Source of the DNA: Rhodonellum psychrophilum GCM71 = DSM 17998
GTDB lineage: Bacteria; Bacteroidota; Bacteroidia; Cytophagales; Cyclobacteriaceae
Length of the DNA: 64,000 nucleotides
Assembly: GCF_000381545.1 (NCBI RefSeq)
Contig: NZ_KB906696.1
Span: 1 to 64,000 of the forward strand
Direction of reading: 5' to 3'
Within the stretch, counting starts at the first letter, position 1; each line of letters begins with the position of its first letter. The position numbers were made by a program, and so were the translations under genes. Below are positions 1 to 64,000 of this stretch, in pieces. The notes beneath the pieces were generated by a model. It ran no database searches. It was not told where the DNA came from and saw only the letters and a list, made by a program, of their open reading frames with translations.

Positions 1-228
1 GACATCTGACAAGGTATAAATGGTTTTGAGCAACAGATACTTAAACATCCGAACAGGACTGTGTGCCATACGTCCATTATTAGAGCAGTATTTATCAACT
101 AACTCTTGGTAAACAAAACTAAAGTCAATGATATCATTGATCTTTCTAAGAAGATTGTCCTTTGGGACTATCAAGTCATAGATGGAACTGTATTGGCTGA
201 ACTTAATCTCTTGTTGATGTAATAACAT
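1..228 (-). CDS. IS1182-family transposase, N-terminal part (runs off the left edge)
   Basis: An open frame of exactly 76 codons runs from an ATG at 228 to the left edge, so only the 5' part is visible. The translation contains IYDLIVPKDNLLRKIND, then DFSFVYQELVDKYC, then RMFKYLLLKTIY. This is the characteristic N-terminal region of IS1182-type (IS5-related DDE) transposases, which catalyse cut-and-paste transposition. The DDE catalytic residues would lie outside the window. No stop or frameshift is seen in the visible part, so intactness cannot be judged. The element's right end should lie between 228 and about 330. Confidence 0.85.
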   Translation of the reverse strand, partial: MLLHQQEIKFSQYSSIYDLIVPKDNLLRKINDIIDFSFVYQELVDKYCSNNGRMAHSPVRMFKYLLLKTIYTLSDV

Positions 229-240
229 GATATTGAGTTA

Positions 241-262
241 TTTGTATATTAAAATATACAAA
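241..262. repeat. 22-bp near-perfect palindrome upstream of the transposase
   Basis: A 10-bp perfect inverted repeat (TTTGTATATT / AATATACAAA) with a 2-base AA centre lies 13 bp upstream of the transposase start. It could be an operator or part of the IS promoter region. It is very AT-rich, so chance is possible. Confidence 0.45.
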
Positions 263-301
263 AAAAAGGTGTAGAAAAGTAATTTTCCTACACCTTTTTT
301 A
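261..301. terminator. Bidirectional hairpin terminator next to the IS end
   Basis: The stem AAAAAAAGGTGTAG pairs with CTACACCTTTTTT and continues as AAAA/TTTT around a small loop with a one-base bulge. A- and T-tracts flank it on both sides, so it can act in either direction. It could be a host terminator used as a target, or a structure at the IS end that insulates the transposase from outside transcription. Confidence 0.6.
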
Positions 302-757
302 CTAACATTTTATCAAAGGACTTTTTCAGTGGCCTCGGGAGACAATCCTGCTTCTTTTTTGATTCAAGACCAAAAGACAAATAATTAAATTACTAACTTA
401 GTTTTATCAGACGATTGATTTTCGACCCAAAATGTCCTAAAGGGAGACTGAACGATGATAAACAGGATTTATCCATTTATTAATCCCATATTTTCATAAC
501 ATAACCGTCCACAAAATAGGAAAAAACTAAAATTTCTCGGTACTTTGTATTCCTTACAGCTATTCTGATAAGAATCTGTTTAGGTTCCCTAAATATTGAC
601 AAAAGTTTTTTAATCTTAAAGTTATAAACTTCAGCCATATTCAGTAAAAAGTTTATTTTTATTGGACGTATCAGGGAACACTGATGGGACCTTAAGGGTT
701 AGGGAATTGAAGGGGAATTATTGAAAGAACATCATTATCAAACAACAAAAATTATAA
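302..757. other. Intergenic region without recognised gene
   Basis: About 455 bp of AT-rich DNA between the IS1182 end and the cold-shock gene. All frames are closed by frequent stops and no tRNA-like cloverleaf is visible. The exact IS boundary is probably near 300-330, but the other IR, needed to define it, is outside the window. The part just before 758 must hold the promoter and leader of the cold-shock gene; no convincing Bacteroidota promoter (TTTG/TAnnTTTG) could be fixed. Confidence 0.4.
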
Positions 758-1219
758 ATGGCAAAATCGAGAGAAACTTTTAACAAAAAAGAAAAGGAAA
801 AGAAAAGACTCAAAAAGAAGCAGGACAAAGATGAGAAGAAAGTTGCCCGTAAGGCCAACACAGATAAAAGCGGAGATCTAGATGATATGATCGCCTATGT
901 TGATGCAGATGGAAACATTACCTCAACTCCTCCTGATCCTCTGAAAAAGAGAGTTGTCATTGCCGAGAATATCCAGATTGGGGTTTCGAGACAAGAGGAC
1001 ATTGAGCCTGAAGATCCAACCAGAAAAGGTACGGTAACCTTCTTCAACTCATCAAAAGGTTATGGTTTTATCAAAGACCAGGAATCACAGGAAAGTATTT
1101 TTGTCCACTTGAACGGCTGCATAGACAGTATTCAGGAAAGCGACAAAGTGACTTTCGAAACTGAAAGAACGCCCAAAGGTCTGAGCGCAATAAAAGTGAA
1201 AATATTGGATAAGGTTTAA
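758..1219 (+). CDS. Cold-shock-domain protein with long basic N-terminus
   Basis: 153 residues. Residues about 89-151 form a cold-shock domain: KGTVTFFNSSKGYGFI carries RNP1 (KGYGFI, 100-105) and IFVHL (114-118) carries RNP2, so it should bind single-stranded nucleic acid. Unlike the canonical 65-70-residue Csp, it has an N-terminal extension of about 88 residues whose first 35 are almost all Lys/Glu/Arg, followed by an acidic linker. This architecture is seen in Bacteroidota as an RNA-binding or ribosome-associated stress protein. An ATG with an A-rich leader supports the start. It is monocistronic, with a terminator overlapping its 3' end. Confidence 0.9.
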   Translation: MAKSRETFNKKEKEKKRLKKKQDKDEKKVARKANTDKSGDLDDMIAYVDADGNITSTPPDPLKKRVVIAENIQIGVSRQEDIEPEDPTRKGTVTFFNSSKGYGFIKDQESQESIFVHLNGCIDSIQESDKVTFETERTPKGLSAIKVKILDKV

Positions 1220-1237
1220 TTATCCAATATTTTTTAA
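1198..1237 (+). terminator. Rho-independent terminator overlapping the cold-shock gene end
   Basis: AAAATATTGGATAA (1199-1212) pairs with TTATCCAATATTTT (1219-1232), followed by more T. The left arm lies within the last codons of the CDS and the stop codon sits in the loop region, so stem and coding sequence share bases. Confidence 0.75.
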
Positions 1238-1309
1238 TTTCTTCCTTTATCGACTGAAATTCCCGATCAATTTTAAATACCCAATCAAGTTTTTGATTCT
1301 ATTGGATAC

Positions 1310-1795
1310 ATGAAAATAGCAAGTCTGGCAGATATCAAAAAGGAGTTGAATTTTTTATCGGAAAAAGAACTCATAGCCCTCATTACAGATTTGTCCAAAT
1401 TCAATATGGACAATAAAAAATATTTATTTTTTAAACTTTATGAACGGGACAATCCTAGGCTTTTCATCGAAATGGTACAGGAGGAACTCAAGAGTGAATT
1501 CCAAAATGCCAATATCAGCCATTACCATCTCGCCAAAAAATCCGCGCAGGGCATCCGAAGAAAGCTCAATAAATTTTTGAAAATCTCCAAGGACAAAGCT
1601 GCTCAAATTGAGTTGATCATCGATTTTTGCAAAATGTTGCAGGAATATGGTTACCTCCGGTTTCGACATCCCGTCATTGACAACCTATACAAAGTACAAG
1701 TCGGAAAAGTCGAAAAATTGATCAGCGGACTTCATGAAGATCTTCAATATGATTTTCAGGACAATCTAGATGACTTAAAAGATTACGTTAGATAA
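1310..1795 (+). CDS. DUF6155-like protein of unknown function
   Basis: 161 residues, no signal peptide or membrane segment. It is rich in Lys, Leu and Asp and predicted mostly helical. The N-terminus (SLADIKKELNFLSEKELI) followed by an FKLYERDNP segment resembles the DUF6155 family, assigned from memory. It starts 90 bp after the cold-shock gene stop and beyond that gene's terminator, so it is probably transcribed on its own. It converges on the 1804-2253 gene with only 8 bp between the two stops. Function unknown. Confidence 0.65.
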   Translation: MKIASLADIKKELNFLSEKELIALITDLSKFNMDNKKYLFFKLYERDNPRLFIEMVQEELKSEFQNANISHYHLAKKSAQGIRRKLNKFLKISKDKAAQIELIIDFCKMLQEYGYLRFRHPVIDNLYKVQVGKVEKLISGLHEDLQYDFQDNLDDLKDYVR

Positions 1796-1803
1796 TTTAC
1801 ATC

Positions 1804-2253
1804 TCAATTCTCTGGATCTTGATATGTAATATCTTTGGAATCTGGCGTGATGTCAATAATTTGTTTCCTAGGCCTTTTTAGTTTTGTTTGGATAAAACCG
1901 ATAATCTTGTTTTTCACCTTTTCCACTTTTTCTGGATTATGGGAAAGCACATTGGTTATTCCAAGCATCAAGGCTGTGCCAATGATGGTCTTTGCAGGTC
2001 CGGCAGATGCGCCAACAAGTATTTTTTTCAGAACCAAACCACTCGAAAGGCCCAAAGTGGTATTCAACAAGTTCTGCTTTACTTCCGGAGATTCTGTCGC
2101 TTTTTTGAAGGTGTTTTTGATCAGGTTCAAGGGCTTGAGGTTATCAGAGACAAGGTGGAACTCCGCCTTGAGCAATCTCAAATCCTCTTCCCGTTTTCTT
2201 TCCAATGCCCAAATCGCAGCATTCAGGTCGGTTTCTGATTTTATTTTTTTCAT
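1804..2253 (-). CDS. Unknown protein of the holin/Lmo0937 stress cluster
   Basis: 149 residues. The N-terminal half is charged and helical (ALERKREEDLRLLKAEFH). A central Gly/Ala/Leu-rich stretch (LGLSSGLVLKKILVGASAG and IIGTALMLGITNVL, about 68-102) may form one or two weak membrane helices. The C-terminus is basic, then acidic. It lies 8 bp after the holin-superfamily gene and is probably co-transcribed with it and the 51-residue membrane protein. In Bacteroidota such clusters accompany general stress genes, and a YqjD-like membrane-associated role is plausible but not shown. Confidence 0.7.
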   Translation of the reverse strand: MKKIKSETDLNAAIWALERKREEDLRLLKAEFHLVSDNLKPLNLIKNTFKKATESPEVKQNLLNTTLGLSSGLVLKKILVGASAGPAKTIIGTALMLGITNVLSHNPEKVEKVKNKIIGFIQTKLKRPRKQIIDITPDSKDITYQDPEN

Positions 2254-2261
2254 GATTGGGT

Positions 2262-2606
2262 CTAATCTAAAATTTGGGAGATGAGTAAATTACTGACGGG
2301 TTTTTCTACCCATTTGTGAAGGAAAAAATAGAAAATGATGCTGATAAGGAAATAAAAGGCCCCAACTACAAAAAATCCATAATAAAGTTTTCCCAAAAGA
2401 TCTCCGAGATAAAGAGATAAGCCAACACTGGATACCAGCAAGAACATTGAAACCATCAGCATGAGACCCATTCTCGCCACCAAAGTCGTCATTATTTTTG
2501 ATGTTATGGCGACCGTTTTTAGCTTGGACAGTTCAAGGGTGGTTTTGCCAAAAGTCTCAATCCTTTCATACAAAGCATCTATTGATCCTGATTTAATGGT
2601 TTCCAT
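2262..2606 (-). CDS. Holin-superfamily (phage_holin_3_6-like) membrane protein
   Basis: 114 residues from the ATG at 2606. A longer frame exists to 2696, but its extra 30 residues are not like the family, and METIKSGSIDALYERIETFG is the usual beginning. An amphipathic N-terminal helix (to about 40) is followed by two hydrophobic helices (about 45-72 and 76-100), the layout of holin-X/YqjE-type proteins. Despite the name these are cellular stress-cluster membrane proteins. No phage gene is nearby. It sits between the unknown protein (8 bp downstream) and the Lmo0937-like gene (about 120 bp upstream). Confidence 0.75.
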   Translation of the reverse strand: METIKSGSIDALYERIETFGKTTLELSKLKTVAITSKIMTTLVARMGLMLMVSMFLLVSSVGLSLYLGDLLGKLYYGFFVVGAFYFLISIIFYFFLHKWVEKPVSNLLISQILD

Positions 2607-2725
2607 AAGATTTATTTTAGTTTTACTTTTCCTTGACTTCAAAAACAGTACCCAATAAAAAAACAGGAAAGGAATATTTTTCCAATCCTGTTCCAAAGTT
2701 GGTGATCTTGCAATCCTTTTGTTTT

Positions 2726-2881
2726 TTAAACGATTCTTCCTCCTTGTATCACCCTTAAAATGACAGCTATAATGGCAATAACGAGAAGAACATGGATCAA
2801 ACCACCCGCACTGTAGCCGATAAAACCGATTGCCCAGGCAATGATTAAAATCACTGCGATAATATAAAGTAAATTTCCCAT
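2726..2881 (-). CDS. Lmo0937-family small membrane protein (51 aa)
   Basis: A 51-residue frame with two hydrophobic helices, MGNLLYIIAVILIIAWAIGF and then GGLIHVLLVIAIIAVILRVI, joined by a short Gly/Ser turn. This matches the Lmo0937/DUF5670 family of tiny inner-membrane proteins, typically stress-induced. ATG at 2881, TAA at 2726. It is the first gene of the minus-strand cluster with the holin-superfamily protein. Function unknown; family match by pattern recognition. Confidence 0.85.
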   Translation of the reverse strand: MGNLLYIIAVILIIAWAIGFIGYSAGGLIHVLLVIAIIAVILRVIQGGRIV

Positions 2882-3171
2882 AATGTTAAAAATTTAGTTT
2901 GAAAGATTGGAATTGGTGTTTTACTGTAATTCACAAATAATTTATTGATTTATTGAGACAATGAAAAACATTCTGTACACTATTTTGTCAATTGCTAAAT
3001 TTCATAAGGTTTTTTTTGAGACTTTGGGTGTTTTTATTTTTTTGCGTAAAAAATTTCTTGAATCGGGAATATGTTTTAAAGGTTTTATTACTTAAATTAA
3101 ATATATTATTACATTAAGAGAGAAATGAGTTCTATTTAATCATTTATTTTTCACTCTTTAATCAAATAAAA

Positions 3172-4158
3172 ATGGGATCAGATCAGTTAAAACCGGAAAC
3201 TTTGACAGATAAGTGGATTGGTTCAAGTGTCAGCGAAAGAGAGGGACAAACTTGGGACAAGAAAAAGGAAATGGATTTCACTTATTCCAACATTGACAAA
3301 TTTATCCGGCTGAGTTTAGGGGAAAATGCCCACTTCAGCAATGCCATGTACAATGGAGATTTCACCCTAAGTTTGGACGAGGCCCAAAAAAGAAAGTATG
3401 ATTTTGTGATTGATCAATTGGGGATCAAGGCTGGAACCAAAGTATTGGACTTGGGTTGTGGCTGGGGAGGTTGGCTCAAATATATCAGGGATACTGTTGG
3501 CGCAAACGGTGTAGGAGTGAATCTCTCTGATGCTCAAACAGCCGCCTGCATTGAATCTGGGCTTGATGTTTACCTCAAGGATGCCAGATACATCAAACCA
3601 CAGGATTTCGGTTTATTTGATGCAGTCACGGCTTTTGGGAGTTTCGAACATGTGGCTTCTGTCAAGGATTATTTGAATGGCAATCAGGACGAGGTTTACG
3701 ATGATTATTTCAAGCACATTTACAACCTTCTTCCCAAAGGGGGGAGGTTTTATATGCAATCCATGGTTTTTGGTAAAAATATGATTCCCTTTGAGGAGAT
3801 CGATATCAATGCTCCCAAAGGCTCAGATAGTTACATCATGGCACTTTTGCTCAAACATAATCCCGATTCATGGATACCCTATGGTCACGAACATATCCTA
3901 AGGGTAGCTGAACCCTATTTTAAGAAAGTTTTTTACAGTGACGGACGACTGGATTATATCAAGACCAATCGGGAGTGGACTAAATTATTCTATAAATTCG
4001 ACCTAAAAAAATACCTTTGGTTTGCTTCATTGGTCCCCAAACTGATTACCGATAAGGAATTTAGGCACCAACTCGCCGTACTCAGGGTTAGACCAAACAG
4101 GGTTTGCTTCGAGAGGGAAATTATGGGACATGCAAGATTGGTATTTGAAAAGAAATAA
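3172..4158 (+). CDS. Cyclopropane-fatty-acid-synthase-type SAM methyltransferase
   Basis: 328 residues, cytosolic. Residues 91-101 (VLDLGCGWGGW) are the SAM-binding motif I of the Cfa/mycolic-acid cyclopropane synthase group. The preceding region, with NAHFSNAMYNGDFTLSLDEA, resembles the Cfa stretch just before the fold. Residues around 150 (FDAVTAFGSFEHV) match motif II/post-motif. Family members transfer a methyl or methylene to acyl chains of phospholipids. At 328 residues it lacks the N-terminal domain of E. coli Cfa, so the substrate is uncertain. It begins 290 bp from the divergent Lmo0937-like gene. Confidence 0.85.
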   Translation: MGSDQLKPETLTDKWIGSSVSEREGQTWDKKKEMDFTYSNIDKFIRLSLGENAHFSNAMYNGDFTLSLDEAQKRKYDFVIDQLGIKAGTKVLDLGCGWGGWLKYIRDTVGANGVGVNLSDAQTAACIESGLDVYLKDARYIKPQDFGLFDAVTAFGSFEHVASVKDYLNGNQDEVYDDYFKHIYNLLPKGGRFYMQSMVFGKNMIPFEEIDINAPKGSDSYIMALLLKHNPDSWIPYGHEHILRVAEPYFKKVFYSDGRLDYIKTNREWTKLFYKFDLKKYLWFASLVPKLITDKEFRHQLAVLRVRPNRVCFEREIMGHARLVFEKK

Positions 4159-4250
4159 ACCAAAATTTTGAAGGGAAAACCGAAGCCTTGCAATAAAAAT
4201 ATTCGAAAAGAGAATAAAACTGTTGAAATGGCATTCCGTTTACTTTAATT

Positions 4251-5351
4251 ATGCATGAAAAATTATTGGGTCTTTTGATCCTCCTGATAAGTTTGATCAC
4301 TCCGTTAAAAGCGCAGGAAATCAGTTTTGGATTAAAAAGGAACGCACTGGACTTGCCAGAGCGTATTTTTGAGTTGGTAGAAGTGGTTGACGCAAGACGC
4401 AATAAACCGGCGTTGGGCAAAATCTATACCTCTTCCAATCAATCCGTTTTATATGGATTAGAAGGTGGTCTTCAAGAAGGGCTCAAGCAATTTTATAACA
4501 ATGCCGTCCCGAAAAAAGGTGAAATTCGTCGCATCCAATTGCATGTACTGGAATTTGCCATCGTTGAGCAAAAGCAAGGGAATTCGGTGGCATCAGGGGA
4601 TATCAAAATGAAATTTGCTTATTACCTTGAAGGTGCTTTTCAGCCTATACATTTGGTTGATTATGAGGCAGGAATGAATTACAGACGATCGATCAACCGG
4701 ACTGATTTGGTAGGAAATGTTCTAAACCAAGGCATAAAAAAATCAGTTCAGTTTTTGAATGATTGGATAAGAGATCAGGCGGCAGACGACCGAAGGCTAG
4801 CCAATAAGGTCCGCGTGGAAATTATTGAAAAAGATCGGATCAACCATCCTGACACTGTTTTTTATAATGCCAATAAACCCATTTCCTTTCAAGATTTTAG
4901 GGATAGGCCCAATGTGGCTAGTCGATTCAATGCCACAATTTTCACCAGTTTATCTTTGGAAGGAGCCTCCTTTGTTCAGGAAGGGACAATTATTCTGCCT
5001 TTGGAGGTAAAAGTCTATATGCTTCCCGGGTCATCTTGGATAAAAAGCGGTGGCCAAAGTGAGTACACTTTGAACCATGAACAACGGCATTTTGATGTCA
5101 CCAAGATCGTAGGAAATCGATTGGTTGAAAAGCTTAAGTATATGGATTTGAATCCCGACAACTATGAAGGTTTGGTAAACGATGCATTTTTGGATGCTTT
5201 TCGGGAAATGAACCGGCTACAGGAAATATATGATGGTCAGACACGCCATGGTTTGGACCATGGGGCTCAATCTCGCTGGAATACGATACTTGATCAAGCT
5301 TTGGAAGGAAATATGACCAGTGTGGAATTGGAATTAATGAAAGGGAAATAA
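4251..5351 (+). CDS. Secreted DUF922-like putative metalloprotease
   Basis: 366 residues. Residues 1-21 form a Sec signal peptide (MHEKLLGLLILLISLITPLK then AQ at the cut). The N-terminal half (to about 180) is a beta-rich region of unknown fold. The C-terminal half contains NHEQRHFD (275-282): H276, E277 and H280 make an HExxH motif, as in DUF922 predicted Zn-proteases. Helices and IYDGQTRHGLDHGAQ follow. It is probably periplasmic or surface-exposed. It lies 92 bp after the methyltransferase, perhaps co-transcribed, and converges on the DinB gene. Proteolytic activity is inferred from the motif only. Confidence 0.7.
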   Translation: MHEKLLGLLILLISLITPLKAQEISFGLKRNALDLPERIFELVEVVDARRNKPALGKIYTSSNQSVLYGLEGGLQEGLKQFYNNAVPKKGEIRRIQLHVLEFAIVEQKQGNSVASGDIKMKFAYYLEGAFQPIHLVDYEAGMNYRRSINRTDLVGNVLNQGIKKSVQFLNDWIRDQAADDRRLANKVRVEIIEKDRINHPDTVFYNANKPISFQDFRDRPNVASRFNATIFTSLSLEGASFVQEGTIILPLEVKVYMLPGSSWIKSGGQSEYTLNHEQRHFDVTKIVGNRLVEKLKYMDLNPDNYEGLVNDAFLDAFREMNRLQEIYDGQTRHGLDHGAQSRWNTILDQALEGNMTSVELELMKGK

Positions 5352-5357
5352 GTTTGA

Positions 5358-5503
5358 TCCGTGTTTGGCTTTACAAATTTAATTCTAACCTGAAATCACT
5401 TCATAATCAGTCTCAGTTTATTATTTTTGACTTCACCAAATCGTCTGATTTTCTGACAGTTTGAACCCCTATTGGCGAACCTAATGCATATTTCGCGTTT
5501 AAA
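5358..5503 (+). repeat. Dispersed intergenic element, copy 1
   Basis: Carries the family core (GTCTGATTTTCTGACAGTTT, then AACCCCTATTGG) and the right terminus AATGCATATTTCGCGTTTAA. The left terminus is degenerate. It lies between the convergent DUF922-like and DinB genes. Confidence 0.75.
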
Positions 5504-5529
5504 TCCAGAAAGGAAGGTAAAGGAAGTAT

Positions 5530-6012
5530 TCAGGATTCGGCTTCTAACATCCTTAAGATGATCATCAATTGACCAGTATGGTAGGCATTGTGTTCAAGAA
5601 TGAGCAATGCTTCCCGGAAAAGGGTTTGTCCAGTTCCATAGGGAAAGGGATGCAAAAGACTTTTGGTGTTGTTTAAAAGGAATGCATTGAATTTTTCCCG
5701 ATCATCAAAAAAATCCTTTTGGGTATTGATCCAGTGTTCGGGAGAATCAGGAAGGTCATTTGTTGGCCAGTATTCTTCAGGCCAGCTGAGCTCTTTGTAA
5801 TTGGAAGAAGTAGAGAATTCCAAAATGTCTTTTTGGGCAATCCGCATGTGCTCAAATACTTGCCAGAAAGAGTAGGGGAGTCCTGAAAATTTTAAACCAA
5901 GTTCTTTAAATTTTATCTTACTGAGAATTTCCTCAATCTTGACAAAGGCATTGCCTCCTAAGATATGTTGGATCAGGAGAGGCGAGAATGATTCTGGCTG
6001 GTTGGAGCTCAT
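5530..6012 (-). CDS. DinB-family metalloenzyme-like protein
   Basis: 160 residues, the normal length of the DinB/YfiT four-helix bundle. The metal-binding histidines are visible as WQVFEHMRIAQ near residue 55 and LEHNAYHTGQLMIILRML at the C-terminus. DinB-like proteins are putative thiol-dependent transferases or hydrolases; the substrate here is unknown. ATG at 6012. It is a single gene, convergent with the DUF922-like gene. Confidence 0.85.
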   Translation of the reverse strand: MSSNQPESFSPLLIQHILGGNAFVKIEEILSKIKFKELGLKFSGLPYSFWQVFEHMRIAQKDILEFSTSSNYKELSWPEEYWPTNDLPDSPEHWINTQKDFFDDREKFNAFLLNNTKSLLHPFPYGTGQTLFREALLILEHNAYHTGQLMIILRMLEAES

Positions 6013-6177
6013 TTTAAGAATTTTAATATTTATAGAAACGAAGTATATTTAGGATGAAAGTTATAGAAACCAATTTGTTTTTGGTATTCAAGGCTTATAA
6101 TTTCACGAAGATTTTGACTATCATTGAGAAATCTAATGTATTTAATATTTAGTTTTTATAATCAATAAAATCATTTT

Positions 6178-6654
6178 ATGGCTTTATCGGCTTCAATTCT
6201 TGACATTTTAAAAGAATCCACAAGTCCAATGCATTGGCAAAAGGTGTTGACAACCCTTATCTCGGAATTTGGTTGCTCCACAGGCACGTTGCATTCTTTT
6301 GACAAGGAATCCCAACACTTGGTACTGATGGCCCAGCAAGGAATTCCTGAATTTCTACTCCCTAAAATGTCTAAAATTCCCATAGGAAAAGGAATGGCAG
6401 GGATTGCGGCTGAGCGCAGAAAGCCTGTGGAAATGTGCAACCTCCAGACCGACGACACAGGAGTAGCCCGACCAGCGGCGAAAGAAACAAAGGTAGAAGG
6501 TTCTATTGCTGTACCGATGTTGCTTAATGGGGAGTTGTATGGGGTTTTGGGGATTGCCAAGCCGGTTTCGTATGATTTCACCAAAGACGAAAGTGATATG
6601 CTGTTGGAAATAGGAGAGTCAATCGGTAGGATTCTCAAATCCGAAACTGTTTAA
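6178..6654 (+). CDS. GAF-domain protein
   Basis: 158 residues making a single GAF domain (about 20-152): HWQKVLTTLISEFGCSTGTL, then KGMAGIAAERRKPVEMCNLQ, then SIAVPMLLNGELYGVLGIA. GAF domains bind small molecules or cyclic nucleotides, or act as redox sensors. No output domain is attached, so it would work as a stand-alone sensor or as an fRMsr-like enzyme. However, the Cys trio of free-methionine-R-sulfoxide reductases is not evident. The stop codon TAA (6652-6654) lies inside the end of the neighbouring dispersed element. Confidence 0.85.
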   Translation: MALSASILDILKESTSPMHWQKVLTTLISEFGCSTGTLHSFDKESQHLVLMAQQGIPEFLLPKMSKIPIGKGMAGIAAERRKPVEMCNLQTDDTGVARPAAKETKVEGSIAVPMLLNGELYGVLGIAKPVSYDFTKDESDMLLEIGESIGRILKSETV

Positions 6655-6883
6655 CCCGAATTCCAAGACAGCGGAAAAGTTACGGAAAACATCGAACTTG
6701 AGGTAAGTTAGATGGGATATGCTTTAGGTTTCATAATAGGGGGGCAAACTGACAGGAAATCAGACGATTTGGAGAATAAGGCCTGGTCCTCCAATATGGT
6801 GAAGTCGAACACAGCATCCATCTGATTGATTATTAATCAATTTCAAGTGGGAAATTGAATTGGTAATGCATAAAACAGGTTTA
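6651..6883 (-). repeat. Dispersed intergenic element, copy 2 (long form)
   Basis: Inverted orientation. It starts TTTAACCCGAATTCCAAGAC inside the GAF stop codon and carries the extra ~60-bp module with AAAAGTTACGGAAAACATCGA. The degenerate core follows (GAAATCAGACGATTTGG), then GATTGATTATTAATCAATTT, ending TGGTAATGCATAAAACAGG. Confidence 0.75.
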
Positions 6884-7116
6884 ATTGGATAAGCATTACA
6901 ATTAAGATCAGATTGATTTTATATGGACCGGAAGGGTTTGTTTGAATCAAAGTTATTTTTTTCAAATTGGAGATGTGGCTTTTGCAACTCAATCGGGTGA
7001 AACCTAAGCAGTACATTTCTTCGAAGCCAAGTCTTTGAGGAAGAACATCGGATTAAAAATTGCAATTGGATTTAGATAGGATGCGGTTGGCTATATTGTA
7101 TGAATTGAATTTTGTA
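6884..7116. other. Intergenic region without recognised feature
   Basis: About 230 bp between dispersed element copy 2 and the AGCCGG hairpins. No long open frame, RNA gene or repeat was recognised. Confidence 0.35.
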
Positions 7117-7190
7117 AGCCGGAAAAGAAATTGAAAACTACCGGCTATTTTTTTTCAGTGTCAATAGACAAAGAAGCCGGCCTTTTTTGA
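7117..7190 (+). promoter_or_regulatory. Two mutually exclusive hairpins, each with a T-tract (terminator or attenuator)
   Basis: AGCCGG (7117-7122) can pair with CCGGCT (7141-7146), which is followed by ATTTTTTTT. The same CCGGCT can instead pair with a second AGCCGG (7175-7180), followed by CCTTTTTT. The two hairpins exclude each other and sit 40-110 bp before the acetyltransferase start. They may be a tandem terminator for upstream transcription or an attenuator of the downstream gene. The 6-bp stems are short, so the call is tentative. Confidence 0.45.
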
Positions 7191-7230
7191 GGAGACGAAT
7201 CAATTAGTTTTTTAAATAAAATACTGTAAT

Positions 7231-8367
7231 ATGGAAAACAAAAGATTAGTATCACTTGATGCTTTCAGAGGCTTTACCATTGCAGCCATGATACTTGTAA
7301 ATTTTCCAGGTGACTGGAATTATGTTTTCAGTCCATTGCGGCACAGTGAATGGTGGGGTATTACGTTTACAGACGTCATTGCGCCTTTTTTCTTATTTAC
7401 AGTTGGTGTTTCTATCGCCTTGGCTTATTCCAAGCGACTTGAGGCGGGAAATAAACCGCAGGAAATGTATAAAAAACTGTTTATACGCGCCATAAAAATA
7501 TTCATGGTGGGAATGATCCTAAATTTAGGCCCCTCGCAAGGCTTCGATTCTCAGGTAGATGATTTTGGAATACTGGCTAATTTCAGTTGGGAAGAAGTGC
7601 GCTGGGCGGGCACATTGCAGCGTATTTCCATTGTTTTCCTGGTTTGTGGCTTTTTGTTTTTACACACAAGTTGGCGTATGCAGGCCGCTATCGGTGCGAT
7701 GGTGTTGGTGCTTTATTCCCTAGCAATGCTGTTAATTCCAACTCCTGGGTATGACAAAGCAATGCTTGAACCCGGTGTTAATCTCGCAGCTTGGGTTGAT
7801 CAGCAGTTACTTCCCGGGAAAATGTGGCGGGGAACATGGGATCCGGAGGGTATACTTAGCACATTCCCTTCTATTGTTACCGGCATCACGGGTTTGATTG
7901 TTGGAAGACTTCTGCTTACAAAACAACCCATTGAAGCAAAAGTTAAAACGCTTTTGTTCTCGGGGTTTATCTCATTTATTATTGGTATTGTGTTGACCTG
8001 GAACTTTGGGCTAAACGAAAATCTCTGGACGCCTTCATTTGTATTGTTTACTTCAGGAATGGCAGCCATGACACTCGCTTCTTCTATCTATGTGATTGAT
8101 ATGGGGAGCAATCAAAATTGGGCACAATTTGGAGTGGTCTATGGTATGAATGCCATCACCGTGTATGTTTTGGCTGATCTCTTGGCAATTATTTTTTATT
8201 ATCTCTCATTTGGTGAGCATTCATTGAATGCCCATTTTTTCAATGCATTTACTTCCATTGGCATTGCGCCTAAAGTGGTCAGTTTGCTTTACGCGTCAAT
8301 TTTTGTGGGTATCAATTTCATTCCGGCTTGGTTTCTTTTTAAACGAAAGATATTTATCAAACTTTAA
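7231..8367 (+). CDS. NagX/HGSNAT-like multi-pass acetyltransferase (DUF5009/DUF1624-type)
   Basis: 378 residues with about ten hydrophobic helices. The N-terminus RLVSLDAFRGFTIAAMILVN, then PLRHSEWWGITFTDVIAPFF, is the hallmark of the heparan-alpha-glucosaminide N-acetyltransferase/NagX family. The motif includes DAFRG and a conserved His (PLRHSEW). These proteins move an acetyl group across the inner membrane to amino sugars. Substrate inferred by family: N-acetylglucosamine-related sugar or exopolysaccharide. It is monocistronic, and the stop TAA (8365-8367) overlaps the end of dispersed element copy 3. Confidence 0.85.
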   Translation: MENKRLVSLDAFRGFTIAAMILVNFPGDWNYVFSPLRHSEWWGITFTDVIAPFFLFTVGVSIALAYSKRLEAGNKPQEMYKKLFIRAIKIFMVGMILNLGPSQGFDSQVDDFGILANFSWEEVRWAGTLQRISIVFLVCGFLFLHTSWRMQAAIGAMVLVLYSLAMLLIPTPGYDKAMLEPGVNLAAWVDQQLLPGKMWRGTWDPEGILSTFPSIVTGITGLIVGRLLLTKQPIEAKVKTLLFSGFISFIIGIVLTWNFGLNENLWTPSFVLFTSGMAAMTLASSIYVIDMGSNQNWAQFGVVYGMNAITVYVLADLLAIIFYYLSFGEHSLNAHFFNAFTSIGIAPKVVSLLYASIFVGINFIPAWFLFKRKIFIKL

Positions 8368-8548
8368 ACCCGAATTCTAAGACATCGAAAAAGTTACGTA
8401 AAGCATCTAACTTGATTGAGTTAGATGGAAATAGGCATTGGGATTTCCTATTGGGGTTGGAACTGTAAGAAAATCAGACTAAATAGCAAACAACTGATTG
8501 ATTGCTAAGTAAATATGGAGTGGAATTGAATGGATAATGAAATGGAGG
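8364..8548 (-). repeat. Dispersed intergenic element, copy 3 (long form)
   Basis: Inverted orientation, starting TTAAACCCGAATTCTAAGAC inside the acetyltransferase stop. The extra module (8374-8432) includes a small hairpin ATCTAACT/AGTTAGAT (8405-8426). The core TTTCCTATTGGGGTTGGAAC then AAGAAAATCAGAC follows, ending near AATGGATAATGAAATGG. Confidence 0.8.
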
Positions 8549-8647
8549 AAAGACGTATTGCTTAGGTGGTTTACTCGATCAATTTGGGCCTAGGAGACAA
8601 TAAGAAGAAATTCAAGCAAGATCCAGATTCAGGTCAGTTGTTAAATT

Positions 8648-8780
8648 CAAAATATGCGTTGTGTTAGCTGATGGGATTGAAACTAGATAACCAATAGGGT
8701 CAAGGCAAAAAAAGCAAACAACTGAATATTCATTAATCAACTTCAGGTCAGATTGAAATTGGTATTTCAAATCACTTGTG
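8648..8780 (-). repeat. Possible degenerate copy of the dispersed element
   Basis: AAAATATGCGTTGTGTTAG, GGGATTGAAAC, CAACTGAATATTCATTAATC and AGATTGAAATTGGTATT keep the order of family landmarks, but with many changes. The rest of the 8549-8996 gap shows nothing I recognise besides the leader of the SLC13 gene. Confidence 0.35.
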
Positions 8781-8996
8781 TAACCTTTAAAGCTGCCGTT
8801 AATTATCAATTGGTATACGGTGGGATTTTTTTGGATCTGAATGCAACCAACATGTACGGTTCTCGCAGGCAGCGCTCTTTAAAAGTTATATAATTTACAT
8901 TATGTTAAATAGAGTGATTCATATATGCTGCATTCCTCTCCATCCGTTTGAAATTCATGATTTTTTAAGTATCCTTATGCTCAATTTAAAAATGAA

Positions 8997-10466
8997 ATGT
9001 CCCAAATAAAATCCGCACAGGTTGGCCTCTACCTAGGTCCTCTATTCTTCTTGTTCATCCTACTTTTTCTTTCTCCCAAAGGCATGTCTCCTGAGTCTTT
9101 GTCTATGCTGGCTGTGACGGCTTGGGTAGCCACCTGGTGGATTACTGAGTCCATACCCATCGCAGCGACGGCATTGTTGCCCTTGATTTTGTTGCCGCTC
9201 TTGGGAGCGCTGAATATTTCCGACACCGCCTCATCTTATGCGCATCCCATGGTTTTGCTCTACATGGGTGGATTTATGATTGCGGTCACCATTGAAAAAT
9301 GGAATTTGCACAAAAGGATTTCTTTAACCATTATTGCTTTTATAGGAACAAATATCCAAAGGATCATCCTGGGATTTATGGTTGCCACAGCTTTCCTATC
9401 CATGTGGATTTCGAATACTGCCACAGTATTGATGATGCTCCCTATAGCTGTTGCCGTGGTGAGCCAGCTTTCCAATGGTTTGAAAGAAACTGGTGCAATC
9501 AACCCATCAAGGATTGGTAAAGCATTGATGTTGGGCATTGCTTACAGCGCTTCCATAGGTGGAATGGCCACATTGATTGGAACGCCAACAAACATTATCT
9601 TGGCCAGTGTAGTCAAACAATTGTATGCCTATGAAATTTCCTTTTCCCAATGGATGCTCTTTGGTTTGCCTATCTCAATTCTGTTATTGGGGATTTGTTG
9701 GTTCTATTTGGTCAATTTGGCCTATCCCTTTCCGAAAAATTTCTCGATTTCTGGTGGAAAAGAAGAAATCGAAAATCAAATCAAACAACTTGGTCCGATA
9801 TCTACAGAAGAAAAAAGAGTTTTGTGGGTTTTCGGTTTGGTGAGTTTTTCGTGGATAGCAAGATCCTTGATTTTACAGGATTTACTACCTGACCTTGATG
9901 ATACCATTATCGCGATCACGGGAGTGATTCTCCTTTTTGTCCTCCCCGCTTCTGATGGTAAAACTAAATTATTAGATTGGAAGACCGCCGAAAAGATCCC
10001 TTGGGGTATTTTATTGCTTTTTGGTGGTGGATTGTCTTTGGCTGAGGGATTCAAGGAAACCGGACTTGCCTCCTGGATTGGAAATCAATTCGTTTTCCTT
10101 GATTTTATAGCTTTTTGGCTTTTTCTTTTGATCATCATTGCAGCAGTTAATTTCTTGACAGAAATCACCTCAAATGTGGCCACGGCTTCCATGCTTTTGC
10201 CGATTTTGGCTGCCGTGGCTTATTCCATGGGTGTACATCCATTTGGACTTTTGGTCGCTGCAACCATGGCTGCGAGTTGTGCTTTTATGCTTCCGGTGGC
10301 GACTCCCCCAAATGCGGTAGTGTTTGGATCAGGTTATTTGACCATTCCGGATATGGTAAAAGCAGGCTTTTGGATGAATTTGATTTCAATTGCCATCATC
10401 ACAATATTTTCTTACTTCATCTTGCCTATTTTATGGAACTTGGATTTGGGAAACTATCCTTTTTAA
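8997..10466 (+). CDS. SLC13/DASS-family sodium-coupled anion symporter
   Basis: 489 residues, inner membrane, about 11-12 helices. The two DASS signature Ser-Asn-Thr-type motifs are visible: WISNTATVLMMLPIAVAVV (about 140) and ITSNVATASMLLPILAAVA (about 395). Hairpin motifs are GTPTNIILASV (about 198) and ATPPNAVVFGSGYL (about 435). Substrates of the family are Na+-coupled di- and tricarboxylates or sulfate. The SNT/SNV motifs and lack of TrkA-C insertions favour dicarboxylate over sulfate, but this is not certain. It is monocistronic, and a dispersed element begins 6 bp after the stop. Confidence 0.88.
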   Translation: MSQIKSAQVGLYLGPLFFLFILLFLSPKGMSPESLSMLAVTAWVATWWITESIPIAATALLPLILLPLLGALNISDTASSYAHPMVLLYMGGFMIAVTIEKWNLHKRISLTIIAFIGTNIQRIILGFMVATAFLSMWISNTATVLMMLPIAVAVVSQLSNGLKETGAINPSRIGKALMLGIAYSASIGGMATLIGTPTNIILASVVKQLYAYEISFSQWMLFGLPISILLLGICWFYLVNLAYPFPKNFSISGGKEEIENQIKQLGPISTEEKRVLWVFGLVSFSWIARSLILQDLLPDLDDTIIAITGVILLFVLPASDGKTKLLDWKTAEKIPWGILLLFGGGLSLAEGFKETGLASWIGNQFVFLDFIAFWLFLLIIIAAVNFLTEITSNVATASMLLPILAAVAYSMGVHPFGLLVAATMAASCAFMLPVATPPNAVVFGSGYLTIPDMVKAGFWMNLISIAIITIFSYFILPILWNLDLGNYPF

Positions 10467-10471
10467 AAAGA

Positions 10472-10641
10472 GAACCCCGAAATATGCATTGGTCTTCCTA
10501 ATAGGGTTGCAACCGAAAGAAATTCAATGCTTTATGGATTAAGGAAAATTACCGATATGGTGAAGTCAAAAAAAGTGTACAACTAATTGATTATTAAAGA
10601 ATTTTAGATTGGAATAGAATTGGTAATGAATGAAACAGGTT
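10472..10641 (-). repeat. Dispersed intergenic element, copy 4
   Basis: Inverted orientation. Left terminus AACCCCGAAATATGCATTGG, core TTCCTAATAGGGTTGCAACC then GAAAGAAATTCA, then CTAATTGATTATTAAAG, and end TGGTAATGAATGAAACAGGT. The region from 10642 to 10727 holds no recognised feature. Confidence 0.85.
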
Positions 10642-10727
10642 AAAAGGATATGCAATTGAAGTTGCCAATTTTAAATCCCCCTACCCCATTCCAGAAAATG
10701 ATAAAGCTTACCTGATTTATCGTCAGT

Positions 10728-11246
10728 CTAATTACCCAAATACGGTGAGCAAACGGTGATCATTTCCCTATTGAATGCATCAAGGCTATTGTCATTGTTG
10801 CCAACGTTGCCTACACTTAGGATGACTCCATATTCAGGTCCACTGTCAGCAAGATGAACTTTAATATGTCCATCAAAATTCTTGAAATCACTGAAGGTCA
10901 AATTCCTTCCGTCAGATAAAGGACCCAGAACGGTTTCACTTTTCAAATCCTTGATGTTCACGGGATTCAAAAGATGAGCTATGGGTGCATCGGGACTGTC
11001 AAACCCGCCAAAATGGAGATGAGTAGGAAAAAAATACTCTCCAGCATCTTTTTTACCGGACAATACAATGGACAACTCAAGCGATCCATTCGCCAATTCC
11101 CTAACATTTACTTTCCCTTGATAATCAAATTCAGAACCTTGGTAAAGCGCATATTCAAGTTTATTGCTGGTGTATTTTTGTTCCTCTTCTGGTTGACAGG
11201 AAACCAGTACAACTGCCATCAATAAATAAAAAGCCAACTTTTTCAT
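10728..11246 (-). CDS. Lipoprotein of unknown function (CHRD-like pattern)
   Basis: 172 residues from the ATG at 11246. The longer frame to 11300 would put 18 non-signal residues before MKKLAFYLLMAVVLVSC, which is a clear lipoprotein signal with Cys17. The mature part is beta-rich with THLHFGGFDSPDAPIAHLL in the middle, reminiscent of the HxH pattern of CHRD-like domains. It ends with CSPYLGN. Envelope-anchored; function unknown. It diverges from the DNA ligase gene, leaving 133 bp for both promoters. Confidence 0.75.
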   Translation of the reverse strand: MKKLAFYLLMAVVLVSCQPEEEQKYTSNKLEYALYQGSEFDYQGKVNVRELANGSLELSIVLSGKKDAGEYFFPTHLHFGGFDSPDAPIAHLLNPVNIKDLKSETVLGPLSDGRNLTFSDFKNFDGHIKVHLADSGPEYGVILSVGNVGNNDNSLDAFNREMITVCSPYLGN

Positions 11247-11379
11247 TTCTTCTGTGTTTTGAATTAATAACGACCGAATCGAGGATTTGGTTAATTTCAC
11301 ACCTGAATTTATTCAATTTAATGAAGATTCAATGTGATTTTCATCACTTTAAATAAATGACTTGATTTAAACAAAGCCA

Positions 11380-12972
11380 ATGAAGCATTTTGCACTTCTT
11401 TTTTCCAATTTGGATCAGAGCAACAAAACCAGTGATAAGCTGGCTGCTTTGGGGGATTATTTTGCACATGCGGTGGATCAAGATCGTTTATGGGCCATAG
11501 CACTCTTCACCAACAAACGTCCTAAAAGGCAGATCAATACCCGATTGATGCGGGAATGGTGCTGTGAATGGGCGGAAATTCCCATGTGGCTGTTTGAGGA
11601 ATCCTATCATTCCGTTGGTGATTTGGCCGAAACACTATCCTTGCTTTTGCCTATTTCTGAGGAGATTCGGGAAGAATCTCTCTCCTATTGGATTCAATAT
11701 TTGGTTGGGCTGGAAGGATTGGATGAGATTGAAAAAAAAGAAAAAATCATTTATGCCTGGAAATCCCTAGGCAAAGATGGCCGCTTTATTTTCAACAAAA
11801 TCATCACTGGAGGTTTTCGGGTTGGAATCAGCCAAAATTTGATCACCCAAGCAGTGGCAAATACCTTTGCGATGGAGAAAACAGAAGTTGCCCATAGAAT
11901 TATGGGCGATTGGCATCCCAACACGGTGAGTTTCCAGGATTTGATTTTAGCCAAAAATTTTTCTGATGACCTTTCCAGACCTTATCCGTTTTATTTGGCC
12001 TATTCGGTTGACAAGGAATTGGAGGACCTTGGATCCATTCAAGACTGGCAGATAGAATGGAAATGGGATGGGATCCGCGGCCAGATTATCAAGAGGAATG
12101 GGGAAGTTTTTGTTTGGTCAAGAGGGGAAGAATTGATTTCAGAGAAATTCCCAGAATTGATGGAAATGGCAAAGAAATTACCCAACGGAACTGTACTGGA
12201 TGGAGAAATCCTTGCCTTCCAAAATGGGCAACCCCTACCCTTTTCCAAATTGCAAACCAGGATAGGGAGAAAGAATCTCAGCAAGAAAATATTGAAGGAA
12301 GCACCTGTAAGTTTTATCACCTATGATATTTTGGAAAGCCAGGGGAAAGATATCCGAGGATTTTCCATGGGAGAAAGAAGAGCAATTTTGGAGAAAATCG
12401 TTTTTGAAACAAAGGAGGAAAATCTACTGATTTCGGTACAGGTGAAAGCCTTGAACTGGCATGAATTGCGTGAACTTCACCTAGAGGCCAGAAAAATGTT
12501 TGCTGAAGGTTTTATGCTGAAAAATATCCAATCGACTTACGGGGTTGGGAGAAAAAGAGGGGATTGGTGGAAATGGAAAACAGAACCCTTGACCATAGAT
12601 GGTGTGGTCATTTATGCCCAGAAAGGACATGGCAGAAGGTCAAATCTTTATTCTGATTACACATTCGGGGTTTGGGATGGGGATAGATTGATCCCATTTG
12701 CCAAAGCCTACTCGGGATTAACCGATTTGGAAATACAGGAAGTAGACAAATATATCAAGCAAAACACGCTGGAACGCTTTGGTCCTGTGCGGACGGTAAA
12801 ACCTGGGCTAGTCTTCGAAATCGCCTTTGAGGGAATTCAGGAAAGTCCCAGGCACAAATCCGGCATAGCACTTCGTTTTCCTCGCATCCAGCGCTGGAGA
12901 CAGGACAAACCTGTATCGGAAGCAAACACTTTATCAGATCTAAAATCGTTGCTTTCCGAATATGGTGGATAA
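11380..12972 (+). CDS. ATP-dependent DNA ligase (cisplatin-damage-response type)
   Basis: 530 residues. N-terminal domain about 1-200 (helical DNA-binding, as in LigB/Lig1-like ligases). Nucleotidyltransferase domain about 205-410 with motif I EWKWDGIRGQ; K228 is the AMP-accepting lysine. Motif III is LDGEILAF and motif V is DGVVIYAQKGHGRR. C-terminal OB domain about 415-530. It seals nicks using ATP. The 11-bp overlap with the downstream Lhr-type helicase is the known ligase-associated DNA damage response arrangement. The exonuclease and PdeM phosphoesterase often found with them are not adjacent here. Confidence 0.92.
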   Translation: MKHFALLFSNLDQSNKTSDKLAALGDYFAHAVDQDRLWAIALFTNKRPKRQINTRLMREWCCEWAEIPMWLFEESYHSVGDLAETLSLLLPISEEIREESLSYWIQYLVGLEGLDEIEKKEKIIYAWKSLGKDGRFIFNKIITGGFRVGISQNLITQAVANTFAMEKTEVAHRIMGDWHPNTVSFQDLILAKNFSDDLSRPYPFYLAYSVDKELEDLGSIQDWQIEWKWDGIRGQIIKRNGEVFVWSRGEELISEKFPELMEMAKKLPNGTVLDGEILAFQNGQPLPFSKLQTRIGRKNLSKKILKEAPVSFITYDILESQGKDIRGFSMGERRAILEKIVFETKEENLLISVQVKALNWHELRELHLEARKMFAEGFMLKNIQSTYGVGRKRGDWWKWKTEPLTIDGVVIYAQKGHGRRSNLYSDYTFGVWDGDRLIPFAKAYSGLTDLEIQEVDKYIKQNTLERFGPVRTVKPGLVFEIAFEGIQESPRHKSGIALRFPRIQRWRQDKPVSEANTLSDLKSLLSEYGG

Positions 12973-15409
12973 AGATTTGCGAATTGGCAAGGATTATTTT
13001 AAGAGTAAAGGATATCAGCCTTTTGCTTTTCAAACGGAGACATGGGAAGCTTACCTTATGGGTAAATCCGGGTTACTGAACGCACCTACGGGAAGCGGGA
13101 AGACTTTTGCACTCTGGATTCCGATCTTATTGGAATATATCCGAGACAATCCCGATGATTGGCAAAAGCCCAAAAAAAATGGTCTCCAGATCATTTGGGT
13201 CACCCCTCTACGGGCATTGGCACAGGACATTCAGAAAGCCATGCAGGAAGTTTGCCTTGAAATCGGTTTGCCATGGAAAGTTTCGGTAAGAAACGGTGAC
13301 ACGGATGCCAAACAGAAACTTTCCCAAAAAAGGAACCCGCCTGAATGTTTGGTGACTACTCCTGAGACCTTGCATATCCTACTTTCCCAAAAAGAAAACC
13401 AAAAGCTATTCGAAAACCTCAAATGTATCGTGGTGGACGAGTGGCACGAATTGATGGGAAACAAAAGAGGTGTTCAGGTTCAGTTGGCGGTCCAATACAT
13501 CAAAGCAAGCTGTCCGCTTCCTCTAAAGCTATGGGGAATATCGGCTACCATCGGAAACTTGGAGCAAGCATGCGAAATCCTCGTTGGGAAAAACGCCCCG
13601 AGTGAAATCATCCGTGCCAAGATCAAGAAGAACATTACCATGCATACGGTCTATCCTGACGAGCTGGAAAAATATCCATGGTCCGGCCATTTGGGTATCA
13701 AGCTTTTGGATAAAATCATACCAATCATCGAAAGCCGATCCTCCCTACTGCTCTTCACCAATACCCGTGCGCAAACTGAAATCTGGTACCAAAAGATCCT
13801 GGAAAAAAGACCGGATTGGGCAGGATGGGTAGCCATGCACCATGGGTCTCTGGATCCTGCTGTAAGAGCATGGGTTGAAAATGCCCTGCATGATGGGCGG
13901 TTGAAAGTCGTTGTCTGCACTTCAAGTTTGGATTTGGGTGTGGATTTTAGGCCTGTGGATGCGGTCATTCAGATCGGGAGTCCAAAAGGAGTAGCAAGAT
14001 TTGTCCAGAGAGCCGGCCGTTCGGGACATAGACCTGGGGTGCCAAGTGAAATCTATTTTGTACCTACCAACTCATTGGAGTTGATGGAGGCTGCCGCGCT
14101 CAGAATTGCGATCCAACAGGAGGAAATGGAAAATATCCATTGCCCCGAAAACACATATGATGTATTGATTCAGTTCCTGATTACTTTGGCTGTCGGTGAG
14201 GGATTTATTTTTGACCAAATCCTGGAAGTCATCCGAAATACCCATTCCTTCCAAAACATCAGCAAGGAAAACTTTGATTGGGTCATAGCATTCGTGACAC
14301 ATGGGGGTGAATCCTTAAGCGGATATGATGAATTCTCCAAAGTAGAAATAGAGGAAAATGGACTTTATAAAGTCAATAACAAAAAAACAGCCATGCGTCA
14401 CCGGCTCTCCATGGGGACGATTGTGAGTGATCCGATGCTGAAGGTTAGGTTCAAGACTGGAGGCTATCTGGGAATGGTTGAGGAGAATTTTGTTTCAAAA
14501 CTTAAATCTGGAGACCGGTTTTTCTTTGCAGGGAGAAATTTGGAATTCATCAAAATCAAAGAAATGAGTGCATTGGTACAACTTTCCAAGAAAAAAACGG
14601 TGAACGTACCCAGGTTTATGGGAGGTAGAATCTCGCTGACTTCCAAATTGGCTTTTAAAATCCGGGAAATTTTGGAAGCTGCCTCCCAGAATGATTTTTT
14701 GACCGAAGAAGCAGAATATATCGCTCCACTTTTGAAATTACAGGAGCGATTGTCTATGGTGCCTGGGCGCACCTTTTTGATAGAAAAGAACAATTCCAAG
14801 GAAGGATTCCATCTGTTTTTCTATCCTTTTGAAGGACGAGTTGTCCATGAAATTTTGGGCGCACTGGTGGCATATAGAATAAGCGTGAGTTATCCGATCA
14901 GTTTCAGCATAGCGATGAATGACTATGGCTTTGAACTGCTATCCGACATTGACATTCCGATCGAAGAAATTTTGGAACAAGATCTGTTTTCGGAAAAAAA
15001 TCTCACCGAAGATATCCTGACCTGCATCAACGAAAGCGAAATGGCCAAAAGGAAATTCAGAGACATTGCGACCATTTCGGGATTGGTCTTTCAGGGATTT
15101 CCTGGCAAACCATTGAAATTTAAGCATCTTCAATCCACGTCGGGAATTCTTTATGGTGTGTTCCAAGAATATGATTCCACAAATTTGTTACTCGAACAGG
15201 CCCATCGGGAAGTTTTGGACCTTCAGATGGAGAAAGACAAAATTTTGGAGGCGATCCGGAAGATCAACCGACAAGAGATACAAGTTAGGTTTCCGGGGCA
15301 GTTTACCCCATTTTCATTTCCCATCATGGTTGATCGATTAAGGGCCACACTTTCTTCGGAAACACTCGAGGATAGGATTGTGAAAATGAAAGCTCATTTA
15401 CTTGAATGA
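12962..15409 (+). CDS. Ligase-associated DExH-box helicase (Lhr-like)
   Basis: 815 residues. Walker A APTGSGKT (41-48), motif Ia TPLRALAQDI (81-90), motif II DEWH (159-162), motif III SATIG, motif IV/V TSSLDLGVDFRPVDAVIQIG and motif VI QRAGRSGHRPG. The C-terminal third is an Lhr-core winged-helix/beta-barrel region plus DEAD_assoc-type domain. It should translocate 3'-5' on ssDNA and unwind duplexes during repair. It overlaps the ligase by 11 bp, indicating translational coupling. The length fits the ligase-associated subgroup rather than the ~1500-residue long Lhr. The end is clean at 15409. Confidence 0.92.
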   Translation: MVDKDLRIGKDYFKSKGYQPFAFQTETWEAYLMGKSGLLNAPTGSGKTFALWIPILLEYIRDNPDDWQKPKKNGLQIIWVTPLRALAQDIQKAMQEVCLEIGLPWKVSVRNGDTDAKQKLSQKRNPPECLVTTPETLHILLSQKENQKLFENLKCIVVDEWHELMGNKRGVQVQLAVQYIKASCPLPLKLWGISATIGNLEQACEILVGKNAPSEIIRAKIKKNITMHTVYPDELEKYPWSGHLGIKLLDKIIPIIESRSSLLLFTNTRAQTEIWYQKILEKRPDWAGWVAMHHGSLDPAVRAWVENALHDGRLKVVVCTSSLDLGVDFRPVDAVIQIGSPKGVARFVQRAGRSGHRPGVPSEIYFVPTNSLELMEAAALRIAIQQEEMENIHCPENTYDVLIQFLITLAVGEGFIFDQILEVIRNTHSFQNISKENFDWVIAFVTHGGESLSGYDEFSKVEIEENGLYKVNNKKTAMRHRLSMGTIVSDPMLKVRFKTGGYLGMVEENFVSKLKSGDRFFFAGRNLEFIKIKEMSALVQLSKKKTVNVPRFMGGRISLTSKLAFKIREILEAASQNDFLTEEAEYIAPLLKLQERLSMVPGRTFLIEKNNSKEGFHLFFYPFEGRVVHEILGALVAYRISVSYPISFSIAMNDYGFELLSDIDIPIEEILEQDLFSEKNLTEDILTCINESEMAKRKFRDIATISGLVFQGFPGKPLKFKHLQSTSGILYGVFQEYDSTNLLLEQAHREVLDLQMEKDKILEAIRKINRQEIQVRFPGQFTPFSFPIMVDRLRATLSSETLEDRIVKMKAHLLE

Positions 15410-15486
15410 ATTAATTGTGATTTGCTTTGATTTCGAGCAACTAAAACCTAGTTTCGATCGATTTATGATCCCTGTAAGCTTATCCC

Positions 15487-17412
15487 TTGAAAATGTGCCC
15501 AAAATTCTTTTTAAAAAAGCAATTGCTAATGCTCATGCAATTGTGCCTAATTGTTTTTTTTCTTGGAATCAAGGTCAATACTGCAAATGGTTCGATATTG
15601 ATTGCTGGCATTTTGATACAGGAATCAAGCGATACTACTGTAAGTATAGAGAACTTGCAGTACTTCAGTGAGCGGGCTTGGAAAAACCATTATTCAGACT
15701 CTGCGCAGGTCTATTATGAGGAAGTAATCGATATGGCCAAGAAGCTTGGCGATAAAAATATCGAGGCCCAAAATCTAAACCGTCTGGGAATTTTTTATCG
15801 CAATTTGGATCTTCAAGAGGAAGCCTTGAAATATTATGACGAGGCACTTAAAACCAGCAGGAGTATTCAAAACAAAAAAGAGGAAGGTTTTGCATTGAAC
15901 AACATTGCACAGATTTATCACTATCAAAACCTTCATGAGGAATCGATTGATTTTTATACAGAGGCACAGACAATTTTTCAAGAAATTAATTTCATGGAAG
16001 GACTTGGCTATACCTATACGGGTTTGAGCGCGGCATATAGCGAAATCAAAAACTACCTACTTGCCATTGAGCTCATCAACAAGGCAATCCAAATCCGAAT
16101 GGATTTGGATCATGAGAGACAAGTGACCATCTCTAAACTTAACCGAGGGGATATTTATTATCAACTTGGGAATTTGGAAGCAGCGGAAGCCGATATTAGG
16201 ACTTTCTTGGATTATGCCTTGGTTCATGATCAAAGAGGTGCTGTATCCACTTATGGTAAACTTGGAGAAGTCTATTTTAAGGGCAATCAAGATGAAAAAG
16301 CCATTGAAATGGCGCAAAAAGCGATTGAGTTAAATGTGTCCCATCCCAATTCAACAGGCATGGTCACCGTATATGGATTGCTTTACCAAATTTTCCTCAA
16401 AAAAAATCAACCAGAAAAAGCTATGCAATATTTGGAGCTTTTGTCTGAAGCAAAAAATGCCATCGATGAGGAAAAAACAAAAAATTATCTTTCTGCCTTG
16501 ATGATCCAAAAGCAAAAGGATGAAATTGCGGCACTCAATCGGGAGAATTTATTGAAGGATAAAAATGACAATTTCAAATTGTGGATATCCTACATTCTGA
16601 CGATACTGGTCGTGGTCCTTTTTGCAGCATTTTTTGTCTACTATAGATCTTTTCAAAAGGAAAAAGACAATCTAAATAAGTTATTGGAACAAAAAATCAG
16701 GATTCAGAAGCAAGCTGAAGAACTTGACAAATTGAATTTAGTGAAAGACAAGATTTTTTCCATCCTTGCCCATGACCTAAGAGGTCCACTGCATTCCCTT
16801 CAGGGAATGATTGAATTGATGAACCAGAATGACCTGACACAAGATGAATTTAAATCCTTCTTGCCCCTGCTTTCTCAAAATCTAGGAAACAACACCATCC
16901 TGCTGGAAAATCTCCTAACATGGTCCAAAAGTCAGATGAAGGGAATGGAAGCAAATTTCAAAACTTTTAATTTGTTTTTGGTTATCGAAAACAACTTCTC
17001 TTTCTTCCAAAAATCAAACTATTTCAAAGGCCAAAAGCTATTCAACAAGGTCCCTGATCCTCTAATGGTGAAAGCTGACAAAGCCATGTTGGAAGTCGTA
17101 TTGAGGAATTTGATCTCCAATGCCTTAAAATTCACATCCAAGGATGATGAAATCAAGATCAGTTGTCTTCTAAGATCAGATGGAACCTACACGATCAGTG
17201 TTGAAGATTCGGGCGTTGGAATGAAAGAAGAAAGTTTAAACAAGCTCTTTGGGAAAGAATTTATCTCTACATCGGGTACCCATCAGGAATCGGGTACGGG
17301 AATAGGCCTTTTGCTTTCCAAGGAATTGATTGAAAAAAACCGCGGGATAATCTGGGCGGAAAGTAAACTCGGCCTTGGATCAACCTTTAAATTTACGATT
17401 TCCAAATCCTAA
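15487..17412 (+). CDS. TPR-containing sensor histidine kinase
   Basis: 641 residues. An N-terminal hydrophobic stretch (11-27) acts as signal or anchor. TPR repeats span about 55-330 (e.g. NLNRLGIFYRNLDLQEEALK, ALNNIAQIYHYQNLHEESI). A transmembrane helix covers 364-387, then a coiled coil. HisKA has DKIFSILAHDLRGPL with H429, and the HATPase domain (about 520-640) has VEDSGVGM and GTGIGLLL. The periplasmic TPR sensor with cytosolic kinase is a common Bacteroidota design. No response regulator is adjacent, so its partner is elsewhere. Its stop overlaps the convergent trkH stop by 4 bp. Several near start codons (15487, 15493) are possible. Confidence 0.88.
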   Translation: MKMCPKFFLKKQLLMLMQLCLIVFFLGIKVNTANGSILIAGILIQESSDTTVSIENLQYFSERAWKNHYSDSAQVYYEEVIDMAKKLGDKNIEAQNLNRLGIFYRNLDLQEEALKYYDEALKTSRSIQNKKEEGFALNNIAQIYHYQNLHEESIDFYTEAQTIFQEINFMEGLGYTYTGLSAAYSEIKNYLLAIELINKAIQIRMDLDHERQVTISKLNRGDIYYQLGNLEAAEADIRTFLDYALVHDQRGAVSTYGKLGEVYFKGNQDEKAIEMAQKAIELNVSHPNSTGMVTVYGLLYQIFLKKNQPEKAMQYLELLSEAKNAIDEEKTKNYLSALMIQKQKDEIAALNRENLLKDKNDNFKLWISYILTILVVVLFAAFFVYYRSFQKEKDNLNKLLEQKIRIQKQAEELDKLNLVKDKIFSILAHDLRGPLHSLQGMIELMNQNDLTQDEFKSFLPLLSQNLGNNTILLENLLTWSKSQMKGMEANFKTFNLFLVIENNFSFFQKSNYFKGQKLFNKVPDPLMVKADKAMLEVVLRNLISNALKFTSKDDEIKISCLLRSDGTYTISVEDSGVGMKEESLNKLFGKEFISTSGTHQESGTGIGLLLSKELIEKNRGIIWAESKLGLGSTFKFTISKS

Positions 17413-18860
17413 TTTGTCCTCCAGAAATAAGGGGTGAATAGAATCAGAATTGTGTAAAGTTCAAGTCTTCCCAGGAGCATGATGAAGGATAGAAATACTT
17501 TTGCGGTGGGAGAAAAGAAAGAAAAATTATCGACGGGTCCCACTTTTCCGATTCCAGGCCCCACATTTCCCAAACAAGTGGCTACAGCGCCAAAAGATGT
17601 AAGGATATCATATCCCATTATCGTGAGCACGATAGAACCCATCACAAAGATCATGAGATAAATCAAGAGGAAATTCATAATGTGTGTGATGATTTTCCCT
17701 GTTACCCGATCTCCATTTATTTTTAGTGGAACTACCGCTCTTGGATGAACGATCCTTTTGAATTCCAGCCAACTATTTTTAAAAAAGGCCAAATGCCTGA
17801 CAAATTTAATTCCCCCAGCAGTAGAACCCGCAGATCCACCCATAAACAAAAGCATGAAAAAAATCAATGTGATTCCAATATGGTACCTGGTATAATCTGC
17901 AGACACAAATCCGGTAGTGGTTATCAAAGAAACAACTTGGAACAAGGTATCCCTGAATGCCTTTTCGTATTCCAAACCACTGATAAAGTAGATGGGAATA
18001 GACAACCCAATTCCCAAAAGAATGATGGTGGTCGCATAAGCTTTAAATTCATCAGACCGAAATACCCTGTCAAATTTCCCGGTAAGACTGAAATAGATGA
18101 CCGTAAAGTTAGTACCTGCCAAAAACATAAATAAAATTGCTGTATACTGGATAAATGGGCCATCATAATACGCCATACTGGAATTTTTGGTGGAAAAACC
18201 ACCCGTGGCCATGGTGGTTAAGGCATGGTTCACCGCATCATAAAAATCCATCCCTCCAAGAAAATACAAAAGCCCTGCGGCAAAGGTCAATCCAACATAG
18301 ATATACCAGAGACGTTTTGCTGTTTCCCGGATTCTCGGATGCAATTTGTCGGAGGTTGGCCCCGGGGATTCTGCCACAAATAGTTCAATTCCACCAATTC
18401 CCAAAAGGGGAAAAATAGCGACGGTCAAAACGATGATACCCAAACCACCGATCCACTGCGTCATGCTTCTCCAAAATAAAATACCTTTAGGAATTACTTC
18501 AATATCCGTTAGAATGGAGGCTCCCGTAGTCGTCAATCCCGATACCGTTTCAAAGAGGGCATCTGCAACATTCGGAATGGTACCGCTGATCAAATAAGGC
18601 AGCATCCCAAAAATGGACATCAAGAACCAACTGACCGATACAATCATGTATCCTTCTCGCTTTCGGATATTTTGATCTTGTTTGGAAAAGGAGAAAAATA
18701 GAATCGCCCCTATCAGTCCAGAGACAATGGCGGCAGCTATCAGGGAGATTTCATCCCCGCTTTCATAGTATAATGAAAATCCAACACCAGGAAGCATAAG
18801 AAGCCCAAGAAGCATCAACAATGCACCCATAATCTTTCCAATGGCCTTGAAATGAATCAT
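17409..18860 (-). CDS. trkH: TrkH-family potassium uptake channel subunit
   Basis: 483 residues, inner membrane, with the four pore-loop repeats of the TrkH/KtrB fold. The selectivity-filter regions are visible as LTTTGASIL, TTMATGGFSTKNSS, SLITTTGFVSADY and ATCLGNVGPGIG. It moves K+ driven by membrane potential and is gated by the cytosolic TrkA ring. trkA lies immediately upstream on the same strand, 3 bp apart, so the two form an operon with translational coupling likely. The stop TAG overlaps the end of the convergent histidine kinase gene. Confidence 0.93.
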   Translation of the reverse strand: MIHFKAIGKIMGALLMLLGLLMLPGVGFSLYYESGDEISLIAAAIVSGLIGAILFFSFSKQDQNIRKREGYMIVSVSWFLMSIFGMLPYLISGTIPNVADALFETVSGLTTTGASILTDIEVIPKGILFWRSMTQWIGGLGIIVLTVAIFPLLGIGGIELFVAESPGPTSDKLHPRIRETAKRLWYIYVGLTFAAGLLYFLGGMDFYDAVNHALTTMATGGFSTKNSSMAYYDGPFIQYTAILFMFLAGTNFTVIYFSLTGKFDRVFRSDEFKAYATTIILLGIGLSIPIYFISGLEYEKAFRDTLFQVVSLITTTGFVSADYTRYHIGITLIFFMLLFMGGSAGSTAGGIKFVRHLAFFKNSWLEFKRIVHPRAVVPLKINGDRVTGKIITHIMNFLLIYLMIFVMGSIVLTIMGYDILTSFGAVATCLGNVGPGIGKVGPVDNFSFFSPTAKVFLSFIMLLGRLELYTILILFTPYFWRTN

Positions 18861-18863
18861 CTG

Positions 18864-20207
18864 TTAATGGAAAAGTTTTTCTAGTGGGATTTTGGCCTCA
18901 GGCAAGGCCATCACGATCGCCTTGTCATTGATTTGAAGGATAAAATCTCCATCGGGGATAAACACATCATCGTTCCTGATGACTCCTGCGACGATGGCAG
19001 TTTCCGGAAAATGAAGGTCTTTCAAAGCTTTTTTGGTTACACGATTGTTTTTTGTCACCACAAACTGAATGAATTCAGCATCTACACCATATATCCCGGA
19101 GACTGCTTCCACATTTCCTTTTCTCAGGAACCTGGTGATCTGATTCGCTGCAACTAGCTTTTTATTAATCAAAGAATCCACACCGATGCTATGTGAAATA
19201 TGGATGTATTCTCGGGTATCCACATGGGCAATCGTCTTGTAAACGCCGTGGTTTTTGGCACTCAAACTCGTAATAATATTCGTTTCTGATGATTCTGTCA
19301 AGGAAATAAAAGCATCCATTTGCTCCAGGCCTTCCTCAATCAAAAGTTCAACATTTTTATAGTCTCCATTGATAACCAATGTTTTATCCAGTCTTTCAGA
19401 AAGCCATTTACACCTTTCTTTATCCCTATGGATGAGTGTTACCCTGTATTCTGCTTCCAACTTCAGTGAGGTTGCAAAGGCCATATCGTCCCCACCGATG
19501 ATCATGACATTTTTGATATCTACCCTTTTTTGATCCAGGATGGCGATGATGGATTCTACATTTTTTTTATTGGAAATAAAGAAGACATGGTCGTTGTTTC
19601 TAATGATCGTATTTCCTTTTGGGATGATGGTCAATTGGTCCCTAACGATGGCAATGATTCTGATATCTTCAAAAAGTAAATTGCTCGTTTCGGAGATTTT
19701 TTTGTTCACCAAGGAACTGTATTGATCGAGTGTAATCCCTACTACATTCAGTTTTCCCTGTTCGAATTCAAAAACATCTGAAAAGGAGGAATTCTTGATC
19801 ATTCTATAGATTTCCGCACTGCCGAGCATCGTTGGGGAAATGATATTGTCAATCCCGATGTTTTTGAAATATTTATCGTTTTCCGGACTCAAGTAATCAT
19901 GGGTTCTTACCCTTGCCAAAACCCGGTTGGCGCCAAGCTGTTTGGCAAGTGAGGCCGTTACGATATTGGTTTTTTCGGAAGTGGTCACGGCCATGACCAT
20001 GTGGGCATCTTTGACATTTGCACTTTTGAGGACTTCCAAAGAAGTGGAATCACCCAATATTGTCAACACGTCCAAATGCGCAGATACATTGTCCAATACA
20101 TCTTTATCGGTGTCGATAAGGATGATGTCTTTGTTGTCATAGCTAAGGTGTTCGGCAAGATGGTAACCCATATCTCCCGCACCTGCTATTACGATCTTCA
20201 TGCCCAT
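18864..20207 (-). CDS. trkA: Trk system potassium transporter regulatory protein TrkA
   Basis: 447 residues with duplicated RCK (TrkA-N plus TrkA-C) modules. The first Rossmann motif is VIAGAGDMGYHLAEHL near the N-terminus with the acidic ILIDTD strand. The second starts at about 233 (VMIIGGDDMAFATSLKLE). Two TrkA-C domains lie near 150-220 and 370-445. It binds NAD(H)/ATP and gates TrkH. Two starts 6 bp apart (20207, 20201) are possible; MKIVIAG at 20201 is the commoner family start. First gene of the trkA-trkH operon. Confidence 0.92.
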   Translation of the reverse strand: MGMKIVIAGAGDMGYHLAEHLSYDNKDIILIDTDKDVLDNVSAHLDVLTILGDSTSLEVLKSANVKDAHMVMAVTTSEKTNIVTASLAKQLGANRVLARVRTHDYLSPENDKYFKNIGIDNIISPTMLGSAEIYRMIKNSSFSDVFEFEQGKLNVVGITLDQYSSLVNKKISETSNLLFEDIRIIAIVRDQLTIIPKGNTIIRNNDHVFFISNKKNVESIIAILDQKRVDIKNVMIIGGDDMAFATSLKLEAEYRVTLIHRDKERCKWLSERLDKTLVINGDYKNVELLIEEGLEQMDAFISLTESSETNIITSLSAKNHGVYKTIAHVDTREYIHISHSIGVDSLINKKLVAANQITRFLRKGNVEAVSGIYGVDAEFIQFVVTKNNRVTKKALKDLHFPETAIVAGVIRNDDVFIPDGDFILQINDKAIVMALPEAKIPLEKLFH

Positions 20208-20323
20208 GGATGTGAAATTTTAGAGGTAAATCCGGCCGGCAAATTTAACTACTTTAATGGGCTTTTAGAGATAAAAACTCATTATGTTTTGTTTCAATCC
20301 AAAAAACATACTTGAAAATAATT

Positions 20324-20983
20324 TTACTTGCAAAAAGACTTCAAATATTTTTCACTGGCAGGATTTCCGAATTGAATGGCTTTGTTCCAGTCATCACATG
20401 CTGCAGCTCTTTTGTCTGTTTTGTAGTAACAAAATCCTCTGTTGGTGTAGATATCAGGATTGTCTGGACTGAGTTTTAGAGAATAGGTGTAGTCGGGAAT
20501 GGCTTTCGCATGTTGGTTGGTTTTCAACAAACAATTTGCCCTATTGAAATAATAAGCCCAGACGATAGGAAAGTCCTCACCGTTGATTTTGCTAAAAGCA
20601 ATGGCCTCAGAATACGCCTTGATCGCCTCAGGATACCGATTTTCAGCCTGAAAAACATTCCCGAGATAATAAGCCAATTCATCATCTTCTTCAAAGATTG
20701 ACAAACTTTCCTTTAGGATTCTTATCAAATTGCCTGTTTTGGAAGGGATATTCCTGGTGGCACTGTAATAATTCACATAAGCTGCATGAAAAGATGGATC
20801 CTTCTCCATGACTGTTTCCAATAATTCTGAAGCTTTTTGATAATTTCGATCGGAAATCATTCCTCTTGCAGTCTGTGTGATGACTACAGAATTGTTCCGT
20901 ATATTTTCATCAACATCATAAATCTTTTGGGCAAAAAGAGGATTTGCTAAAAACAAAAATGCAATGATCTGAATGTACTTCAT
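20324..20983 (-). CDS. Secreted TPR protein
   Basis: 219 residues from the ATG at 20983, where MKYIQIIAFLFLANPLFAQ forms a signal peptide. The longer frame to 21028 is rejected because it buries the signal. TPR-like helices run from about 45 to the end, e.g. AYYFNRANCLLKTNQHAKA, PDYTYSLKLSPDNPDIYTN and GFCYYKTDKRAAACDDWNKA. It is probably a periplasmic scaffold for protein interactions. It lies 47 bp after rmuC on the same strand and is likely the last gene of the hydrolase-rmuC-TPR operon. Confidence 0.82.
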   Translation of the reverse strand: MKYIQIIAFLFLANPLFAQKIYDVDENIRNNSVVITQTARGMISDRNYQKASELLETVMEKDPSFHAAYVNYYSATRNIPSKTGNLIRILKESLSIFEEDDELAYYLGNVFQAENRYPEAIKAYSEAIAFSKINGEDFPIVWAYYFNRANCLLKTNQHAKAIPDYTYSLKLSPDNPDIYTNRGFCYYKTDKRAAACDDWNKAIQFGNPASEKYLKSFCK

Positions 20984-21030
20984 AACTTGTTTTTTTTCAA
21001 ACATACACAACCAATATTCAAGGACCATCC

Positions 21031-22281
21031 TTATTCCAAAAACTTTTTACCCTCCTCTTCCGGCAATTCTTCCACCTCTTTTAACTTCCTCTGGATCACC
21101 CGGGTTCTGGTACCGACCAAATTGTCCAGGTCTGTATGTGCTTCGTGGATTTTTTTCTGTGCCCTGCTGATCAGGTCCCCAAACTTGGAGAACTCTGTTT
21201 TTACGGCACCCAAAACCTTCCAAACTTCGCTGCTTCTCTGTTGGATGGCCAGTGTCTTGAAACCCATCTGAAGGCTGTTCAGAATCGCGGCCAAAGTGGT
21301 GGGGCCGGTCATGATGATCTTATAATCCCGCTGTAAAATCTGTGCCAAATCCCCGTCTCGAAGAACTTCTGCATACAAACTCTCCATGGGAAGGAACAAA
21401 ACCGCAAAATCTGTGGTGTAAGGGGGATTGATGTATTTTTGGCTGATCTCTTGTGCGGATTTTTTTATGGCTTTGAAAAGATCGGCGCGAGCGGCATCGA
21501 TCACGATTTTGTCACCCAAATCATACGCATCCAACAAACGGTAATAGGTCTCCTGCGGAAATTTGGCATCCATTGGTAGAAAGACAGGGCCATCTTGGCC
21601 ATTTCCAGGCATCTTGATGACAAATTCCACCCTTTCGGAATTGCCTTTTTTCACTTGGACATTGTACTCAAACTGGTCGGGAGCAAGGATATTTTCCAAA
21701 ATACTCTGCAACTGGTATTCACCCAATACTCCCCTGCTTTTCACGTTGCTGAGTACTCTTTTCAAATCCCCAACTCCAACGGCAAGGTTCTGCATCTCTC
21801 CTAAACCTTTTTGTACCGCCAACAATTGTTTGCTGACCAATTCAAAGGATTGACCCAATCGGACGTCAAGCGTCTTTTGAAGCTTCTCATCGACGGTTTC
21901 CCTCATTTTCTCGAGTCGTTCTTCGGTGGACTGAAGCATTCGCTCCTGTTTCAGGATCAAATCCTGGAATTTCTCTCTTTGGAGATCATTGAATTCCTTG
22001 ACATTTTCTTTAAAAAGTCTTCCAAAATCCCGTAAAACCTCGGTTTGGTCCTTGGTGTTTCCGCGGAGTGTTTCGAAGACCAATCCAAATTGTGCCATCA
22101 ATCCATTGGTGATTTCAGCCCTGTTTGCTTGCATTTGCTGGGCGGTATCCTGACGAAGTTGGGAGAGTTCTCTTTGCAAAAGATCCGGATCGGCCACATT
22201 GCTTCTTGATTTTAGGATAAAATAAACCAATAGGGCGGATTGAAGAAGCAGGATGGAGACAAGGAAAACATCAAGGGACAT
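21031..22281 (-). CDS. rmuC: RmuC-family DNA recombination protein
   Basis: 416 residues. The N-terminal membrane anchor (about 4-22) is followed by a long coiled coil (about 30-165, rich in Gln/Glu/Arg). The RmuC nuclease-like domain (about 180-370) carries GVLGEYQLQSILENILAPDQ, LPMDAKFPQETYYRLLDAYD and FAVLFLPMESLYAEVL, all family hallmarks. RmuC limits inversions between short inverted repeats and is predicted to be a PD-(D/E)XK-type nuclease. It overlaps the upstream hydrolase by 11 bp. Confidence 0.92.
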   Translation of the reverse strand: MSLDVFLVSILLLQSALLVYFILKSRSNVADPDLLQRELSQLRQDTAQQMQANRAEITNGLMAQFGLVFETLRGNTKDQTEVLRDFGRLFKENVKEFNDLQREKFQDLILKQERMLQSTEERLEKMRETVDEKLQKTLDVRLGQSFELVSKQLLAVQKGLGEMQNLAVGVGDLKRVLSNVKSRGVLGEYQLQSILENILAPDQFEYNVQVKKGNSERVEFVIKMPGNGQDGPVFLPMDAKFPQETYYRLLDAYDLGDKIVIDAARADLFKAIKKSAQEISQKYINPPYTTDFAVLFLPMESLYAEVLRDGDLAQILQRDYKIIMTGPTTLAAILNSLQMGFKTLAIQQRSSEVWKVLGAVKTEFSKFGDLISRAQKKIHEAHTDLDNLVGTRTRVIQRKLKEVEELPEEEGKKFLE

Positions 22282-23281
22282 AACTGAGATATTTAGGAGC
22301 GGAAAAATAGTCCATATCCAGTTGAATGCCTAAGAATGACAAATATTCCCTGACAGTCTCCGTCGGAATTTCCTCCATAGGGACGTGACCAGCTCGTTCG
22401 AACACCTTCAATTTTGCGCCCGGAATATCAGCCGCCAATTGCTTTCCCCTTTCCAAAGGGATCCATCGATCTTCCTCTCCCCACATGATCAATACCGGCA
22501 TCTTCAGTCTTTTAAAATCGATCTCATAAGATTTCCTTGTCGTCAGGCGATCGATGGTGGCCTGCCTATTTCCTTCCCTTCTGATCAATTCATAATATCT
22601 GGTCACCGATTCTTCTTTGATTTTGGCTTGGTCAAAGAAAACCTGCTCCATATTCATTCTAAAAATGAATTTCGGTGTACATTTCAAGAGCAGATTTGAA
22701 AAAATGGGATTTTGTGCCAGTTTAGTGATAGAACTGATCAGATTACCCGAAGGTTTCTGGCTTCCTGAATTCCGTTGCTTCGCCGGAAAGGAAGCGTCAA
22801 TCAAATTCAAGCTCAAGATCCGTTCAGGATGATCCGAAGCCATTTTCAAGGCGACTCCCCCTCCCATCGAATTTCCCGCCACATGAAATTCATCCAAATC
22901 AAGTTGGTCGGCTATGCCAAATACAAGAGCGGAATAATCAGAAATGCCATAGCCTTTTCCGGGGTCCGGTCCGGTCAATCCATGTCCGGGAAGATCCATC
23001 GAAATAGTCATAAAATAAGGACTCAATTCTTTTTCCCAAGCCTCCCATGTATGCAAAGAAGAAAAGCTTCCATGAATCAAAAAAATCGGTTCCCCCTCCC
23101 CTTTTATTTTGACATGCACATTCAACCCATTTACTTTCAGGAAGAATGAGTTTTGATCGGCATATTTCTCCACCAAGATTTCCGGGGAAATATCTTTTCG
23201 GTAAGATCCGATCAAGATAAGGATGACCAAAAGAGTTAGAATCAGGAAAATCCTGAATATAATTTTGAGAATTTTTTTCAT
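22271..23281 (-). CDS. Alpha/beta-hydrolase, membrane-anchored
   Basis: 336 residues from the ATG at 23281 (a TTG three codons earlier is also possible). An N-terminal transmembrane helix covers about 5-26. The alpha/beta-hydrolase core has the oxyanion motif LIHGSFSS (68-75), the nucleophile elbow GNSMGGG with S138, MWGEEDRWIP with the acidic residue, and the catalytic His in AGHVPMEEIP. The substrate is unknown; esterase or lipase is likely. It is the first gene of the minus-strand operon with rmuC, which it overlaps by 11 bp. Confidence 0.87.
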   Translation of the reverse strand: MKKILKIIFRIFLILTLLVILILIGSYRKDISPEILVEKYADQNSFFLKVNGLNVHVKIKGEGEPIFLIHGSFSSLHTWEAWEKELSPYFMTISMDLPGHGLTGPDPGKGYGISDYSALVFGIADQLDLDEFHVAGNSMGGGVALKMASDHPERILSLNLIDASFPAKQRNSGSQKPSGNLISSITKLAQNPIFSNLLLKCTPKFIFRMNMEQVFFDQAKIKEESVTRYYELIRREGNRQATIDRLTTRKSYEIDFKRLKMPVLIMWGEEDRWIPLERGKQLAADIPGAKLKVFERAGHVPMEEIPTETVREYLSFLGIQLDMDYFSAPKYLSYVP

Positions 23282-23352
23282 GGAGGACAATCAGATGAAA
23301 CAAGTATAATCAATAATTCTGATTGTTAAAAAGAGGATTTCAGGTATATTCA

Positions 23353-23522
23353 AGCCATGTTATGCATTCCCAATTCCATTTCAACCGGAAATTGCTTAAT
23401 TGGCACACCGTTATTTACGGTTTTTGATTCTCAATATCGGTTATATGCCTTATTCTATCAATAGTTTGACTTTTTTTGCATTTTCAACCTCTGATAGGAA
23501 ACCTAATGCATATTTCGATTTC
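23353..23522 (+). repeat. Dispersed intergenic element, copy 5
   Basis: Left terminus CCATGTTATGCATTCCCAAT. Core AGTTTGACTTTTTTTGCATT then TTCAACCTCTGATAGGAAAC, right terminus CTAATGCATATTTCGATTTC. It lies between the divergent hydrolase and DUF2891 genes, so it may contribute promoter sequence. Confidence 0.75.
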
Positions 23523-23542
23523 AAAGCCTCAAGTTACTTGTT

Positions 23543-24640
23543 ATGATCAAAACACTCCTCCTTTCTCTCCTTTTGGGCAGCATTGCCTTATCCGATTTGC
23601 CCACAGAAAAATCTCAAAAACTAGCTAACCTGGAACCCATCAGATTGACCTTGGCCGAGGCAAACCGTTTGGCTTTGCTCCCACTCCATTGTATGCAGGT
23701 GGAATACCCGAATAAACTCAATCAGACTTTGGAAAACGAAAGCTACCTAAAAGGTCCTATGGAATTGCATCCGGCCTTTTACGGTTGTTTTGACTGGCAT
23801 TCAAGCGTCCATGGGCACTGGATGTTGGTGACCCTCTTGCGACAATTCCCTGATTTGGACAATCGTGAAGAAATAAAGGAAAAGTTAAAGACCAACTTAT
23901 CTGCCCTTAATATTGAAAAAGAAGTATTCTACTTCTCAGGGCCACAGAATGCAAGCTTTGAGCGGACCTATGGTTGGGCCTGGATCCTGAAACTTGCCGA
24001 GGAACTGCACCAATGGGAAGATCCTTTGGCGAGGGAACTGGAAGCAAATCTCCAACCGCTTACGGAGTTGATGGTGGAAAAATATTTGGAGTTTCTTTCC
24101 AAACTGATATATCCCATTCGGGTGGGAGAACATTCCAACATTGCATTTGGGCTTTCCTTGGCTTATGATTATGCCGAAACAGTGGAACACCAACCCTTAA
24201 AGGAACTCATCCGGCGGCGGGCCTTGGATTGGTTTGAAAATGACGAGAACTGTCCCTTGACCTGGGAACCGAGCGGTTTTGATTTCCTTTCCCCTTGTTT
24301 TCAGGAATTGGACATCATGCGGAAGGTTTTGGGTAAGGAGGAATTCAAAATTTGGGCAAATGGATTTTTGCCGCAATTGGCCAAAAATGATTTTTCTCTC
24401 GAGCCGGGTAGAGTGAGTGATAGAACCGATGGGAAATTGGTCCATTTGGATGGGCTGAACTTCAGCAGGGCTTGGGTGATTTACGGTTTGATCCATGCTT
24501 ATCCCGAGGATTATGGACATTTGATGGCTGTTGCAAATGCCCATATTCAATACTCTCTTCCCTCTATTGTAGATGACAATTACGAAGGCACCCATTGGTT
24601 GGGGAGTTTTGCGGTTTATGCATTGTTGCAAGCCCCATGA
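23543..24640 (+). CDS. DUF2891 protein, secreted
   Basis: 365 residues with an N-terminal signal peptide (about 1-18). The DUF2891 signature is strong: ELHPAFYGCFDWHSSVHGHW, then YGWAWILKLAEEL, RVGEHSNIAFGLSL, and WEPSGFDFLSPCFQELDIMR. The fold is an (alpha/alpha) barrel of the glycosidase-like kind. Activity is unknown, and conserved Asp, His and Glu suggest a hydrolase. Its stop overlaps the ATG of the Nramp gene (ATGA at 24637-24640), so the two are translationally coupled. Confidence 0.85.
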   Translation: MIKTLLLSLLLGSIALSDLPTEKSQKLANLEPIRLTLAEANRLALLPLHCMQVEYPNKLNQTLENESYLKGPMELHPAFYGCFDWHSSVHGHWMLVTLLRQFPDLDNREEIKEKLKTNLSALNIEKEVFYFSGPQNASFERTYGWAWILKLAEELHQWEDPLARELEANLQPLTELMVEKYLEFLSKLIYPIRVGEHSNIAFGLSLAYDYAETVEHQPLKELIRRRALDWFENDENCPLTWEPSGFDFLSPCFQELDIMRKVLGKEEFKIWANGFLPQLAKNDFSLEPGRVSDRTDGKLVHLDGLNFSRAWVIYGLIHAYPEDYGHLMAVANAHIQYSLPSIVDDNYEGTHWLGSFAVYALLQAP

Positions 24641-25860
24641 GAGGCAATTGGAGGAATTATATAGGTCCGGGTCCACTGGTTGCAGCTGCTTTTATCGGGC
24701 CGGGGACTGTTACCGTTTGCACGCTTGCCGGTGTGAATTTTGGATTTGACCTGCTGTGGGCTTTGGCGCTCTCCATGGTTGCGACCGTAGTATTGCAGGA
24801 AATGGCTGCTCGGATTGGCCTGGTCACCCAGAAAGGCCTGACTGAAGTCATCGGTGAAACGCTGACCAAAGGCATCGTCCGCTATTTTTCACTGGGTTTG
24901 ATCCTACTTGCCATTGTTCTTGGAAACGCCGCTTACGAAGCCGGTAATATCAGTGGTGGAGCGATGGGAATTGAAATCTTCATCAAAGCACCGGTATTGA
25001 CCATTGGTCAAGCAAGTATAAACATGATCAATTTGTCCATTGGATTGATCGCTCTGGTTTTGCTGATGACCGGGAATTACAAATTGATTGAAAAATATTT
25101 GATTGCTTTGGTCATCCTCATGAGCATCACTTTTTTGGTAACTGCCGTGATGGTCAGACCATCCATGTTGGCTATTTTTCAGGGATTCGTGCCTGGAGTT
25201 GACAGCGGTAACATCCTGACGATAGTCGCCTTGATTGGCACCACGGTGGTTCCATACAACCTGTTCCTTCATTCCTCATTGGTTTCAAAAAAGTGGAAAT
25301 CGGGAAAGGATCTAAAATTTGTACGCGTGGACACCATTGTTGCGGTGGTCTTGGGAGGCCTGGTATCTATGGCCATTGTCATCACCGGTGCAAGCGGAAA
25401 TGCAGATGCAATCAACAATGCCGTGGATTTGGCCCTTGGCTTGGAGCCCTTGTTGGGTGCTGCTGCTAAATATTTTATCGGATTTGGATTGTTTGCCGCT
25501 GGGATCACCTCTGCGATAACCGCCCCATTGGCAGGTGCTTTTGTGGTGGCGGGTTGTTTTGGTTGGTCCACGGATATAAAGAATTGGACCATGCGGGTGA
25601 GTATTTTGGCCATTTTGGGACTGGGTTTGGTTTTTTCCTCTTTTGGAATAAAACCCGTCCAATTGATCACCTTCGCCCAGCTAGCCAACGGGATATTGCT
25701 GCCACTCCTCAGTGCCTATATTTTATGGGTGATCAACAAAGCCTCCGTGATGGGGAAATACAGAAATTCTTTGGGCTTCAATGTCCTAGGTTTGGCGATC
25801 TGGGTGATTACTTTGGTTTTGGGAATCCGCAGCATCATGCGGGTATTGGAGGGTATTTGA
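24637..25860 (+). CDS. Nramp/SLC11-family divalent metal transporter, atypical
   Basis: 407 residues from the ATG inside the ATGA overlap with the DUF2891 gene; the longer frame from 24595 would overlap by 46 bp. About 11 helices in the LeuT fold. The TM1 motif reads GPGTVT (21-26) where canonical Nramps have DPGN. TM6 reads VVPYNLFLHSSLVSKKW where they have MPHN, so the usual Asp/Asn/Met metal ligands are not conserved. The overall Nramp sequence pattern (GNAAYEAGNISGG, FNVLGLAIWVITLVLG) is clear. Substrate uncertain: Mg2+-like or other cation. Confidence 0.85.
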   Translation: MRGNWRNYIGPGPLVAAAFIGPGTVTVCTLAGVNFGFDLLWALALSMVATVVLQEMAARIGLVTQKGLTEVIGETLTKGIVRYFSLGLILLAIVLGNAAYEAGNISGGAMGIEIFIKAPVLTIGQASINMINLSIGLIALVLLMTGNYKLIEKYLIALVILMSITFLVTAVMVRPSMLAIFQGFVPGVDSGNILTIVALIGTTVVPYNLFLHSSLVSKKWKSGKDLKFVRVDTIVAVVLGGLVSMAIVITGASGNADAINNAVDLALGLEPLLGAAAKYFIGFGLFAAGITSAITAPLAGAFVVAGCFGWSTDIKNWTMRVSILAILGLGLVFSSFGIKPVQLITFAQLANGILLPLLSAYILWVINKASVMGKYRNSLGFNVLGLAIWVITLVLGIRSIMRVLEGI

Positions 25861-26049
25861 GAGGACTATCCCTTCAAATGGATTTCCGTCAGATCATTTA
25901 GAAAATCATGAACCCATATTTGTCGGATGCATTTCAAGGAGGGATTTTATTTCATGTCCTTTGAGGAGCAAAACGATTTTCCATCCCCTTGTTTGGAGAC
26001 TTCATCACATATTTTTGCTTGAAAATGGGGCTTCCACTATTCTTGCATA

Positions 26050-26286
26050 ATGATTTCAGGGAAAAAATTGGCGCCGAGAAAAAACCATTGGAAGGTATAT
26101 CTTCTGATCCTATCGGGATTGCTCTACAATCTTCATTTGGCATTTCAAATACATCCCAATCCAGATGTGAAAAAGCCTGGAATGGAAAGCCCTCCGATTT
26201 TCCCTGAGTCATCCTCCTATTTTGGGATCTCTCCCGATTCCCTCCAAAAAAATGAAACACTTACCCAACGCATTCAAAAACTTTAA
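26050..26286 (+). CDS. Small membrane-anchored protein upstream of the LytS kinase (possible)
   Basis: 78 residues. A basic N-terminus (MISGKKLAPRKNHWK) is followed by one hydrophobic helix VYLLILSGLLYNLHLAF and a Pro/Ser-rich tail. It ends 10 bp before the LytS start in the same direction, which suggests a co-transcribed gene. No family was recognised, and the frame could be chance in AT-rich DNA, though composition and position favour a real short gene. Confidence 0.5.
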   Translation: MISGKKLAPRKNHWKVYLLILSGLLYNLHLAFQIHPNPDVKKPGMESPPIFPESSSYFGISPDSLQKNETLTQRIQKL

Positions 26287-26296
26287 GACTTCCAAC

Positions 26297-27712
26297 ATGA
26301 AAGAAAAAGCTTTACCCTTCAAACAAATAGAATGGTGGATACTGACATTGTTATTTTTGGCCATCGTTTTGGTCAATGTCCTCGATGCAGGAATTTTTTA
26401 CAGAGACGCCACTGACAGGGAATTGGAGTCCTACTTTGCGAAAGTATTTATCCCATTGACGCTTTTTCTTTCCTTTTATCTTTTCCATATCCGATTGCTC
26501 CCCAAATTCTTTTTAGAAAGAAAAAAATGGAAATTGATCCTCTATGCAATTTTAATATTGATAGGCTCTTGGGTTATCATCGGGACATTTTCGGTGGTGG
26601 CCGGAATGACAAGGGATTTTATGATCCCATTCTATTTCAATACCATCGCCATATATGTAGGTTACCTGGTGTTTGTCTATATACTGAATCAAGTAATCTA
26701 TCCCCCAAAACTTAAAGATTATCAGGTTTACAATGCCTTCCGATTGGTTGCCCTATATTTGTTTGTTTTGCTCTTTTTATTCCAATCACATTCCATCATT
26801 CATTCGGCCATTTTGGGGGCTTATGGTTTGGTAATGCCTGTGCTGATCCTTTTGGTGTTGTTCAATTTCTTTCTGGTATATGGAAATCGAAAGGCGAAAA
26901 AAAATAGACTGGCATGGACGTATTATTATTCCTTGATTGCTTTTGTTGTCGTCCTATTTATTTTCCTCTCAATATTTAACCAAAAAGGAGAGTTTTTGAT
27001 TGCTGGTCTATTCGTTATTTTCTTGATTATGGTCCTCATTTTTCCATTGTCAAATCTGTTTTTCAACAAGTATGACCACTACTTAAGTCAATTGACAACG
27101 CTTACCTATAAGGTTGACCAGAGTTCAGCCAATCTCAGTTTTCTCCGCTCCCAAATCAATCCCCATTTCCTGTTCAACGCCCTGAATACGCTTTATGGCA
27201 CTGCGCTTCAGGAAAATGCAGAAAGAACGTCTGAAGGCATCCAGAAACTCGGCGACATGATGCGCTTTATGCTCCACGAAAATAATCAGGATAAAATCCC
27301 TTTGGAACGGGAAAAAGAATACTTGGTCAATTATGTAGACCTTCAAATGCTCCGCATCAAGGACCAGGAAAACATTGAAATCCTATTCAACCGGAGTCAA
27401 GAAGCTTGTGCAGGTGAAATTGCACCGATGTTGTTGATTCCATTTGTGGAAAATGCATTCAAGCACGGCATCAGCTTCCAGAGCAAATCCTGGGTGAAAA
27501 TCAGCTTGAGATGTTTGTCGGGATCTGTACATCTGGATGTAAACAACAGCATACACCGATCCAATGCTGAGGACCCCGAAAGAAAAGCTTCTGGCATTGG
27601 ACTCGAAAACGTCAGACAAAGACTTGAACTTCTTTATCCAGGCAAACATGAATTGGTCATTCGGGAAAATGAGGTTGAATATTTTGTGCATTTATCCATT
27701 CAATTGACCTAA
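26297..27712 (+). CDS. LytS-like sensor histidine kinase
   Basis: 471 residues from the ATG at 26297. A longer frame from 26222 includes 25 residues unlike the family. Eight or so hydrophobic helices occupy about 12-255, the His_kinase domain (SQINPHFLFNALNTLYGTAL, H290) follows, and an HATPase domain ends the protein (ASGIGLENVRQRLELLYPG). It should phosphorylate the LytTR regulator encoded 1 bp downstream. The multi-helix N-terminal domain senses membrane-related signals. Confidence 0.9.
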   Translation: MKEKALPFKQIEWWILTLLFLAIVLVNVLDAGIFYRDATDRELESYFAKVFIPLTLFLSFYLFHIRLLPKFFLERKKWKLILYAILILIGSWVIIGTFSVVAGMTRDFMIPFYFNTIAIYVGYLVFVYILNQVIYPPKLKDYQVYNAFRLVALYLFVLLFLFQSHSIIHSAILGAYGLVMPVLILLVLFNFFLVYGNRKAKKNRLAWTYYYSLIAFVVVLFIFLSIFNQKGEFLIAGLFVIFLIMVLIFPLSNLFFNKYDHYLSQLTTLTYKVDQSSANLSFLRSQINPHFLFNALNTLYGTALQENAERTSEGIQKLGDMMRFMLHENNQDKIPLEREKEYLVNYVDLQMLRIKDQENIEILFNRSQEACAGEIAPMLLIPFVENAFKHGISFQSKSWVKISLRCLSGSVHLDVNNSIHRSNAEDPERKASGIGLENVRQRLELLYPGKHELVIRENEVEYFVHLSIQLT

Positions 27713-27713
27713 A

Positions 27714-28388
27714 ATGCTGACAGCAATAGCCATAGACGATGAACCCATGGCTTTGGAAGTGGTGAAATCACATGCTTCTAAAGTGCCATTTTTGGAACTC
27801 AAATCTGTTTTTACCGATGCCATCAAGGCCTTGGATTATATCAGGGAAAATCCCGTAAACCTGATTTTTCTGGATATCAAAATGCCGGATATCTCAGGAA
27901 TTGAATTGGCTACCCTGATCCCAAAGGAAACGATGGTCATCTTCACCACGGCCTATTCCGAACATGCCGTCAAAAGCTTTGAACTGGATGCCATTGACTA
28001 TTTGCTGAAACCATTCAACCTCAGCCGATTCTTGAAATCCTGTCAAAAGGCCCAGGAATGGCACGATCTCAAAAACGGACCATCGCATGGATTTCTATTT
28101 GTCAAAACCGGATATGAACAAATCAAGGTCAATTTTGAGGATCTTTTGTTTTGCGAAGCAACCGGAAACTATGTCACCTTCCACCTACCCAATCAGAAAA
28201 TACTCAGCAGAATGACCCTGGGTGAGGTGGAAAGCCTTCTCCCAACCGGTTTTCTAAAAACCCAAAGGTCTTTTGTCGTGAATACCTTATTGATCCAAAA
28301 AATAGAACGCCACCAAGTGACCATTTCGGGAAAGACTGTCCCGGTCAGCAATACCTATTATGATGCGCTTTTGGAGAAATTAAATTGA
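27714..28388 (+). CDS. LytTR-family response regulator
   Basis: 224 residues. Receiver domain about 1-120: IDDE (7-10), phospho-acceptor D54 in IFLDIKMPDISG, T/K switch residues in FTTAYSEHAVKSF and DYLLKPFN. LytTR DNA-binding domain about 130-224 with LFCEATGNYVTFHLPNQK and LLPTGFLKTQRSFVVN. One base separates it from the kinase stop, making an operon and cognate pair. Target genes unknown; the adjacent secreted hydrolases are candidates. Confidence 0.93.
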   Translation: MLTAIAIDDEPMALEVVKSHASKVPFLELKSVFTDAIKALDYIRENPVNLIFLDIKMPDISGIELATLIPKETMVIFTTAYSEHAVKSFELDAIDYLLKPFNLSRFLKSCQKAQEWHDLKNGPSHGFLFVKTGYEQIKVNFEDLLFCEATGNYVTFHLPNQKILSRMTLGEVESLLPTGFLKTQRSFVVNTLLIQKIERHQVTISGKTVPVSNTYYDALLEKLN

Positions 28389-28485
28389 GAAGGTTTTTTG
28401 CAAAAAAAACCATTCACTCAGTAAAGAATTAAAGTAAAGTATGCTTTTTTTTATGGAAATGGTAATTTTATAAAAATTGACCTCC

Positions 28486-30105
28486 GTGAAAAACAACCTT
28501 TCAAAACTTTTGTGCAATCTCGCCCTCCTCATGCTACTTGGAATATTTTCCTGCAGCGAAAAATCCAAGCTTATCCAAAAACAGGACTCCAACTCCCCGC
28601 AACTGGAAACCAGCGATAAATCTACACAGGCGAGGCTAGAAAATAGCCGTACTTCCGAAATCGATTTGAGGAAATCCGAAGATAAGGAAGGGAATTTGGT
28701 AGGGGTCTATTTTATGCCTTCCTGGAATACCTCTCCAGATCCCAACAAGGATATAGACAGTTTTTGGTCCTGTATTACGGGTAGGGAAGATTGCTCTCAT
28801 TTAAAAAACCCTGCGATATGGGGACCGAAAGGTAGAATTTACAACAATCGCTATCCTTATGAAGGACCTTTTTTGGACAGAAAACCCCATACTTCTTTAA
28901 AAGGATTTTACAAAAGAACCGATCCCGAGGTTGCCAAAAAACAGTTGGAATACATGAAGAATTATGGGATTGATTTTTTTGCGTACAACTGGTTTTTTGG
29001 AAGGCATTATTTTCATCACCGCAATTTTGCGCCGCAAGCCAATATTTATTACCCTAAAGGTTGGGAAATTGATCCTGCGCGAGATGGTCGGGTTGCGGTA
29101 CCTGGCTTGGAGGAATGGAATGATCAACTGACTATTTTGCTCCGGGAAAATGAGAAGCTACCCGCTTCAAAACAAATGAAATGGGCCATCAATTGGTGTG
29201 ATGACAGCGATGAAAGATGGAGATTGTGGTTGGATGTTGGTTCACCCGCAAGTTTGGCTGCCAAAAGGAACTACGCAGGAGAAAAACCAGATAAAGCCCT
29301 TTACCTTCAGGTTCATGATAAAATCACGCAACTTTGGATAGATAAATATTTTGGAAGGACCGATTATCTCAAAGATGAAAATGGACGTCCTATCGTCTAC
29401 ATTTATTTCCCCCAAGACATGGAATCCAGAGCTGCATTCTATGGAATCAGCATGCAGGAACTTTTGGATCGCTCAAAGGCCAGGGCTATAAAAAATGGAT
29501 GGCAAGGAATCAAATTCATCGCCGTAGCATCAGGTCCAATGTTGCCCATCGAAAAACAATATGGGTTGCCAACCAAATGGATCCCAAACAATCCAACACG
29601 ACCTTGGGAAGGCGGAACCTATACAGACAAACTGCTTTTGCAGGATTATGTGCCAAGGCTCAAAGGAATGGGTTTTGAGGGAATGACTGGGTACGTCTAT
29701 CATAATTACTACGAGCAAGACAATAAAAGTTATGCCGATATGAGGGCTACTTATCGAGGACATTGGGACAAATGGAGTAAGTTTTATGCGCGGGATCCCG
29801 CTTTTGACTATCAAGTTCCGGTAGCCATGGGATGGGATATGCGACCCGTGGGTGGAACTTGGCCGCAGCCATCAGGCTTTCCAAGTGAACCAATCAAAGA
29901 CAGGGTCCACAGTACCAAAGCCACTTTTAAGGCCAAAATTCAGGAAGCAAAGCGTTTATCCGATACATACAAAAATACCAATGGAAACACGATCATGGTT
30001 TGCTGTTGGAATGAATATTTGGAGGGAAATTACATCGAACCCACCGTTGGCCTTGGCTTTGATTATTTGGAGGCCATTCGGGAGGTTTTCTCAAAAAAGA
30101 AATAG
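28486..30105 (+). CDS. WbsX/GH99-like secreted lipoprotein
   Basis: 539 residues from GTG at 28486 (TTG at 28477 is also possible). MKNNLSKLLCNLALLMLLGI then FSC is a lipoprotein signal. The mature part has a GH99-like TIM-barrel: GVYFMPSWNTSPDPNKD, YMKNYGIDFFAYNWFFGRHY, FKAKIQEAKRLSDTYKNTNG and CCWNEYLEGNYIEPTVGLG. Such proteins act on glycans, or as glycosyltransferase-like WbsX. The exact reaction is unknown. No SD is seen; a non-ATG start is likely. It lies 97 bp after the LytTR gene. Confidence 0.78.
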   Translation: MKNNLSKLLCNLALLMLLGIFSCSEKSKLIQKQDSNSPQLETSDKSTQARLENSRTSEIDLRKSEDKEGNLVGVYFMPSWNTSPDPNKDIDSFWSCITGREDCSHLKNPAIWGPKGRIYNNRYPYEGPFLDRKPHTSLKGFYKRTDPEVAKKQLEYMKNYGIDFFAYNWFFGRHYFHHRNFAPQANIYYPKGWEIDPARDGRVAVPGLEEWNDQLTILLRENEKLPASKQMKWAINWCDDSDERWRLWLDVGSPASLAAKRNYAGEKPDKALYLQVHDKITQLWIDKYFGRTDYLKDENGRPIVYIYFPQDMESRAAFYGISMQELLDRSKARAIKNGWQGIKFIAVASGPMLPIEKQYGLPTKWIPNNPTRPWEGGTYTDKLLLQDYVPRLKGMGFEGMTGYVYHNYYEQDNKSYADMRATYRGHWDKWSKFYARDPAFDYQVPVAMGWDMRPVGGTWPQPSGFPSEPIKDRVHSTKATFKAKIQEAKRLSDTYKNTNGNTIMVCCWNEYLEGNYIEPTVGLGFDYLEAIREVFSKKK

Positions 30106-30179
30106 GATTTCCTTCAACGGTTTTTTCGCATGCTTTCCTTTTCTTACTTTAGTTTACTTGTATAAACCCAATCAGACGC

Positions 30180-33100
30180 ATGCGAAAATTAGTTTTTGGA
30201 TTACTTTGTGTATTGTCCAGCCAATTGACCTTTGGTCAAGGAACCCGATTGCTCCGGGAGCCTGCCATCAGTAAGGAGTATATTGTTTTTGTCTATGCCA
30301 ATGATCTTTGGCGAACCAGCATCAGCGGTGGGGAATCCATTCGACTGACCAGCAATGAAGGAGCAGAAAATTCACCCAATTTTTCACCTGATGGAAAACA
30401 TATCGCTTTTTCTGCCCAGTACGATGGGAATACCGACGTGTATGTGATCGCAACAGCAGGTGGAGAACCAAGAAGGTTGACTTGGCACCCCGGAGCTGAT
30501 TTGGTGACAGGTTGGACCCCGGATGGCAAGCATATTCTTTTTAGTTCCAGTAGAGAAGGAGTGCCAACCAAAGAATCAAAGTTCTACAAAATTTCTTTGG
30601 AAGGGGGCATGGAAGAATCCCTTCCCATCCCAAGGGCGGTCAATGGAAGGATTTCTGCCGACGGCAAGCACATTGCCTATCAGCAGATCGCTTTTTGGGA
30701 TGCCGAATGGAGAAACTATCGTGGAGGCCAAGCCAAACCCATTTGGATAGTGGACCTTACGGATTTTTCATTGAAAATGACGCCACAATCAGACAATGAA
30801 CGCCATACCCAACCCATTTGGCTTGGAAAAAGGATTTTTTTCCTTTCGGAAAGGGATTTTGCCAACAATGTCTGGTCTTATGATCCTCAATCCGGGGACT
30901 TGAAACAAGAAACTTTTCATAGCGATTTCGATGTGAAAAATTTAGATGCAAATGAAACCCATGTGGTCTACGAACAAGGAGGATATCTCCATTTATTGAA
31001 TCCCACCAGTGGTGAAACTAAACAATTGGAAATTACGGTTAAAGGTGATTTTCATTGGGCAAGAGAAAGATGGGAAACTGTCACTGGAAATCGCCTGACG
31101 AATGCATCGCTTTCTCCGACGGGACAAAGGGCACTTTTTGAATATAGAGGTGAAATCCTGACCGTTCCCAAAGAAAAAGGTGATGCCAGAAACATTACCC
31201 AAAGCTCGGGAGTCGCTGACCGCGCACCGGTCTGGTCACCAGACGGGCAGCAAATTGCCTGGTTTTCGGATCTATCAGGAGAATACCAATTGATGATCGG
31301 TGACCAAGAAGGCTTGAATGCCCCTAAAGTCATCCAGTTACCCAGCAAGTCGTTTTACTTCAAACCCGATTGGTCTCCTGACGGAAAATTTATTTCCTAC
31401 ACGGATACAGATTACAACCTTTGGTTTGTCAACATAAATTCCGGAGTGGCCAAGATTGCAGACACCGAAAGATTTGCACATCCCAACAGATCCTTGAATC
31501 CTGTGTGGTCTCCCGATAGCAAATGGATCGCTTACGCCCGCCTGCTCGACAGCCAATTCAAAGCAATTTTTGTCTACAACATCGCGTCGGGAAAGAAAAT
31601 CCAGGTGACAGACGGAATGGCGGATGCAATTTCCCCTGTTTGGGATATCAGCGGGGATTATCTCTTCTTTTTGGCCAGTACCAATTTCGGATTGAATACG
31701 GGATGGTTGGACATGAGTTCTTATGACCGACCCACAACTCGGAATCTCTATCTCAGCGTCTTGAGTAAGACCGGAAAATCTCCGCTTCTTCCCCAAAGTG
31801 ACGAAGAAAAAGCAAAGCCAGCCGAGGCCAAAGAAAATGACAAGAAAGCAGAAAAAAAGGATGAAATAAAGCCTGTTGTCATTGATGAAGAAGGTTTGTG
31901 GAATAGGATTGTTGCTGTGGACATTCCCGACAGAAATTATATGGAATTGATGGCGGGCCCCGAAAACCATGTTTTCTACACAGAAGCGATCCCGAACCAA
32001 CAAGGCGTCAACTTGCACCGTTATAATTTCAAAGATCGGAAAACTGAGATTTACCTCTCAGGCATCAACACTGGCTCGGTTTCTCAGGATAGAAAATCAT
32101 TGCTTTACCAAGCCAATGGGAATTGGGGAATTATCGAAACTACCGGTGGTCCGAAAAAAGTGGGAGATGGAACCTTGAAAGCCTTGTCCAATTTCAAGGT
32201 AAAAATCACCCCAAAAGAAGAGTGGGGACAGATTTACCGGGAAGGCTGGAGATACCAAAGGGATTTTCTTTACGTAGACAATGTACATGGTGCGCCATGG
32301 GATGAGATTTTTGATTGGTACAAGCCTTGGGTGGAGGATGTGAGACACCGCTCGGATTTGAATTACATCATCGATATCCTAGGCGGAGAAGTAGCAGTTG
32401 GGCACAGTTATACATCAGGCGGAGATTTCCCATCTGTCACCAGCACCCCGATCGGTTTGTTAGGAGCAGATTATGAAATCCACCAGGGAAAATACAGAAT
32501 CAAGAAAATCTATAATGGAGAAAGCTGGAATCCAAACCTTCTTGCTCCCTTGTCCCAGCCAGGATTGGAGATCAGAGAAGGAGATTACCTCTTGGAGGTC
32601 AATGGCAAAGAAATCAAATCAACAGACAATATCTATCAGTACTTTGAAGGGATGGCCAACACCCAAATCAAAGTTAGGGTCAATACCAAACCGTTGACTG
32701 ATGGATCCAGGGTTTTGACCGTCGTACCTGTAGCCAATGAAAACCAATTGAGAATGATGGATTGGGTAGAAGGAAACAGAAGAAAGGTTGGGGAAATGTC
32801 TGACAACAAGCTTGCTTATGTCTATATCCCAAACACGGGTCAACCTGGATACACTTATTTCAATCGGTATTATTTCTCCCAACAGGATAAAAAAGGAGCC
32901 GTGATCGATGAAAGAAACAATGGAGGTGGATCTGCCGCTGACTATATGGTGGACATCATGGCGAGGGAACTCCATGGTTATTTTAACAGCAAGGCAAACG
33001 ATAGAAGACCCTTTACGACACCCATGGCCGGAATATGGGGGCCTAAAGTGATGCTGATCAATGAAAGAGCAGGTTCTGGTGGAGACCTTCTCCCCTATCT

Positions 33101-33434
33101 GTTCCATAAAATGAGAATCGGTCCACTGATTGGAACCCAAACGTGGGGCGGATTGGTGGGCACTTGGGATACACCCGCATTCTTGGACGGCGGCCGAATG
33201 GTGGCACCAAGAGGAGGGTTCTTTGATATCAATGGAGAATGGGCAGTCGAAGGCGTTGGGATATCACCGGATATCGCCGTAGAACAGACGCCAAAGGACG
33301 TAATCGAAGGCAGGGATCCGCAACTGGAACGTGCGGTGAAGGAAGCATTAAGATTGATGGAAACCGAAGGTGTTGAATTAAAACCTGAGCCTGAAGCACC
33401 AATCCGATACAAGAGACCCAACAAAAAGAATTAA
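30180..33434 (+). CDS. Tricorn-like S41 peptidase (TolB/PD40 propeller plus PDZ plus S41), secreted
   Basis: 1084 residues. Signal peptide 1-20. WD40/PD40-like beta-propeller repeats run to about 560 (e.g. SPDGKHIAFSAQYDG, WSPDGKFISYTD). A charged linker rich in Lys/Glu/Ala follows (about 545-565). A PDZ-like domain has LEIREGDYLLEVNGKEIKST. The C-terminal S41 domain has NERAGSGGD with nucleophile S966 and GTQTWGGLVGTWDTPAFLDG. This is the tricorn architecture, which degrades peptides in cooperation with other peptidases. It is exported, so it works in the periplasm or outside the cell. Confidence 0.9.
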   Translation: MRKLVFGLLCVLSSQLTFGQGTRLLREPAISKEYIVFVYANDLWRTSISGGESIRLTSNEGAENSPNFSPDGKHIAFSAQYDGNTDVYVIATAGGEPRRLTWHPGADLVTGWTPDGKHILFSSSREGVPTKESKFYKISLEGGMEESLPIPRAVNGRISADGKHIAYQQIAFWDAEWRNYRGGQAKPIWIVDLTDFSLKMTPQSDNERHTQPIWLGKRIFFLSERDFANNVWSYDPQSGDLKQETFHSDFDVKNLDANETHVVYEQGGYLHLLNPTSGETKQLEITVKGDFHWARERWETVTGNRLTNASLSPTGQRALFEYRGEILTVPKEKGDARNITQSSGVADRAPVWSPDGQQIAWFSDLSGEYQLMIGDQEGLNAPKVIQLPSKSFYFKPDWSPDGKFISYTDTDYNLWFVNINSGVAKIADTERFAHPNRSLNPVWSPDSKWIAYARLLDSQFKAIFVYNIASGKKIQVTDGMADAISPVWDISGDYLFFLASTNFGLNTGWLDMSSYDRPTTRNLYLSVLSKTGKSPLLPQSDEEKAKPAEAKENDKKAEKKDEIKPVVIDEEGLWNRIVAVDIPDRNYMELMAGPENHVFYTEAIPNQQGVNLHRYNFKDRKTEIYLSGINTGSVSQDRKSLLYQANGNWGIIETTGGPKKVGDGTLKALSNFKVKITPKEEWGQIYREGWRYQRDFLYVDNVHGAPWDEIFDWYKPWVEDVRHRSDLNYIIDILGGEVAVGHSYTSGGDFPSVTSTPIGLLGADYEIHQGKYRIKKIYNGESWNPNLLAPLSQPGLEIREGDYLLEVNGKEIKSTDNIYQYFEGMANTQIKVRVNTKPLTDGSRVLTVVPVANENQLRMMDWVEGNRRKVGEMSDNKLAYVYIPNTGQPGYTYFNRYYFSQQDKKGAVIDERNNGGGSAADYMVDIMARELHGYFNSKANDRRPFTTPMAGIWGPKVMLINERAGSGGDLLPYLFHKMRIGPLIGTQTWGGLVGTWDTPAFLDGGRMVAPRGGFFDINGEWAVEGVGISPDIAVEQTPKDVIEGRDPQLERAVKEALRLMETEGVELKPEPEAPIRYKRPNKKN

Positions 33435-33455
33435 ACCAAGCAAGCCCTACCCTTG

Positions 33456-34844
33456 ATGAAACTCAAAAAATTGAATTATTTGCCTCTTTTGCTCCTATTG
33501 GGATGTGAAGATCCAAAATCCCCACTTTCCTTTTGGTTGACAGATCCTGCCCAAAATATCCTCTTTGTGGAGCAGGACGACCCTTCGTTTTCGGAACAAA
33601 TTGAGGCCCTTCCGACCATTCAAATCAATGAAGACATTGGTTATCAGGAAATGGATGGTTTTGGTTTTACGCTATCACAAGGCAGTGCGCTTCATCTTTT
33701 GGGGATGTCGAAGGAAGCAAGAAAGGCTATTTTGGAAGAACTCTTTGGAAGGGACGGGAAAAACATCGGCATCAGTTACCTCAGGCTTTCCATTGCTGCA
33801 TCTGATCTCAATGAATATCCATTTTCCTATCATGATTTGGCGGAAGGAGAAACCGATCCGGAAATGAGTCGATTTGATTTGGGTCCCGACCGTGAAGATG
33901 TGCTTCCCATTTTGAAACAAATCATGTCGATCAATCCCGACATCAAACTGATGGGTTCCCCATGGTCGCCCCCTGCTTGGATGAAGGACAACAAGGATAC
34001 GCGAGGGGGAAAACTTCTTCCTGAAAACTATGATGCCTACGCCCTGTATTTCGTGAAATACATCCAGCAAATGGCTGAGGAAGGCTTTGTCATAGATGCC
34101 ATCACGGTTCAAAACGAACCGCTCCATCCGGGAAACAATCCTAGTTTGCTCATGGAGGCAGAAGAGCAAAGGGAGTTTATCAAAAGCCATTTAGGGCCCG
34201 CATTTGAAAAGAACGGGATCAACACAAAGATCATCGTCTATGACCACAATGCGGACAGACCAGATTATCCCATCACTATTTTGGACGATCCAGAGGCCAA
34301 AAAGTATGTTGACGGATCGGCCTTTCATCTTTATGGAGGATCGATCGAAGCCCTTTCCGAGGTCCACAAAGCCCATCCGGACAAAAATATTTATTTCACC
34401 GAACAATGGATCGGTTCCCCAGGGAATCTTCCTGAAGACTTGGTTTGGCATACCAAAAACCTGATCATCGGGGCTCCCAGGAACTGGGCAAGGACGGTGT
34501 TGGAATGGAACCTGACTTCGGCACCGGACTTGAAGCCTTTTACAGACAGAGGAGGCTGCAGTTTGTGTTTGGGTGCGATTACTATTGATGACGATTCGGT
34601 TATCCGCAATCCGGCTTATTACATCATTGCCCATGCTTCTAAATTTGTTCTGCCTGGGTCATTGAGAATAGATTCCAACGAACCGGAAGGCTTGGCAAAT
34701 GTGGCTTTCAGAAATACTGATGGTACATTAGTTTTGATCGTATTGAATACCTCTAAATCCGCAATGGATTTTCAAATCCAGGAAGGTGAAAAAATATCCA
34801 AAATCAATCTTGGAGCTGGTGCAGTTGGGACTTTTTATTGGTAA
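33456..34844 (+). CDS. Glycoside hydrolase family 30 lipoprotein
   Basis: 462 residues. MKLKKLNYLPLLLLLGC is a lipoprotein signal; ATG at 33456 is preferred to the TTG at 33453. The GH30 pattern is visible: GFGFTLSQGSALHLLGM, acid/base E221 in VQNEPLHPGN, nucleophile E316 in FTEQWIGSPG, and the C-terminal beta domain. GH30 enzymes cleave beta-glucosyl, xylosyl or fucosyl linkages, and GH30_1/GH30_3 would be beta-glucosidase or beta-1,6-glucanase. It follows the S41 gene by 21 bp and ends before a strong terminator. Confidence 0.88.
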   Translation: MKLKKLNYLPLLLLLGCEDPKSPLSFWLTDPAQNILFVEQDDPSFSEQIEALPTIQINEDIGYQEMDGFGFTLSQGSALHLLGMSKEARKAILEELFGRDGKNIGISYLRLSIAASDLNEYPFSYHDLAEGETDPEMSRFDLGPDREDVLPILKQIMSINPDIKLMGSPWSPPAWMKDNKDTRGGKLLPENYDAYALYFVKYIQQMAEEGFVIDAITVQNEPLHPGNNPSLLMEAEEQREFIKSHLGPAFEKNGINTKIIVYDHNADRPDYPITILDDPEAKKYVDGSAFHLYGGSIEALSEVHKAHPDKNIYFTEQWIGSPGNLPEDLVWHTKNLIIGAPRNWARTVLEWNLTSAPDLKPFTDRGGCSLCLGAITIDDDSVIRNPAYYIIAHASKFVLPGSLRIDSNEPEGLANVAFRNTDGTLVLIVLNTSKSAMDFQIQEGEKISKINLGAGAVGTFYW

Positions 34845-34862
34845 TATACTCCAGCATGAAAC

Positions 34863-34900
34863 AAAAAAGCCTTCCGGAAATATTTCCGGAAGGCTTTTTT
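34863..34900. terminator. Perfect 18-bp stem terminator after GH30
   Basis: AAAAAAGCCTTCCGGAAA (34863-34880), a TA loop, and the perfect complement (34883-34900) ending in TTTTTT. It works for the plus strand and, because of the A-tract, also for the minus strand. It lies 18 bp after the GH30 stop. Confidence 0.9.
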
Positions 34901-34917
34901 TATCCATTCCAATTTTA

Positions 34918-35090
34918 ATCTGTTTTATGCATTTCGAACTCAATTCAATGTTTTAATTTAATGATAATCAATTTGTTATTGACTATTTTTGATTTTACCC
35001 CATTGATTTCAGGAATTACTCTCCCAATTGTCTGATTTTCTTTCAGTTTCAAAACCATTTGGGAACAAATTGCATATTTCTGGTTTAAAC
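34918..35090 (+). repeat. Dispersed intergenic element, copy 6
   Basis: Left terminus TCTGTTTTATGCATTTCGAA, core ATTGTCTGATTTTCTTTCAG then TTTCAAAACCATTTGGGAAC, right terminus ATTGCATATTTCTGGTTTAA. It sits between the convergent GH30 and DUF4394 genes, just after the GH30 terminator. Confidence 0.85.
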
Positions 35091-35142
35091 TATTTCCAAT
35101 TCCCACAATTTTTAAGTAGAAAAAGGTGTCAAGAGGGTTTTA

Positions 35143-36672
35143 TTAAAATCCCAAACCAACTGCCATTGCCGTTGCATTGATGTTGAAATCCGCAACTTTA
35201 GTGGCTTGACCAGACATCAAGTTCACACCATAGACTGCAGTAGTTCCACCTACTTTGAACAGTCCAAAGGCATTGTTGGAAGTACCTCCGATGTCAAAAC
35301 CATTCTCAGATTCAATATCAATACCTAGGCTTCCGATTTGTACCAAGACGCCATCGTTTGGTGGATCTTGTCTGTAAAGCATATTCGTTTGACTGTCCAC
35401 TACAAAGAGTACTGTGGAGGTAGCTGATGCAAAGCTATTCGTGTAAGCAGCACCGTTAACGAAAGGAGTACCTGGGTTCAGATTACCATCTGTAACCACT
35501 ACTGTCCCAAGATCTGGATGCAATCTCAGATTTTGACCTGTATTGCTCACCAATCTGATCCTATCCACAGTTGGATTGAAATCAAAACCAAATGATGTAC
35601 CTTCCAACATTGGGTTCAAGCCGCTTCCGATTTCAGCAACTTGTCCATTTGCCGTATTCACACTCAAAAGCCTGCTCATGTTCGTGATTGCATAAAGTTG
35701 GCCATTCACCGGTCTGAAATCCAATCCAATCACCATTTCACCTGTTGTCAAACCAACAAATGGAACACTGTTCATCGTCGGATTCGTCGGGTCAAAACGA
35801 TACAGCATCTGATCTGCCGTAGCTGCAAACGCTACAGGATTTGTTTTGATGGCAATACCCATTACAGGCAAATTAAAACTACCGACCCAATCGGCTGATC
35901 CTGAAGACAGATTGATCGTGTAAAGCTTGGACATCCCTTCATTCAGGGTTACCGCTAAGGCCACGCTGTTGTTTGGAGAAATATCAAAATTTCCCTGACC
36001 GGCAAAATCAATTCCTAAATTCCCAATTTCTCTTAAGCCTCCGGCGTTAGGTGGATCTTGCACATACAATTTGTTTGCTTCAAAATCGATGTCAAACAAT
36101 TCAGTCGCTGTGGCACCAGCCATACTGTTGGTATAGGCTACAGCCCCGATTTTTGGATTAGAACCTCCATTGATGGAGCCATCCGTGGCCACAACAGTTC
36201 CCAGTTCGGGATGAAGGCGAAGATTTTGACCGGATTCGGTGACAAGCCTGATTCTATCCACAGTTGGATTGAAATCCAAACTTGCGTTTTCTCCCATTAT
36301 TCCGGGGCTAAAAGGGCCTGCACCCAAAGGTGTCGCCAATCCGGAATTTTCGTTGATGATGTAAAGCCTACTGGAGGATCCCAAAGCATACAATTGTCCA
36401 GTGGCGGGTCTGTAGTCGATGCTGAGAATCTTCTCACCATCCGCTATTCCAGTAATATTTAATGTGGTGATTGGATTCCCTAAATTCCTTGCTTCAAATG
36501 TGGAGATCCTGTTGTCATTGGTCAATGCGGTGAACATGGCTTCTGGAGCCATCGACGGCTGATCCATTTCTGGGGTCGGATTATTTTCGTCATTACAGGA
36601 TATCATGGTACCTGTCGTTGCCAAAAGGGAAAAATAAAGAAGTCCCTTTGAAAAGAGGTTTGATTTTTTCAT
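35143..36672 (-). CDS. Lipoprotein with two DUF4394 repeats
   Basis: 509 residues from ATG at 36672; two codons upstream another ATG exists. A lipoprotein signal covers about 1-26 (TTGTMISC). Two tandem DUF4394 modules of about 220 residues repeat DYRPATGQLYALGSSSRLYI, FNPTVDRIRLVTESGQNLRL, HPELGTVVATDGSINGG in the first and DFRPVNGQLYAITNMSRLLS, DGNLNPGTPFVNGAAYTNSF in the second. These beta-propeller-like modules are of unknown function and are surface-anchored. The duplication is clear from sequence. Confidence 0.85.
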   Translation of the reverse strand: MKKSNLFSKGLLYFSLLATTGTMISCNDENNPTPEMDQPSMAPEAMFTALTNDNRISTFEARNLGNPITTLNITGIADGEKILSIDYRPATGQLYALGSSSRLYIINENSGLATPLGAGPFSPGIMGENASLDFNPTVDRIRLVTESGQNLRLHPELGTVVATDGSINGGSNPKIGAVAYTNSMAGATATELFDIDFEANKLYVQDPPNAGGLREIGNLGIDFAGQGNFDISPNNSVALAVTLNEGMSKLYTINLSSGSADWVGSFNLPVMGIAIKTNPVAFAATADQMLYRFDPTNPTMNSVPFVGLTTGEMVIGLDFRPVNGQLYAITNMSRLLSVNTANGQVAEIGSGLNPMLEGTSFGFDFNPTVDRIRLVSNTGQNLRLHPDLGTVVVTDGNLNPGTPFVNGAAYTNSFASATSTVLFVVDSQTNMLYRQDPPNDGVLVQIGSLGIDIESENGFDIGGTSNNAFGLFKVGGTTAVYGVNLMSGQATKVADFNINATAMAVGLGF

Positions 36673-36784
36673 GTGCATTAAATTTGTTGGTTTAAGGAAA
36701 ATACGAGGTCAGGGAGAAACTCGGATCACCAGAAAAAAATTAAATTCATTCAACCCATATTTATTACCTCTGAAGAATCCATTC

Positions 36785-36948
36785 AAACCGGTTTATGCAA
36801 TACCAATTCAATTCTAGTCAAAAGATGCTTCATAATCAGTTTATTACATTTGACTTCATCCTACCGATAATAGAATATGTTCTGCCAAAATTCTGATTTT
36901 CTTGCAATTACAAGCCCCGTTTGGAAATCAAATGCATATTTCGGGTTG
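36785..36948 (+). repeat. Dispersed intergenic element, copy 7
   Basis: Left terminus AACCGGTTTATGCAATACCA, core TTCTGATTTTCTTGCAATTA then CAAGCCCCGTTTGGAAATC, right terminus AAATGCATATTTCGGGTTGT. It is in the gap between DUF4394 (start) and the exonuclease gene (end), both on the minus strand. The rest of that gap (36949-37034) shows nothing else. Confidence 0.85.
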
Positions 36949-37034
36949 TATCTCAGGCGCGTTCAATAAGGGACTTTGAAAAATTGAAATCCAGCTGAAA
37001 ATCTGAGTTCGAAAATCAAGTAAGCTCTTGGATC

Positions 37035-38417
37035 TCAAAAGCCTTCTTTGATGACCATGATGTTGTTCATTGGAATTTTCCCCAAGAAACTCTTCAAAAT
37101 ATATTTCGACTCAGGGATCATCTTGACTTTTTTCAAGACATCAAAAACTTCGGACAATTTGGATATACTTTCAGAATGGGAAATAAAACCATAACCAGAA
37201 AAAAGCCCATTTTCAAAAAACATAGCGGCTTGTTCTTCTTTATTTCTCCCTTTTTCCCGAATCAAAATACTTCCAGATAATTCATCAATGGTGGACAGAA
37301 ACAATTGCACACGTTCGTTATAGCTGTCTGGCTGTTCCTTGCCACAGCATGCTCCCTTGCATTTTTGGATCTTATGATCAAAACAGGCTTCATTGCTTTT
37401 CTGCATTCCCGAGAGTTTGGGACACAATTCAAAGGTTTCTACATTGTCCATCAAAAATTTCCAAGCCTCCGAATGAGAATCAAATTGCTGAACGGTATTG
37501 ATTGCCGAAGCCACCTTGGATATCTGGAACCTTAAAAATCCGCTCGCATCTTCATAGCTTACCAAGCCCCAATTGCTGGATTTAAATTTTTGGGACTTGT
37601 TGTATTTAGGCCATAACCTTTTGATTTCTAGCATTTCAATGAGGTAGGCCAAGAACTCACTTCCGGTCACTTCAACGCTGATATCATGGATTTCATATTT
37701 GAGGTCCATCTTGGCCTTGTCCTTGGATGTTCCCGAAAAATGGCCTTTGAAACGGCTTCGAATATCAAGTGCTTTGCCCACATAAATCACTTTTCCCTTC
37801 GCGTCATGAAAATAATAGACCCCTGTGCTCTCCGGCAGTTCCAAGTATTTTTCTTTTGAAATATTGGGAGGTAAAAACATTTCTCCGCTGTTTTTCTTCA
37901 ACGATTGGCTGATTACATCACTATTTTGTCCATGGATCTTTCCAAATAGAATTGCAGTGGCCTGGGCGTCACCAATAGCACGGTGTCGGTTCTCAATCCG
38001 AATATTCAGATGCTCGCACAGCCTTCCCAAACTATAGGATTTATAACCGGGAAAGGCCTTTCGGCTCAACTTCACCGTGCAGAGTTTCTGTACATCATAG
38101 ACATACCCCTCCTTTCTAAAAGCTTCTTTGATAAAGGTGTAGTCGAAATTCACATTGTGGGCAACAAAAATTTTATCCTTCAGAAAATCAAAGAATTCAG
38201 CAGCAATTTCCGCAAAAATGGGTGAGTCCTTCACCATTTCCTGATCGATACCGGTCAATCCCGTGATAAATCCAGGGATAAATTGCTGGGGATTGATAAG
38301 GGTATGAAAGGTATCAATCACACGATTGCCATCATGGATAAGGGCAGCTATCTCTGTAATTCCTCCCTGAAGAGGATTTCCGCCTGTTGTTTCTATGTCC
38401 ACAATTGCAAATAGCAT
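37035..38417 (-). CDS. DEDDh exonuclease - GIY-YIG endonuclease fusion
   Basis: 460 residues. Residues 1-165 are a DnaQ-like 3'-5' exonuclease with D7-E9 (IVDIETTGG), VAHNVNFDYTFIKEAF and HRAIGDAQA (H145, D150). Residues about 195-280 are a GIY-YIG nuclease: GVYYFHDAKGKVIYVGKALD with RSRFKGHF. A C-terminal region of about 180 residues has a Cys-containing segment (CPKLSGMQKSNEACFDHKIQ, then KCKGACCGKE) that looks like a metal-binding site. The combination resembles a UvrC-N/DnaQ fusion for repair of DNA ends. Single gene, minus strand. Confidence 0.87.
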   Translation of the reverse strand: MLFAIVDIETTGGNPLQGGITEIAALIHDGNRVIDTFHTLINPQQFIPGFITGLTGIDQEMVKDSPIFAEIAAEFFDFLKDKIFVAHNVNFDYTFIKEAFRKEGYVYDVQKLCTVKLSRKAFPGYKSYSLGRLCEHLNIRIENRHRAIGDAQATAILFGKIHGQNSDVISQSLKKNSGEMFLPPNISKEKYLELPESTGVYYFHDAKGKVIYVGKALDIRSRFKGHFSGTSKDKAKMDLKYEIHDISVEVTGSEFLAYLIEMLEIKRLWPKYNKSQKFKSSNWGLVSYEDASGFLRFQISKVASAINTVQQFDSHSEAWKFLMDNVETFELCPKLSGMQKSNEACFDHKIQKCKGACCGKEQPDSYNERVQLFLSTIDELSGSILIREKGRNKEEQAAMFFENGLFSGYGFISHSESISKLSEVFDVLKKVKMIPESKYILKSFLGKIPMNNIMVIKEGF

Positions 38418-38498
38418 CTCTTGATTTTAAAATGATGAAAGTAAATAGAAGGATTCATGAATTATAACTATCATTAGGACCCTTATCGTTTCAATTTT

Positions 38499-39875
38499 AT
38501 GAAATTTACTTCAATTTTGCTCATATTTCTGGGTTTTCTGACTCCAATTGTCGGATTTTCACAAATTCATCTTGAGGGAGAAGTTAGAATTTTGATGAAA
38601 GAGGGACTGATCGATTGCAGTTTTGAGCTCTCCAATGTCCCCGAAATCGAGGCATATAATATTCTTCTTAACAAAGGAATGAATATTCAATTTTTCCAAA
38701 ACACGGAAAAGCAAGTGATTCCCTACAGTGGCTATTACAATGGACGCATGAGAGGCGAAGCGCTGGCCTACACTTTTATAGATGAAAACAGGCAGCTCGA
38801 ACCAATGCCCAAAAAATTCAGCATCAAATATCGGGGAGCATTCCCTGTTTATGAGGATCTACTCAACAGTTTTGATTATAAGGGAATGATTGCTTTCAAT
38901 GGCAAAACCCTTCGGGCTGCTGAGCAAAGTAAATGGTATCCAGTGATTTATGATGTCGCTAAAGACAAACTATTGGATGCCTTCAGCTATTCGATCAAAG
39001 TGATTTGTGAGGATTGTGCGCAGGTTTTTATAAATGGAGATGTGCCAAGTGCTGCAAGGGATCATGTTTTTCAGTCATCGGTTCCTCGACAACCGATGCT
39101 TTTTGCCGGAGAATTTCCGGTTTTGGAAAATAAAGGCAATTATATCCTGAATGTGAATTTGGAAGAGGATAAAGCCAACATGATTTTTAAGGAAATCGAC
39201 AAGATCAAATTGTTTTTTGCCGGAAAAATGCAAATTCCATACAATGAAAAAATATTTTTGATTTCACATAAAGCTGTCACGCCTTATAAACCAGACCAAA
39301 CTTGGGGTTTTGCCATTTTCCCCACTTTTGCCTATTCAGGTGTTGATTTCAATGCCCTAATCAATGGAGGTGGGAAATTAGAGCCTTCCAATTTGTCCTT
39401 TTTTGCCCATGAATTGGCACATTATTATTTTGACACTAAAATCCTTTCTGGTCCTCAAGCTTGGTTTTGGTTGGAATCCACCGCTGAGTACCTGGCGTTG
39501 AAGGCTGTTGAGGAATTCTCGCCCGAATTTTACCAAAACCGCATCAAGGGGTATGCAAATTTTCTCAGTGGGAAAAATTACAAAGCCTTGGCTAAAATCA
39601 AAAAAAGGGATGAAATAGATGAAGATTATAGGTATGTGTTTGGGCCATTGCTCCTTTTGGTCTTTGAATTGGAATTTGGCAACAGCATAACTTTTCAAAT
39701 CCTATCCGAATTGGTCAAACGTTCAGAACTTGCAAGTATTTCTCTGGATGATTTCAAAGAAATCGCATTAGAGAAAGGTGTTTCTCTTCTTGAATATAGC
39801 AGATTTGAAGAAAAATTCCTGAATTCATCAGAAGCCCTTACACATACCGTTGAAAAAATCCTTTCTCATGAATGA
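38499..39875 (+). CDS. Secreted gluzincin (M1-like) metallopeptidase
   Basis: 458 residues. Signal peptide about 1-22. The N-terminal half is beta-rich (about 25-190). The zinc site is HELAH (304-308), followed by 17 residues and E326 in WLESTAEY. M1-type gluzincins normally have an 18-residue spacer with NEGFAEY, so this is a divergent relative. The WFW segment before E326 fits the third ligand helix. Probably a periplasmic or extracellular aminopeptidase-like enzyme. The start at 38499 is the ATG in front of the signal peptide. Confidence 0.72.
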   Translation: MKFTSILLIFLGFLTPIVGFSQIHLEGEVRILMKEGLIDCSFELSNVPEIEAYNILLNKGMNIQFFQNTEKQVIPYSGYYNGRMRGEALAYTFIDENRQLEPMPKKFSIKYRGAFPVYEDLLNSFDYKGMIAFNGKTLRAAEQSKWYPVIYDVAKDKLLDAFSYSIKVICEDCAQVFINGDVPSAARDHVFQSSVPRQPMLFAGEFPVLENKGNYILNVNLEEDKANMIFKEIDKIKLFFAGKMQIPYNEKIFLISHKAVTPYKPDQTWGFAIFPTFAYSGVDFNALINGGGKLEPSNLSFFAHELAHYYFDTKILSGPQAWFWLESTAEYLALKAVEEFSPEFYQNRIKGYANFLSGKNYKALAKIKKRDEIDEDYRYVFGPLLLLVFELEFGNSITFQILSELVKRSELASISLDDFKEIALEKGVSLLEYSRFEEKFLNSSEALTHTVEKILSHE

Positions 39876-39981
39876 ATCCGCTTATAAAAAAATAAGCCCT
39901 GACTTCATCAAATTCATAATTTTTATAATTATGTTTCTTAAATTATCAAGTCAAACCCAATTCACCTAACCACTACTTCCC

Positions 39982-41193
39982 TTGCAAAGACGCGATTTTA
40001 TTAAGTTTGGATCATTGCTCACCGCTGCGGCCACACTCCCTACCCCATTGGTTTCTGGTATTCTTCAAGATTCAAAAAAAGGCCCATTCAATATCGGGAT
40101 ATTGGGCTATGGGGACAGGGGATCAGGACTTCACAATATCCTCGCCAGCATGCCCGATAAATTCAAAGTGACCGCCATTTGTGACAATCTTGCATTCAGA
40201 TTGGAGAATGCAAAAAAAAGATATGGCACAAATGAAATTGGCTACTTTGGTGATACCAGGAAATTTTTGGAAGCCAAAAACTTGGATATTGTTTTGGTAG
40301 CGACTCCTTTGTACCTGCATTTTGATCATGCCAAAGCAGTTTTGGAGGCGGGAAAACATCTTTATCTGGAAAAATCAATGGCTTTTACCGTTGACCAAAC
40401 GCTGCTCTTGTCAGGCCTTTCGAAAAAATATCCAAAACAGGTCATTCAGATCGGACATCAATACCGGTATTCTCCACTTTATTTCAAGGTGAAGAATATG
40501 ATCGATAAAGGTTACCTCGGGAAAATAACCCAAATCGATGCCCGATGGGATAGGAACCACAATTGGCGAAGACCCGTGCCCAATGTTTCGCTGGAGCGAC
40601 AGATAAACTGGAGAATGTACAAGGAATATTCCGGAGGACTGGTTGCCGAGCTTTTATCCCATCAGATGGATTTTGTGCACTGGGCTTTTGATTGCGTGCC
40701 AACCGATATTTATGGTACGGGAGGAATTGATTATTTTAGGGATGGTCGAGAGACTTTTGACAATGTCCAGGTGGCTGTCCGCTATGAGAAGGAAGGTATG
40801 ATTGGTAATTTTGGTGCCACCTGTGGCAATCAACATGAAGGATACTCCTTTAAAATCAAAGGCTCAAAAGGAATGGTAAACCTCTTGACAAATGAAGGCA
40901 TGTTCTATCCAGAACCAGAAACGCGAGCGGAACTTGAGCAAGTCGATGGCGTTTCTGGTGCCACAAAATTAGAGTGGGCCGAGGATAAGAAAGGGATCAA
41001 TTTAGTAGATGGGCCATTGAAGGATGGGTCTTTTTATGCCCTTGAAGATTTTCATAGATGCCTACAAAAGAATGATTTGCCCCACTCTAACATCACCAAT
41101 GGTGGAAGAACAGCCATTGCCGTAGCCTTGGCAAACAAATCCCTCTTTGAAGGAAGCAAGCAAATCTGGAAGCCGGAATACAACTTGGTTTAG
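39982..41193 (+). CDS. Gfo/Idh/MocA-family oxidoreductase with twin-arginine-type signal
   Basis: 403 residues from a TTG start. The next in-frame codons give QRRDFIKFGSLLTAAATLPT, a Tat-type RR motif that must lie near the N-terminus, and no closer ATG exists. Rossmann motif NIGILGYGDRGSG (about 36-48), then EKSMAF with the conserved EK pair, then the C-terminal GFO_IDH_MocA domain (GQIGHQYRYS-type segment, WRMYKEYSGGLVAELLSHQM). It is an NAD(P)-dependent sugar or inositol dehydrogenase/oxidoreductase exported folded. The substrate is unknown. Confidence 0.85.
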   Translation: MQRRDFIKFGSLLTAAATLPTPLVSGILQDSKKGPFNIGILGYGDRGSGLHNILASMPDKFKVTAICDNLAFRLENAKKRYGTNEIGYFGDTRKFLEAKNLDIVLVATPLYLHFDHAKAVLEAGKHLYLEKSMAFTVDQTLLLSGLSKKYPKQVIQIGHQYRYSPLYFKVKNMIDKGYLGKITQIDARWDRNHNWRRPVPNVSLERQINWRMYKEYSGGLVAELLSHQMDFVHWAFDCVPTDIYGTGGIDYFRDGRETFDNVQVAVRYEKEGMIGNFGATCGNQHEGYSFKIKGSKGMVNLLTNEGMFYPEPETRAELEQVDGVSGATKLEWAEDKKGINLVDGPLKDGSFYALEDFHRCLQKNDLPHSNITNGGRTAIAVALANKSLFEGSKQIWKPEYNLV

Positions 41194-41200
41194 GAATCTA

Positions 41201-42784
41201 TCAACTCTTGATGTATTGCGCAATCAGTTTCTCCGCACAACGTTCTCCATCCATCGCCGCAGAGACGATGCCACCTGCGTAGCCTGCCCCTTCCGCAGAA
41301 GGAAACAGTCTTTTGATTTGTGGATGCTCGAAGGACTCCTTGTTTCTGGGAATCCTTACCGGGGATGACGTTCTGCTTTCCACGCCAATAATTTGGGCCT
41401 CATTGGTGAGATACCCTTTCATTTTTTTGCCAAATTCAACAAACGCATCCCTTAATCGGGAAGCAATAAAATCAGGCAAAACAGTATTCATATCCACGGA
41501 TTTAAGTCCGGGTTGATAAGAGGTATCCAAAAGGTCGGCACTCACTTTTCTTTCGACAAAATCCAACATCCGCTGGGCTGGCGCGGTTTGGGTTTCTCCG
41601 CCTGCTTGCCAAACTGCTTTTTCAACATCTGCTTGAAACATCATCGCTGCCAACGGCCCATATTTTTCATACTGCTTAGGAAGATCTTCCAATTCCACAG
41701 CTACGACCACCCCAGAATTGGCGAATTTACTGTCCCTCCGGCTTGGGCTCATCCCATTCACCACCAGCTCTCCTGGAGAGGTGGCTGAGGGGACGATAAA
41801 ACCTCCAGGGCACATACAAAATGAAAAAACACCCCTTTGTATCCCCTTAAATACGGTTTGATGGACCAATGAATATGCGGATGCGGGCAAATAAGGTCCC
41901 CTATCAATTTGGCAGTGGTATTGGATTCGGTCGATAAGGTTTTGGGAATGTTCTATCCTTACACCCAAAGCGAAAGGTTTGGCTTCTATCAGAATGTTTT
42001 TTTCGTGCAACAAATGATACATATCCCTTGCTGAATGACCTGTTGCCAAAATAACCCCAAGGCCCATGATTTTCTGACCTGATTCGGTGATCACTCCCTT
42101 TATTTCATCATTTTCAATCAAAAAATCAACAACCTTGGTTTCGAAGAGAACTTCTCCCCCAGCCCGTAGAATGGTTTCCCGCAATTCGGTTACAATTTTC
42201 GGAAGTTTATTGGTGCCAATATGGGGATGTGCATCCACCAAGATTTCTTCTGAGGCTCCATGGGAAACAAAAATATCCAGAATCCTTTTGATCTCGCCGC
42301 GCTTTTTGGAACGGGTATATAATTTTCCATCAGAATAGGTTCCTGCTCCCCCTTCTCCAAAACAATAATTCGATTCCGGATTGACGATATGGTCCTTGTT
42401 GATGGCTGCCAAATCTCTTCTTCGCCCCCGTACATCCTTTCCTCTTTCGATCAAAATAGGCTTTACACCCAGTTCAATGGCACGCAATGCGGCAAACATC
42501 CCAGCGGGACCTGCTCCCACAATGACGATTTGCTCAGCGGTACTGACATTTTGGTAGGTGATATTTGAGGTGATTAATGGGGTAAAATCCTCGTGGACAA
42601 AAACCTCTGCAGAGACATTAACTTTCACCTGCCTTCCCCTTGCATCAATAGACCTTTTCACCTGTCTGGCAAGTATTTCGGGATCAGAGGGAGGCAATCC
42701 AAATTTTTTCAAAACGGTTTCCCTGAATTTAGCTTCATCATAAGCTTCTTCAGGACTCAATTGCAAAATAATTTCTTTTTTCAT
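41201..42784 (-). CDS. FAD-dependent oxidoreductase (COG2509-type)
   Basis: 527 residues. An N-terminal domain of about 90 residues precedes the FAD-binding GxGxxG (IVIVGAGPAGMFAALRAIEL, about 86-105). GGAGTYSDGKLYTRSKKRGE and the C-terminal ARRDSK/VNGMSPSRRDSKFAN region fit the COG2509 uncharacterised flavoprotein family. It may reduce an unknown metabolite. It is convergent with the Gfo/Idh gene, with 7 bp between stops. Confidence 0.82.
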   Translation of the reverse strand: MKKEIILQLSPEEAYDEAKFRETVLKKFGLPPSDPEILARQVKRSIDARGRQVKVNVSAEVFVHEDFTPLITSNITYQNVSTAEQIVIVGAGPAGMFAALRAIELGVKPILIERGKDVRGRRRDLAAINKDHIVNPESNYCFGEGGAGTYSDGKLYTRSKKRGEIKRILDIFVSHGASEEILVDAHPHIGTNKLPKIVTELRETILRAGGEVLFETKVVDFLIENDEIKGVITESGQKIMGLGVILATGHSARDMYHLLHEKNILIEAKPFALGVRIEHSQNLIDRIQYHCQIDRGPYLPASAYSLVHQTVFKGIQRGVFSFCMCPGGFIVPSATSPGELVVNGMSPSRRDSKFANSGVVVAVELEDLPKQYEKYGPLAAMMFQADVEKAVWQAGGETQTAPAQRMLDFVERKVSADLLDTSYQPGLKSVDMNTVLPDFIASRLRDAFVEFGKKMKGYLTNEAQIIGVESRTSSPVRIPRNKESFEHPQIKRLFPSAEGAGYAGGIVSAAMDGERCAEKLIAQYIKS

Positions 42785-42946
42785 CGTGTAAGGTATTTAT
42801 CCTTAAAGGTTTATGCTATTAAATTTTGAGGTGCATGTATGCTTATAGGTCATGATAAACATTGGGTTTCAAATTTTAATGCCCTGCCCATTGCCAGGAT
42901 ACCAATTGAATATTCCCAATTGATTTATTCCTATCATTTCAATTTC

Positions 42947-43915
42947 TCAATCCAGATTCCCATCGCCAAAAACCTCTTTGACTACCCAACCTTTTCCCCA
43001 TTCCTCTTTTTCTTGATCTGTCCAAAGCTCTGGATAGAAAATGACTTTTTGGAACCTTGGAGGCAAGTATTTCTGCCAGTTGGTGCCACCCGTAGCGGCG
43101 ATGTCCACAGGATCACGTTGTAAATAGCGGACTGCGGACTTATAATGCGCCAATGGCCAAAAAACATTGGCTTTCAAATCAAAATTCTTCATCAGAGTTT
43201 TCAACTCTTCATCCTTGTCCGTACAATCGCTGTATTTATTCCAGATGTTTTTCGTTTTATAGTCCTGAATAAATTCCTCCAGGTCTTTTTGGTATTTGAT
43301 TTCAAAGGTTTTTAGCGTCAAGGTTTTTTCACCTGTTGCCAATTCCACGGCGCCATGCTGCCAGTAAAGATTGCTAAAAAGAGTTTCAACATCTTCGACA
43401 TCCTTTAACTCTTCACGTTTGCCAAGAAAAATCAAGTTTTTGGCAGGGGTCGCCAGAATTTCAATGACGCGATATTGGGCACTTTGAAATCCGCTTGAGG
43501 GAAGCAAGGACATTCTGAATTTAAGAAATTGTTCTCTTTCCATTCCTTTCCACATCACGCCGAAAGAAGAGATCAATTGGTCAAAATACATATTTACTCT
43601 TTCGAGGCGTTCCTTGAAAAATTTTGCAGGCAAAGGGCTCATCTCTGCGATTTGTTCCAATTCCCAGATGATGAGTTTAAAATATAACTCTGTGATTTGA
43701 TGATAGATAATGAATATTTTCTCATCTTTAAATGAAGTTCTTGGTTGCTGTAAGGAGAGCAAAATATCCAAATTTATATAATCCCAATAGGTCAGATAAT
43801 CCGAATACAAAAGGCCCTCCAAATACGAAGATAGATCTTGCCCTGAAGCTTTGAATTTTTCCTGAAGGAGTTCTATTTTATCCAGGATGTCTTTTTGCGT
43901 TTGCGCTGGGCTCAT
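42947..43915 (-). CDS. kynA: Tryptophan 2,3-dioxygenase family protein
   Basis: 322 residues from the ATG at 43915; the longer frame to 43996 adds 27 residues not typical of the family. All-helical heme enzyme. Landmarks: SYLEGLLYSDYLTYWDYINL, IIYHQITELYFKLIIWELEQ (substrate/heme region), and the C-terminal AATGGTNWQKYLPPRFQKV, corresponding to the GTGG loop of TDO. It opens the indole ring of L-tryptophan to N-formylkynurenine using heme and O2. A divergently transcribed glutaryl-CoA dehydrogenase lies 117 bp away, consistent with a catabolic pathway. Confidence 0.85.
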   Translation of the reverse strand: MSPAQTQKDILDKIELLQEKFKASGQDLSSYLEGLLYSDYLTYWDYINLDILLSLQQPRTSFKDEKIFIIYHQITELYFKLIIWELEQIAEMSPLPAKFFKERLERVNMYFDQLISSFGVMWKGMEREQFLKFRMSLLPSSGFQSAQYRVIEILATPAKNLIFLGKREELKDVEDVETLFSNLYWQHGAVELATGEKTLTLKTFEIKYQKDLEEFIQDYKTKNIWNKYSDCTDKDEELKTLMKNFDLKANVFWPLAHYKSAVRYLQRDPVDIAATGGTNWQKYLPPRFQKVIFYPELWTDQEKEEWGKGWVVKEVFGDGNLD

Positions 43916-44032
43916 GTTTAAATATTTTGCCGAAAATGGTAGTTTTTTAGCCTTCTTCTTATTTATTTCAAGGCTAGAAACGAATTGAATGTGCAAAAAT
44001 CCGTTTTAATCGGCAATAAACCAAAAATAGAT

Positions 44033-45241
44033 ATGGAGACAGGAGCTGTTGTTCAAAAATCCCTAAAAAAAGACCTTTATGAAGGAGTTGATTTTTATGG
44101 TATAGATGACTTGTTGACGGAGGAGCACCTGCTGATCAGGTCATCGATCCGTGACTTTGTCAAGAGAGAAATTAGTCCTTACATTGAAGATTGGGCTCAA
44201 AAAGCACATTTTCCTTATGAAATCGTAAAGAAATTTGGAGAAGTAGGCGCATTTGGTCCCCAAATCCCCTCAGCTTATGGCGGTGGCGGTTTGGACTATA
44301 TCTCCTATGGGCTGATCATGCAGGAAGTAGAAAGGGGTGATTCTGGAATGCGTTCCACGGCTTCCGTCCAAGGGTCCTTGGTGATGTATCCGATTTATAA
44401 ATTCGGATCGGAAGCCCAAAGGGAAAAATACTTGCCTAAACTGGCATCCGGTGAAATGTTGGGTTGCTTTGGCTTGACTGAACCTGACCATGGTTCTAAC
44501 CCAAGTGGAATGACCACAAACTTCAAGGATATGGGAGATCATTTCCTTTTGAACGGAGCAAAGATGTGGATTTCCAACTCTCCAAAGGCTGACATCGCTG
44601 TGGTATGGGCAAAAGACGAGTCTGGAAGGATCCATGGATTGATTGTGGAGCGTGGAATGGAAGGTTTTTCAACTCCCGAAACGCATAACAAATGGTCTTT
44701 GCGGGCCTCTTGCACGGGGGAGTTGGTCTTTGACAATGTGAAGGTGCCAAAGGAGAATATTTTACCCAACAAATCCGGGTTGGGAGCCCCTTTGATGTGC
44801 TTGGATTCGGCAAGGTATGGCATTGCCTGGGGTACTTTGGGTGCGGCCATGGATTGTTATGATTCTGCCAGAAGATATGCGATGGAAAGAATACAGTTTG
44901 ACAAGCCCATCGCCTCCTTCCAATTGATCCAAAAGAAATTGGCTGAAATGCTCACCGAGATCACGAAGGCGCAATTGTTGGTTTGGAAACTCGGCAAGAT
45001 GATGGAGGAAGGAAAAGCCACTACCGCACAGATTTCATTGGCAAAAAGAAATAATGTAGCGATGGCATTGGACATAGCGCGTGAGGCAAGGCAAATTCAT
45101 GGCGGCATGGGCATCACTGGAGAATATTCCATCATGCGGCACATGATGAATTTGGAATCGGTGGTGACATATGAAGGTACCCATGATATCCATTTGTTGA
45201 TTTTGGGAAATGAGATTACAGGGATATCGGCATTTAAGTAA
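44033..45241 (+). CDS. gcdH: Glutaryl-CoA dehydrogenase-like acyl-CoA dehydrogenase
   Basis: 402 residues from the ATG at 44033 (alternative starts GTG 43991 and TTG 43985 add 14-16 residues unlike the family). GCDH hallmarks: DLLTEEHLLIRSSIRDFVKR, EVERGDSGMRSTASVQGSLV, GCFGLTEPDHGSNPSGM, and TYEGTHDIHLLILG, where E of YEGT is the catalytic base. It oxidises and decarboxylates glutaryl-CoA to crotonyl-CoA using FAD. It is divergent from tryptophan 2,3-dioxygenase, suggesting a role in Trp/Lys catabolism. Confidence 0.9.
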   Translation: METGAVVQKSLKKDLYEGVDFYGIDDLLTEEHLLIRSSIRDFVKREISPYIEDWAQKAHFPYEIVKKFGEVGAFGPQIPSAYGGGGLDYISYGLIMQEVERGDSGMRSTASVQGSLVMYPIYKFGSEAQREKYLPKLASGEMLGCFGLTEPDHGSNPSGMTTNFKDMGDHFLLNGAKMWISNSPKADIAVVWAKDESGRIHGLIVERGMEGFSTPETHNKWSLRASCTGELVFDNVKVPKENILPNKSGLGAPLMCLDSARYGIAWGTLGAAMDCYDSARRYAMERIQFDKPIASFQLIQKKLAEMLTEITKAQLLVWKLGKMMEEGKATTAQISLAKRNNVAMALDIAREARQIHGGMGITGEYSIMRHMMNLESVVTYEGTHDIHLLILGNEITGISAFK

Positions 45242-45289
45242 AAATCAGATATTTTTATTTTATTTTGCTGAAAAGCATGTTCATTCAAT

Positions 45290-45329
45290 AAGGCACTGGG
45301 TAAACTTACTTCAGTGCCTATTTTTTTTT
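45290..45329 (+). terminator. Terminator after glutaryl-CoA dehydrogenase
   Basis: AGGCACTG (45291-45298) pairs with CAGTGCCT (45312-45319), followed by ATTTTTTTTA. An 8-bp stem with a 13-base loop, about 50 bp after the stop. Confidence 0.8.
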
Positions 45330-45363
45330 ATACGCTGAAATGAATTTTGTTTTCCAATTTTCT

Positions 45364-45500
45364 TTAAGCCCGAAATATGCATTAGATATCTTATTGGGGT
45401 TGAAACTGCTAGTAAATCAGATATTGGGAAATCAACCGATATCATTGCTATGCCCTGGTTTCCAAAAAGTCTGATTTTCTTACAATTTCAAATCTCCTCA
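45364..45500 (-). repeat. Dispersed intergenic element, copy 8 (truncated, with inverted fragment)
   Basis: Begins TTTAAGCCCGAAATATGCAT, continues CTTATTGGGGTTGAAACTGC and GTAAATCAGATATTGGG in inverted orientation. Near 45470 a second fragment AGTCTGATTTTCTTACAATT lies in direct orientation, so two core fragments face each other. It lies between the convergent gcdH and YtxH genes. Confidence 0.65.
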
Positions 45501-45532
45501 AAAACTTACGGATCAAACGGAAAAAAACAGGC

Positions 45533-45562
45533 ACAAAAAAAAGGGGTTAAACCCCTTTCCTT
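45533..45562 (-). terminator. Terminator of the YtxH gene (minus strand)
   Basis: AAAGGGGTT/AACCCCTTT with a 1-base loop, flanked on its left by an A-tract that reads as a T-run on the minus strand, 15 bp after the YtxH stop. Confidence 0.8.
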
Positions 45563-45577
45563 TTTTTACCGAAGATC

Positions 45578-45835
45578 TTATTTCGCTAACTCGTCTGTTT
45601 TGGCTTTTGCTCTTTTGGCCAATTTGTCGACTTCTTCACTCACGTCAGAAACTTTTTTGGTCAAGCTATCAAGAAAAGTATTGACTTTGCCATTTACCTC
45701 ATCAAGGTATTCGTTTCCTTTTTTACCGATTTTCTTTCTTGTGTTTTCTCCTTTGTCAGGAGCGACCAATATTCCAATTTGAACACCTACTACAGCACCC
45801 ACTAAAGCGCCTAAAATAAATTTTGTAGAACTCAT
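45578..45835 (-). CDS. YtxH-domain protein
   Basis: 85 residues. The N-terminal glycine-zipper transmembrane helix (FILGALVGAVVGVQIGILVA) is followed by KGENTRKKIGKKGNEYLDEV and a charged amphipathic coil (SEEVDKLAKRAKAKTDELAK). This is the usual YtxH layout, associated with membrane stress; its molecular role is not established. It has its own terminator. Confidence 0.88.
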   Translation of the reverse strand: MSSTKFILGALVGAVVGVQIGILVAPDKGENTRKKIGKKGNEYLDEVNGKVNTFLDSLTKKVSDVSEEVDKLAKRAKAKTDELAK

Positions 45836-45967
45836 AGTTTTTTTCTTTTTTGAGTTAGAAATAAAATAATATAAGAATATAATTTACTAAAATATAAATT
45901 AATTGTTACAAAGTAAATCAAACAACAATCATACCAGTGCGAAGCACCTGCCAAAATTTCCTAAATG

Positions 45968-47062
45968 TTATTTGATCGAGCTTCTGACCACAATCGTCCT
46001 GACTGGATTGAGGGGATCATTGCTGAAAATGGTAATGTGTTTATGGTCAATACCTTTCCTTCCTTTTGGATTAAAAGTAAAACGCAATTGTGCCTTTTCT
46101 CCGGGAGATAGATTTTCTTTATCCAATTCAATTTTCACACATTCACAGTTGGTGGAAATTTTTCGGATTTCCAATAATTCCGGCCCCATATTGCTTAATG
46201 TTATCAATCTGGAAACTTCCTCATTGGAATTGATCCCCCTTAAATCGATGTCGGTCTCAGATATCCCCAATTTGGCAACAGTGTTTTCAAGACTTTTTGG
46301 CAAGGGCGGGAAATATTCATAAAGGGTTGCTGTCAGTTTAAAAGCCATGGGTGATTCCCCATGCATCAAAGACAAGTTGATCTCATCTTCAAAAAAACCC
46401 AAATCATTTCTTATTGTCCCATCATAAGTAAGTCTCAAAAGACCTCTAGAATTGGCTGGTATCGAATCCGGGAATTGTTCTGCTTTCAGGTATTCGGGCA
46501 AAAACAATTGCTCCTTATCGAGCCGGATGGGGTTCCTCCCAAAATTAAACAACTCAATGTATTTGACTTTCGGTTCATTGGTAAAAACAATTCCCATATT
46601 TACTGAGGGTAACCGCATCCCAATGTTTCCCATCCTGTTTTGGTAGGCCATTTCATTGTTTTCGGGAAGAGGCAGATTGAACCCTTCCAAAAAAAGCGTG
46701 TCCCCATAAATGTCTGTATTGGTTCTGACGATCACCAATTTGGAAAACACCCCGCCCCTGTGTGTGGGGTCAAATTTGACTTTAATGAAGGAAGCTGAAT
46801 CCTTTTCCAAAGTATCGCGGGTAAATTCCACTGTGGTACAGCCACAATCTGTAATGACATCCGTAATGAGAATGGGTAGTCCTGAAGGGTTGATTCCTTT
46901 AAACTCTGCGGTAACTTCACCATTTTCTTCAAGGATGGTACCGATGTTTATTTTTTTTTGTTCCCACTGAATGAGATTTCTTTCAAGTATCTGTGCTTCA
47001 ATATGTATAGGTGTTAAACCCACGAAACAAAACAAGCCCAGAAAAATGTTGGCGTTTTTCAT
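45968..47062 (-). CDS. DUF1573 protein, exported
   Basis: 364 residues. Signal peptide about 1-23. Two DUF1573 (Ig-like) domains: the first with VITDCGCTTVEFTRDTL then IKVKFDPTHRGGVFSKLVIV, the second with STNCECVKIELDKENL then LRFTFNPKGRKGIDHKHITI. Cys pairs in DCGC and NCEC may form disulfides. DUF1573 proteins are typical of Bacteroidota and probably act as envelope adhesins or in assembly. Divergent from trpS (71 bp apart). Confidence 0.87.
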   Translation of the reverse strand: MKNANIFLGLFCFVGLTPIHIEAQILERNLIQWEQKKINIGTILEENGEVTAEFKGINPSGLPILITDVITDCGCTTVEFTRDTLEKDSASFIKVKFDPTHRGGVFSKLVIVRTNTDIYGDTLFLEGFNLPLPENNEMAYQNRMGNIGMRLPSVNMGIVFTNEPKVKYIELFNFGRNPIRLDKEQLFLPEYLKAEQFPDSIPANSRGLLRLTYDGTIRNDLGFFEDEINLSLMHGESPMAFKLTATLYEYFPPLPKSLENTVAKLGISETDIDLRGINSNEEVSRLITLSNMGPELLEIRKISTNCECVKIELDKENLSPGEKAQLRFTFNPKGRKGIDHKHITIFSNDPLNPVRTIVVRSSIK

Positions 47063-47133
47063 ACCTCCAAATAACGGGAAAAATGGAGCGATATGTACTC
47101 ATAATTATTTAATTTGGCACAAAAATTTGAGTA

Positions 47134-48105
47134 ATGGCAAGAGTATTGACAGGAATTCAGAGTTCGGGAAGGCCACATTTGGGAAATATCCTCGGTGCAA
47201 TCGTTCCCGCAATCGAATTGACAAAAAGGGACAACAACGAATCTTTTATATTTATCGCGGATATGCATTCGCTCACCTCCATAAAGGATGGTGATTTAAG
47301 AAAGGAAAATACAATGGCTGTAGCCGCTGCCTGGCTGGCATTTGGGCTTGACATTTCAAAGACTGTATTTTATAGACAATCCAGGATTCCGGAAGTTGCC
47401 GAACTGACTTGGTTTTTGAGTTGCTTTACACCTTTTCCCATGTTGGCCAATGCCCACAGTTTCAAGGACAAGTCCGATAGACTCTCGGATGTAAATGCAG
47501 GATTGTTTATTTACCCTGTTTTGATGGCTGCTGATATATTGCTTTATAGCGCAAATTTGGTTCCAGTTGGAAAAGATCAGTTGCAGCATTTGGAGATGGC
47601 CAGGGATATTGCCAGTTCTTTCAACCACAAGTTGGAAGAAGATATTCTCACCCTTCCAGAAGCGCGAATCAGTGAATCGGTGATGATTATCCCTGGAACG
47701 GATGGACAAAAAATGAGCAAAAGTTATGACAATTTCATCGACATATTTTTGCCCGAAAAAGAGCTGAAAAAGAACATCAACAGGATCATCACGGACAGTA
47801 CGCCTTTGGAGGAACCAAAAAACCCAGATACTTGCAATGTCTTCAAACTCTTTAGCCTTATAGCCAACCCCGATCAGGTAGCCGATTTGCGGTCAAAATA
47901 TCTTGGCGGGAATTTTGGCTATGGCCACGCCAAAAAAGAATTTTTAGAGCTGATTTTGACTAAATACAAAGAAGAAAGAAGGCTTTTTGACTTTTATATG
48001 AACGAACCAGACCAACTTGAAGCCAAGCTAATCGAAGGTGAAGCCAAAGCAAGGGTAATTGCAATGGCACTTCTAGGCAAGATTCGCGAAAAATTGGGTT
48101 TCTAA
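47134..48105 (+). CDS. trpS: Tryptophanyl-tRNA synthetase
   Basis: 323 residues, standard bacterial TrpRS length. The class I HIGH-like motif is GRPHLGNILGA (12-22). KMSKS (193-197) is perfect. Other landmarks: SRIPEVAELTWFLSCFTPFP, LPVL-like ADILLYSANLVPVGKDQLQH and GDEAKARVIAM-type C-terminus. Charges tRNA-Trp. ATG at 47134 with an A-rich leader. Followed by a strong terminator and probably monocistronic. Confidence 0.96.
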   Translation: MARVLTGIQSSGRPHLGNILGAIVPAIELTKRDNNESFIFIADMHSLTSIKDGDLRKENTMAVAAAWLAFGLDISKTVFYRQSRIPEVAELTWFLSCFTPFPMLANAHSFKDKSDRLSDVNAGLFIYPVLMAADILLYSANLVPVGKDQLQHLEMARDIASSFNHKLEEDILTLPEARISESVMIIPGTDGQKMSKSYDNFIDIFLPEKELKKNINRIITDSTPLEEPKNPDTCNVFKLFSLIANPDQVADLRSKYLGGNFGYGHAKKEFLELILTKYKEERRLFDFYMNEPDQLEAKLIEGEAKARVIAMALLGKIREKLGF

Positions 48106-48137
48106 TGTTTTTAGGAGCCTTTAGTTGGCCAAAGGGG

Positions 48138-48188
48138 AAAATGGAGAAAGCGATAGGTTAACCAAAACCCATCGCTTTCTCCATTTTT
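48138..48188 (+). terminator. Terminator of trpS
   Basis: AAAATGGAGAAAGCGAT (48138-48154) and ATCGCTTTCTCCATTTT (48171-48187) form a 17-bp perfect stem around a 16-base loop, followed by T. It starts 33 bp after the trpS stop. Confidence 0.9.
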
Positions 48189-48201
48189 AAGTCTTTTATT
48201 T

Positions 48202-48624
48202 TTACCTGGATTTCCAAATGTCCTTGAGAGAAACGCCATTGATTTGCATGACAAACCTTGTTGGATTGGGAATAATAATTAACCTTACATCCTGTCTGTC
48301 AAATTGTTCTGATTCTATTGGAACTCCTTCCCTACCCTTTACCTCATAGGAGACGACTCCTCGAGCATCTGGAAGCATCGGTACATAGGAGTTGGCCAAA
48401 TAAGCTGAAGGAAGGAGAACCTCATTGTCTGATTTAAGCCTAGCGTAAATCTTCTCCAACTCAGACTCAAGTTCATCTCCAAATTCCTCATTGAAATCAT
48501 CCTCAAGATCATGAAGTTCTTCCTCCAAATCATCATAATTAGCATCTGCGTAAGAAATTTTGCTCAGCTCAATTCTTTTCTCTACAATGACCGTGAGGTC
48601 TCTATCCAGTTTGTCTAAATCCAT
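48202..48624 (-). CDS. Hypothetical protein, acidic coiled-coil N-terminus
   Basis: 140 residues, no signal or membrane segment. Residues about 25-55 are very acidic and helical (YDDLEEELHDLEDDFNEEF). The C-terminal half (about 60-140) is a compact beta/alpha stretch with LPDARGVVSYEVKGREGVP and RLIIIPNPTRFVMQING. No family recognised. ATG at 48624. The terminator of the convergent trpS lies just past its stop. Confidence 0.7.
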   Translation of the reverse strand: MDLDKLDRDLTVIVEKRIELSKISYADANYDDLEEELHDLEDDFNEEFGDELESELEKIYARLKSDNEVLLPSAYLANSYVPMLPDARGVVSYEVKGREGVPIESEQFDRQDVRLIIIPNPTRFVMQINGVSLKDIWKSR

Positions 48625-48848
48625 TGTTTTACTTTTTCAATTAAAGCTACGAAGGTATAGAATATGGAAAAGGATTCCAAAAACAACGATCCATAGCGCC
48701 GAGAAAAAAAATAATCCTTGTCAAAATGATCCTTGTTTTTTTGAAAACACAGATTTATACAGATGAAGAAATGAAAAATGGAAATCCTTGCTTTTTTTAG
48801 TTTCAAAAAAAATATTTAAATAAAAAAAATACGATTTGCCAAATAGTT

Positions 48849-48881
48849 TTTGGGTCATTAAAATGATTTCGAGTATCTTTC
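48849..48881 (+). promoter_or_regulatory. Candidate Bacteroidota-type promoter before the DUF6526-like gene
   Basis: A TTTTG (-33-like) and TATCTTTC (7 of 8 to TAnnTTTG, -7-like) are 21 bp apart, ending 25 bp before the ATG at 48907. Weak because the search space is AT-rich. Confidence 0.3.
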
Positions 48882-48906
48882 AGGCTATATAGTTAAAAAA
48901 CAATCT

Positions 48907-49344
48907 ATGCAGAATTTCAACAATCATGCAAGGTATTATCCGCTGCATCATTTTATAATTACTCCACTTACATTGGTTTACTTGATTTGGACAATCGTTA
49001 ATTTGGCAGCTGCTTTTTCAAATGGAACTTCTCTGATGACCGCAAGCTATCATCTTTTGGGTGCGGTAATCCTTGTGCTCTTGCCCCTTTTGGCAAGAAT
49101 CTATGCGTTGAAAAATCAAGACCGTTTGATCCGTCTGGAAATGAGGCAAAGGTATTTTGAACTTACGGGAAAATCCTTTTCCGAAATGGAAAGAAAATTG
49201 AGGCTTTCACAGATCATCGCTTTAAGGTTTGCCGGAAATGAAGAATTGGTACCCTTGATGGAAAAAGCCAGCAAGGAAAAACTAAAATCAAAATTCATAA
49301 AGGAATCTATCTCTAATTGGCAAGTTGATAAGTACCGTGTATAG
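48907..49344 (+). CDS. DUF6526-like membrane protein
   Basis: 145 residues. N-terminal NFNNHARYYPLHHFIITPLT precedes two transmembrane helices (about 15-37 and 45-68). The C-terminal half is basic and charged, cytosolic (IRLEMRQRYFELTGKSFSEM). The NHARYYPLHHF motif suggests DUF6526, assigned from memory. The end overlaps the SnoaL-like gene by 8 bp, so the two form an operon. Confidence 0.72.
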   Translation: MQNFNNHARYYPLHHFIITPLTLVYLIWTIVNLAAAFSNGTSLMTASYHLLGAVILVLLPLLARIYALKNQDRLIRLEMRQRYFELTGKSFSEMERKLRLSQIIALRFAGNEELVPLMEKASKEKLKSKFIKESISNWQVDKYRV

Positions 49345-49747
49345 ATACTTTCTCCTTTTGATTGTTTTTTTTATCCAATTTCATGCGATTGCGCAGGAGG
49401 TTAAGGTAAGTGTGCCCGAAGAATTGGCAAATGAACAATTGGAAGGGTATAACAACCGAGATGTAGATGCCTTTGTACGCCCTTATGCAGATGATGTCAT
49501 GGTCTTTGATTTTCCAAACACGTTACTTTACCAAGGGAAAGAAGAGATGAAAAATCTGTATGGTAGAATGTTTTCAAGAACACCCGATTTGCATTGTCAT
49601 CTTGTGAACAGAATCGTGATGGGAAACACTGTCATCGATCATGAAGAAGTAACCTTGAAAAAGGGAGAGAAACCAATGAAGGCGATCGCGATTTATAAAA
49701 TAAAAGGAGATAAAATTGCCGAAGTTTACTTTATCACTGAAAAATAG
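49337..49747 (+). CDS. Exported SnoaL/NTF2-like protein
   Basis: 136 residues from GTG 49337 (TTG at 49325 also possible), overlapping the upstream gene by 8 bp. MYRYFLLLIVFFIQFHAIAQ is a signal peptide. The mature part is a SnoaL-like fold: EQLEGYNNRDVDAFVRPYAD, LYQGKEEMKNLYGRMF, LKKGEKPMKAIAIYKIKGDK. Ligand or substrate unknown. Confidence 0.78.
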   Translation: MYRYFLLLIVFFIQFHAIAQEVKVSVPEELANEQLEGYNNRDVDAFVRPYADDVMVFDFPNTLLYQGKEEMKNLYGRMFSRTPDLHCHLVNRIVMGNTVIDHEEVTLKKGEKPMKAIAIYKIKGDKIAEVYFITEK

Positions 49748-50074
49748 ACTTCTCTTCCCTAATTATTTTGTGATTATTTACCTATGGTCAAAGGCAGTTA
49801 TAAGCCAAAAGTATAGGGTATAATTAAAAATACGATTAATACAATTAAAATTGAAGTAGAGATAAAATATTGCTTTTTTACTTTTTTTAAACAAAATCAA
49901 TTTTTTTTTTAGTTCAATCTATAAATCTGATTTGTTCCCAAAATCCTATCTCACAAATATGTATTCACTTAATATCTAGTGTTACAGAATAATATTTTTA
50001 AGTATTAATTTTACGAAATGCATTTTTAACCTATATTAAGGCAAAATTTACTACACCAATATCCATTTGAAACC
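49748..50074. other. Intergenic region (326 bp)
   Basis: Very AT-rich, with runs of T and A around 49880-49910 and no open frame, repeat or RNA structure I can support. It must contain the fasciclin gene promoter, which I could not fix. Confidence 0.4.
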
Positions 50075-50671
50075 ATGAGAAAATTTAACACAATGCCGAA
50101 GAGACTGATTTTGTCCTTCATGATGTCTGCTTTGGTTGCCTTTCAATTCAGCTGTACCTCATTAACGGAGGAGCCACAATTGACCATTGAAGCAGAGCAA
50201 AGCCAAACAGATCTAATCACGCTTTTGGAAAATTACAAAGCCGAGGCAGATCCTTTTTTAAATGCACGAAGCAGCAATGCTGTTCCCGCATTTAAAACGC
50301 TAACAAGTGCCCTAAATATTACAGGTTTTCTAAGTTTGGCAGCAAGAGACAAAGCTACTTCCTTTGTGCCCACAGATGAAGCCTTCTCAAAATATGGCTT
50401 AAATTTCGGAAATATTGGTACTGCGATTCCTATGGAATTCCTTCAGGTAATCATCGCCAACCATGTAGTCTCTGGCCAAATGGTATTCGGAAAGGATCTT
50501 GAAAGTGCTAGTTTACCCAACAACACCGGAACCTCATTAACGGTAAAAACAGTAAATGGTCAATTGATGGTTTTTGATGCTTTTGGCAACAGTGCCAATA
50601 TCATTAGAACCGATTTTAGAGCGCTTAATGGTGTGGCCCATTTCATTGACAATGTCATGATTCCGCAATAG
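50075..50671 (+). CDS. Fasciclin-domain lipoprotein
   Basis: 198 residues. Signal with SALVAFQFSC lipobox near residue 27. Residues about 45-198 form one fasciclin (FAS1) domain: FKTLTSALNITGFLSLAARD, FVPTDEAFSKYGLNF, VIANHVVSGQMVFGK and VNGQLMVFDAF then HFIDNVMIPQ. FAS1 domains mediate cell adhesion; this one is a surface-anchored single-domain protein. Terminator after the stop. Confidence 0.88.
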   Translation: MRKFNTMPKRLILSFMMSALVAFQFSCTSLTEEPQLTIEAEQSQTDLITLLENYKAEADPFLNARSSNAVPAFKTLTSALNITGFLSLAARDKATSFVPTDEAFSKYGLNFGNIGTAIPMEFLQVIIANHVVSGQMVFGKDLESASLPNNTGTSLTVKTVNGQLMVFDAFGNSANIIRTDFRALNGVAHFIDNVMIPQ

Positions 50672-50710
50672 AATTTTTTAGGTACTCAATAAGTACCAAG
50701 AGAATAATAC

Positions 50711-50750
50711 AAAGTGAGAGGGGTTATTTTTCTCCTCTCGCTTTTTTTTT
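50711..50750 (+). terminator. Terminator after the fasciclin gene
   Basis: AAAGTGAGAGG pairs with CTCCTCTCGCTTT around TTATTTTT (one mismatch), with a following T-run (TTTTTTTTT). Confidence 0.7.
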
Positions 50751-50875
50751 AATGAATAATATAATTTTCCATCATCCTATATTGCTGATCATGTGCAATT
50801 CAATTATATTCCATATTTGAATATCAAGCGAAAAAGAAATTTCAGGAATTCCGACCAAATAAAAAAGCAACATTC

Positions 50876-52474
50876 TTATGGATTCAAAATCATTGAAGCT
50901 GCTTTTTCTCCAATCATTATACAGGCTGCATTGGTGTTTCCGGAAATGATCGTTGGCATAATTGAAGCATCTACAACGCGCAATTTTTTAATGCCCTGGA
51001 CCTGTAGTCTCGCATTGACCACCGCCATCGGATCATTGCCCATTTTGCAGGTCCCCACAGGATGATATAGGGTTTCCAAACTCTTTTTGATATGGATTTC
51101 CAAATTGGTATCTGAAAAGTCATTTGGTAGATAAATTTCCCCCTTGTTGAATTGCTGAAGGGAGGAAACCTCCATTATTTTTTTTGCCATTAACATTCCT
51201 TTTTTAAGAACTGCCAAATCCTCTTTGGAACGAAAAAAATCTGGTTGAATCAAAGGTGGATCCGTTGGTTTATTTGAGTTTAGGCCTATAAATCCTTTGC
51301 TTTGGGGACGTATAAGAATAACCATGATGCTGAATCCACTTTTCCTGGGGTAGGTTTTAAGGTCATAAATATCCGTACTGTAATCATCAGCGATGGCTGC
51401 AGGCAAAAAGTGCAACTGAAGATCAGGTCGTTCAAGTGCATTGTCAGATTTGAGGAATGCATTTGCATTGAGTGGACTATTTCCCAATGGACCTCTTTTA
51501 AATAACAAGTATTGCATCAGTGCTTTTAACATGTTAAATGGTTTTGTGACTTCGTTGTTGGTCAAGACCGATGACCAAGAACTCACCGGCGACCAAACGT
51601 GGTCCTGAAGATTCTGACCCACCCCTGGTAAGTGATGGATGGGGTCGATTCCAAAATCTTTCAAGTATTCCTGATTGCCTATTCCTGACAACATCAATAT
51701 TTGGGGGGACTGGATGGCCCCAGCACTGAGAATTATTTCTTTTGAACAGTAAATTTCTTCTGTTTGACCATTTTCAAGGAGGATTAAAACAGCTTCTGCT
51801 TTTCCATCTTTGATAATAATTTTGGAAACATGACAACCTGTCCTGACCATTAAATTCTTTCTGAGCAGGACAGGTTTCAAAAAAGCGGAAGCAGCACTGT
51901 GTCTCCTGTTGTTTTTGATATTAAACTGAAGCATAGAGGCACCCAATTGCTCGTCACCGTTATAATCAGGATTGAAGGGAATGCCATTTTGGGCACATGC
52001 CTCTATAAAAAATTGGCCAAGTGGATGGGGTTGTTTGGAATGAGACACATTTAAGAGTCCATTTTTACCATGGAATAGACCTCCAAAGTCCTCGTTGTTT
52101 TCCGATTTGACAAAATAGGGCAAGACATCCTTAAATCCCCATCCAGGATTTCCCAAAGCCTCCCACTCATCAAAATCGGCCTTGTTTCCTCTAACATAGG
52201 CCATTGCATTCGTACTGCTGCTTCCTCCCAACGTTTTGCCTCGAGGGATGAAAAGTTTTCTTCCGCTCAAGGCCGTTTGGGGTGCAGTCCAAAAAGCCCA
52301 ATCCACCTCAGACTTGTTGAGCTGGGTATAGGCACCAGGAATATGTATTTCTGGTTTCTTATCCGGCTTCCCAGCCTCCAATAGCAGAACCAGATTTTGG
52401 GGATTTTCAGACAATCTATTCGCAATGACGCAACCGGAAGAACCTGCACCGATTATGATGTAATCATAAAGCAT
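50876..52474 (-). CDS. GMC-family FAD oxidoreductase (choline-dehydrogenase-like)
   Basis: 532 residues. N-terminal Rossmann FAD motif YIIIGAGSSGCVIANRLSEN (5-24). GMC signatures are GKTLGGSSSTNAMAYVRGNK (about 80-99) and SAGAIQSPQILMLSGIG (about 250). The C-terminal His of the catalytic pair is in LYHPVGTCKMG, and the Asn is in SGNTNAACIMIGEK. Such enzymes oxidise primary alcohols (choline, glucose, others). Monocistronic on the minus strand. Confidence 0.92.
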   Translation of the reverse strand: MLYDYIIIGAGSSGCVIANRLSENPQNLVLLLEAGKPDKKPEIHIPGAYTQLNKSEVDWAFWTAPQTALSGRKLFIPRGKTLGGSSSTNAMAYVRGNKADFDEWEALGNPGWGFKDVLPYFVKSENNEDFGGLFHGKNGLLNVSHSKQPHPLGQFFIEACAQNGIPFNPDYNGDEQLGASMLQFNIKNNRRHSAASAFLKPVLLRKNLMVRTGCHVSKIIIKDGKAEAVLILLENGQTEEIYCSKEIILSAGAIQSPQILMLSGIGNQEYLKDFGIDPIHHLPGVGQNLQDHVWSPVSSWSSVLTNNEVTKPFNMLKALMQYLLFKRGPLGNSPLNANAFLKSDNALERPDLQLHFLPAAIADDYSTDIYDLKTYPRKSGFSIMVILIRPQSKGFIGLNSNKPTDPPLIQPDFFRSKEDLAVLKKGMLMAKKIMEVSSLQQFNKGEIYLPNDFSDTNLEIHIKKSLETLYHPVGTCKMGNDPMAVVNARLQVQGIKKLRVVDASIMPTIISGNTNAACIMIGEKAASMILNP

Positions 52475-52612
52475 TGACCTTTATCAATTAAGATGAACAA
52501 CAAACCGCAGCACAAGCAATTGGAAAAAGTTAATTTCCCAAAACAAATAAAGTCTTCAACCTAAATTTGGTCCTAAATGCGGACTGAACAAAAACCTTGA
52601 TTTGACTCTGTT

Positions 52613-54301
52613 TTAATTCACTTGACTTAGGGTCGACTCATGTAGTTCCTTGATTTTCCTTCTTAGGATTTTCCCCACATTTGTTTTCGGCAATTCATCC
52701 ACAAAATAGACTTCACGAGGCACTTTATAGTTCGTTAGATTTTCTTTTGAATAGGCAATGATTTCGGCAGCAGTAATTGATTTATCCTTGGGAACCACGT
52801 AGGCGATCACTTTTTCTGTGGATCTCTCATCGGGCATTCCGATGACACCAACTTCCAAAACCTTGGGATGTGAAGCGATCTCATTTTCCACTTCATTTGG
52901 ATAAACATTAAAACCGGAAACCAAAATCATCTCCTTTTTTCTATCAACGATTTGGACAAAACCATCTTCATTGATGACTGCGATATCTCCTGTCTTCAAC
53001 CATTCCCCCTCCATCACCTTTTCGGTCTCATCGGGTCTGTTCCAATAGCCCTTCATTACTTGTGGACCTTTGATACACAGTTCTCCTCTCGTGCCAAAAG
53101 GCAATTCGTTCCCATCATCATCGATCACTTTAACATCTGTATTGGGAAGCGGGACGCCGATGGTCCCATTTCTCTCTGTACCATCGATTGGATTGCAAGT
53201 TGCCACAGGTGAAGTTTCGGTCAAACCATATCCTTCGGCAATAGGGGTTCCTGTCACCTTTAGCCACTTCCCAGAGGTTGCCACCTGAACGGCCATACCA
53301 CCACCTACTGCGATCTTAAGAGAACTGAAATCCAATTTGTGAAAGGCCTCTTGATTGAGTAACCCATTGAAAAGTGTGTTCACCCCGGTGAAAACCGAGA
53401 AATTGTGCTTACTCAATTCCTTGATGAAGGCCGGCATATCTCTTGGATTAGTGATAAGAAGATTGTGCGCACCTATTTTCATCATGGCCAGGCAATTGAC
53501 TGTCAACGCAAAAATATGGTAAAGTGGAAGAGCAGTCACAACCAACTCCTCTTTTTCGATCAGTTTTGGTTTCATCCAAGCTGAGATTTGTTGCATATTG
53601 GCCACCATGTTGCCATGGGTGAGCTCTGCTCCCTTTGAAATACCCGTGGTTCCTCCAGTATATTGTAGGAATGCGGCATCAGAAAGCACCACTGTTTCTT
53701 TTTTGGATTTGTTTTTCTTGCCCTTTGCCAGAGCAACACGGAAAGAAATGGCATCAGGCAAATTAAAGGCAGGAACCATTTTTTTAACATGTTTTACGAC
53801 CAGATTTACAATCGTACCCTTCAGTCCACCCAATAGGTCACCCAATTCAGTGACGATTACATGCCTGGCGGTTACCTCATTTCTGATTTTCTCCAGATTG
53901 CTTGCGAAATTTGCCAAGATAACAATTACCTCTGCACCAGAATCATTGAATTGGTGCTTCATTTCACTTGAGGTGTAAAGTGGATTCGTATTGACAACTA
54001 CCATTCCCGCCCTTAGTGTCCCAAACAATACCACTGGATATTGAAGGCAGTTGGGCAATTGAATGGCTACTCTATCCCCTTTTTTCAGTTTAAGATCATT
54101 TTGTAAATAGGAAGCAAAATTTTCAGACAATTTATCCACCTCTTTATAGGTCAATGTTTTGCCCATACATTCATAGGCAATGGAGTCTCCAAATTTTTTG
54201 ATACTTTCTTCAAAAAGATCTACGATGGAACTGTAAGCAGTCACATCTACTTCTTTCTCCACAGACTTTGGATAAAACTTGAACCACGGGGAGTCTTGCA
54301 T
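52613..54301 (-). CDS. fadD: Long-chain acyl-CoA synthetase (FadD-type)
   Basis: 562 residues from the ATG at 54301 (MQDSPWFKFYPKSV); a GTG at 54352 would add 17 residues. The AMP-binding P-loop is FLQYTGGTTGISKGAELTHG. LPLYHIFALT, GYGLTETSPVATC and GEWLKTGDIAVINEDGFVQI then VDRKKEMILVSGFNVYPNEV are the standard ANL motifs. The catalytic Lys is in PKTNVGKILRRKI. Activates fatty acids with ATP and CoA. Adjacent acyl-CoA dehydrogenase indicates beta-oxidation, though a terminator separates them. Confidence 0.93.
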   Translation of the reverse strand: MQDSPWFKFYPKSVEKEVDVTAYSSIVDLFEESIKKFGDSIAYECMGKTLTYKEVDKLSENFASYLQNDLKLKKGDRVAIQLPNCLQYPVVLFGTLRAGMVVVNTNPLYTSSEMKHQFNDSGAEVIVILANFASNLEKIRNEVTARHVIVTELGDLLGGLKGTIVNLVVKHVKKMVPAFNLPDAISFRVALAKGKKNKSKKETVVLSDAAFLQYTGGTTGISKGAELTHGNMVANMQQISAWMKPKLIEKEELVVTALPLYHIFALTVNCLAMMKIGAHNLLITNPRDMPAFIKELSKHNFSVFTGVNTLFNGLLNQEAFHKLDFSSLKIAVGGGMAVQVATSGKWLKVTGTPIAEGYGLTETSPVATCNPIDGTERNGTIGVPLPNTDVKVIDDDGNELPFGTRGELCIKGPQVMKGYWNRPDETEKVMEGEWLKTGDIAVINEDGFVQIVDRKKEMILVSGFNVYPNEVENEIASHPKVLEVGVIGMPDERSTEKVIAYVVPKDKSITAAEIIAYSKENLTNYKVPREVYFVDELPKTNVGKILRRKIKELHESTLSQVN

Positions 54302-54384
54302 AAATGGGGTTGTATTTTGGGTTAACAAATTTTCGATTCTTTTAATAACCACTAAATATAAAATAATAATGGTTTGTACAAAAA

Positions 54385-54418
54385 AAGAAAGCCACTTTCC
54401 TAAAAAGAAAAGTGGCCG
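54385..54418 (-). terminator. Terminator of the acyl-CoA dehydrogenase gene (minus strand)
   Basis: GCCACTTT (54391-54398) and AAAGTGGC (54409-54416) pair; an A-rich left flank reads as a T-run on the minus strand. It lies 19 bp past the dehydrogenase stop. Confidence 0.75.
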
Positions 54419-54437
54419 GAAGTAATTTTCAACCTAA

Positions 54438-55595
54438 TTATTTGAGGATTTTTCTAGCAATCAATTCCTTCATGATCTCATTGGTCCCCGCATAGATTTT
54501 TTGAACACGTGCATCTGCATAGGCTCGAGCCACTGCATATTCCCACATGTACCCATAGCCTCCATGTAGTTGGACACATTCGTCAGCAACATCACATTGC
54601 AACTCTGTCATGGTATACTTGGCAGCGGAGGCCATGGCTGGATCCACTTTTTTGTCGTTATGAAGCACCACCAACTGATCGCAGTAGATTCTGGCTTGCT
54701 CCAACTTTGCTGCCATTTCTGCGAGTTTAAACCTTGTATTTTGAAAATCAGAAACCATTTTCCCAAATGCGGGTCTGTTTTTGACGTAATCCACTGTGGT
54801 TTGAAAAGTGGACTCTGCCAATGCCAATGCCGATAAAGCCACTATCAATCTTTCTTGCGCCAATTCCGTCATGAGATAGTTGAATCCCATTCCGATTTTA
54901 CCAAGAAGATTGTGCTTTGGTACTTTTACGTCCTCAAAAAAGAGCTCACAGGTGTCCTGTGCATGCAGTCCAACTTTTTCGAAGGGAATTCCTTTTGAAA
55001 ATCCGGGCATGTCTTTGTCAATTAAAAACAAGCTGATTCCTTTTGCACCCTTGGTTGGATCAGTTTTGGCAGCAACCACGACGATATCTGAGAGATAACC
55101 GTTGGTGATGAAGGTTTTGGAACCGTTGATAAGGAAATGATCTTCCATTTCTTCGGCGGTGGATCGGATGTTTTGAAGGTCACTTCCAGCGCCAGGTTCC
55201 GTCATGGCCACGGCTGAAATCAAATCCCCGGAAACCATTCCAGGTACATATTTGGTTTTGGCTTCCTCTGTTCCGTAATGTAGGATATACGGAAAAACGA
55301 TGTCACTGTGTAATGGATAACCGATGGCTGGTCCAGAACAACCGCTTAGTCCCAATTCCTCTATAAAAATCGCATTGTAGCGAAAATCCTGTATGTTCAA
55401 TCCCCCAAATTTTTCGGGTGCTTGAATGCATAAAAACCCATTGTCACCCAATTTTTTCCAAGATTCACGGGAAACCATTTTGTTTTTCTCCCATTGGGCG
55501 TTGTTTGGGGAAATTTCCTGGGCAATAAAATCTTTTATCGAGTCACGAAACAAATCATGCTCCTCAGTAAATATCGTTCTTGGCAATCCGTACAT
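54438..55595 (-). CDS. Acyl-CoA dehydrogenase, LCAD-like
   Basis: 385 residues, the normal length. TEEHDLFRDSIKDFIAQEIS at the N-terminus; AMTEPGAGSDLQNIRSTAEE is the FAD region. The C-terminal motif is KIYAGTNEIMKELIARKIL, with Ala where the MCAD-type base Glu of YEGT would stand. GMGFNYLMTELAQERLIVAL contains a Glu at the helix-G position used as base in long-chain and isovaleryl-CoA dehydrogenases. It likely oxidises medium to long acyl-CoA. Minus strand, upstream of fadD. Confidence 0.9.
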   Translation of the reverse strand: MYGLPRTIFTEEHDLFRDSIKDFIAQEISPNNAQWEKNKMVSRESWKKLGDNGFLCIQAPEKFGGLNIQDFRYNAIFIEELGLSGCSGPAIGYPLHSDIVFPYILHYGTEEAKTKYVPGMVSGDLISAVAMTEPGAGSDLQNIRSTAEEMEDHFLINGSKTFITNGYLSDIVVVAAKTDPTKGAKGISLFLIDKDMPGFSKGIPFEKVGLHAQDTCELFFEDVKVPKHNLLGKIGMGFNYLMTELAQERLIVALSALALAESTFQTTVDYVKNRPAFGKMVSDFQNTRFKLAEMAAKLEQARIYCDQLVVLHNDKKVDPAMASAAKYTMTELQCDVADECVQLHGGYGYMWEYAVARAYADARVQKIYAGTNEIMKELIARKILK

Positions 55596-55790
55596 TTCAA
55601 AATGGGTTTATATCCTTTACAGAATTTTAATGGGAAAACTACGAAAATAAAATCATTTATACTTTCGATTTCCTAATTACTTACGCAAATACCAATTTAC
55701 ATTTGGTTTCGAAGAGATGAATAATCTGGAAAATATCTTAAGTATCATCTATTATAACTTGGACACTCATAGGAAGGTTATTATTTAAAT

Positions 55791-56014
55791 TCGTGTGATC
55801 CATTCCCAATTCGACTCCTTACGGAAATAGCTTTATAATCAGTCTTTGTTTATAGCTTTTACTTCATCCTATAGGTACTACACCTTTTTCTTCAAATGGT
55901 CTGATTTTCTTGCAGTTTCATTCCCTATTAGGAAACAGAATACATATTTCCATCTAAATTAATCAAGTTAGCTGCTTTTCGTTACTTTTTCGATGTCTTA
56001 GAATTTGGGTTAAA
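55791..56014 (+). repeat. Dispersed intergenic element, copy 9 (long form)
   Basis: Left terminus near GATCCATTCCCAATTCGACT. Core ATGGTCTGATTTTCTTGCAG then TTTCATTCCCTATTAGGAAA, then TACATATTTCCATCTAAATT. The extra module TTTTCGTTACTTTTTCGATG then TCTTAGAATTTGGGTTAAAC matches the reverse complement of copies 2 and 3. The gap between the acyl-CoA dehydrogenase and the 56100 gene is mostly this element. Confidence 0.85.
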
Positions 56015-56036
56015 CTTCTTTCTATTGAACCAAAGC

Positions 56037-56073
56037 AAAAAAAGTCCTCTCCAGATTGGATGGGACTTTTTTG
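56037..56073 (-). terminator. Terminator of the 56100-56693 gene (minus strand)
   Basis: AAAAAAAGTCC pairs with GGACTTTTTT around a 15-base loop; A- and T-tracts flank both sides. It lies 27 bp past the stop of that minus-strand gene. Confidence 0.7.
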
Positions 56074-56099
56074 GAACCAAAAGATTAAATCAAAAATAC

Positions 56100-56693
56100 T
56101 TAGAAATAGAGTGTTTTGGTTCTGCCTTTTGCGTCAGTCACTCTCAGATGGATGTCTTTCGTGGTTAAATTGTCTAGGTGATAGATTTTTGTAAAACCCT
56201 CAGGTTGGGCTATTTCCTCCTTAAATACCTTTTTTCCTTGGCCGTCTATGATTTCCACTGTTACCCCTGGAATTTCCAAACCTATCACTGCCAATCGTAT
56301 TGTACTATCGTCTAAACTTTTGCCATAGGCCATTAAGGGCAAAGCGATGGGTTGCTTGGTAGTTTCTACTCTGTAAACGAGGTTTTCTTCAGCACCTTTT
56401 TCATTCAGATTGCTTTCTATGTACACTTGATACTCTCCAATTGGGAGTGCCGAAAGGTCATAGGGAACATTGACATCATTTTTTTTGACCCTGATCGTTT
56501 GCAGATGTAGCTGTTTGCCTTTTGGATCGAGAATTGCCAATCTAACTTTTCCCAGCCCTTGTTTTAAGTGGACGACTACCTTGTTGTTTTTTGCAATCAC
56601 AGAGGACAATGCTGTGATATTTTCGTTTGCTGCGTTTGCCAAGCTTGTAGCTCCTAGGCTAAAAGCGAGAGCGAGTGTAAGTAGGGTTTTCAT
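56100..56693 (-). CDS. Exported protein of unknown function, beta-rich
   Basis: 197 residues. Signal peptide about 1-21 (MKTLLTLALAFSLGATSLA). The mature part is beta-rich with VVHLKQGLGKVRLAILDPKG and VRVKKNDVNVPYDLSALPIG followed by EYQVYIES, and a second similar module ending GRTKTLYF. This resembles two Ig/fibronectin-like repeats, comparable to DUF3244 or a T9SS-like end, without certain family match. Single gene; an AT-rich 374-bp gap precedes it. Confidence 0.7.
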   Translation of the reverse strand: MKTLLTLALAFSLGATSLANAANENITALSSVIAKNNKVVVHLKQGLGKVRLAILDPKGKQLHLQTIRVKKNDVNVPYDLSALPIGEYQVYIESNLNEKGAEENLVYRVETTKQPIALPLMAYGKSLDDSTIRLAVIGLEIPGVTVEIIDGQGKKVFKEEIAQPEGFTKIYHLDNLTTKDIHLRVTDAKGRTKTLYF

Positions 56694-57067
56694 GATTTTC
56701 TGTGTTTTAGTTTGATACTTGGTCCTTATTCAGGATTTGTACCAGAAAAAATATTTGAGTTATTACGATCTGATTTGAACACTCAAATAATTCAAAATTT
56801 CTTTTTTTGAGATTTAAATTCAATTTTTGAATCTCAAAGAATTGATTCATAGTGATACATGCGGACAAGAATTTGCTCCGATTCCGAACAATTTTTGATT
56901 AAAAAAAGAGATTCCACTCCTTTAAAAAAGGTTGCGTTAAAGCAGAGAAAAAATTGAAATAATATAAAAATAAATTTTGTAATAAATTGATTTCAAATGA
57001 ATTAAAAACAGAACCTGTTCGCTGATGTACAGGTTCTGTTCTGTTTCGGGCAAGGAATCTGAAGTAT
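56694..57067. other. Intergenic region with a weak inverted repeat
   Basis: AT-rich. TTTGAGATT (56806-56814) and AATCTCAAA (56830-56838) form a 9-bp inverted repeat in the leader of the 56100-56693 gene, possibly an operator or hairpin. The thioesterase terminator lies at 57004-57040. No gene seen. Confidence 0.35.
57004..57040 (-). terminator. Terminator of the thioesterase gene (minus strand)
   Basis: AACAGAACCTGT (57007-57018) pairs perfectly with ACAGGTTCTGTT (57029-57040), with an A-rich left flank reading as T-run on the minus strand. Confidence 0.85.
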
Positions 57068-57583
57068 TTACTTTTCTGAAAGTTTTCCTTTTAGAAATTT
57101 AACCCGCTCTGTAATCAACATGTCCTTGATATCAACATTTTCTGAGGTGGCCTTAAGAAAATCCAAGATTGATCCTGTATGATCAGTGGACTTGCCATCG
57201 GCGATACTCACATAGCGCATCGTGGTCCAAAGCAGCGTCTTCAATTCCTTTTCCGAATCATCTGTCATGTAATATTCCAAGACTACTGTATTTTGATTGA
57301 ACCATAGAATCCTGCTCATGATTCTTACCCACTCCCCTACTTTTGCAGGTTTTACATAAGAAATGTTGTGGTTGTAGATTACCCAAGCAGCTTTGTATTT
57401 TCTGATAAAATCCATCATTTCTACTCCATAGAGTTTTGGGACTTGATCCTCTCTTGCATTGAAGAAATAGTCGAAATATTTTGCATTGTTGAGATGCTGA
57501 AGTGGGTCACAATCCTGAAAGCGGATGACTGTCCTGCTTTCCGTTTGACTTGGATAATGCTTCTCTGGATTGTATTCAAACAT
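57068..57583 (-). CDS. Hotdog-fold acyl-CoA thioesterase
   Basis: 171 residues. The 4HBT pattern is visible: TVIRFQDCDPLQHLNNAKYF (RFQDCDxxxHLNN with catalytic Asp and His), then YFFNAREDQVP, and IYNHNISYVKPAKVGEWVRI. It hydrolyses acyl-CoA; substrate not determined. Single gene, minus strand, start at 57583 (MFEYNPEKHYPS). Confidence 0.88.
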   Translation of the reverse strand: MFEYNPEKHYPSQTESRTVIRFQDCDPLQHLNNAKYFDYFFNAREDQVPKLYGVEMMDFIRKYKAAWVIYNHNISYVKPAKVGEWVRIMSRILWFNQNTVVLEYYMTDDSEKELKTLLWTTMRYVSIADGKSTDHTGSILDFLKATSENVDIKDMLITERVKFLKGKLSEK

Positions 57584-57750
57584 ACTTATTTATTTTAAAC
57601 TTAAAGTATAAGATTAGGTAAACCCTTCCAATTTGGAAGAAAACCAAAATCAAGATTCATTCATTCAATTATTTGCAAAGAAATGAAGGATTTATTTCGA
57701 ACTCATTAACAATGAAAGATGTTTGGTGAAATTACAGTTGCCAATATTCC

Positions 57751-59004
57751 ATGCATATTTCAGAAAAACAAGTCAATAAAAAACAATATTTTTCAGTCGT
57801 TTTGATTTTGGGTGCTTTATGTACCATTAGCCCTTTTTCAATTGACATGTACCTCCCTGGTTTTCCGGCCATTGCCAGAGACCTCAATACCTCCATATCC
57901 AATGTTCAGTTGTCTCTAACCGGCTATTTGATTGGAATTGCCATTGGACAACTCTTTTACGGACCTCTATTGGACAAGTATGGAAGAAAAAAACCCTTGT
58001 TTTATGGTTTGGTTATTTACATCCTCGCTTCTCTTGGATGCGCCCTCAGCCAATCCGTCGAAAACTTGATATTGATGCGTTTCATTCAAGCAATTGGTGG
58101 ATGTGTGGGAATGGTAGCGGCGCAGGCAATTGTAAGGGATATTTTCCCCATCAATAAGACAGCGCAGGTCCTTTCCCTTTTGACTTTGGTGATCGCGATT
58201 TCTCCGATGGTGGCTCCAACGGTTGGAGGTTATGTGACTTCACATTTCAATTGGCATTTGGTATTCATCATTTTGGCAATCATAGCCACAGTAATCTTTA
58301 TCGCAACAGTTTTTTTCTTGCCTAAAGGTGCACTTCCTGATCCAGCCATTTCCCTTCGCCCTGATAAAGTGGTAAAAAACTACATTTCAGTATTGCAAAA
58401 TCGCAAGTTTTTGGTGTACATGCTTGCCGGTGGCATCGCAGGAGCGGCTCCATTTGCATATATCGCAGGGTCCGCAGATGTATTTATGAACAATTATGGA
58501 CTTTCTGAGCAAGAATATGGATGGCTTTTTGCCTTTCTCGCATTCGCCATCATCGGCTCTACGCAATTGAATCATATTTTACTCAGAAAATATTCAAGCC
58601 AACAGATCATCATTGTTTCTATGGGCTATCAGACCGTCATCGGATTGATTATCTTGGTTGGCGTTTGGAACGAATGGTTTACTGTCATACCTCTTATTTT
58701 ATTGATGTTTGTGTTTTTGACAGGGCATGGTTTGAACTCTCCAAATGCAGCCGCACTTTCCCTTGAACCCTTTTTGAAAAATGCGGGGAGCGCATCAGCG
58801 ATGCTTGGTAGTATGCGTATGGCGATTGGTGGATTGGTTTCAGCAGCCGTCAGTATTTTTCATACAGGTACTGCATTTCCCATGGTACTCATGATGACAC
58901 TTTGTGCCGTTGGTGGCTTTCTTGTTTTATTCGTGGACCAAAAGATACCCCAAAATATATTGGAGGAAGATTTTATCAATCGAGAATCTTCGGTGTCTGC
59001 TTGA
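57751..59004 (+). CDS. Bcr/CflA-type MFS efflux transporter
   Basis: 417 residues, 12 predicted helices. The drug-efflux signature is FSIDMYLPGFPAIARDLNTS near the N-terminus and GPLLDKYGRKKPLFYGLVIY (motif A, loop 2-3). RFIQAIGGCVGMVAAQAIVR and VFLTGHGLNSPNAAALSLEP fit the DHA1/Bcr-CflA group. Exports drugs or small hydrophobic compounds in exchange for protons. Monocistronic; two dispersed elements follow. Confidence 0.9.
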   Translation: MHISEKQVNKKQYFSVVLILGALCTISPFSIDMYLPGFPAIARDLNTSISNVQLSLTGYLIGIAIGQLFYGPLLDKYGRKKPLFYGLVIYILASLGCALSQSVENLILMRFIQAIGGCVGMVAAQAIVRDIFPINKTAQVLSLLTLVIAISPMVAPTVGGYVTSHFNWHLVFIILAIIATVIFIATVFFLPKGALPDPAISLRPDKVVKNYISVLQNRKFLVYMLAGGIAGAAPFAYIAGSADVFMNNYGLSEQEYGWLFAFLAFAIIGSTQLNHILLRKYSSQQIIIVSMGYQTVIGLIILVGVWNEWFTVIPLILLMFVFLTGHGLNSPNAAALSLEPFLKNAGSASAMLGSMRMAIGGLVSAAVSIFHTGTAFPMVLMMTLCAVGGFLVLFVDQKIPQNILEEDFINRESSVSA

Positions 59005-59022
59005 TATTGGATAAGCCTAATT

Positions 59023-59200
59023 GAACCCGTGTTATGTATTGATATTTATACTCCAACTTCAAATTTATTGACAATCAGCCAGTTGACTTCTACTTTTGAT
59101 TATACCCTATCGGTAATGCGCCTTATTCTCCGAACAGTTTGATTTTCTTGCGGTTTCAACCCTTATTAGGAATCGGAATGCATATTTCGGGTTTAACCCG
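59023..59200 (+). repeat. Dispersed intergenic element, copy 10
   Basis: Left terminus GAACCCGTGTTATGTATTGA, core GTTTGATTTTCTTGCGGTTT then CAACCCTTATTAGGAATCGG, right terminus AATGCATATTTCGGGTTTAA. First of a side-by-side pair following the MFS gene. Confidence 0.9.
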
Positions 59201-59215
59201 TTTTTTCTCGGGCAT

Positions 59216-59371
59216 TGACCCGTTTTATGCATTCCCCATTCAACTCTAGCCTAAAAATGGTTCATAACCAGTTGATGGTTAACTATTTTTCACTTCATCA
59301 AATTGGTACTATCTCTGATTTTCTTACGGTTTCTACCCTTATAAGGAAATGGCATGCATATTTCGGGTTGA
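59216..59371 (+). repeat. Dispersed intergenic element, copy 11
   Basis: Left terminus GACCCGTTTTATGCATTCCC, core CTCTGATTTTCTTACGGTTT then CTACCCTTATAAGGAAATGG, right terminus CATGCATATTTCGGGTTGAG. It follows copy 10 in the same orientation, 15 bp apart. Confidence 0.9.
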
Positions 59372-59413
59372 GGCTTTGCCAATAATAAAAATGGGATAGA
59401 AATTGCGGGAAAA

Positions 59414-59458
59414 AGAAAAACCCGATTGTAGATTTTTAATCTACAATCGGGTTTTTCT
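59414..59458. terminator. Perfect 21-bp stem terminator at the PD40-OmpA gene end
   Basis: AGAAAAACCCGATTGTAGAT plus T (59414-59434), 3-base loop, and the perfect complement (59438-59458), with A- and T-rich flanks. It lies 13 bp past the stop of the minus-strand PD40-OmpA gene and also blocks plus-strand read-through. Confidence 0.92.
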
Positions 59459-59471
59459 CAAAGATTTCAAT

Positions 59472-61172
59472 TTATTTTTCGATAAGCATCTCAACTCGCC
59501 TATTGCGCATTCGTCCCTCCTCGGTTTCGTTGCTTGCTACCGGGCGCGTTCCTCCCCAGCCCGATACTCTTACTCTTTCAAAATTGACACCATGAAGAGT
59601 AAAGTAACCTCGGATTTTCGAAGCCCTACTGAGCGATAATTCCTTGTTCAACATTGGGTCTCCGGCACTGTCAGTGTGTCCCTCCAATCTGATTTTGATC
59701 TCTGGATTCTCGACAAGAAATTCGACAAGATTGTCCAATATCTGAATAGATTTGGCATCTGCAAATTCAGAAGTTCCTCTATTGAACTGAATGTTATCCA
59801 AGACAATATTTACCCCAGGTTTTGCGGGACGCATCAATACTGGTTCATCGCTCAACATTTTCCATTCGGCCATTTCAAATTCCTGCGGAAGATAGCCTTT
59901 GCTCGTCACCAAAACATTGTTCCAAGAGGCATCTTCCATCCATTCCCGGATTTCATCTTGCTTCATTAGTACTTTTTTCAAACCCCTTACATTGATTAAA
60001 GTAATACTATAATCAATTTGTTCCAAAGTATTGATATCCAATATTTTTATAATCCCCATTTTGGTGATAGGTTTTTCGGGAATACTAATGGAATCCAATT
60101 TTGTTGAGGGATTTTTTTCGATGACTAAAGCTTTTGTCTCCACCACCTTCCCCAAAGTCACGTTATTCAAAACACTGTCTGGTTCTGCTTCAACAATTTT
60201 CTCAATGATCTTTTCTTCAACTATTTCCTCTTGCGTGACAACAGTTTTTACCTCAGGGAATATTTCGGCCAATGCTGCAGGCTTTTCAAATTCCTCAAAA
60301 TTGATGACCATGAGATCACCAAAACCTGCACTGTTTTGGGTGGAAGTGAACACTGCCATTTTATCATCCGAAGCCATTTTCGTGTACCCCATTTCTGAAC
60401 CTTTGGAGTTTGCCAAAACAAGCGGTTTAGGGGCTGCCCAATTGTCCCAACCTTCCCCAATTCTGTGGGAATAATAAATGTCTCGTCCTCGATTTTTTTC
60501 AGATGAGTTGGAGGAAAAATAAAGGGTTTGTCCATCCTCGGAAAGGTAAGGCGTCATTTCCTGGTTTTGGGTATTGATCTTGGGGCCAAGATTTACCGGA
60601 GAAGACCACTTGTTATCGGATAGCTTGATGCTTACATAAATATCCTCGTTACCATAGGATCCAAAAGATGCCATAGACATCACCATCACCTCGCCAGACT
60701 TGCTCAGCCTTCCACTAAAATGGGATCCTGAATTCTTGAAGTTGCCCATGTCCAACTGCCTCACGTAATTCCAAGAACTTCCGAATCGAGAATATTGGTG
60801 AATGCCCTGCTTTTTACCATTTCCATGGTGGTAAACCAAGATGCTCAAGGCATCGGTAAAACCAACGACTACATCATTTCCCCCGGTTGAAAGGCCGTTT
60901 ATTCTAATGGGTTTTTCCCATTGGCCGGATTCATTTTTTTTCCCCATCCAGATATCACCCGAATCCGTTGGACCTCCGATATTTTGGGGATGAAAACCAA
61001 CGCTAAAAAACAATTCATCCTGGAGGGAAAAAACAGGATGCTGCTCATCATATGGGGAATTCAATACTTTAAGAGGCTCAATTTGCTGGGCATGCCCATT
61101 GGAAAAAAGTGAAAAAGCAAGCAGGAAGAACCCACTTGCTTTAAAGGAAATAAATTTATTTTTCAATTTCAT
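59472..61172 (-). CDS. PD40-repeat OmpA-family outer-membrane protein
   Basis: 566 residues from the ATG at 61172; the longer frame to 61271 overlaps the upstream gene and lacks a signal. Signal peptide about 1-28 (SLFSNGHAQ). PD40-type propeller repeats run about 35-270 (TPYLSEDGQTLYFSSNSSEK). The C-terminal OmpA domain (from about 445) has LDNIQFNRGTSEFADAKSIQ, LEGHTDSAGDPMLNKELSLS and GWGGTRPVASNETEEGRMRN then RRVEM. Peptidoglycan-binding; the architecture resembles the type IX system-associated PorE-like proteins, but that role is not shown. It begins 2 bp after the deoxyhypusine-synthase-like gene. Confidence 0.88.
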   Translation of the reverse strand: MKLKNKFISFKASGFFLLAFSLFSNGHAQQIEPLKVLNSPYDEQHPVFSLQDELFFSVGFHPQNIGGPTDSGDIWMGKKNESGQWEKPIRINGLSTGGNDVVVGFTDALSILVYHHGNGKKQGIHQYSRFGSSWNYVRQLDMGNFKNSGSHFSGRLSKSGEVMVMSMASFGSYGNEDIYVSIKLSDNKWSSPVNLGPKINTQNQEMTPYLSEDGQTLYFSSNSSEKNRGRDIYYSHRIGEGWDNWAAPKPLVLANSKGSEMGYTKMASDDKMAVFTSTQNSAGFGDLMVINFEEFEKPAALAEIFPEVKTVVTQEEIVEEKIIEKIVEAEPDSVLNNVTLGKVVETKALVIEKNPSTKLDSISIPEKPITKMGIIKILDINTLEQIDYSITLINVRGLKKVLMKQDEIREWMEDASWNNVLVTSKGYLPQEFEMAEWKMLSDEPVLMRPAKPGVNIVLDNIQFNRGTSEFADAKSIQILDNLVEFLVENPEIKIRLEGHTDSAGDPMLNKELSLSRASKIRGYFTLHGVNFERVRVSGWGGTRPVASNETEEGRMRNRRVEMLIEK

Positions 61173-61174
61173 TC

Positions 61175-62146
61175 TTATTGATCCAAGACAATCGCGAAAA
61201 TAAGCGGTGCAACAATGGTTGCATCTGATTCTATAATAAACTTGGGTGTGGCTATCCCCAATTTCCCCCAAGTAATTTTCTCATTCGGCACTGCGCCGGA
61301 ATAAGAACCATAGGAAGTTGTCGAATCCGAGATCTGACAGAAATATCCCCATAATGGAACATTTGTCCTCTGCAAGTCCTGATGAAGCATCGGTACCACA
61401 CAGATTGGGAAATCACCTGCGATGCCTCCTCCTATTTGGAAAAAGCCAACAGTACTGTCCTCTGTAGCATTTTTGGTATACCAATCTGCCAAAAACATCA
61501 TGTATTGAATACCGGTTTTAACGGTATGGACATTCTTGACATCACCTGTAATAACATGGCCTGCAAACATATTTCCCAACGTAGAATCTTCCCATCCCGG
61601 TACAATTATCGGAAGGTTCTTTTTGGCTGCTTCCAAAATCCAACTGTCTTTGGGATCAATCTGAAAGGACGCATCCAACTTGCCCGACAAAAGGATTTTA
61701 TAGAAAAATTCGTGTGGGAAGTAACTTTCTCCGGCTTGATCGGCTTGAACCCATTCTTCAAGAATTACATTTTCAATCCTTCTCATGGCTTCCATTTCTG
61801 GAATACAGGTGTCTGTAACCCTGTTCATGTGACGTTCTACCAAATCTTGTTCCTGTTCAGGAGAAAGATCTCGATAATTCGGGATTCTTTCGTAATAATC
61901 ATGGGCAACCAGGTTGAACACATCTTCTTCAAGATTAGCACCGGTGCAGGTGATGATTTGAACCTTGTCTTGTCGGATCATTTCGGCCAATGAAATCCCT
62001 AGCTCTGCCGTGGACATGGCCCCAGCAAGCGTGATCATCATTTTACCGTTATTGTCCATGTGGGCTTTGTAGCCATCAGCAGCATCTATCAATGCGGCTG
62101 CATTAAAATGTCTGTAATTGTGTTTTAAAAATTCAGTGATTTTCAT
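61175..62146 (-). CDS. Deoxyhypusine synthase-like protein
   Basis: 323 residues. The DHS fold is clear: MMITLAGAMSTAELGISLAE (NAD-binding region), IITCTGANLEEDVFNLVAHD, FPICVVPMLHQDLQ and the C-terminal PNEKITWGKLG, where the Lys of WGK matches the catalytic lysine. In eukaryotes and archaea the enzyme modifies eIF5A/aIF5A with spermidine. Bacteria lack that substrate, and bacterial relatives are proposed to make homospermidine or act on polyamines. Two bp separate it from the downstream PD40-OmpA gene, forming an operon. Confidence 0.9.
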   Translation of the reverse strand: MKITEFLKHNYRHFNAAALIDAADGYKAHMDNNGKMMITLAGAMSTAELGISLAEMIRQDKVQIITCTGANLEEDVFNLVAHDYYERIPNYRDLSPEQEQDLVERHMNRVTDTCIPEMEAMRRIENVILEEWVQADQAGESYFPHEFFYKILLSGKLDASFQIDPKDSWILEAAKKNLPIIVPGWEDSTLGNMFAGHVITGDVKNVHTVKTGIQYMMFLADWYTKNATEDSTVGFFQIGGGIAGDFPICVVPMLHQDLQRTNVPLWGYFCQISDSTTSYGSYSGAVPNEKITWGKLGIATPKFIIESDATIVAPLIFAIVLDQ

Positions 62147-62182
62147 GAATCCTTTGTTTTAATTTGGGTCAAAAGTACCAAT

Positions 62183-62237
62183 TTATACGACACGAAAAAA
62201 GCCCGAGATTTAATCGGGCTTTTTTCGTGTCGTATAA
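62183..62237. terminator. 24-bp perfect stem terminator between ompH and the DHS-like gene
   Basis: Positions 62183-62206 (TTATACGACACGAAAAAAGC then CCGA) pair without mismatch with 62214-62237, with a 7-base loop. The embedded A/T-runs make it work in both directions. It serves the minus-strand OmpH gene (8 bp past its stop) and separates it from the DHS-like gene. Confidence 0.93.
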
Positions 62238-62245
62238 AATTAAAT

Positions 62246-62863
62246 TTATTTGGCAATACTATCTGTTGCTGTCTTTGGTGTAGAATTGAATTTTTTATTC
62301 AATGCCTCAGTCACCTCTTCTGTGATGTCAAACGCTTTTTTGGAGTACCAAATAGCGCCGCCTCGTGTATTGGAAAATATAAATTCAAGGTCCTTGTCTT
62401 CCGCGTATTCCGCCAAGAATTCTTGGATTTGATCGTAAACATCACTGTAAAGTTTAGACTCGTCTGCGGAAAGCTCCTGCATCAAGTTGTCCCTGTACGT
62501 CATAAGGTTTCTTTCTTTTTTAACCAAATCCTCTTCCTTTGCTTTCGCTTGGTTCATGGTCATGGTTGTAGCTGTTTGTTGGAAATTAGCGACTTCCTGC
62601 TCAAATCCTTTGGCACGTGTACCCAATTCTGATTCAAATTTCCTGCCCTTTTCAGTGATTTCCCCTGAACGTTTCTTGAAAAATTCATAGTTGGCGATCA
62701 CACTGTCTGTCAATATATAGGCGATTTTAAGGTCGCTGCCACTAACTTGTGATTTACTCTCTGTACCGTTTTCGGCAGTTGAAGAGTCACCTGGCTTGCC
62801 GCAGGAATAGAACGATAATGAAACTACGGCCAAAAGGCCAAATACTTTAGCTAATTTTTTCAC
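62246..62863 (-). CDS. OmpH/Skp-family lipoprotein
   Basis: 205 residues. Signal lipobox LSFYSC at about residue 16-21. The mature part has the OmpH coiled-coil arms: SDLKIAYILTDSVIANYEFF (beta strand), FESELGTRAKGFEQEVANFQ, KKERNLMTYRDNLMQELSAD and FIFSNTRGGAIWYSKKAFDI. Skp-like proteins are periplasmic chaperones for outer-membrane proteins. Lipoprotein anchoring is unusual for Skp but common in Bacteroidota. It lies upstream of DHS and PD40-OmpA genes. Confidence 0.88.
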   Translation of the reverse strand: MKKLAKVFGLLAVVSLSFYSCGKPGDSSTAENGTESKSQVSGSDLKIAYILTDSVIANYEFFKKRSGEITEKGRKFESELGTRAKGFEQEVANFQQTATTMTMNQAKAKEEDLVKKERNLMTYRDNLMQELSADESKLYSDVYDQIQEFLAEYAEDKDLEFIFSNTRGGAIWYSKKAFDITEEVTEALNKKFNSTPKTATDSIAK

Positions 62864-63144
62864 GTTTTTTTTCTTATTTTTTCAACTTGGGGCAAATATA
62901 AACAAAGTATTTAATTCACAAATTGAATTTTGATACCTATATGTTAAAATCCGTTAATTCAGTTTTTACTTGACATCCCGAGGGCATCGACATTAAAATT
63001 GATTGATAAGGTTAAGTATTTTAGACTTTTTCAAACGATAAGCATCAAAAGAGAAATTTTTCACACCTCAACGGGAATCGGATTTAGTCTGTTTTTTCTT
63101 AGGAGAATCGATGAGTTTTCGTCCCAAAAGCAAAACAACCAATT
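62864..63144. other. Intergenic region (281 bp)
   Basis: AT-rich, no open frame or repeat supported. It must hold the ompH promoter and the 3' end of the HDAC-like transcript. Confidence 0.3.
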
Positions 63145-64000
63145 TCAAAAGAAGATATCCTGTGCCAACCTGTAGGTATTGGCATGCGCCTCAATGATAT
63201 GGCTGATCTTTTCCGAATATCCACCTCCCATGCAGCACAAGATCGGAATCCCGCTTTCTTTGGCCAAGGTCAAAACTATCTGGTCTCTTTCTTTACATCC
63301 TGCAATACTCAACCCCAAACGGCCCAATTTATCTGTTGCCAAAACGTCCACTCCGCATTGGTAAATGATGAAATCTGGCTGGAAATTATCCAGGATCGGT
63401 TGAAGACTGTTCCTTAATGTCTTGATATAATTTATATCATCGGTATGATCAGGAAGGCCGATATCCAAATCTGATTTTTCTTTATGCATGGGATAGTTGG
63501 ATGCACCATGCATACTAAAGGTAAATACTTGTTTTTGGTTTTTGAATATCTCAGCCGTCCCGTTCCCTTGATGCACATCTAGATCCACGACCAATATTTT
63601 TTTTGCCAGCGCATTCTCCAAAAGATAATTTGCCGAAATGGCAATGTCATTCAGCAAGCAAAAGCCCTCGCCCCTGCCCGAAAAAGCATGATGGGTCCCT
63701 CCTGCGATATTCATGGCTATTCCGTATTCCAAGGCAAAAAGAGAAGCTTGGACAGAACCACTTAATATAGTGATTTCTCTGTCGATCAATTCTTGGCTCA
63801 ATGGAAAACCCGTTTTTCGAATTTCCGATTTGCTCAGTGAAAGATTTTTGAGCTTACCAAAATAATCTGGGTCATGTGTTTTGGTGATCCACTTTTCCTC
63901 AATTAAAGTGGGTTCAAAAAAATTAAATTGACTTACCGTCCCTTCGTATAGGAGTTGCTCGGGAAGCAAGTTGTACTTTTCCATCGGGAACCTGTGCCCT
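63145..64000 (-). CDS. Histone-deacetylase-family protein (5' end outside the window)
   Basis: The frame is open to 64000: the codons above the ATG at 63984 read GHRFP, which with MEKYNLL forms the family's N-terminal PEGHRFPMEKY motif, so the true start lies beyond the right edge. HDAC motifs are complete: NIAGGTHHAFSGRGEGFCLL (catalytic His pair), VVDLDVHQGNGTAEIF (zinc ligands Asp and His) and QCGVDVLATDKLGRLGLS (zinc ligand Asp). A bacterial class II-type acetylpolyamine/acetyl-lysine deacetylase is likely. No other gene is near enough to show function. Confidence 0.9.
   Translation of the reverse strand, partial: GHRFPMEKYNLLPEQLLYEGTVSQFNFFEPTLIEEKWITKTHDPDYFGKLKNLSLSKSEIRKTGFPLSQELIDREITILSGSVQASLFALEYGIAMNIAGGTHHAFSGRGEGFCLLNDIAISANYLLENALAKKILVVDLDVHQGNGTAEIFKNQKQVFTFSMHGASNYPMHKEKSDLDIGLPDHTDDINYIKTLRNSLQPILDNFQPDFIIYQCGVDVLATDKLGRLGLSIAGCKERDQIVLTLAKESGIPILCCMGGGYSEKISHIIEAHANTYRLAQDIFF

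Follow-up and report, generated by a model that had tools for sequence, protein, structure and literature searches.

The transporter gene at positions 24637 to 25860 of the window, by which we mean the whole 64,000-nucleotide stretch of Rhodonellum psychrophilum DNA analysed here, encodes an Nramp-related protein that probably imports 5-oxoproline and not a divalent metal. 5-Oxoproline (pyroglutamate) is cyclised glutamate or glutamine, a small organic acid, and our proposal arises from the genomic coupling of the protein's relatives to two unrelated 5-oxoprolinases, PxpABC and OPLAH/HyuAB. The original prediction had suggested a different substrate, and the gene neighbourhoods now point to this one.

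The gene pair and its substituted metal site

The transporter gene follows a DUF2891 gene, and the features referred to below are these:

23543 to 24640, + strand: DUF2891 (PF11199) gene, 365 aa, first of the pair (Pfam 2.4e-134)
23543 to 23593, + strand: probable signal peptide of DUF2891, MIKTLLLSLLLGSIALS, with no lipobox Cys (judged by eye)
24637 to 24640, + strand: ATGA overlap of 4 nt between the DUF2891 stop and the transporter ATG, read in the sequence as CCCC-ATGA-GAGG
24637 to 25860, + strand: Nramp-related (PF01566, GPGT type) permease gene, 407 aa, assigned by Pfam, tree and neighbourhoods
24697 to 24708, + strand: TM1 motif G21-P22-G23-T24, in place of DPGN, from the alignment; invariant in the window's subclade
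24934 to 24948, + strand: TM3 motif Y100-E101-A-G-N104, with N104 in place of DraNramp Glu134, from the alignment
25240 to 25260, + strand: TM6 motif T202-T203-V204-V205-P206-Y207-N208, in place of ATVMPHN, from the alignment

A single open reading frame runs from the ATG at 24637 through the stop at 25860, and its 407-residue product matches PF01566 at 7.8e-82 (275.6 bits against a gathering threshold of 29.8; profile positions 5–356 of 357) while passing only the broad 'Nramp_1' among the NCBI models and remaining below the NCBI cut-offs for MntH and TIGR01197. The best sequence match in the PDB is 10ky (9.2e-39), which we take to be the clade B Nramp BfraNramp; then come EleNRMT (7qia) and, also among the closest solved relatives, DraNramp. 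A scan for related loci with the transporter alone as query returned only canonical MntH, and an AlphaFold2 model built from the single sequence was poor (pLDDT 46). Most likely, the protein is an inner-membrane permease with the LeuT fold that belongs to the Nramp-related 'orphan outgroup'.

We aligned 72 sequences with MAFFT—DraNramp, BfraNramp, EleNRMT, and plasmid-borne MntHs among them—and counted the residues in each column. The original prediction, which had read GPGT for DPGN in TM1 and VPYN for MPHN in TM6 and had concluded that the Asp, Asn, and Met ligands were absent, held on all three counts: the motifs fall at G21–T24 and V205–N208, and the alignment with those reference proteins failed to restore any ligand. 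From DraNramp to the window's protein the replacements are D56 to G21, N59 to T24, A227 to T202, M230 to V205, H232 to Y207, and, in TM3, E134 to N104, so that every metal-coordinating side chain is gone. The canonical Slc11/Nramp signature, DxxN in TM1 with A/CxxM in TM6, is thus absent, GPGT and TTVV standing in its place; and of the canonical proton-pathway set, the TM3 Glu is N104, the TM6 His Y207, and the TM9 Arg pair W317/T318, which leaves H212 as the only proton-pathway residue kept. No Mg or Mn riboswitch was found by Rfam between 23200 and 26300, though not all NRMTs carry the Mg2+ riboswitch.

The residues G21, T24, N104, T202, V205, and Y207 were invariant in all 35 sequences sampled from the window's subclade, an invariance indicating that the ligand loss is neither chance nor an isolated mutation, and the same site residues are nearly invariant in the sister subclades and in haloarchaeal relatives. 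Far from being confined to this protein, the ligand loss is, as judged from these alignment columns, the mark of a large clade of Bacteroidota and haloarchaea, a whole known side branch of PF01566.

Position among Nramp-related proteins

When the protein was placed in a phylogeny with SLC11, NRMT, and related proteins, the canonical and clade B Nramps formed one side (100/99), from which the window's transporter stood apart. The GPGT proteins and the YcsG type grouped apart from EleNRMT (97/97), the YcsG types forming a 100/100 clade of their own, on a branch of 6.4, that is either sister to or nested in the GPGT clade; the window's protein fell outside that YcsG clade. With BfraNramp and canonical MntH it shares the fold family—10ky being its best PDB match—but those proteins have DPGN/MPH and the TM3 Glu, all absent here, and lie on the separate side of the tree. 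The Mg2+ transporters EleNRMT and CabNRMT resemble it in belonging to PF01566, in a non-canonical site, and in the Thr at the TM6 A227 position; they nevertheless keep the TM1 Asp (DxxG-TxxA/T; PMC8806188) and the TM3 Glu, whereas the window's protein reads GxxT-TxxV with Asn. The PxpT/YcsG (MntG)/MumT proteins, likewise Nramp-related, have in common with it TM1 GPG, the TM3 Asn, the TM6 Tyr, and a gene beside pxpABC, yet are only 24–27% identical to it, carry GPGF and VGGY motifs, and sit on a very long branch.

A Slc11 'orphan' outgroup within PF01566 has been described by sequence only (Cellier 2022, 2023; PMC9606685, PMC10606218). Its five residues, h3 Y/N and h6 T/V/Y, are all present in the window's protein as Y100, N104, T202, V205, and Y207—a match made by residue list, not by sequences—so that the GPGT clade was already known by sequence; the outgroup was defined without a function, however, whereas the window's clade is here tied to 5-oxoproline. 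Others have viewed this outgroup as bridging carriers of metals and carriers of other substrates (PMC4072509), and a 2026 preprint calls the Nramp-related groups other than the NRMT-like and MntG ('G-motif 3') proteins 'entirely uncharacterized' (PMC12873925).

The window's genome has one other Nramp-family gene (L099, G000:C9:9984-11000, − strand), whose product is very divergent, with GPSK in TM1, SIVG in TM6, and an end branch of 3.2 in the tree; it is flanked by a BNR-repeat gene, glucose-dehydrogenase/cytochrome c genes, and two genes without a Pfam match.

Linkage to 5-oxoprolinases and to DUF2891

In a search of 395 Bacteroidota genomes for close homologs, defined by at least 45% identity, such proteins (45–60% identity) occurred in 43, the window's included. 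A pxpA gene was present in 42 of those 43 genomes, against 31 of the 352 others, and lay within 5 kb of the transporter in 36 of the 43 (Fisher p ~2e-35, relatedness ignored; because the genomes are related, p-values of this kind overstate independence). The commonest order was NRAMP-pxpA-pxpB-pxpC, the identities of all three pxp products being confirmed, and in G282, the sole close-homolog genome without pxpA, an OPLAH gene adjoins the transporter (L185).

A sister subclade (34–41% identity) stands beside HyuA-HyuB, either fused as OPLAH (about 1270–1350 aa) or split, which families, it must be said, cover hydantoinases as well as oxoprolinases. More distant GPGT subclades occurred in 34 genomes, and when these were searched whole for Hydantoinase_B, 28 proved to have HyuB/OPLAH; the six without it (G049, G064, G158, G183, G186, and G320) are exactly those with pxpA. 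In 14 of the loci fetched for these distant subclades, L088 among them, OPLAH lay within ~6 kb of the transporter. Altogether, a 5-oxoprolinase-type enzyme was present in 77 of 77 GPGT genomes and in 2 of 23 controls, the latter being genomes without any Nramp match, scored for HyuB and pxpA. On two Haladaptatus plasmids, moreover, a homolog of 44–46% identity directly precedes HyuA, HyuB, and a racemase-family gene.

One GPGT subclade (L126, L127, L129, and L136; TM6 VVTYN/VVAYN) directly follows the alpha and beta genes of a 2-oxoacid:acceptor oxidoreductase, an arrangement possibly reflecting a different organic acid as substrate; most of its genomes have HyuB elsewhere, and HyuB or pxpA is present.

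In the window's own genome pxpABC is unlinked, on another contig (G000:C22, L157), and searches there found no canonical Nramp, no HyuB, and no DUF969. Within the window's family, the site TrkH-TrkA-RmuC-hydrolase followed by the transporter is common to L106–L108 and partly to L100, in which last locus pxpABC comes after the transporter; the simplest inference is that in the window's lineage pxpABC moved away from the transporter, or that it was lost beside it and retained at another place. The TrkH/TrkA-type potassium-uptake genes (17409–20207 in the window) keep their place beside the transporter across the family (L100, L106–L108), and RmuC and the alpha/beta hydrolase do so in most of these loci. 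Farther along the window, a Glyco_tran_WbsX (PF14307) protein is encoded at 28477–30105, downstream of a histidine kinase/response regulator pair (26222–28388).

YcsG-type proteins, taken as those with at least 47% identity to the query (the next matches being below 50 bits), occurred in 16 of the 395 genomes, 15 of which had pxpA, mostly adjacent. None of the 16 also had a close GPGT homolog. In pxpA genomes, then, the YcsG type (15) and the close GPGT homolog (42) were never found together (hypergeometric p 2e-7, relatedness ignored), as would be expected of substitutes. The YcsG-type PxpT of Corynebacterium glutamicum is needed for growth on 5-oxoproline, pxpT mutants being normal on glucose (PMC13274462), which requirement, together with the missing co-occurrence, lends support to the 5-oxoproline reading. 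Bacillus subtilis YcsG, for its part, was called a Mn importer, since cells overexpressing it contained more Mn and a mutant lacking three Mn importers was unobtainable without it (PMC10448178); and Acinetobacter baumannii MumT, whose loss lowers cell Mn, was reported as another (PMC5050338). An A. baumannii gene of the YcsG/MumT type, 60% identical to a pxp-linked one of Klebsiella, adjoins pxpA in L172. In L172–L174 and L181, MumT/YcsG-type genes are accompanied by pxpA and by genes for a biotin carboxylase and a 'urea amidolyase family' protein that resembles PxpBC. 5-Oxoproline, or a lactam like it, may be what the 'urea' operon of A. baumannii in fact serves.

The overlap by which the transporter starts within the DUF2891 stop was confirmed as previously read. 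Adjacent DUF2891-transporter pairs, always with DUF2891 upstream, numbered nine in seven genera, the window's included, so that the pairing is not confined to the window; the spacing in the eight others (L091–L098) ranges from +1 nt to a 20-nt overlap, and all nine lie at 1 nt or less. Six of those loci (L091–L096) have the order DUF2891-NRAMP-pxpA-pxpB-pxpC; the window, L097, and L098 lack pxpABC, the latter two having a gamma-glutamyltranspeptidase gene (GGT) downstream, which neighbour also favours 5-oxoproline; and L088, with DUF2891-OPLAH-NRAMP, adds a tenth association. Scans for promoters and terminators gave no clear excess over shuffled sequences. The earlier statement that the two proteins are made together stands as regards a conserved tight pair, and co-translation, read from the gene layout, is probable only.

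The DUF2891 protein itself matches PF11199 with 447.9 bits (gathering threshold 25) and is 38–39% identical to the solved Campylobacter CJ0554 (8IEU/8IEV), on which structure a literature search found no paper. CJ0554 was also the only significant structural relative in Foldseek, the weaker toroid and endoglucanase matches being dismissed as noise; the AlphaFold2 model from the single sequence was poor here too (pLDDT 51). Twenty-six columns were invariant across 24 homologs, including D84, W85, H86, E127, E140, H197, E242, H301, and H351, and the abundance of His, Glu, Asp, and Trp among them suggests an enzyme. In Bacteroidota the homologs are extended at the N terminus in the same way, often with a lipobox-like Cys, whereas five copies on plasmids of Proteobacteria start at the domain. 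Of the proposed exported, glycosidase-like partner, then, export is plausible from the signal-like N-terminus and the lipobox-like starts of the homologs, and the glycosidase likeness found no support in the structural search. The compartment seems to change within the family: copies from Bacteroidota and Agarilytica have a signal peptide or lipobox, and the five proteobacterial ones have neither (window 23543–23593; L151–L156). In L090 (G047:C165:1582-2542) the DUF2891 frame is broken by in-frame stops, two TGA and two TAA.

DUF2891 was present in 36 of the 395 genomes; 26 of the 36 had it unpaired with the transporter and 21 were without pxpA. Most Bacteroidota copies stand alone with no 5-oxoproline gene nearby, which fact weakened our early idea that DUF2891 was tied to 5-oxoproline everywhere and implies that its substrate may be broader. 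On plasmids of Klebsiella, Niveispirillum, and Sphingomonas, DUF2891 follows DUF969-DUF979, and the Sphingomonas set comes directly after HyuA/HyuB (OPLAH-type). Niehaus and colleagues reportedly linked these families to 5-oxoproline in 2017, as later papers have it. Campylobacter jejuni without the whole cj0552-4 operon (DUF969/DUF979/DUF2891) makes no use of 5-oxoproline (PMC12795558), a result that, with the plasmid arrangements, again backs the 5-oxoproline reading. The DUF969-DUF979(-DUF2891) candidates thus resemble the window's pair in the DUF2891 partner, the presumed substrate, and one locus beside OPLAH, but their permease belongs to an unrelated ion-transporter superfamily (PMC11467057).

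Substrate of the transporter

If the transporter imports 5-oxoproline, the substrate would enter through the TM1/TM6 break, and inside the cell the ATP-dependent PxpABC would open it to glutamate. In APC amino-acid carriers the TM1 GxG binds the substrate carboxylate. By analogy, GPGT may hold the carboxylate through main-chain amides, and from what is known of the APC superfamily the invariant T202/T203/Y207 of TM6 and N104 of TM3 might touch the lactam. DUF2891, for its part, would be exported and act in the periplasm as an enzyme partnering the transporter, either producing the substrate or conditioning it there.

Several observations weigh against 5-oxoproline: the window's pair is not beside pxpABC, the neighbours of one GPGT subclade are 2-oxoacid oxidoreductase genes, the HyuA/HyuB families take in hydantoinases, many DUF2891 genomes have that gene unpaired or have no pxpA, and the distant, ligand-less YcsG (PMC10448178) and MumT (PMC5050338) were reported to import Mn. 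An importer of Mn2+ or Mg2+ whose site had been rebuilt and which supplied metal to the 5-oxoprolinase or the host cell would agree with those two reports, both groups having TM1 G-P-G and neither Asp nor Met, with the movement of Mg/Mn by EleNRMT through an altered site (PMC8806188), and with a genome devoid of canonical Nramp. Yet NRMT and clade B retain the TM1 Asp and TM3 Glu, of which the window's protein has neither; a metal importer predicts neither the coupling to two unrelated 5-oxoprolinases and to archaeal HyuAB nor the replacement of YcsG; and C. glutamicum pxpT mutants, fine on glucose, fail on 5-oxoproline (PMC13274462). Since the ligands are gone and the locus is without a metal riboswitch as well, we regard metal import as rather unlikely.

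Import of another small organic acid akin to 5-oxoproline—glutamate, gamma-glutamyl or pyroglutamyl peptides, hydantoin, or a 2-oxoacid, varying by subclade—is in our estimate unlikely. The 2-oxoacid:acceptor oxidoreductase genes beside one subclade, the Asp/Glu/hydantoin-racemase-family gene adjoining the haloarchaeal copies, and the GGT next to two DUF2891-NRAMP pairs speak in its favour; but the window's subclade is tied almost only to PxpABC, the opening of 5-oxoproline is the one activity common to PxpABC and OPLAH, and the genomes of the 2-oxoacid-linked subclade also have HyuB or pxpA. That the DUF2891-Nramp adjacency is a neutral relic of synteny without joint function, a reading compatible with any substrate of the transporter, we consider quite improbable: in the window's family DUF2891 occurs at the site only here, L100 and L106–L108 being without it, and the majority of DUF2891 genes are solitary, but against this stand nine tight pairs in seven genera, L088 with its intervening OPLAH, and the fact that in Proteobacteria DUF2891 is paired independently with another transporter, DUF969-DUF979.

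Beyond 5-oxoproline import, we advance only tentatively, as conceivable though on balance doubtful, a wider proposal: that the Nramp superfamily has its organic-substrate root in the GPGT clade, composed of LeuT-fold carriers of 5-oxoproline or small carboxylates with an APC-like GxG site, from which metal carriers would have arisen through the change of G to Asp; and that 5-oxoproline metabolism includes, in DUF2891, an enzyme so far unrecognised, which works with unrelated permeases and unrelated oxoprolinases.

For the family, the meaning lies in what is added to a clade already known by sequence, namely the tie to 5-oxoproline, which tie was found independently with two unrelated 5-oxoprolinases in two domains of life. 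The Nramp-related proteins beyond the canonical family have been 'orphan' or 'entirely uncharacterized', YcsG/PxpT being the one studied relative outside NRMT, with a substrate disputed between Mn2+ and 5-oxoproline, in which dispute a second, distinct clade favours an organic substrate. Many entries auto-annotated as 'Nramp family divalent metal transporter', the Haladaptatus plasmid copies among them, are probably misnamed, and DUF2891, a solved yet unexplained structure, gains a pathway context.
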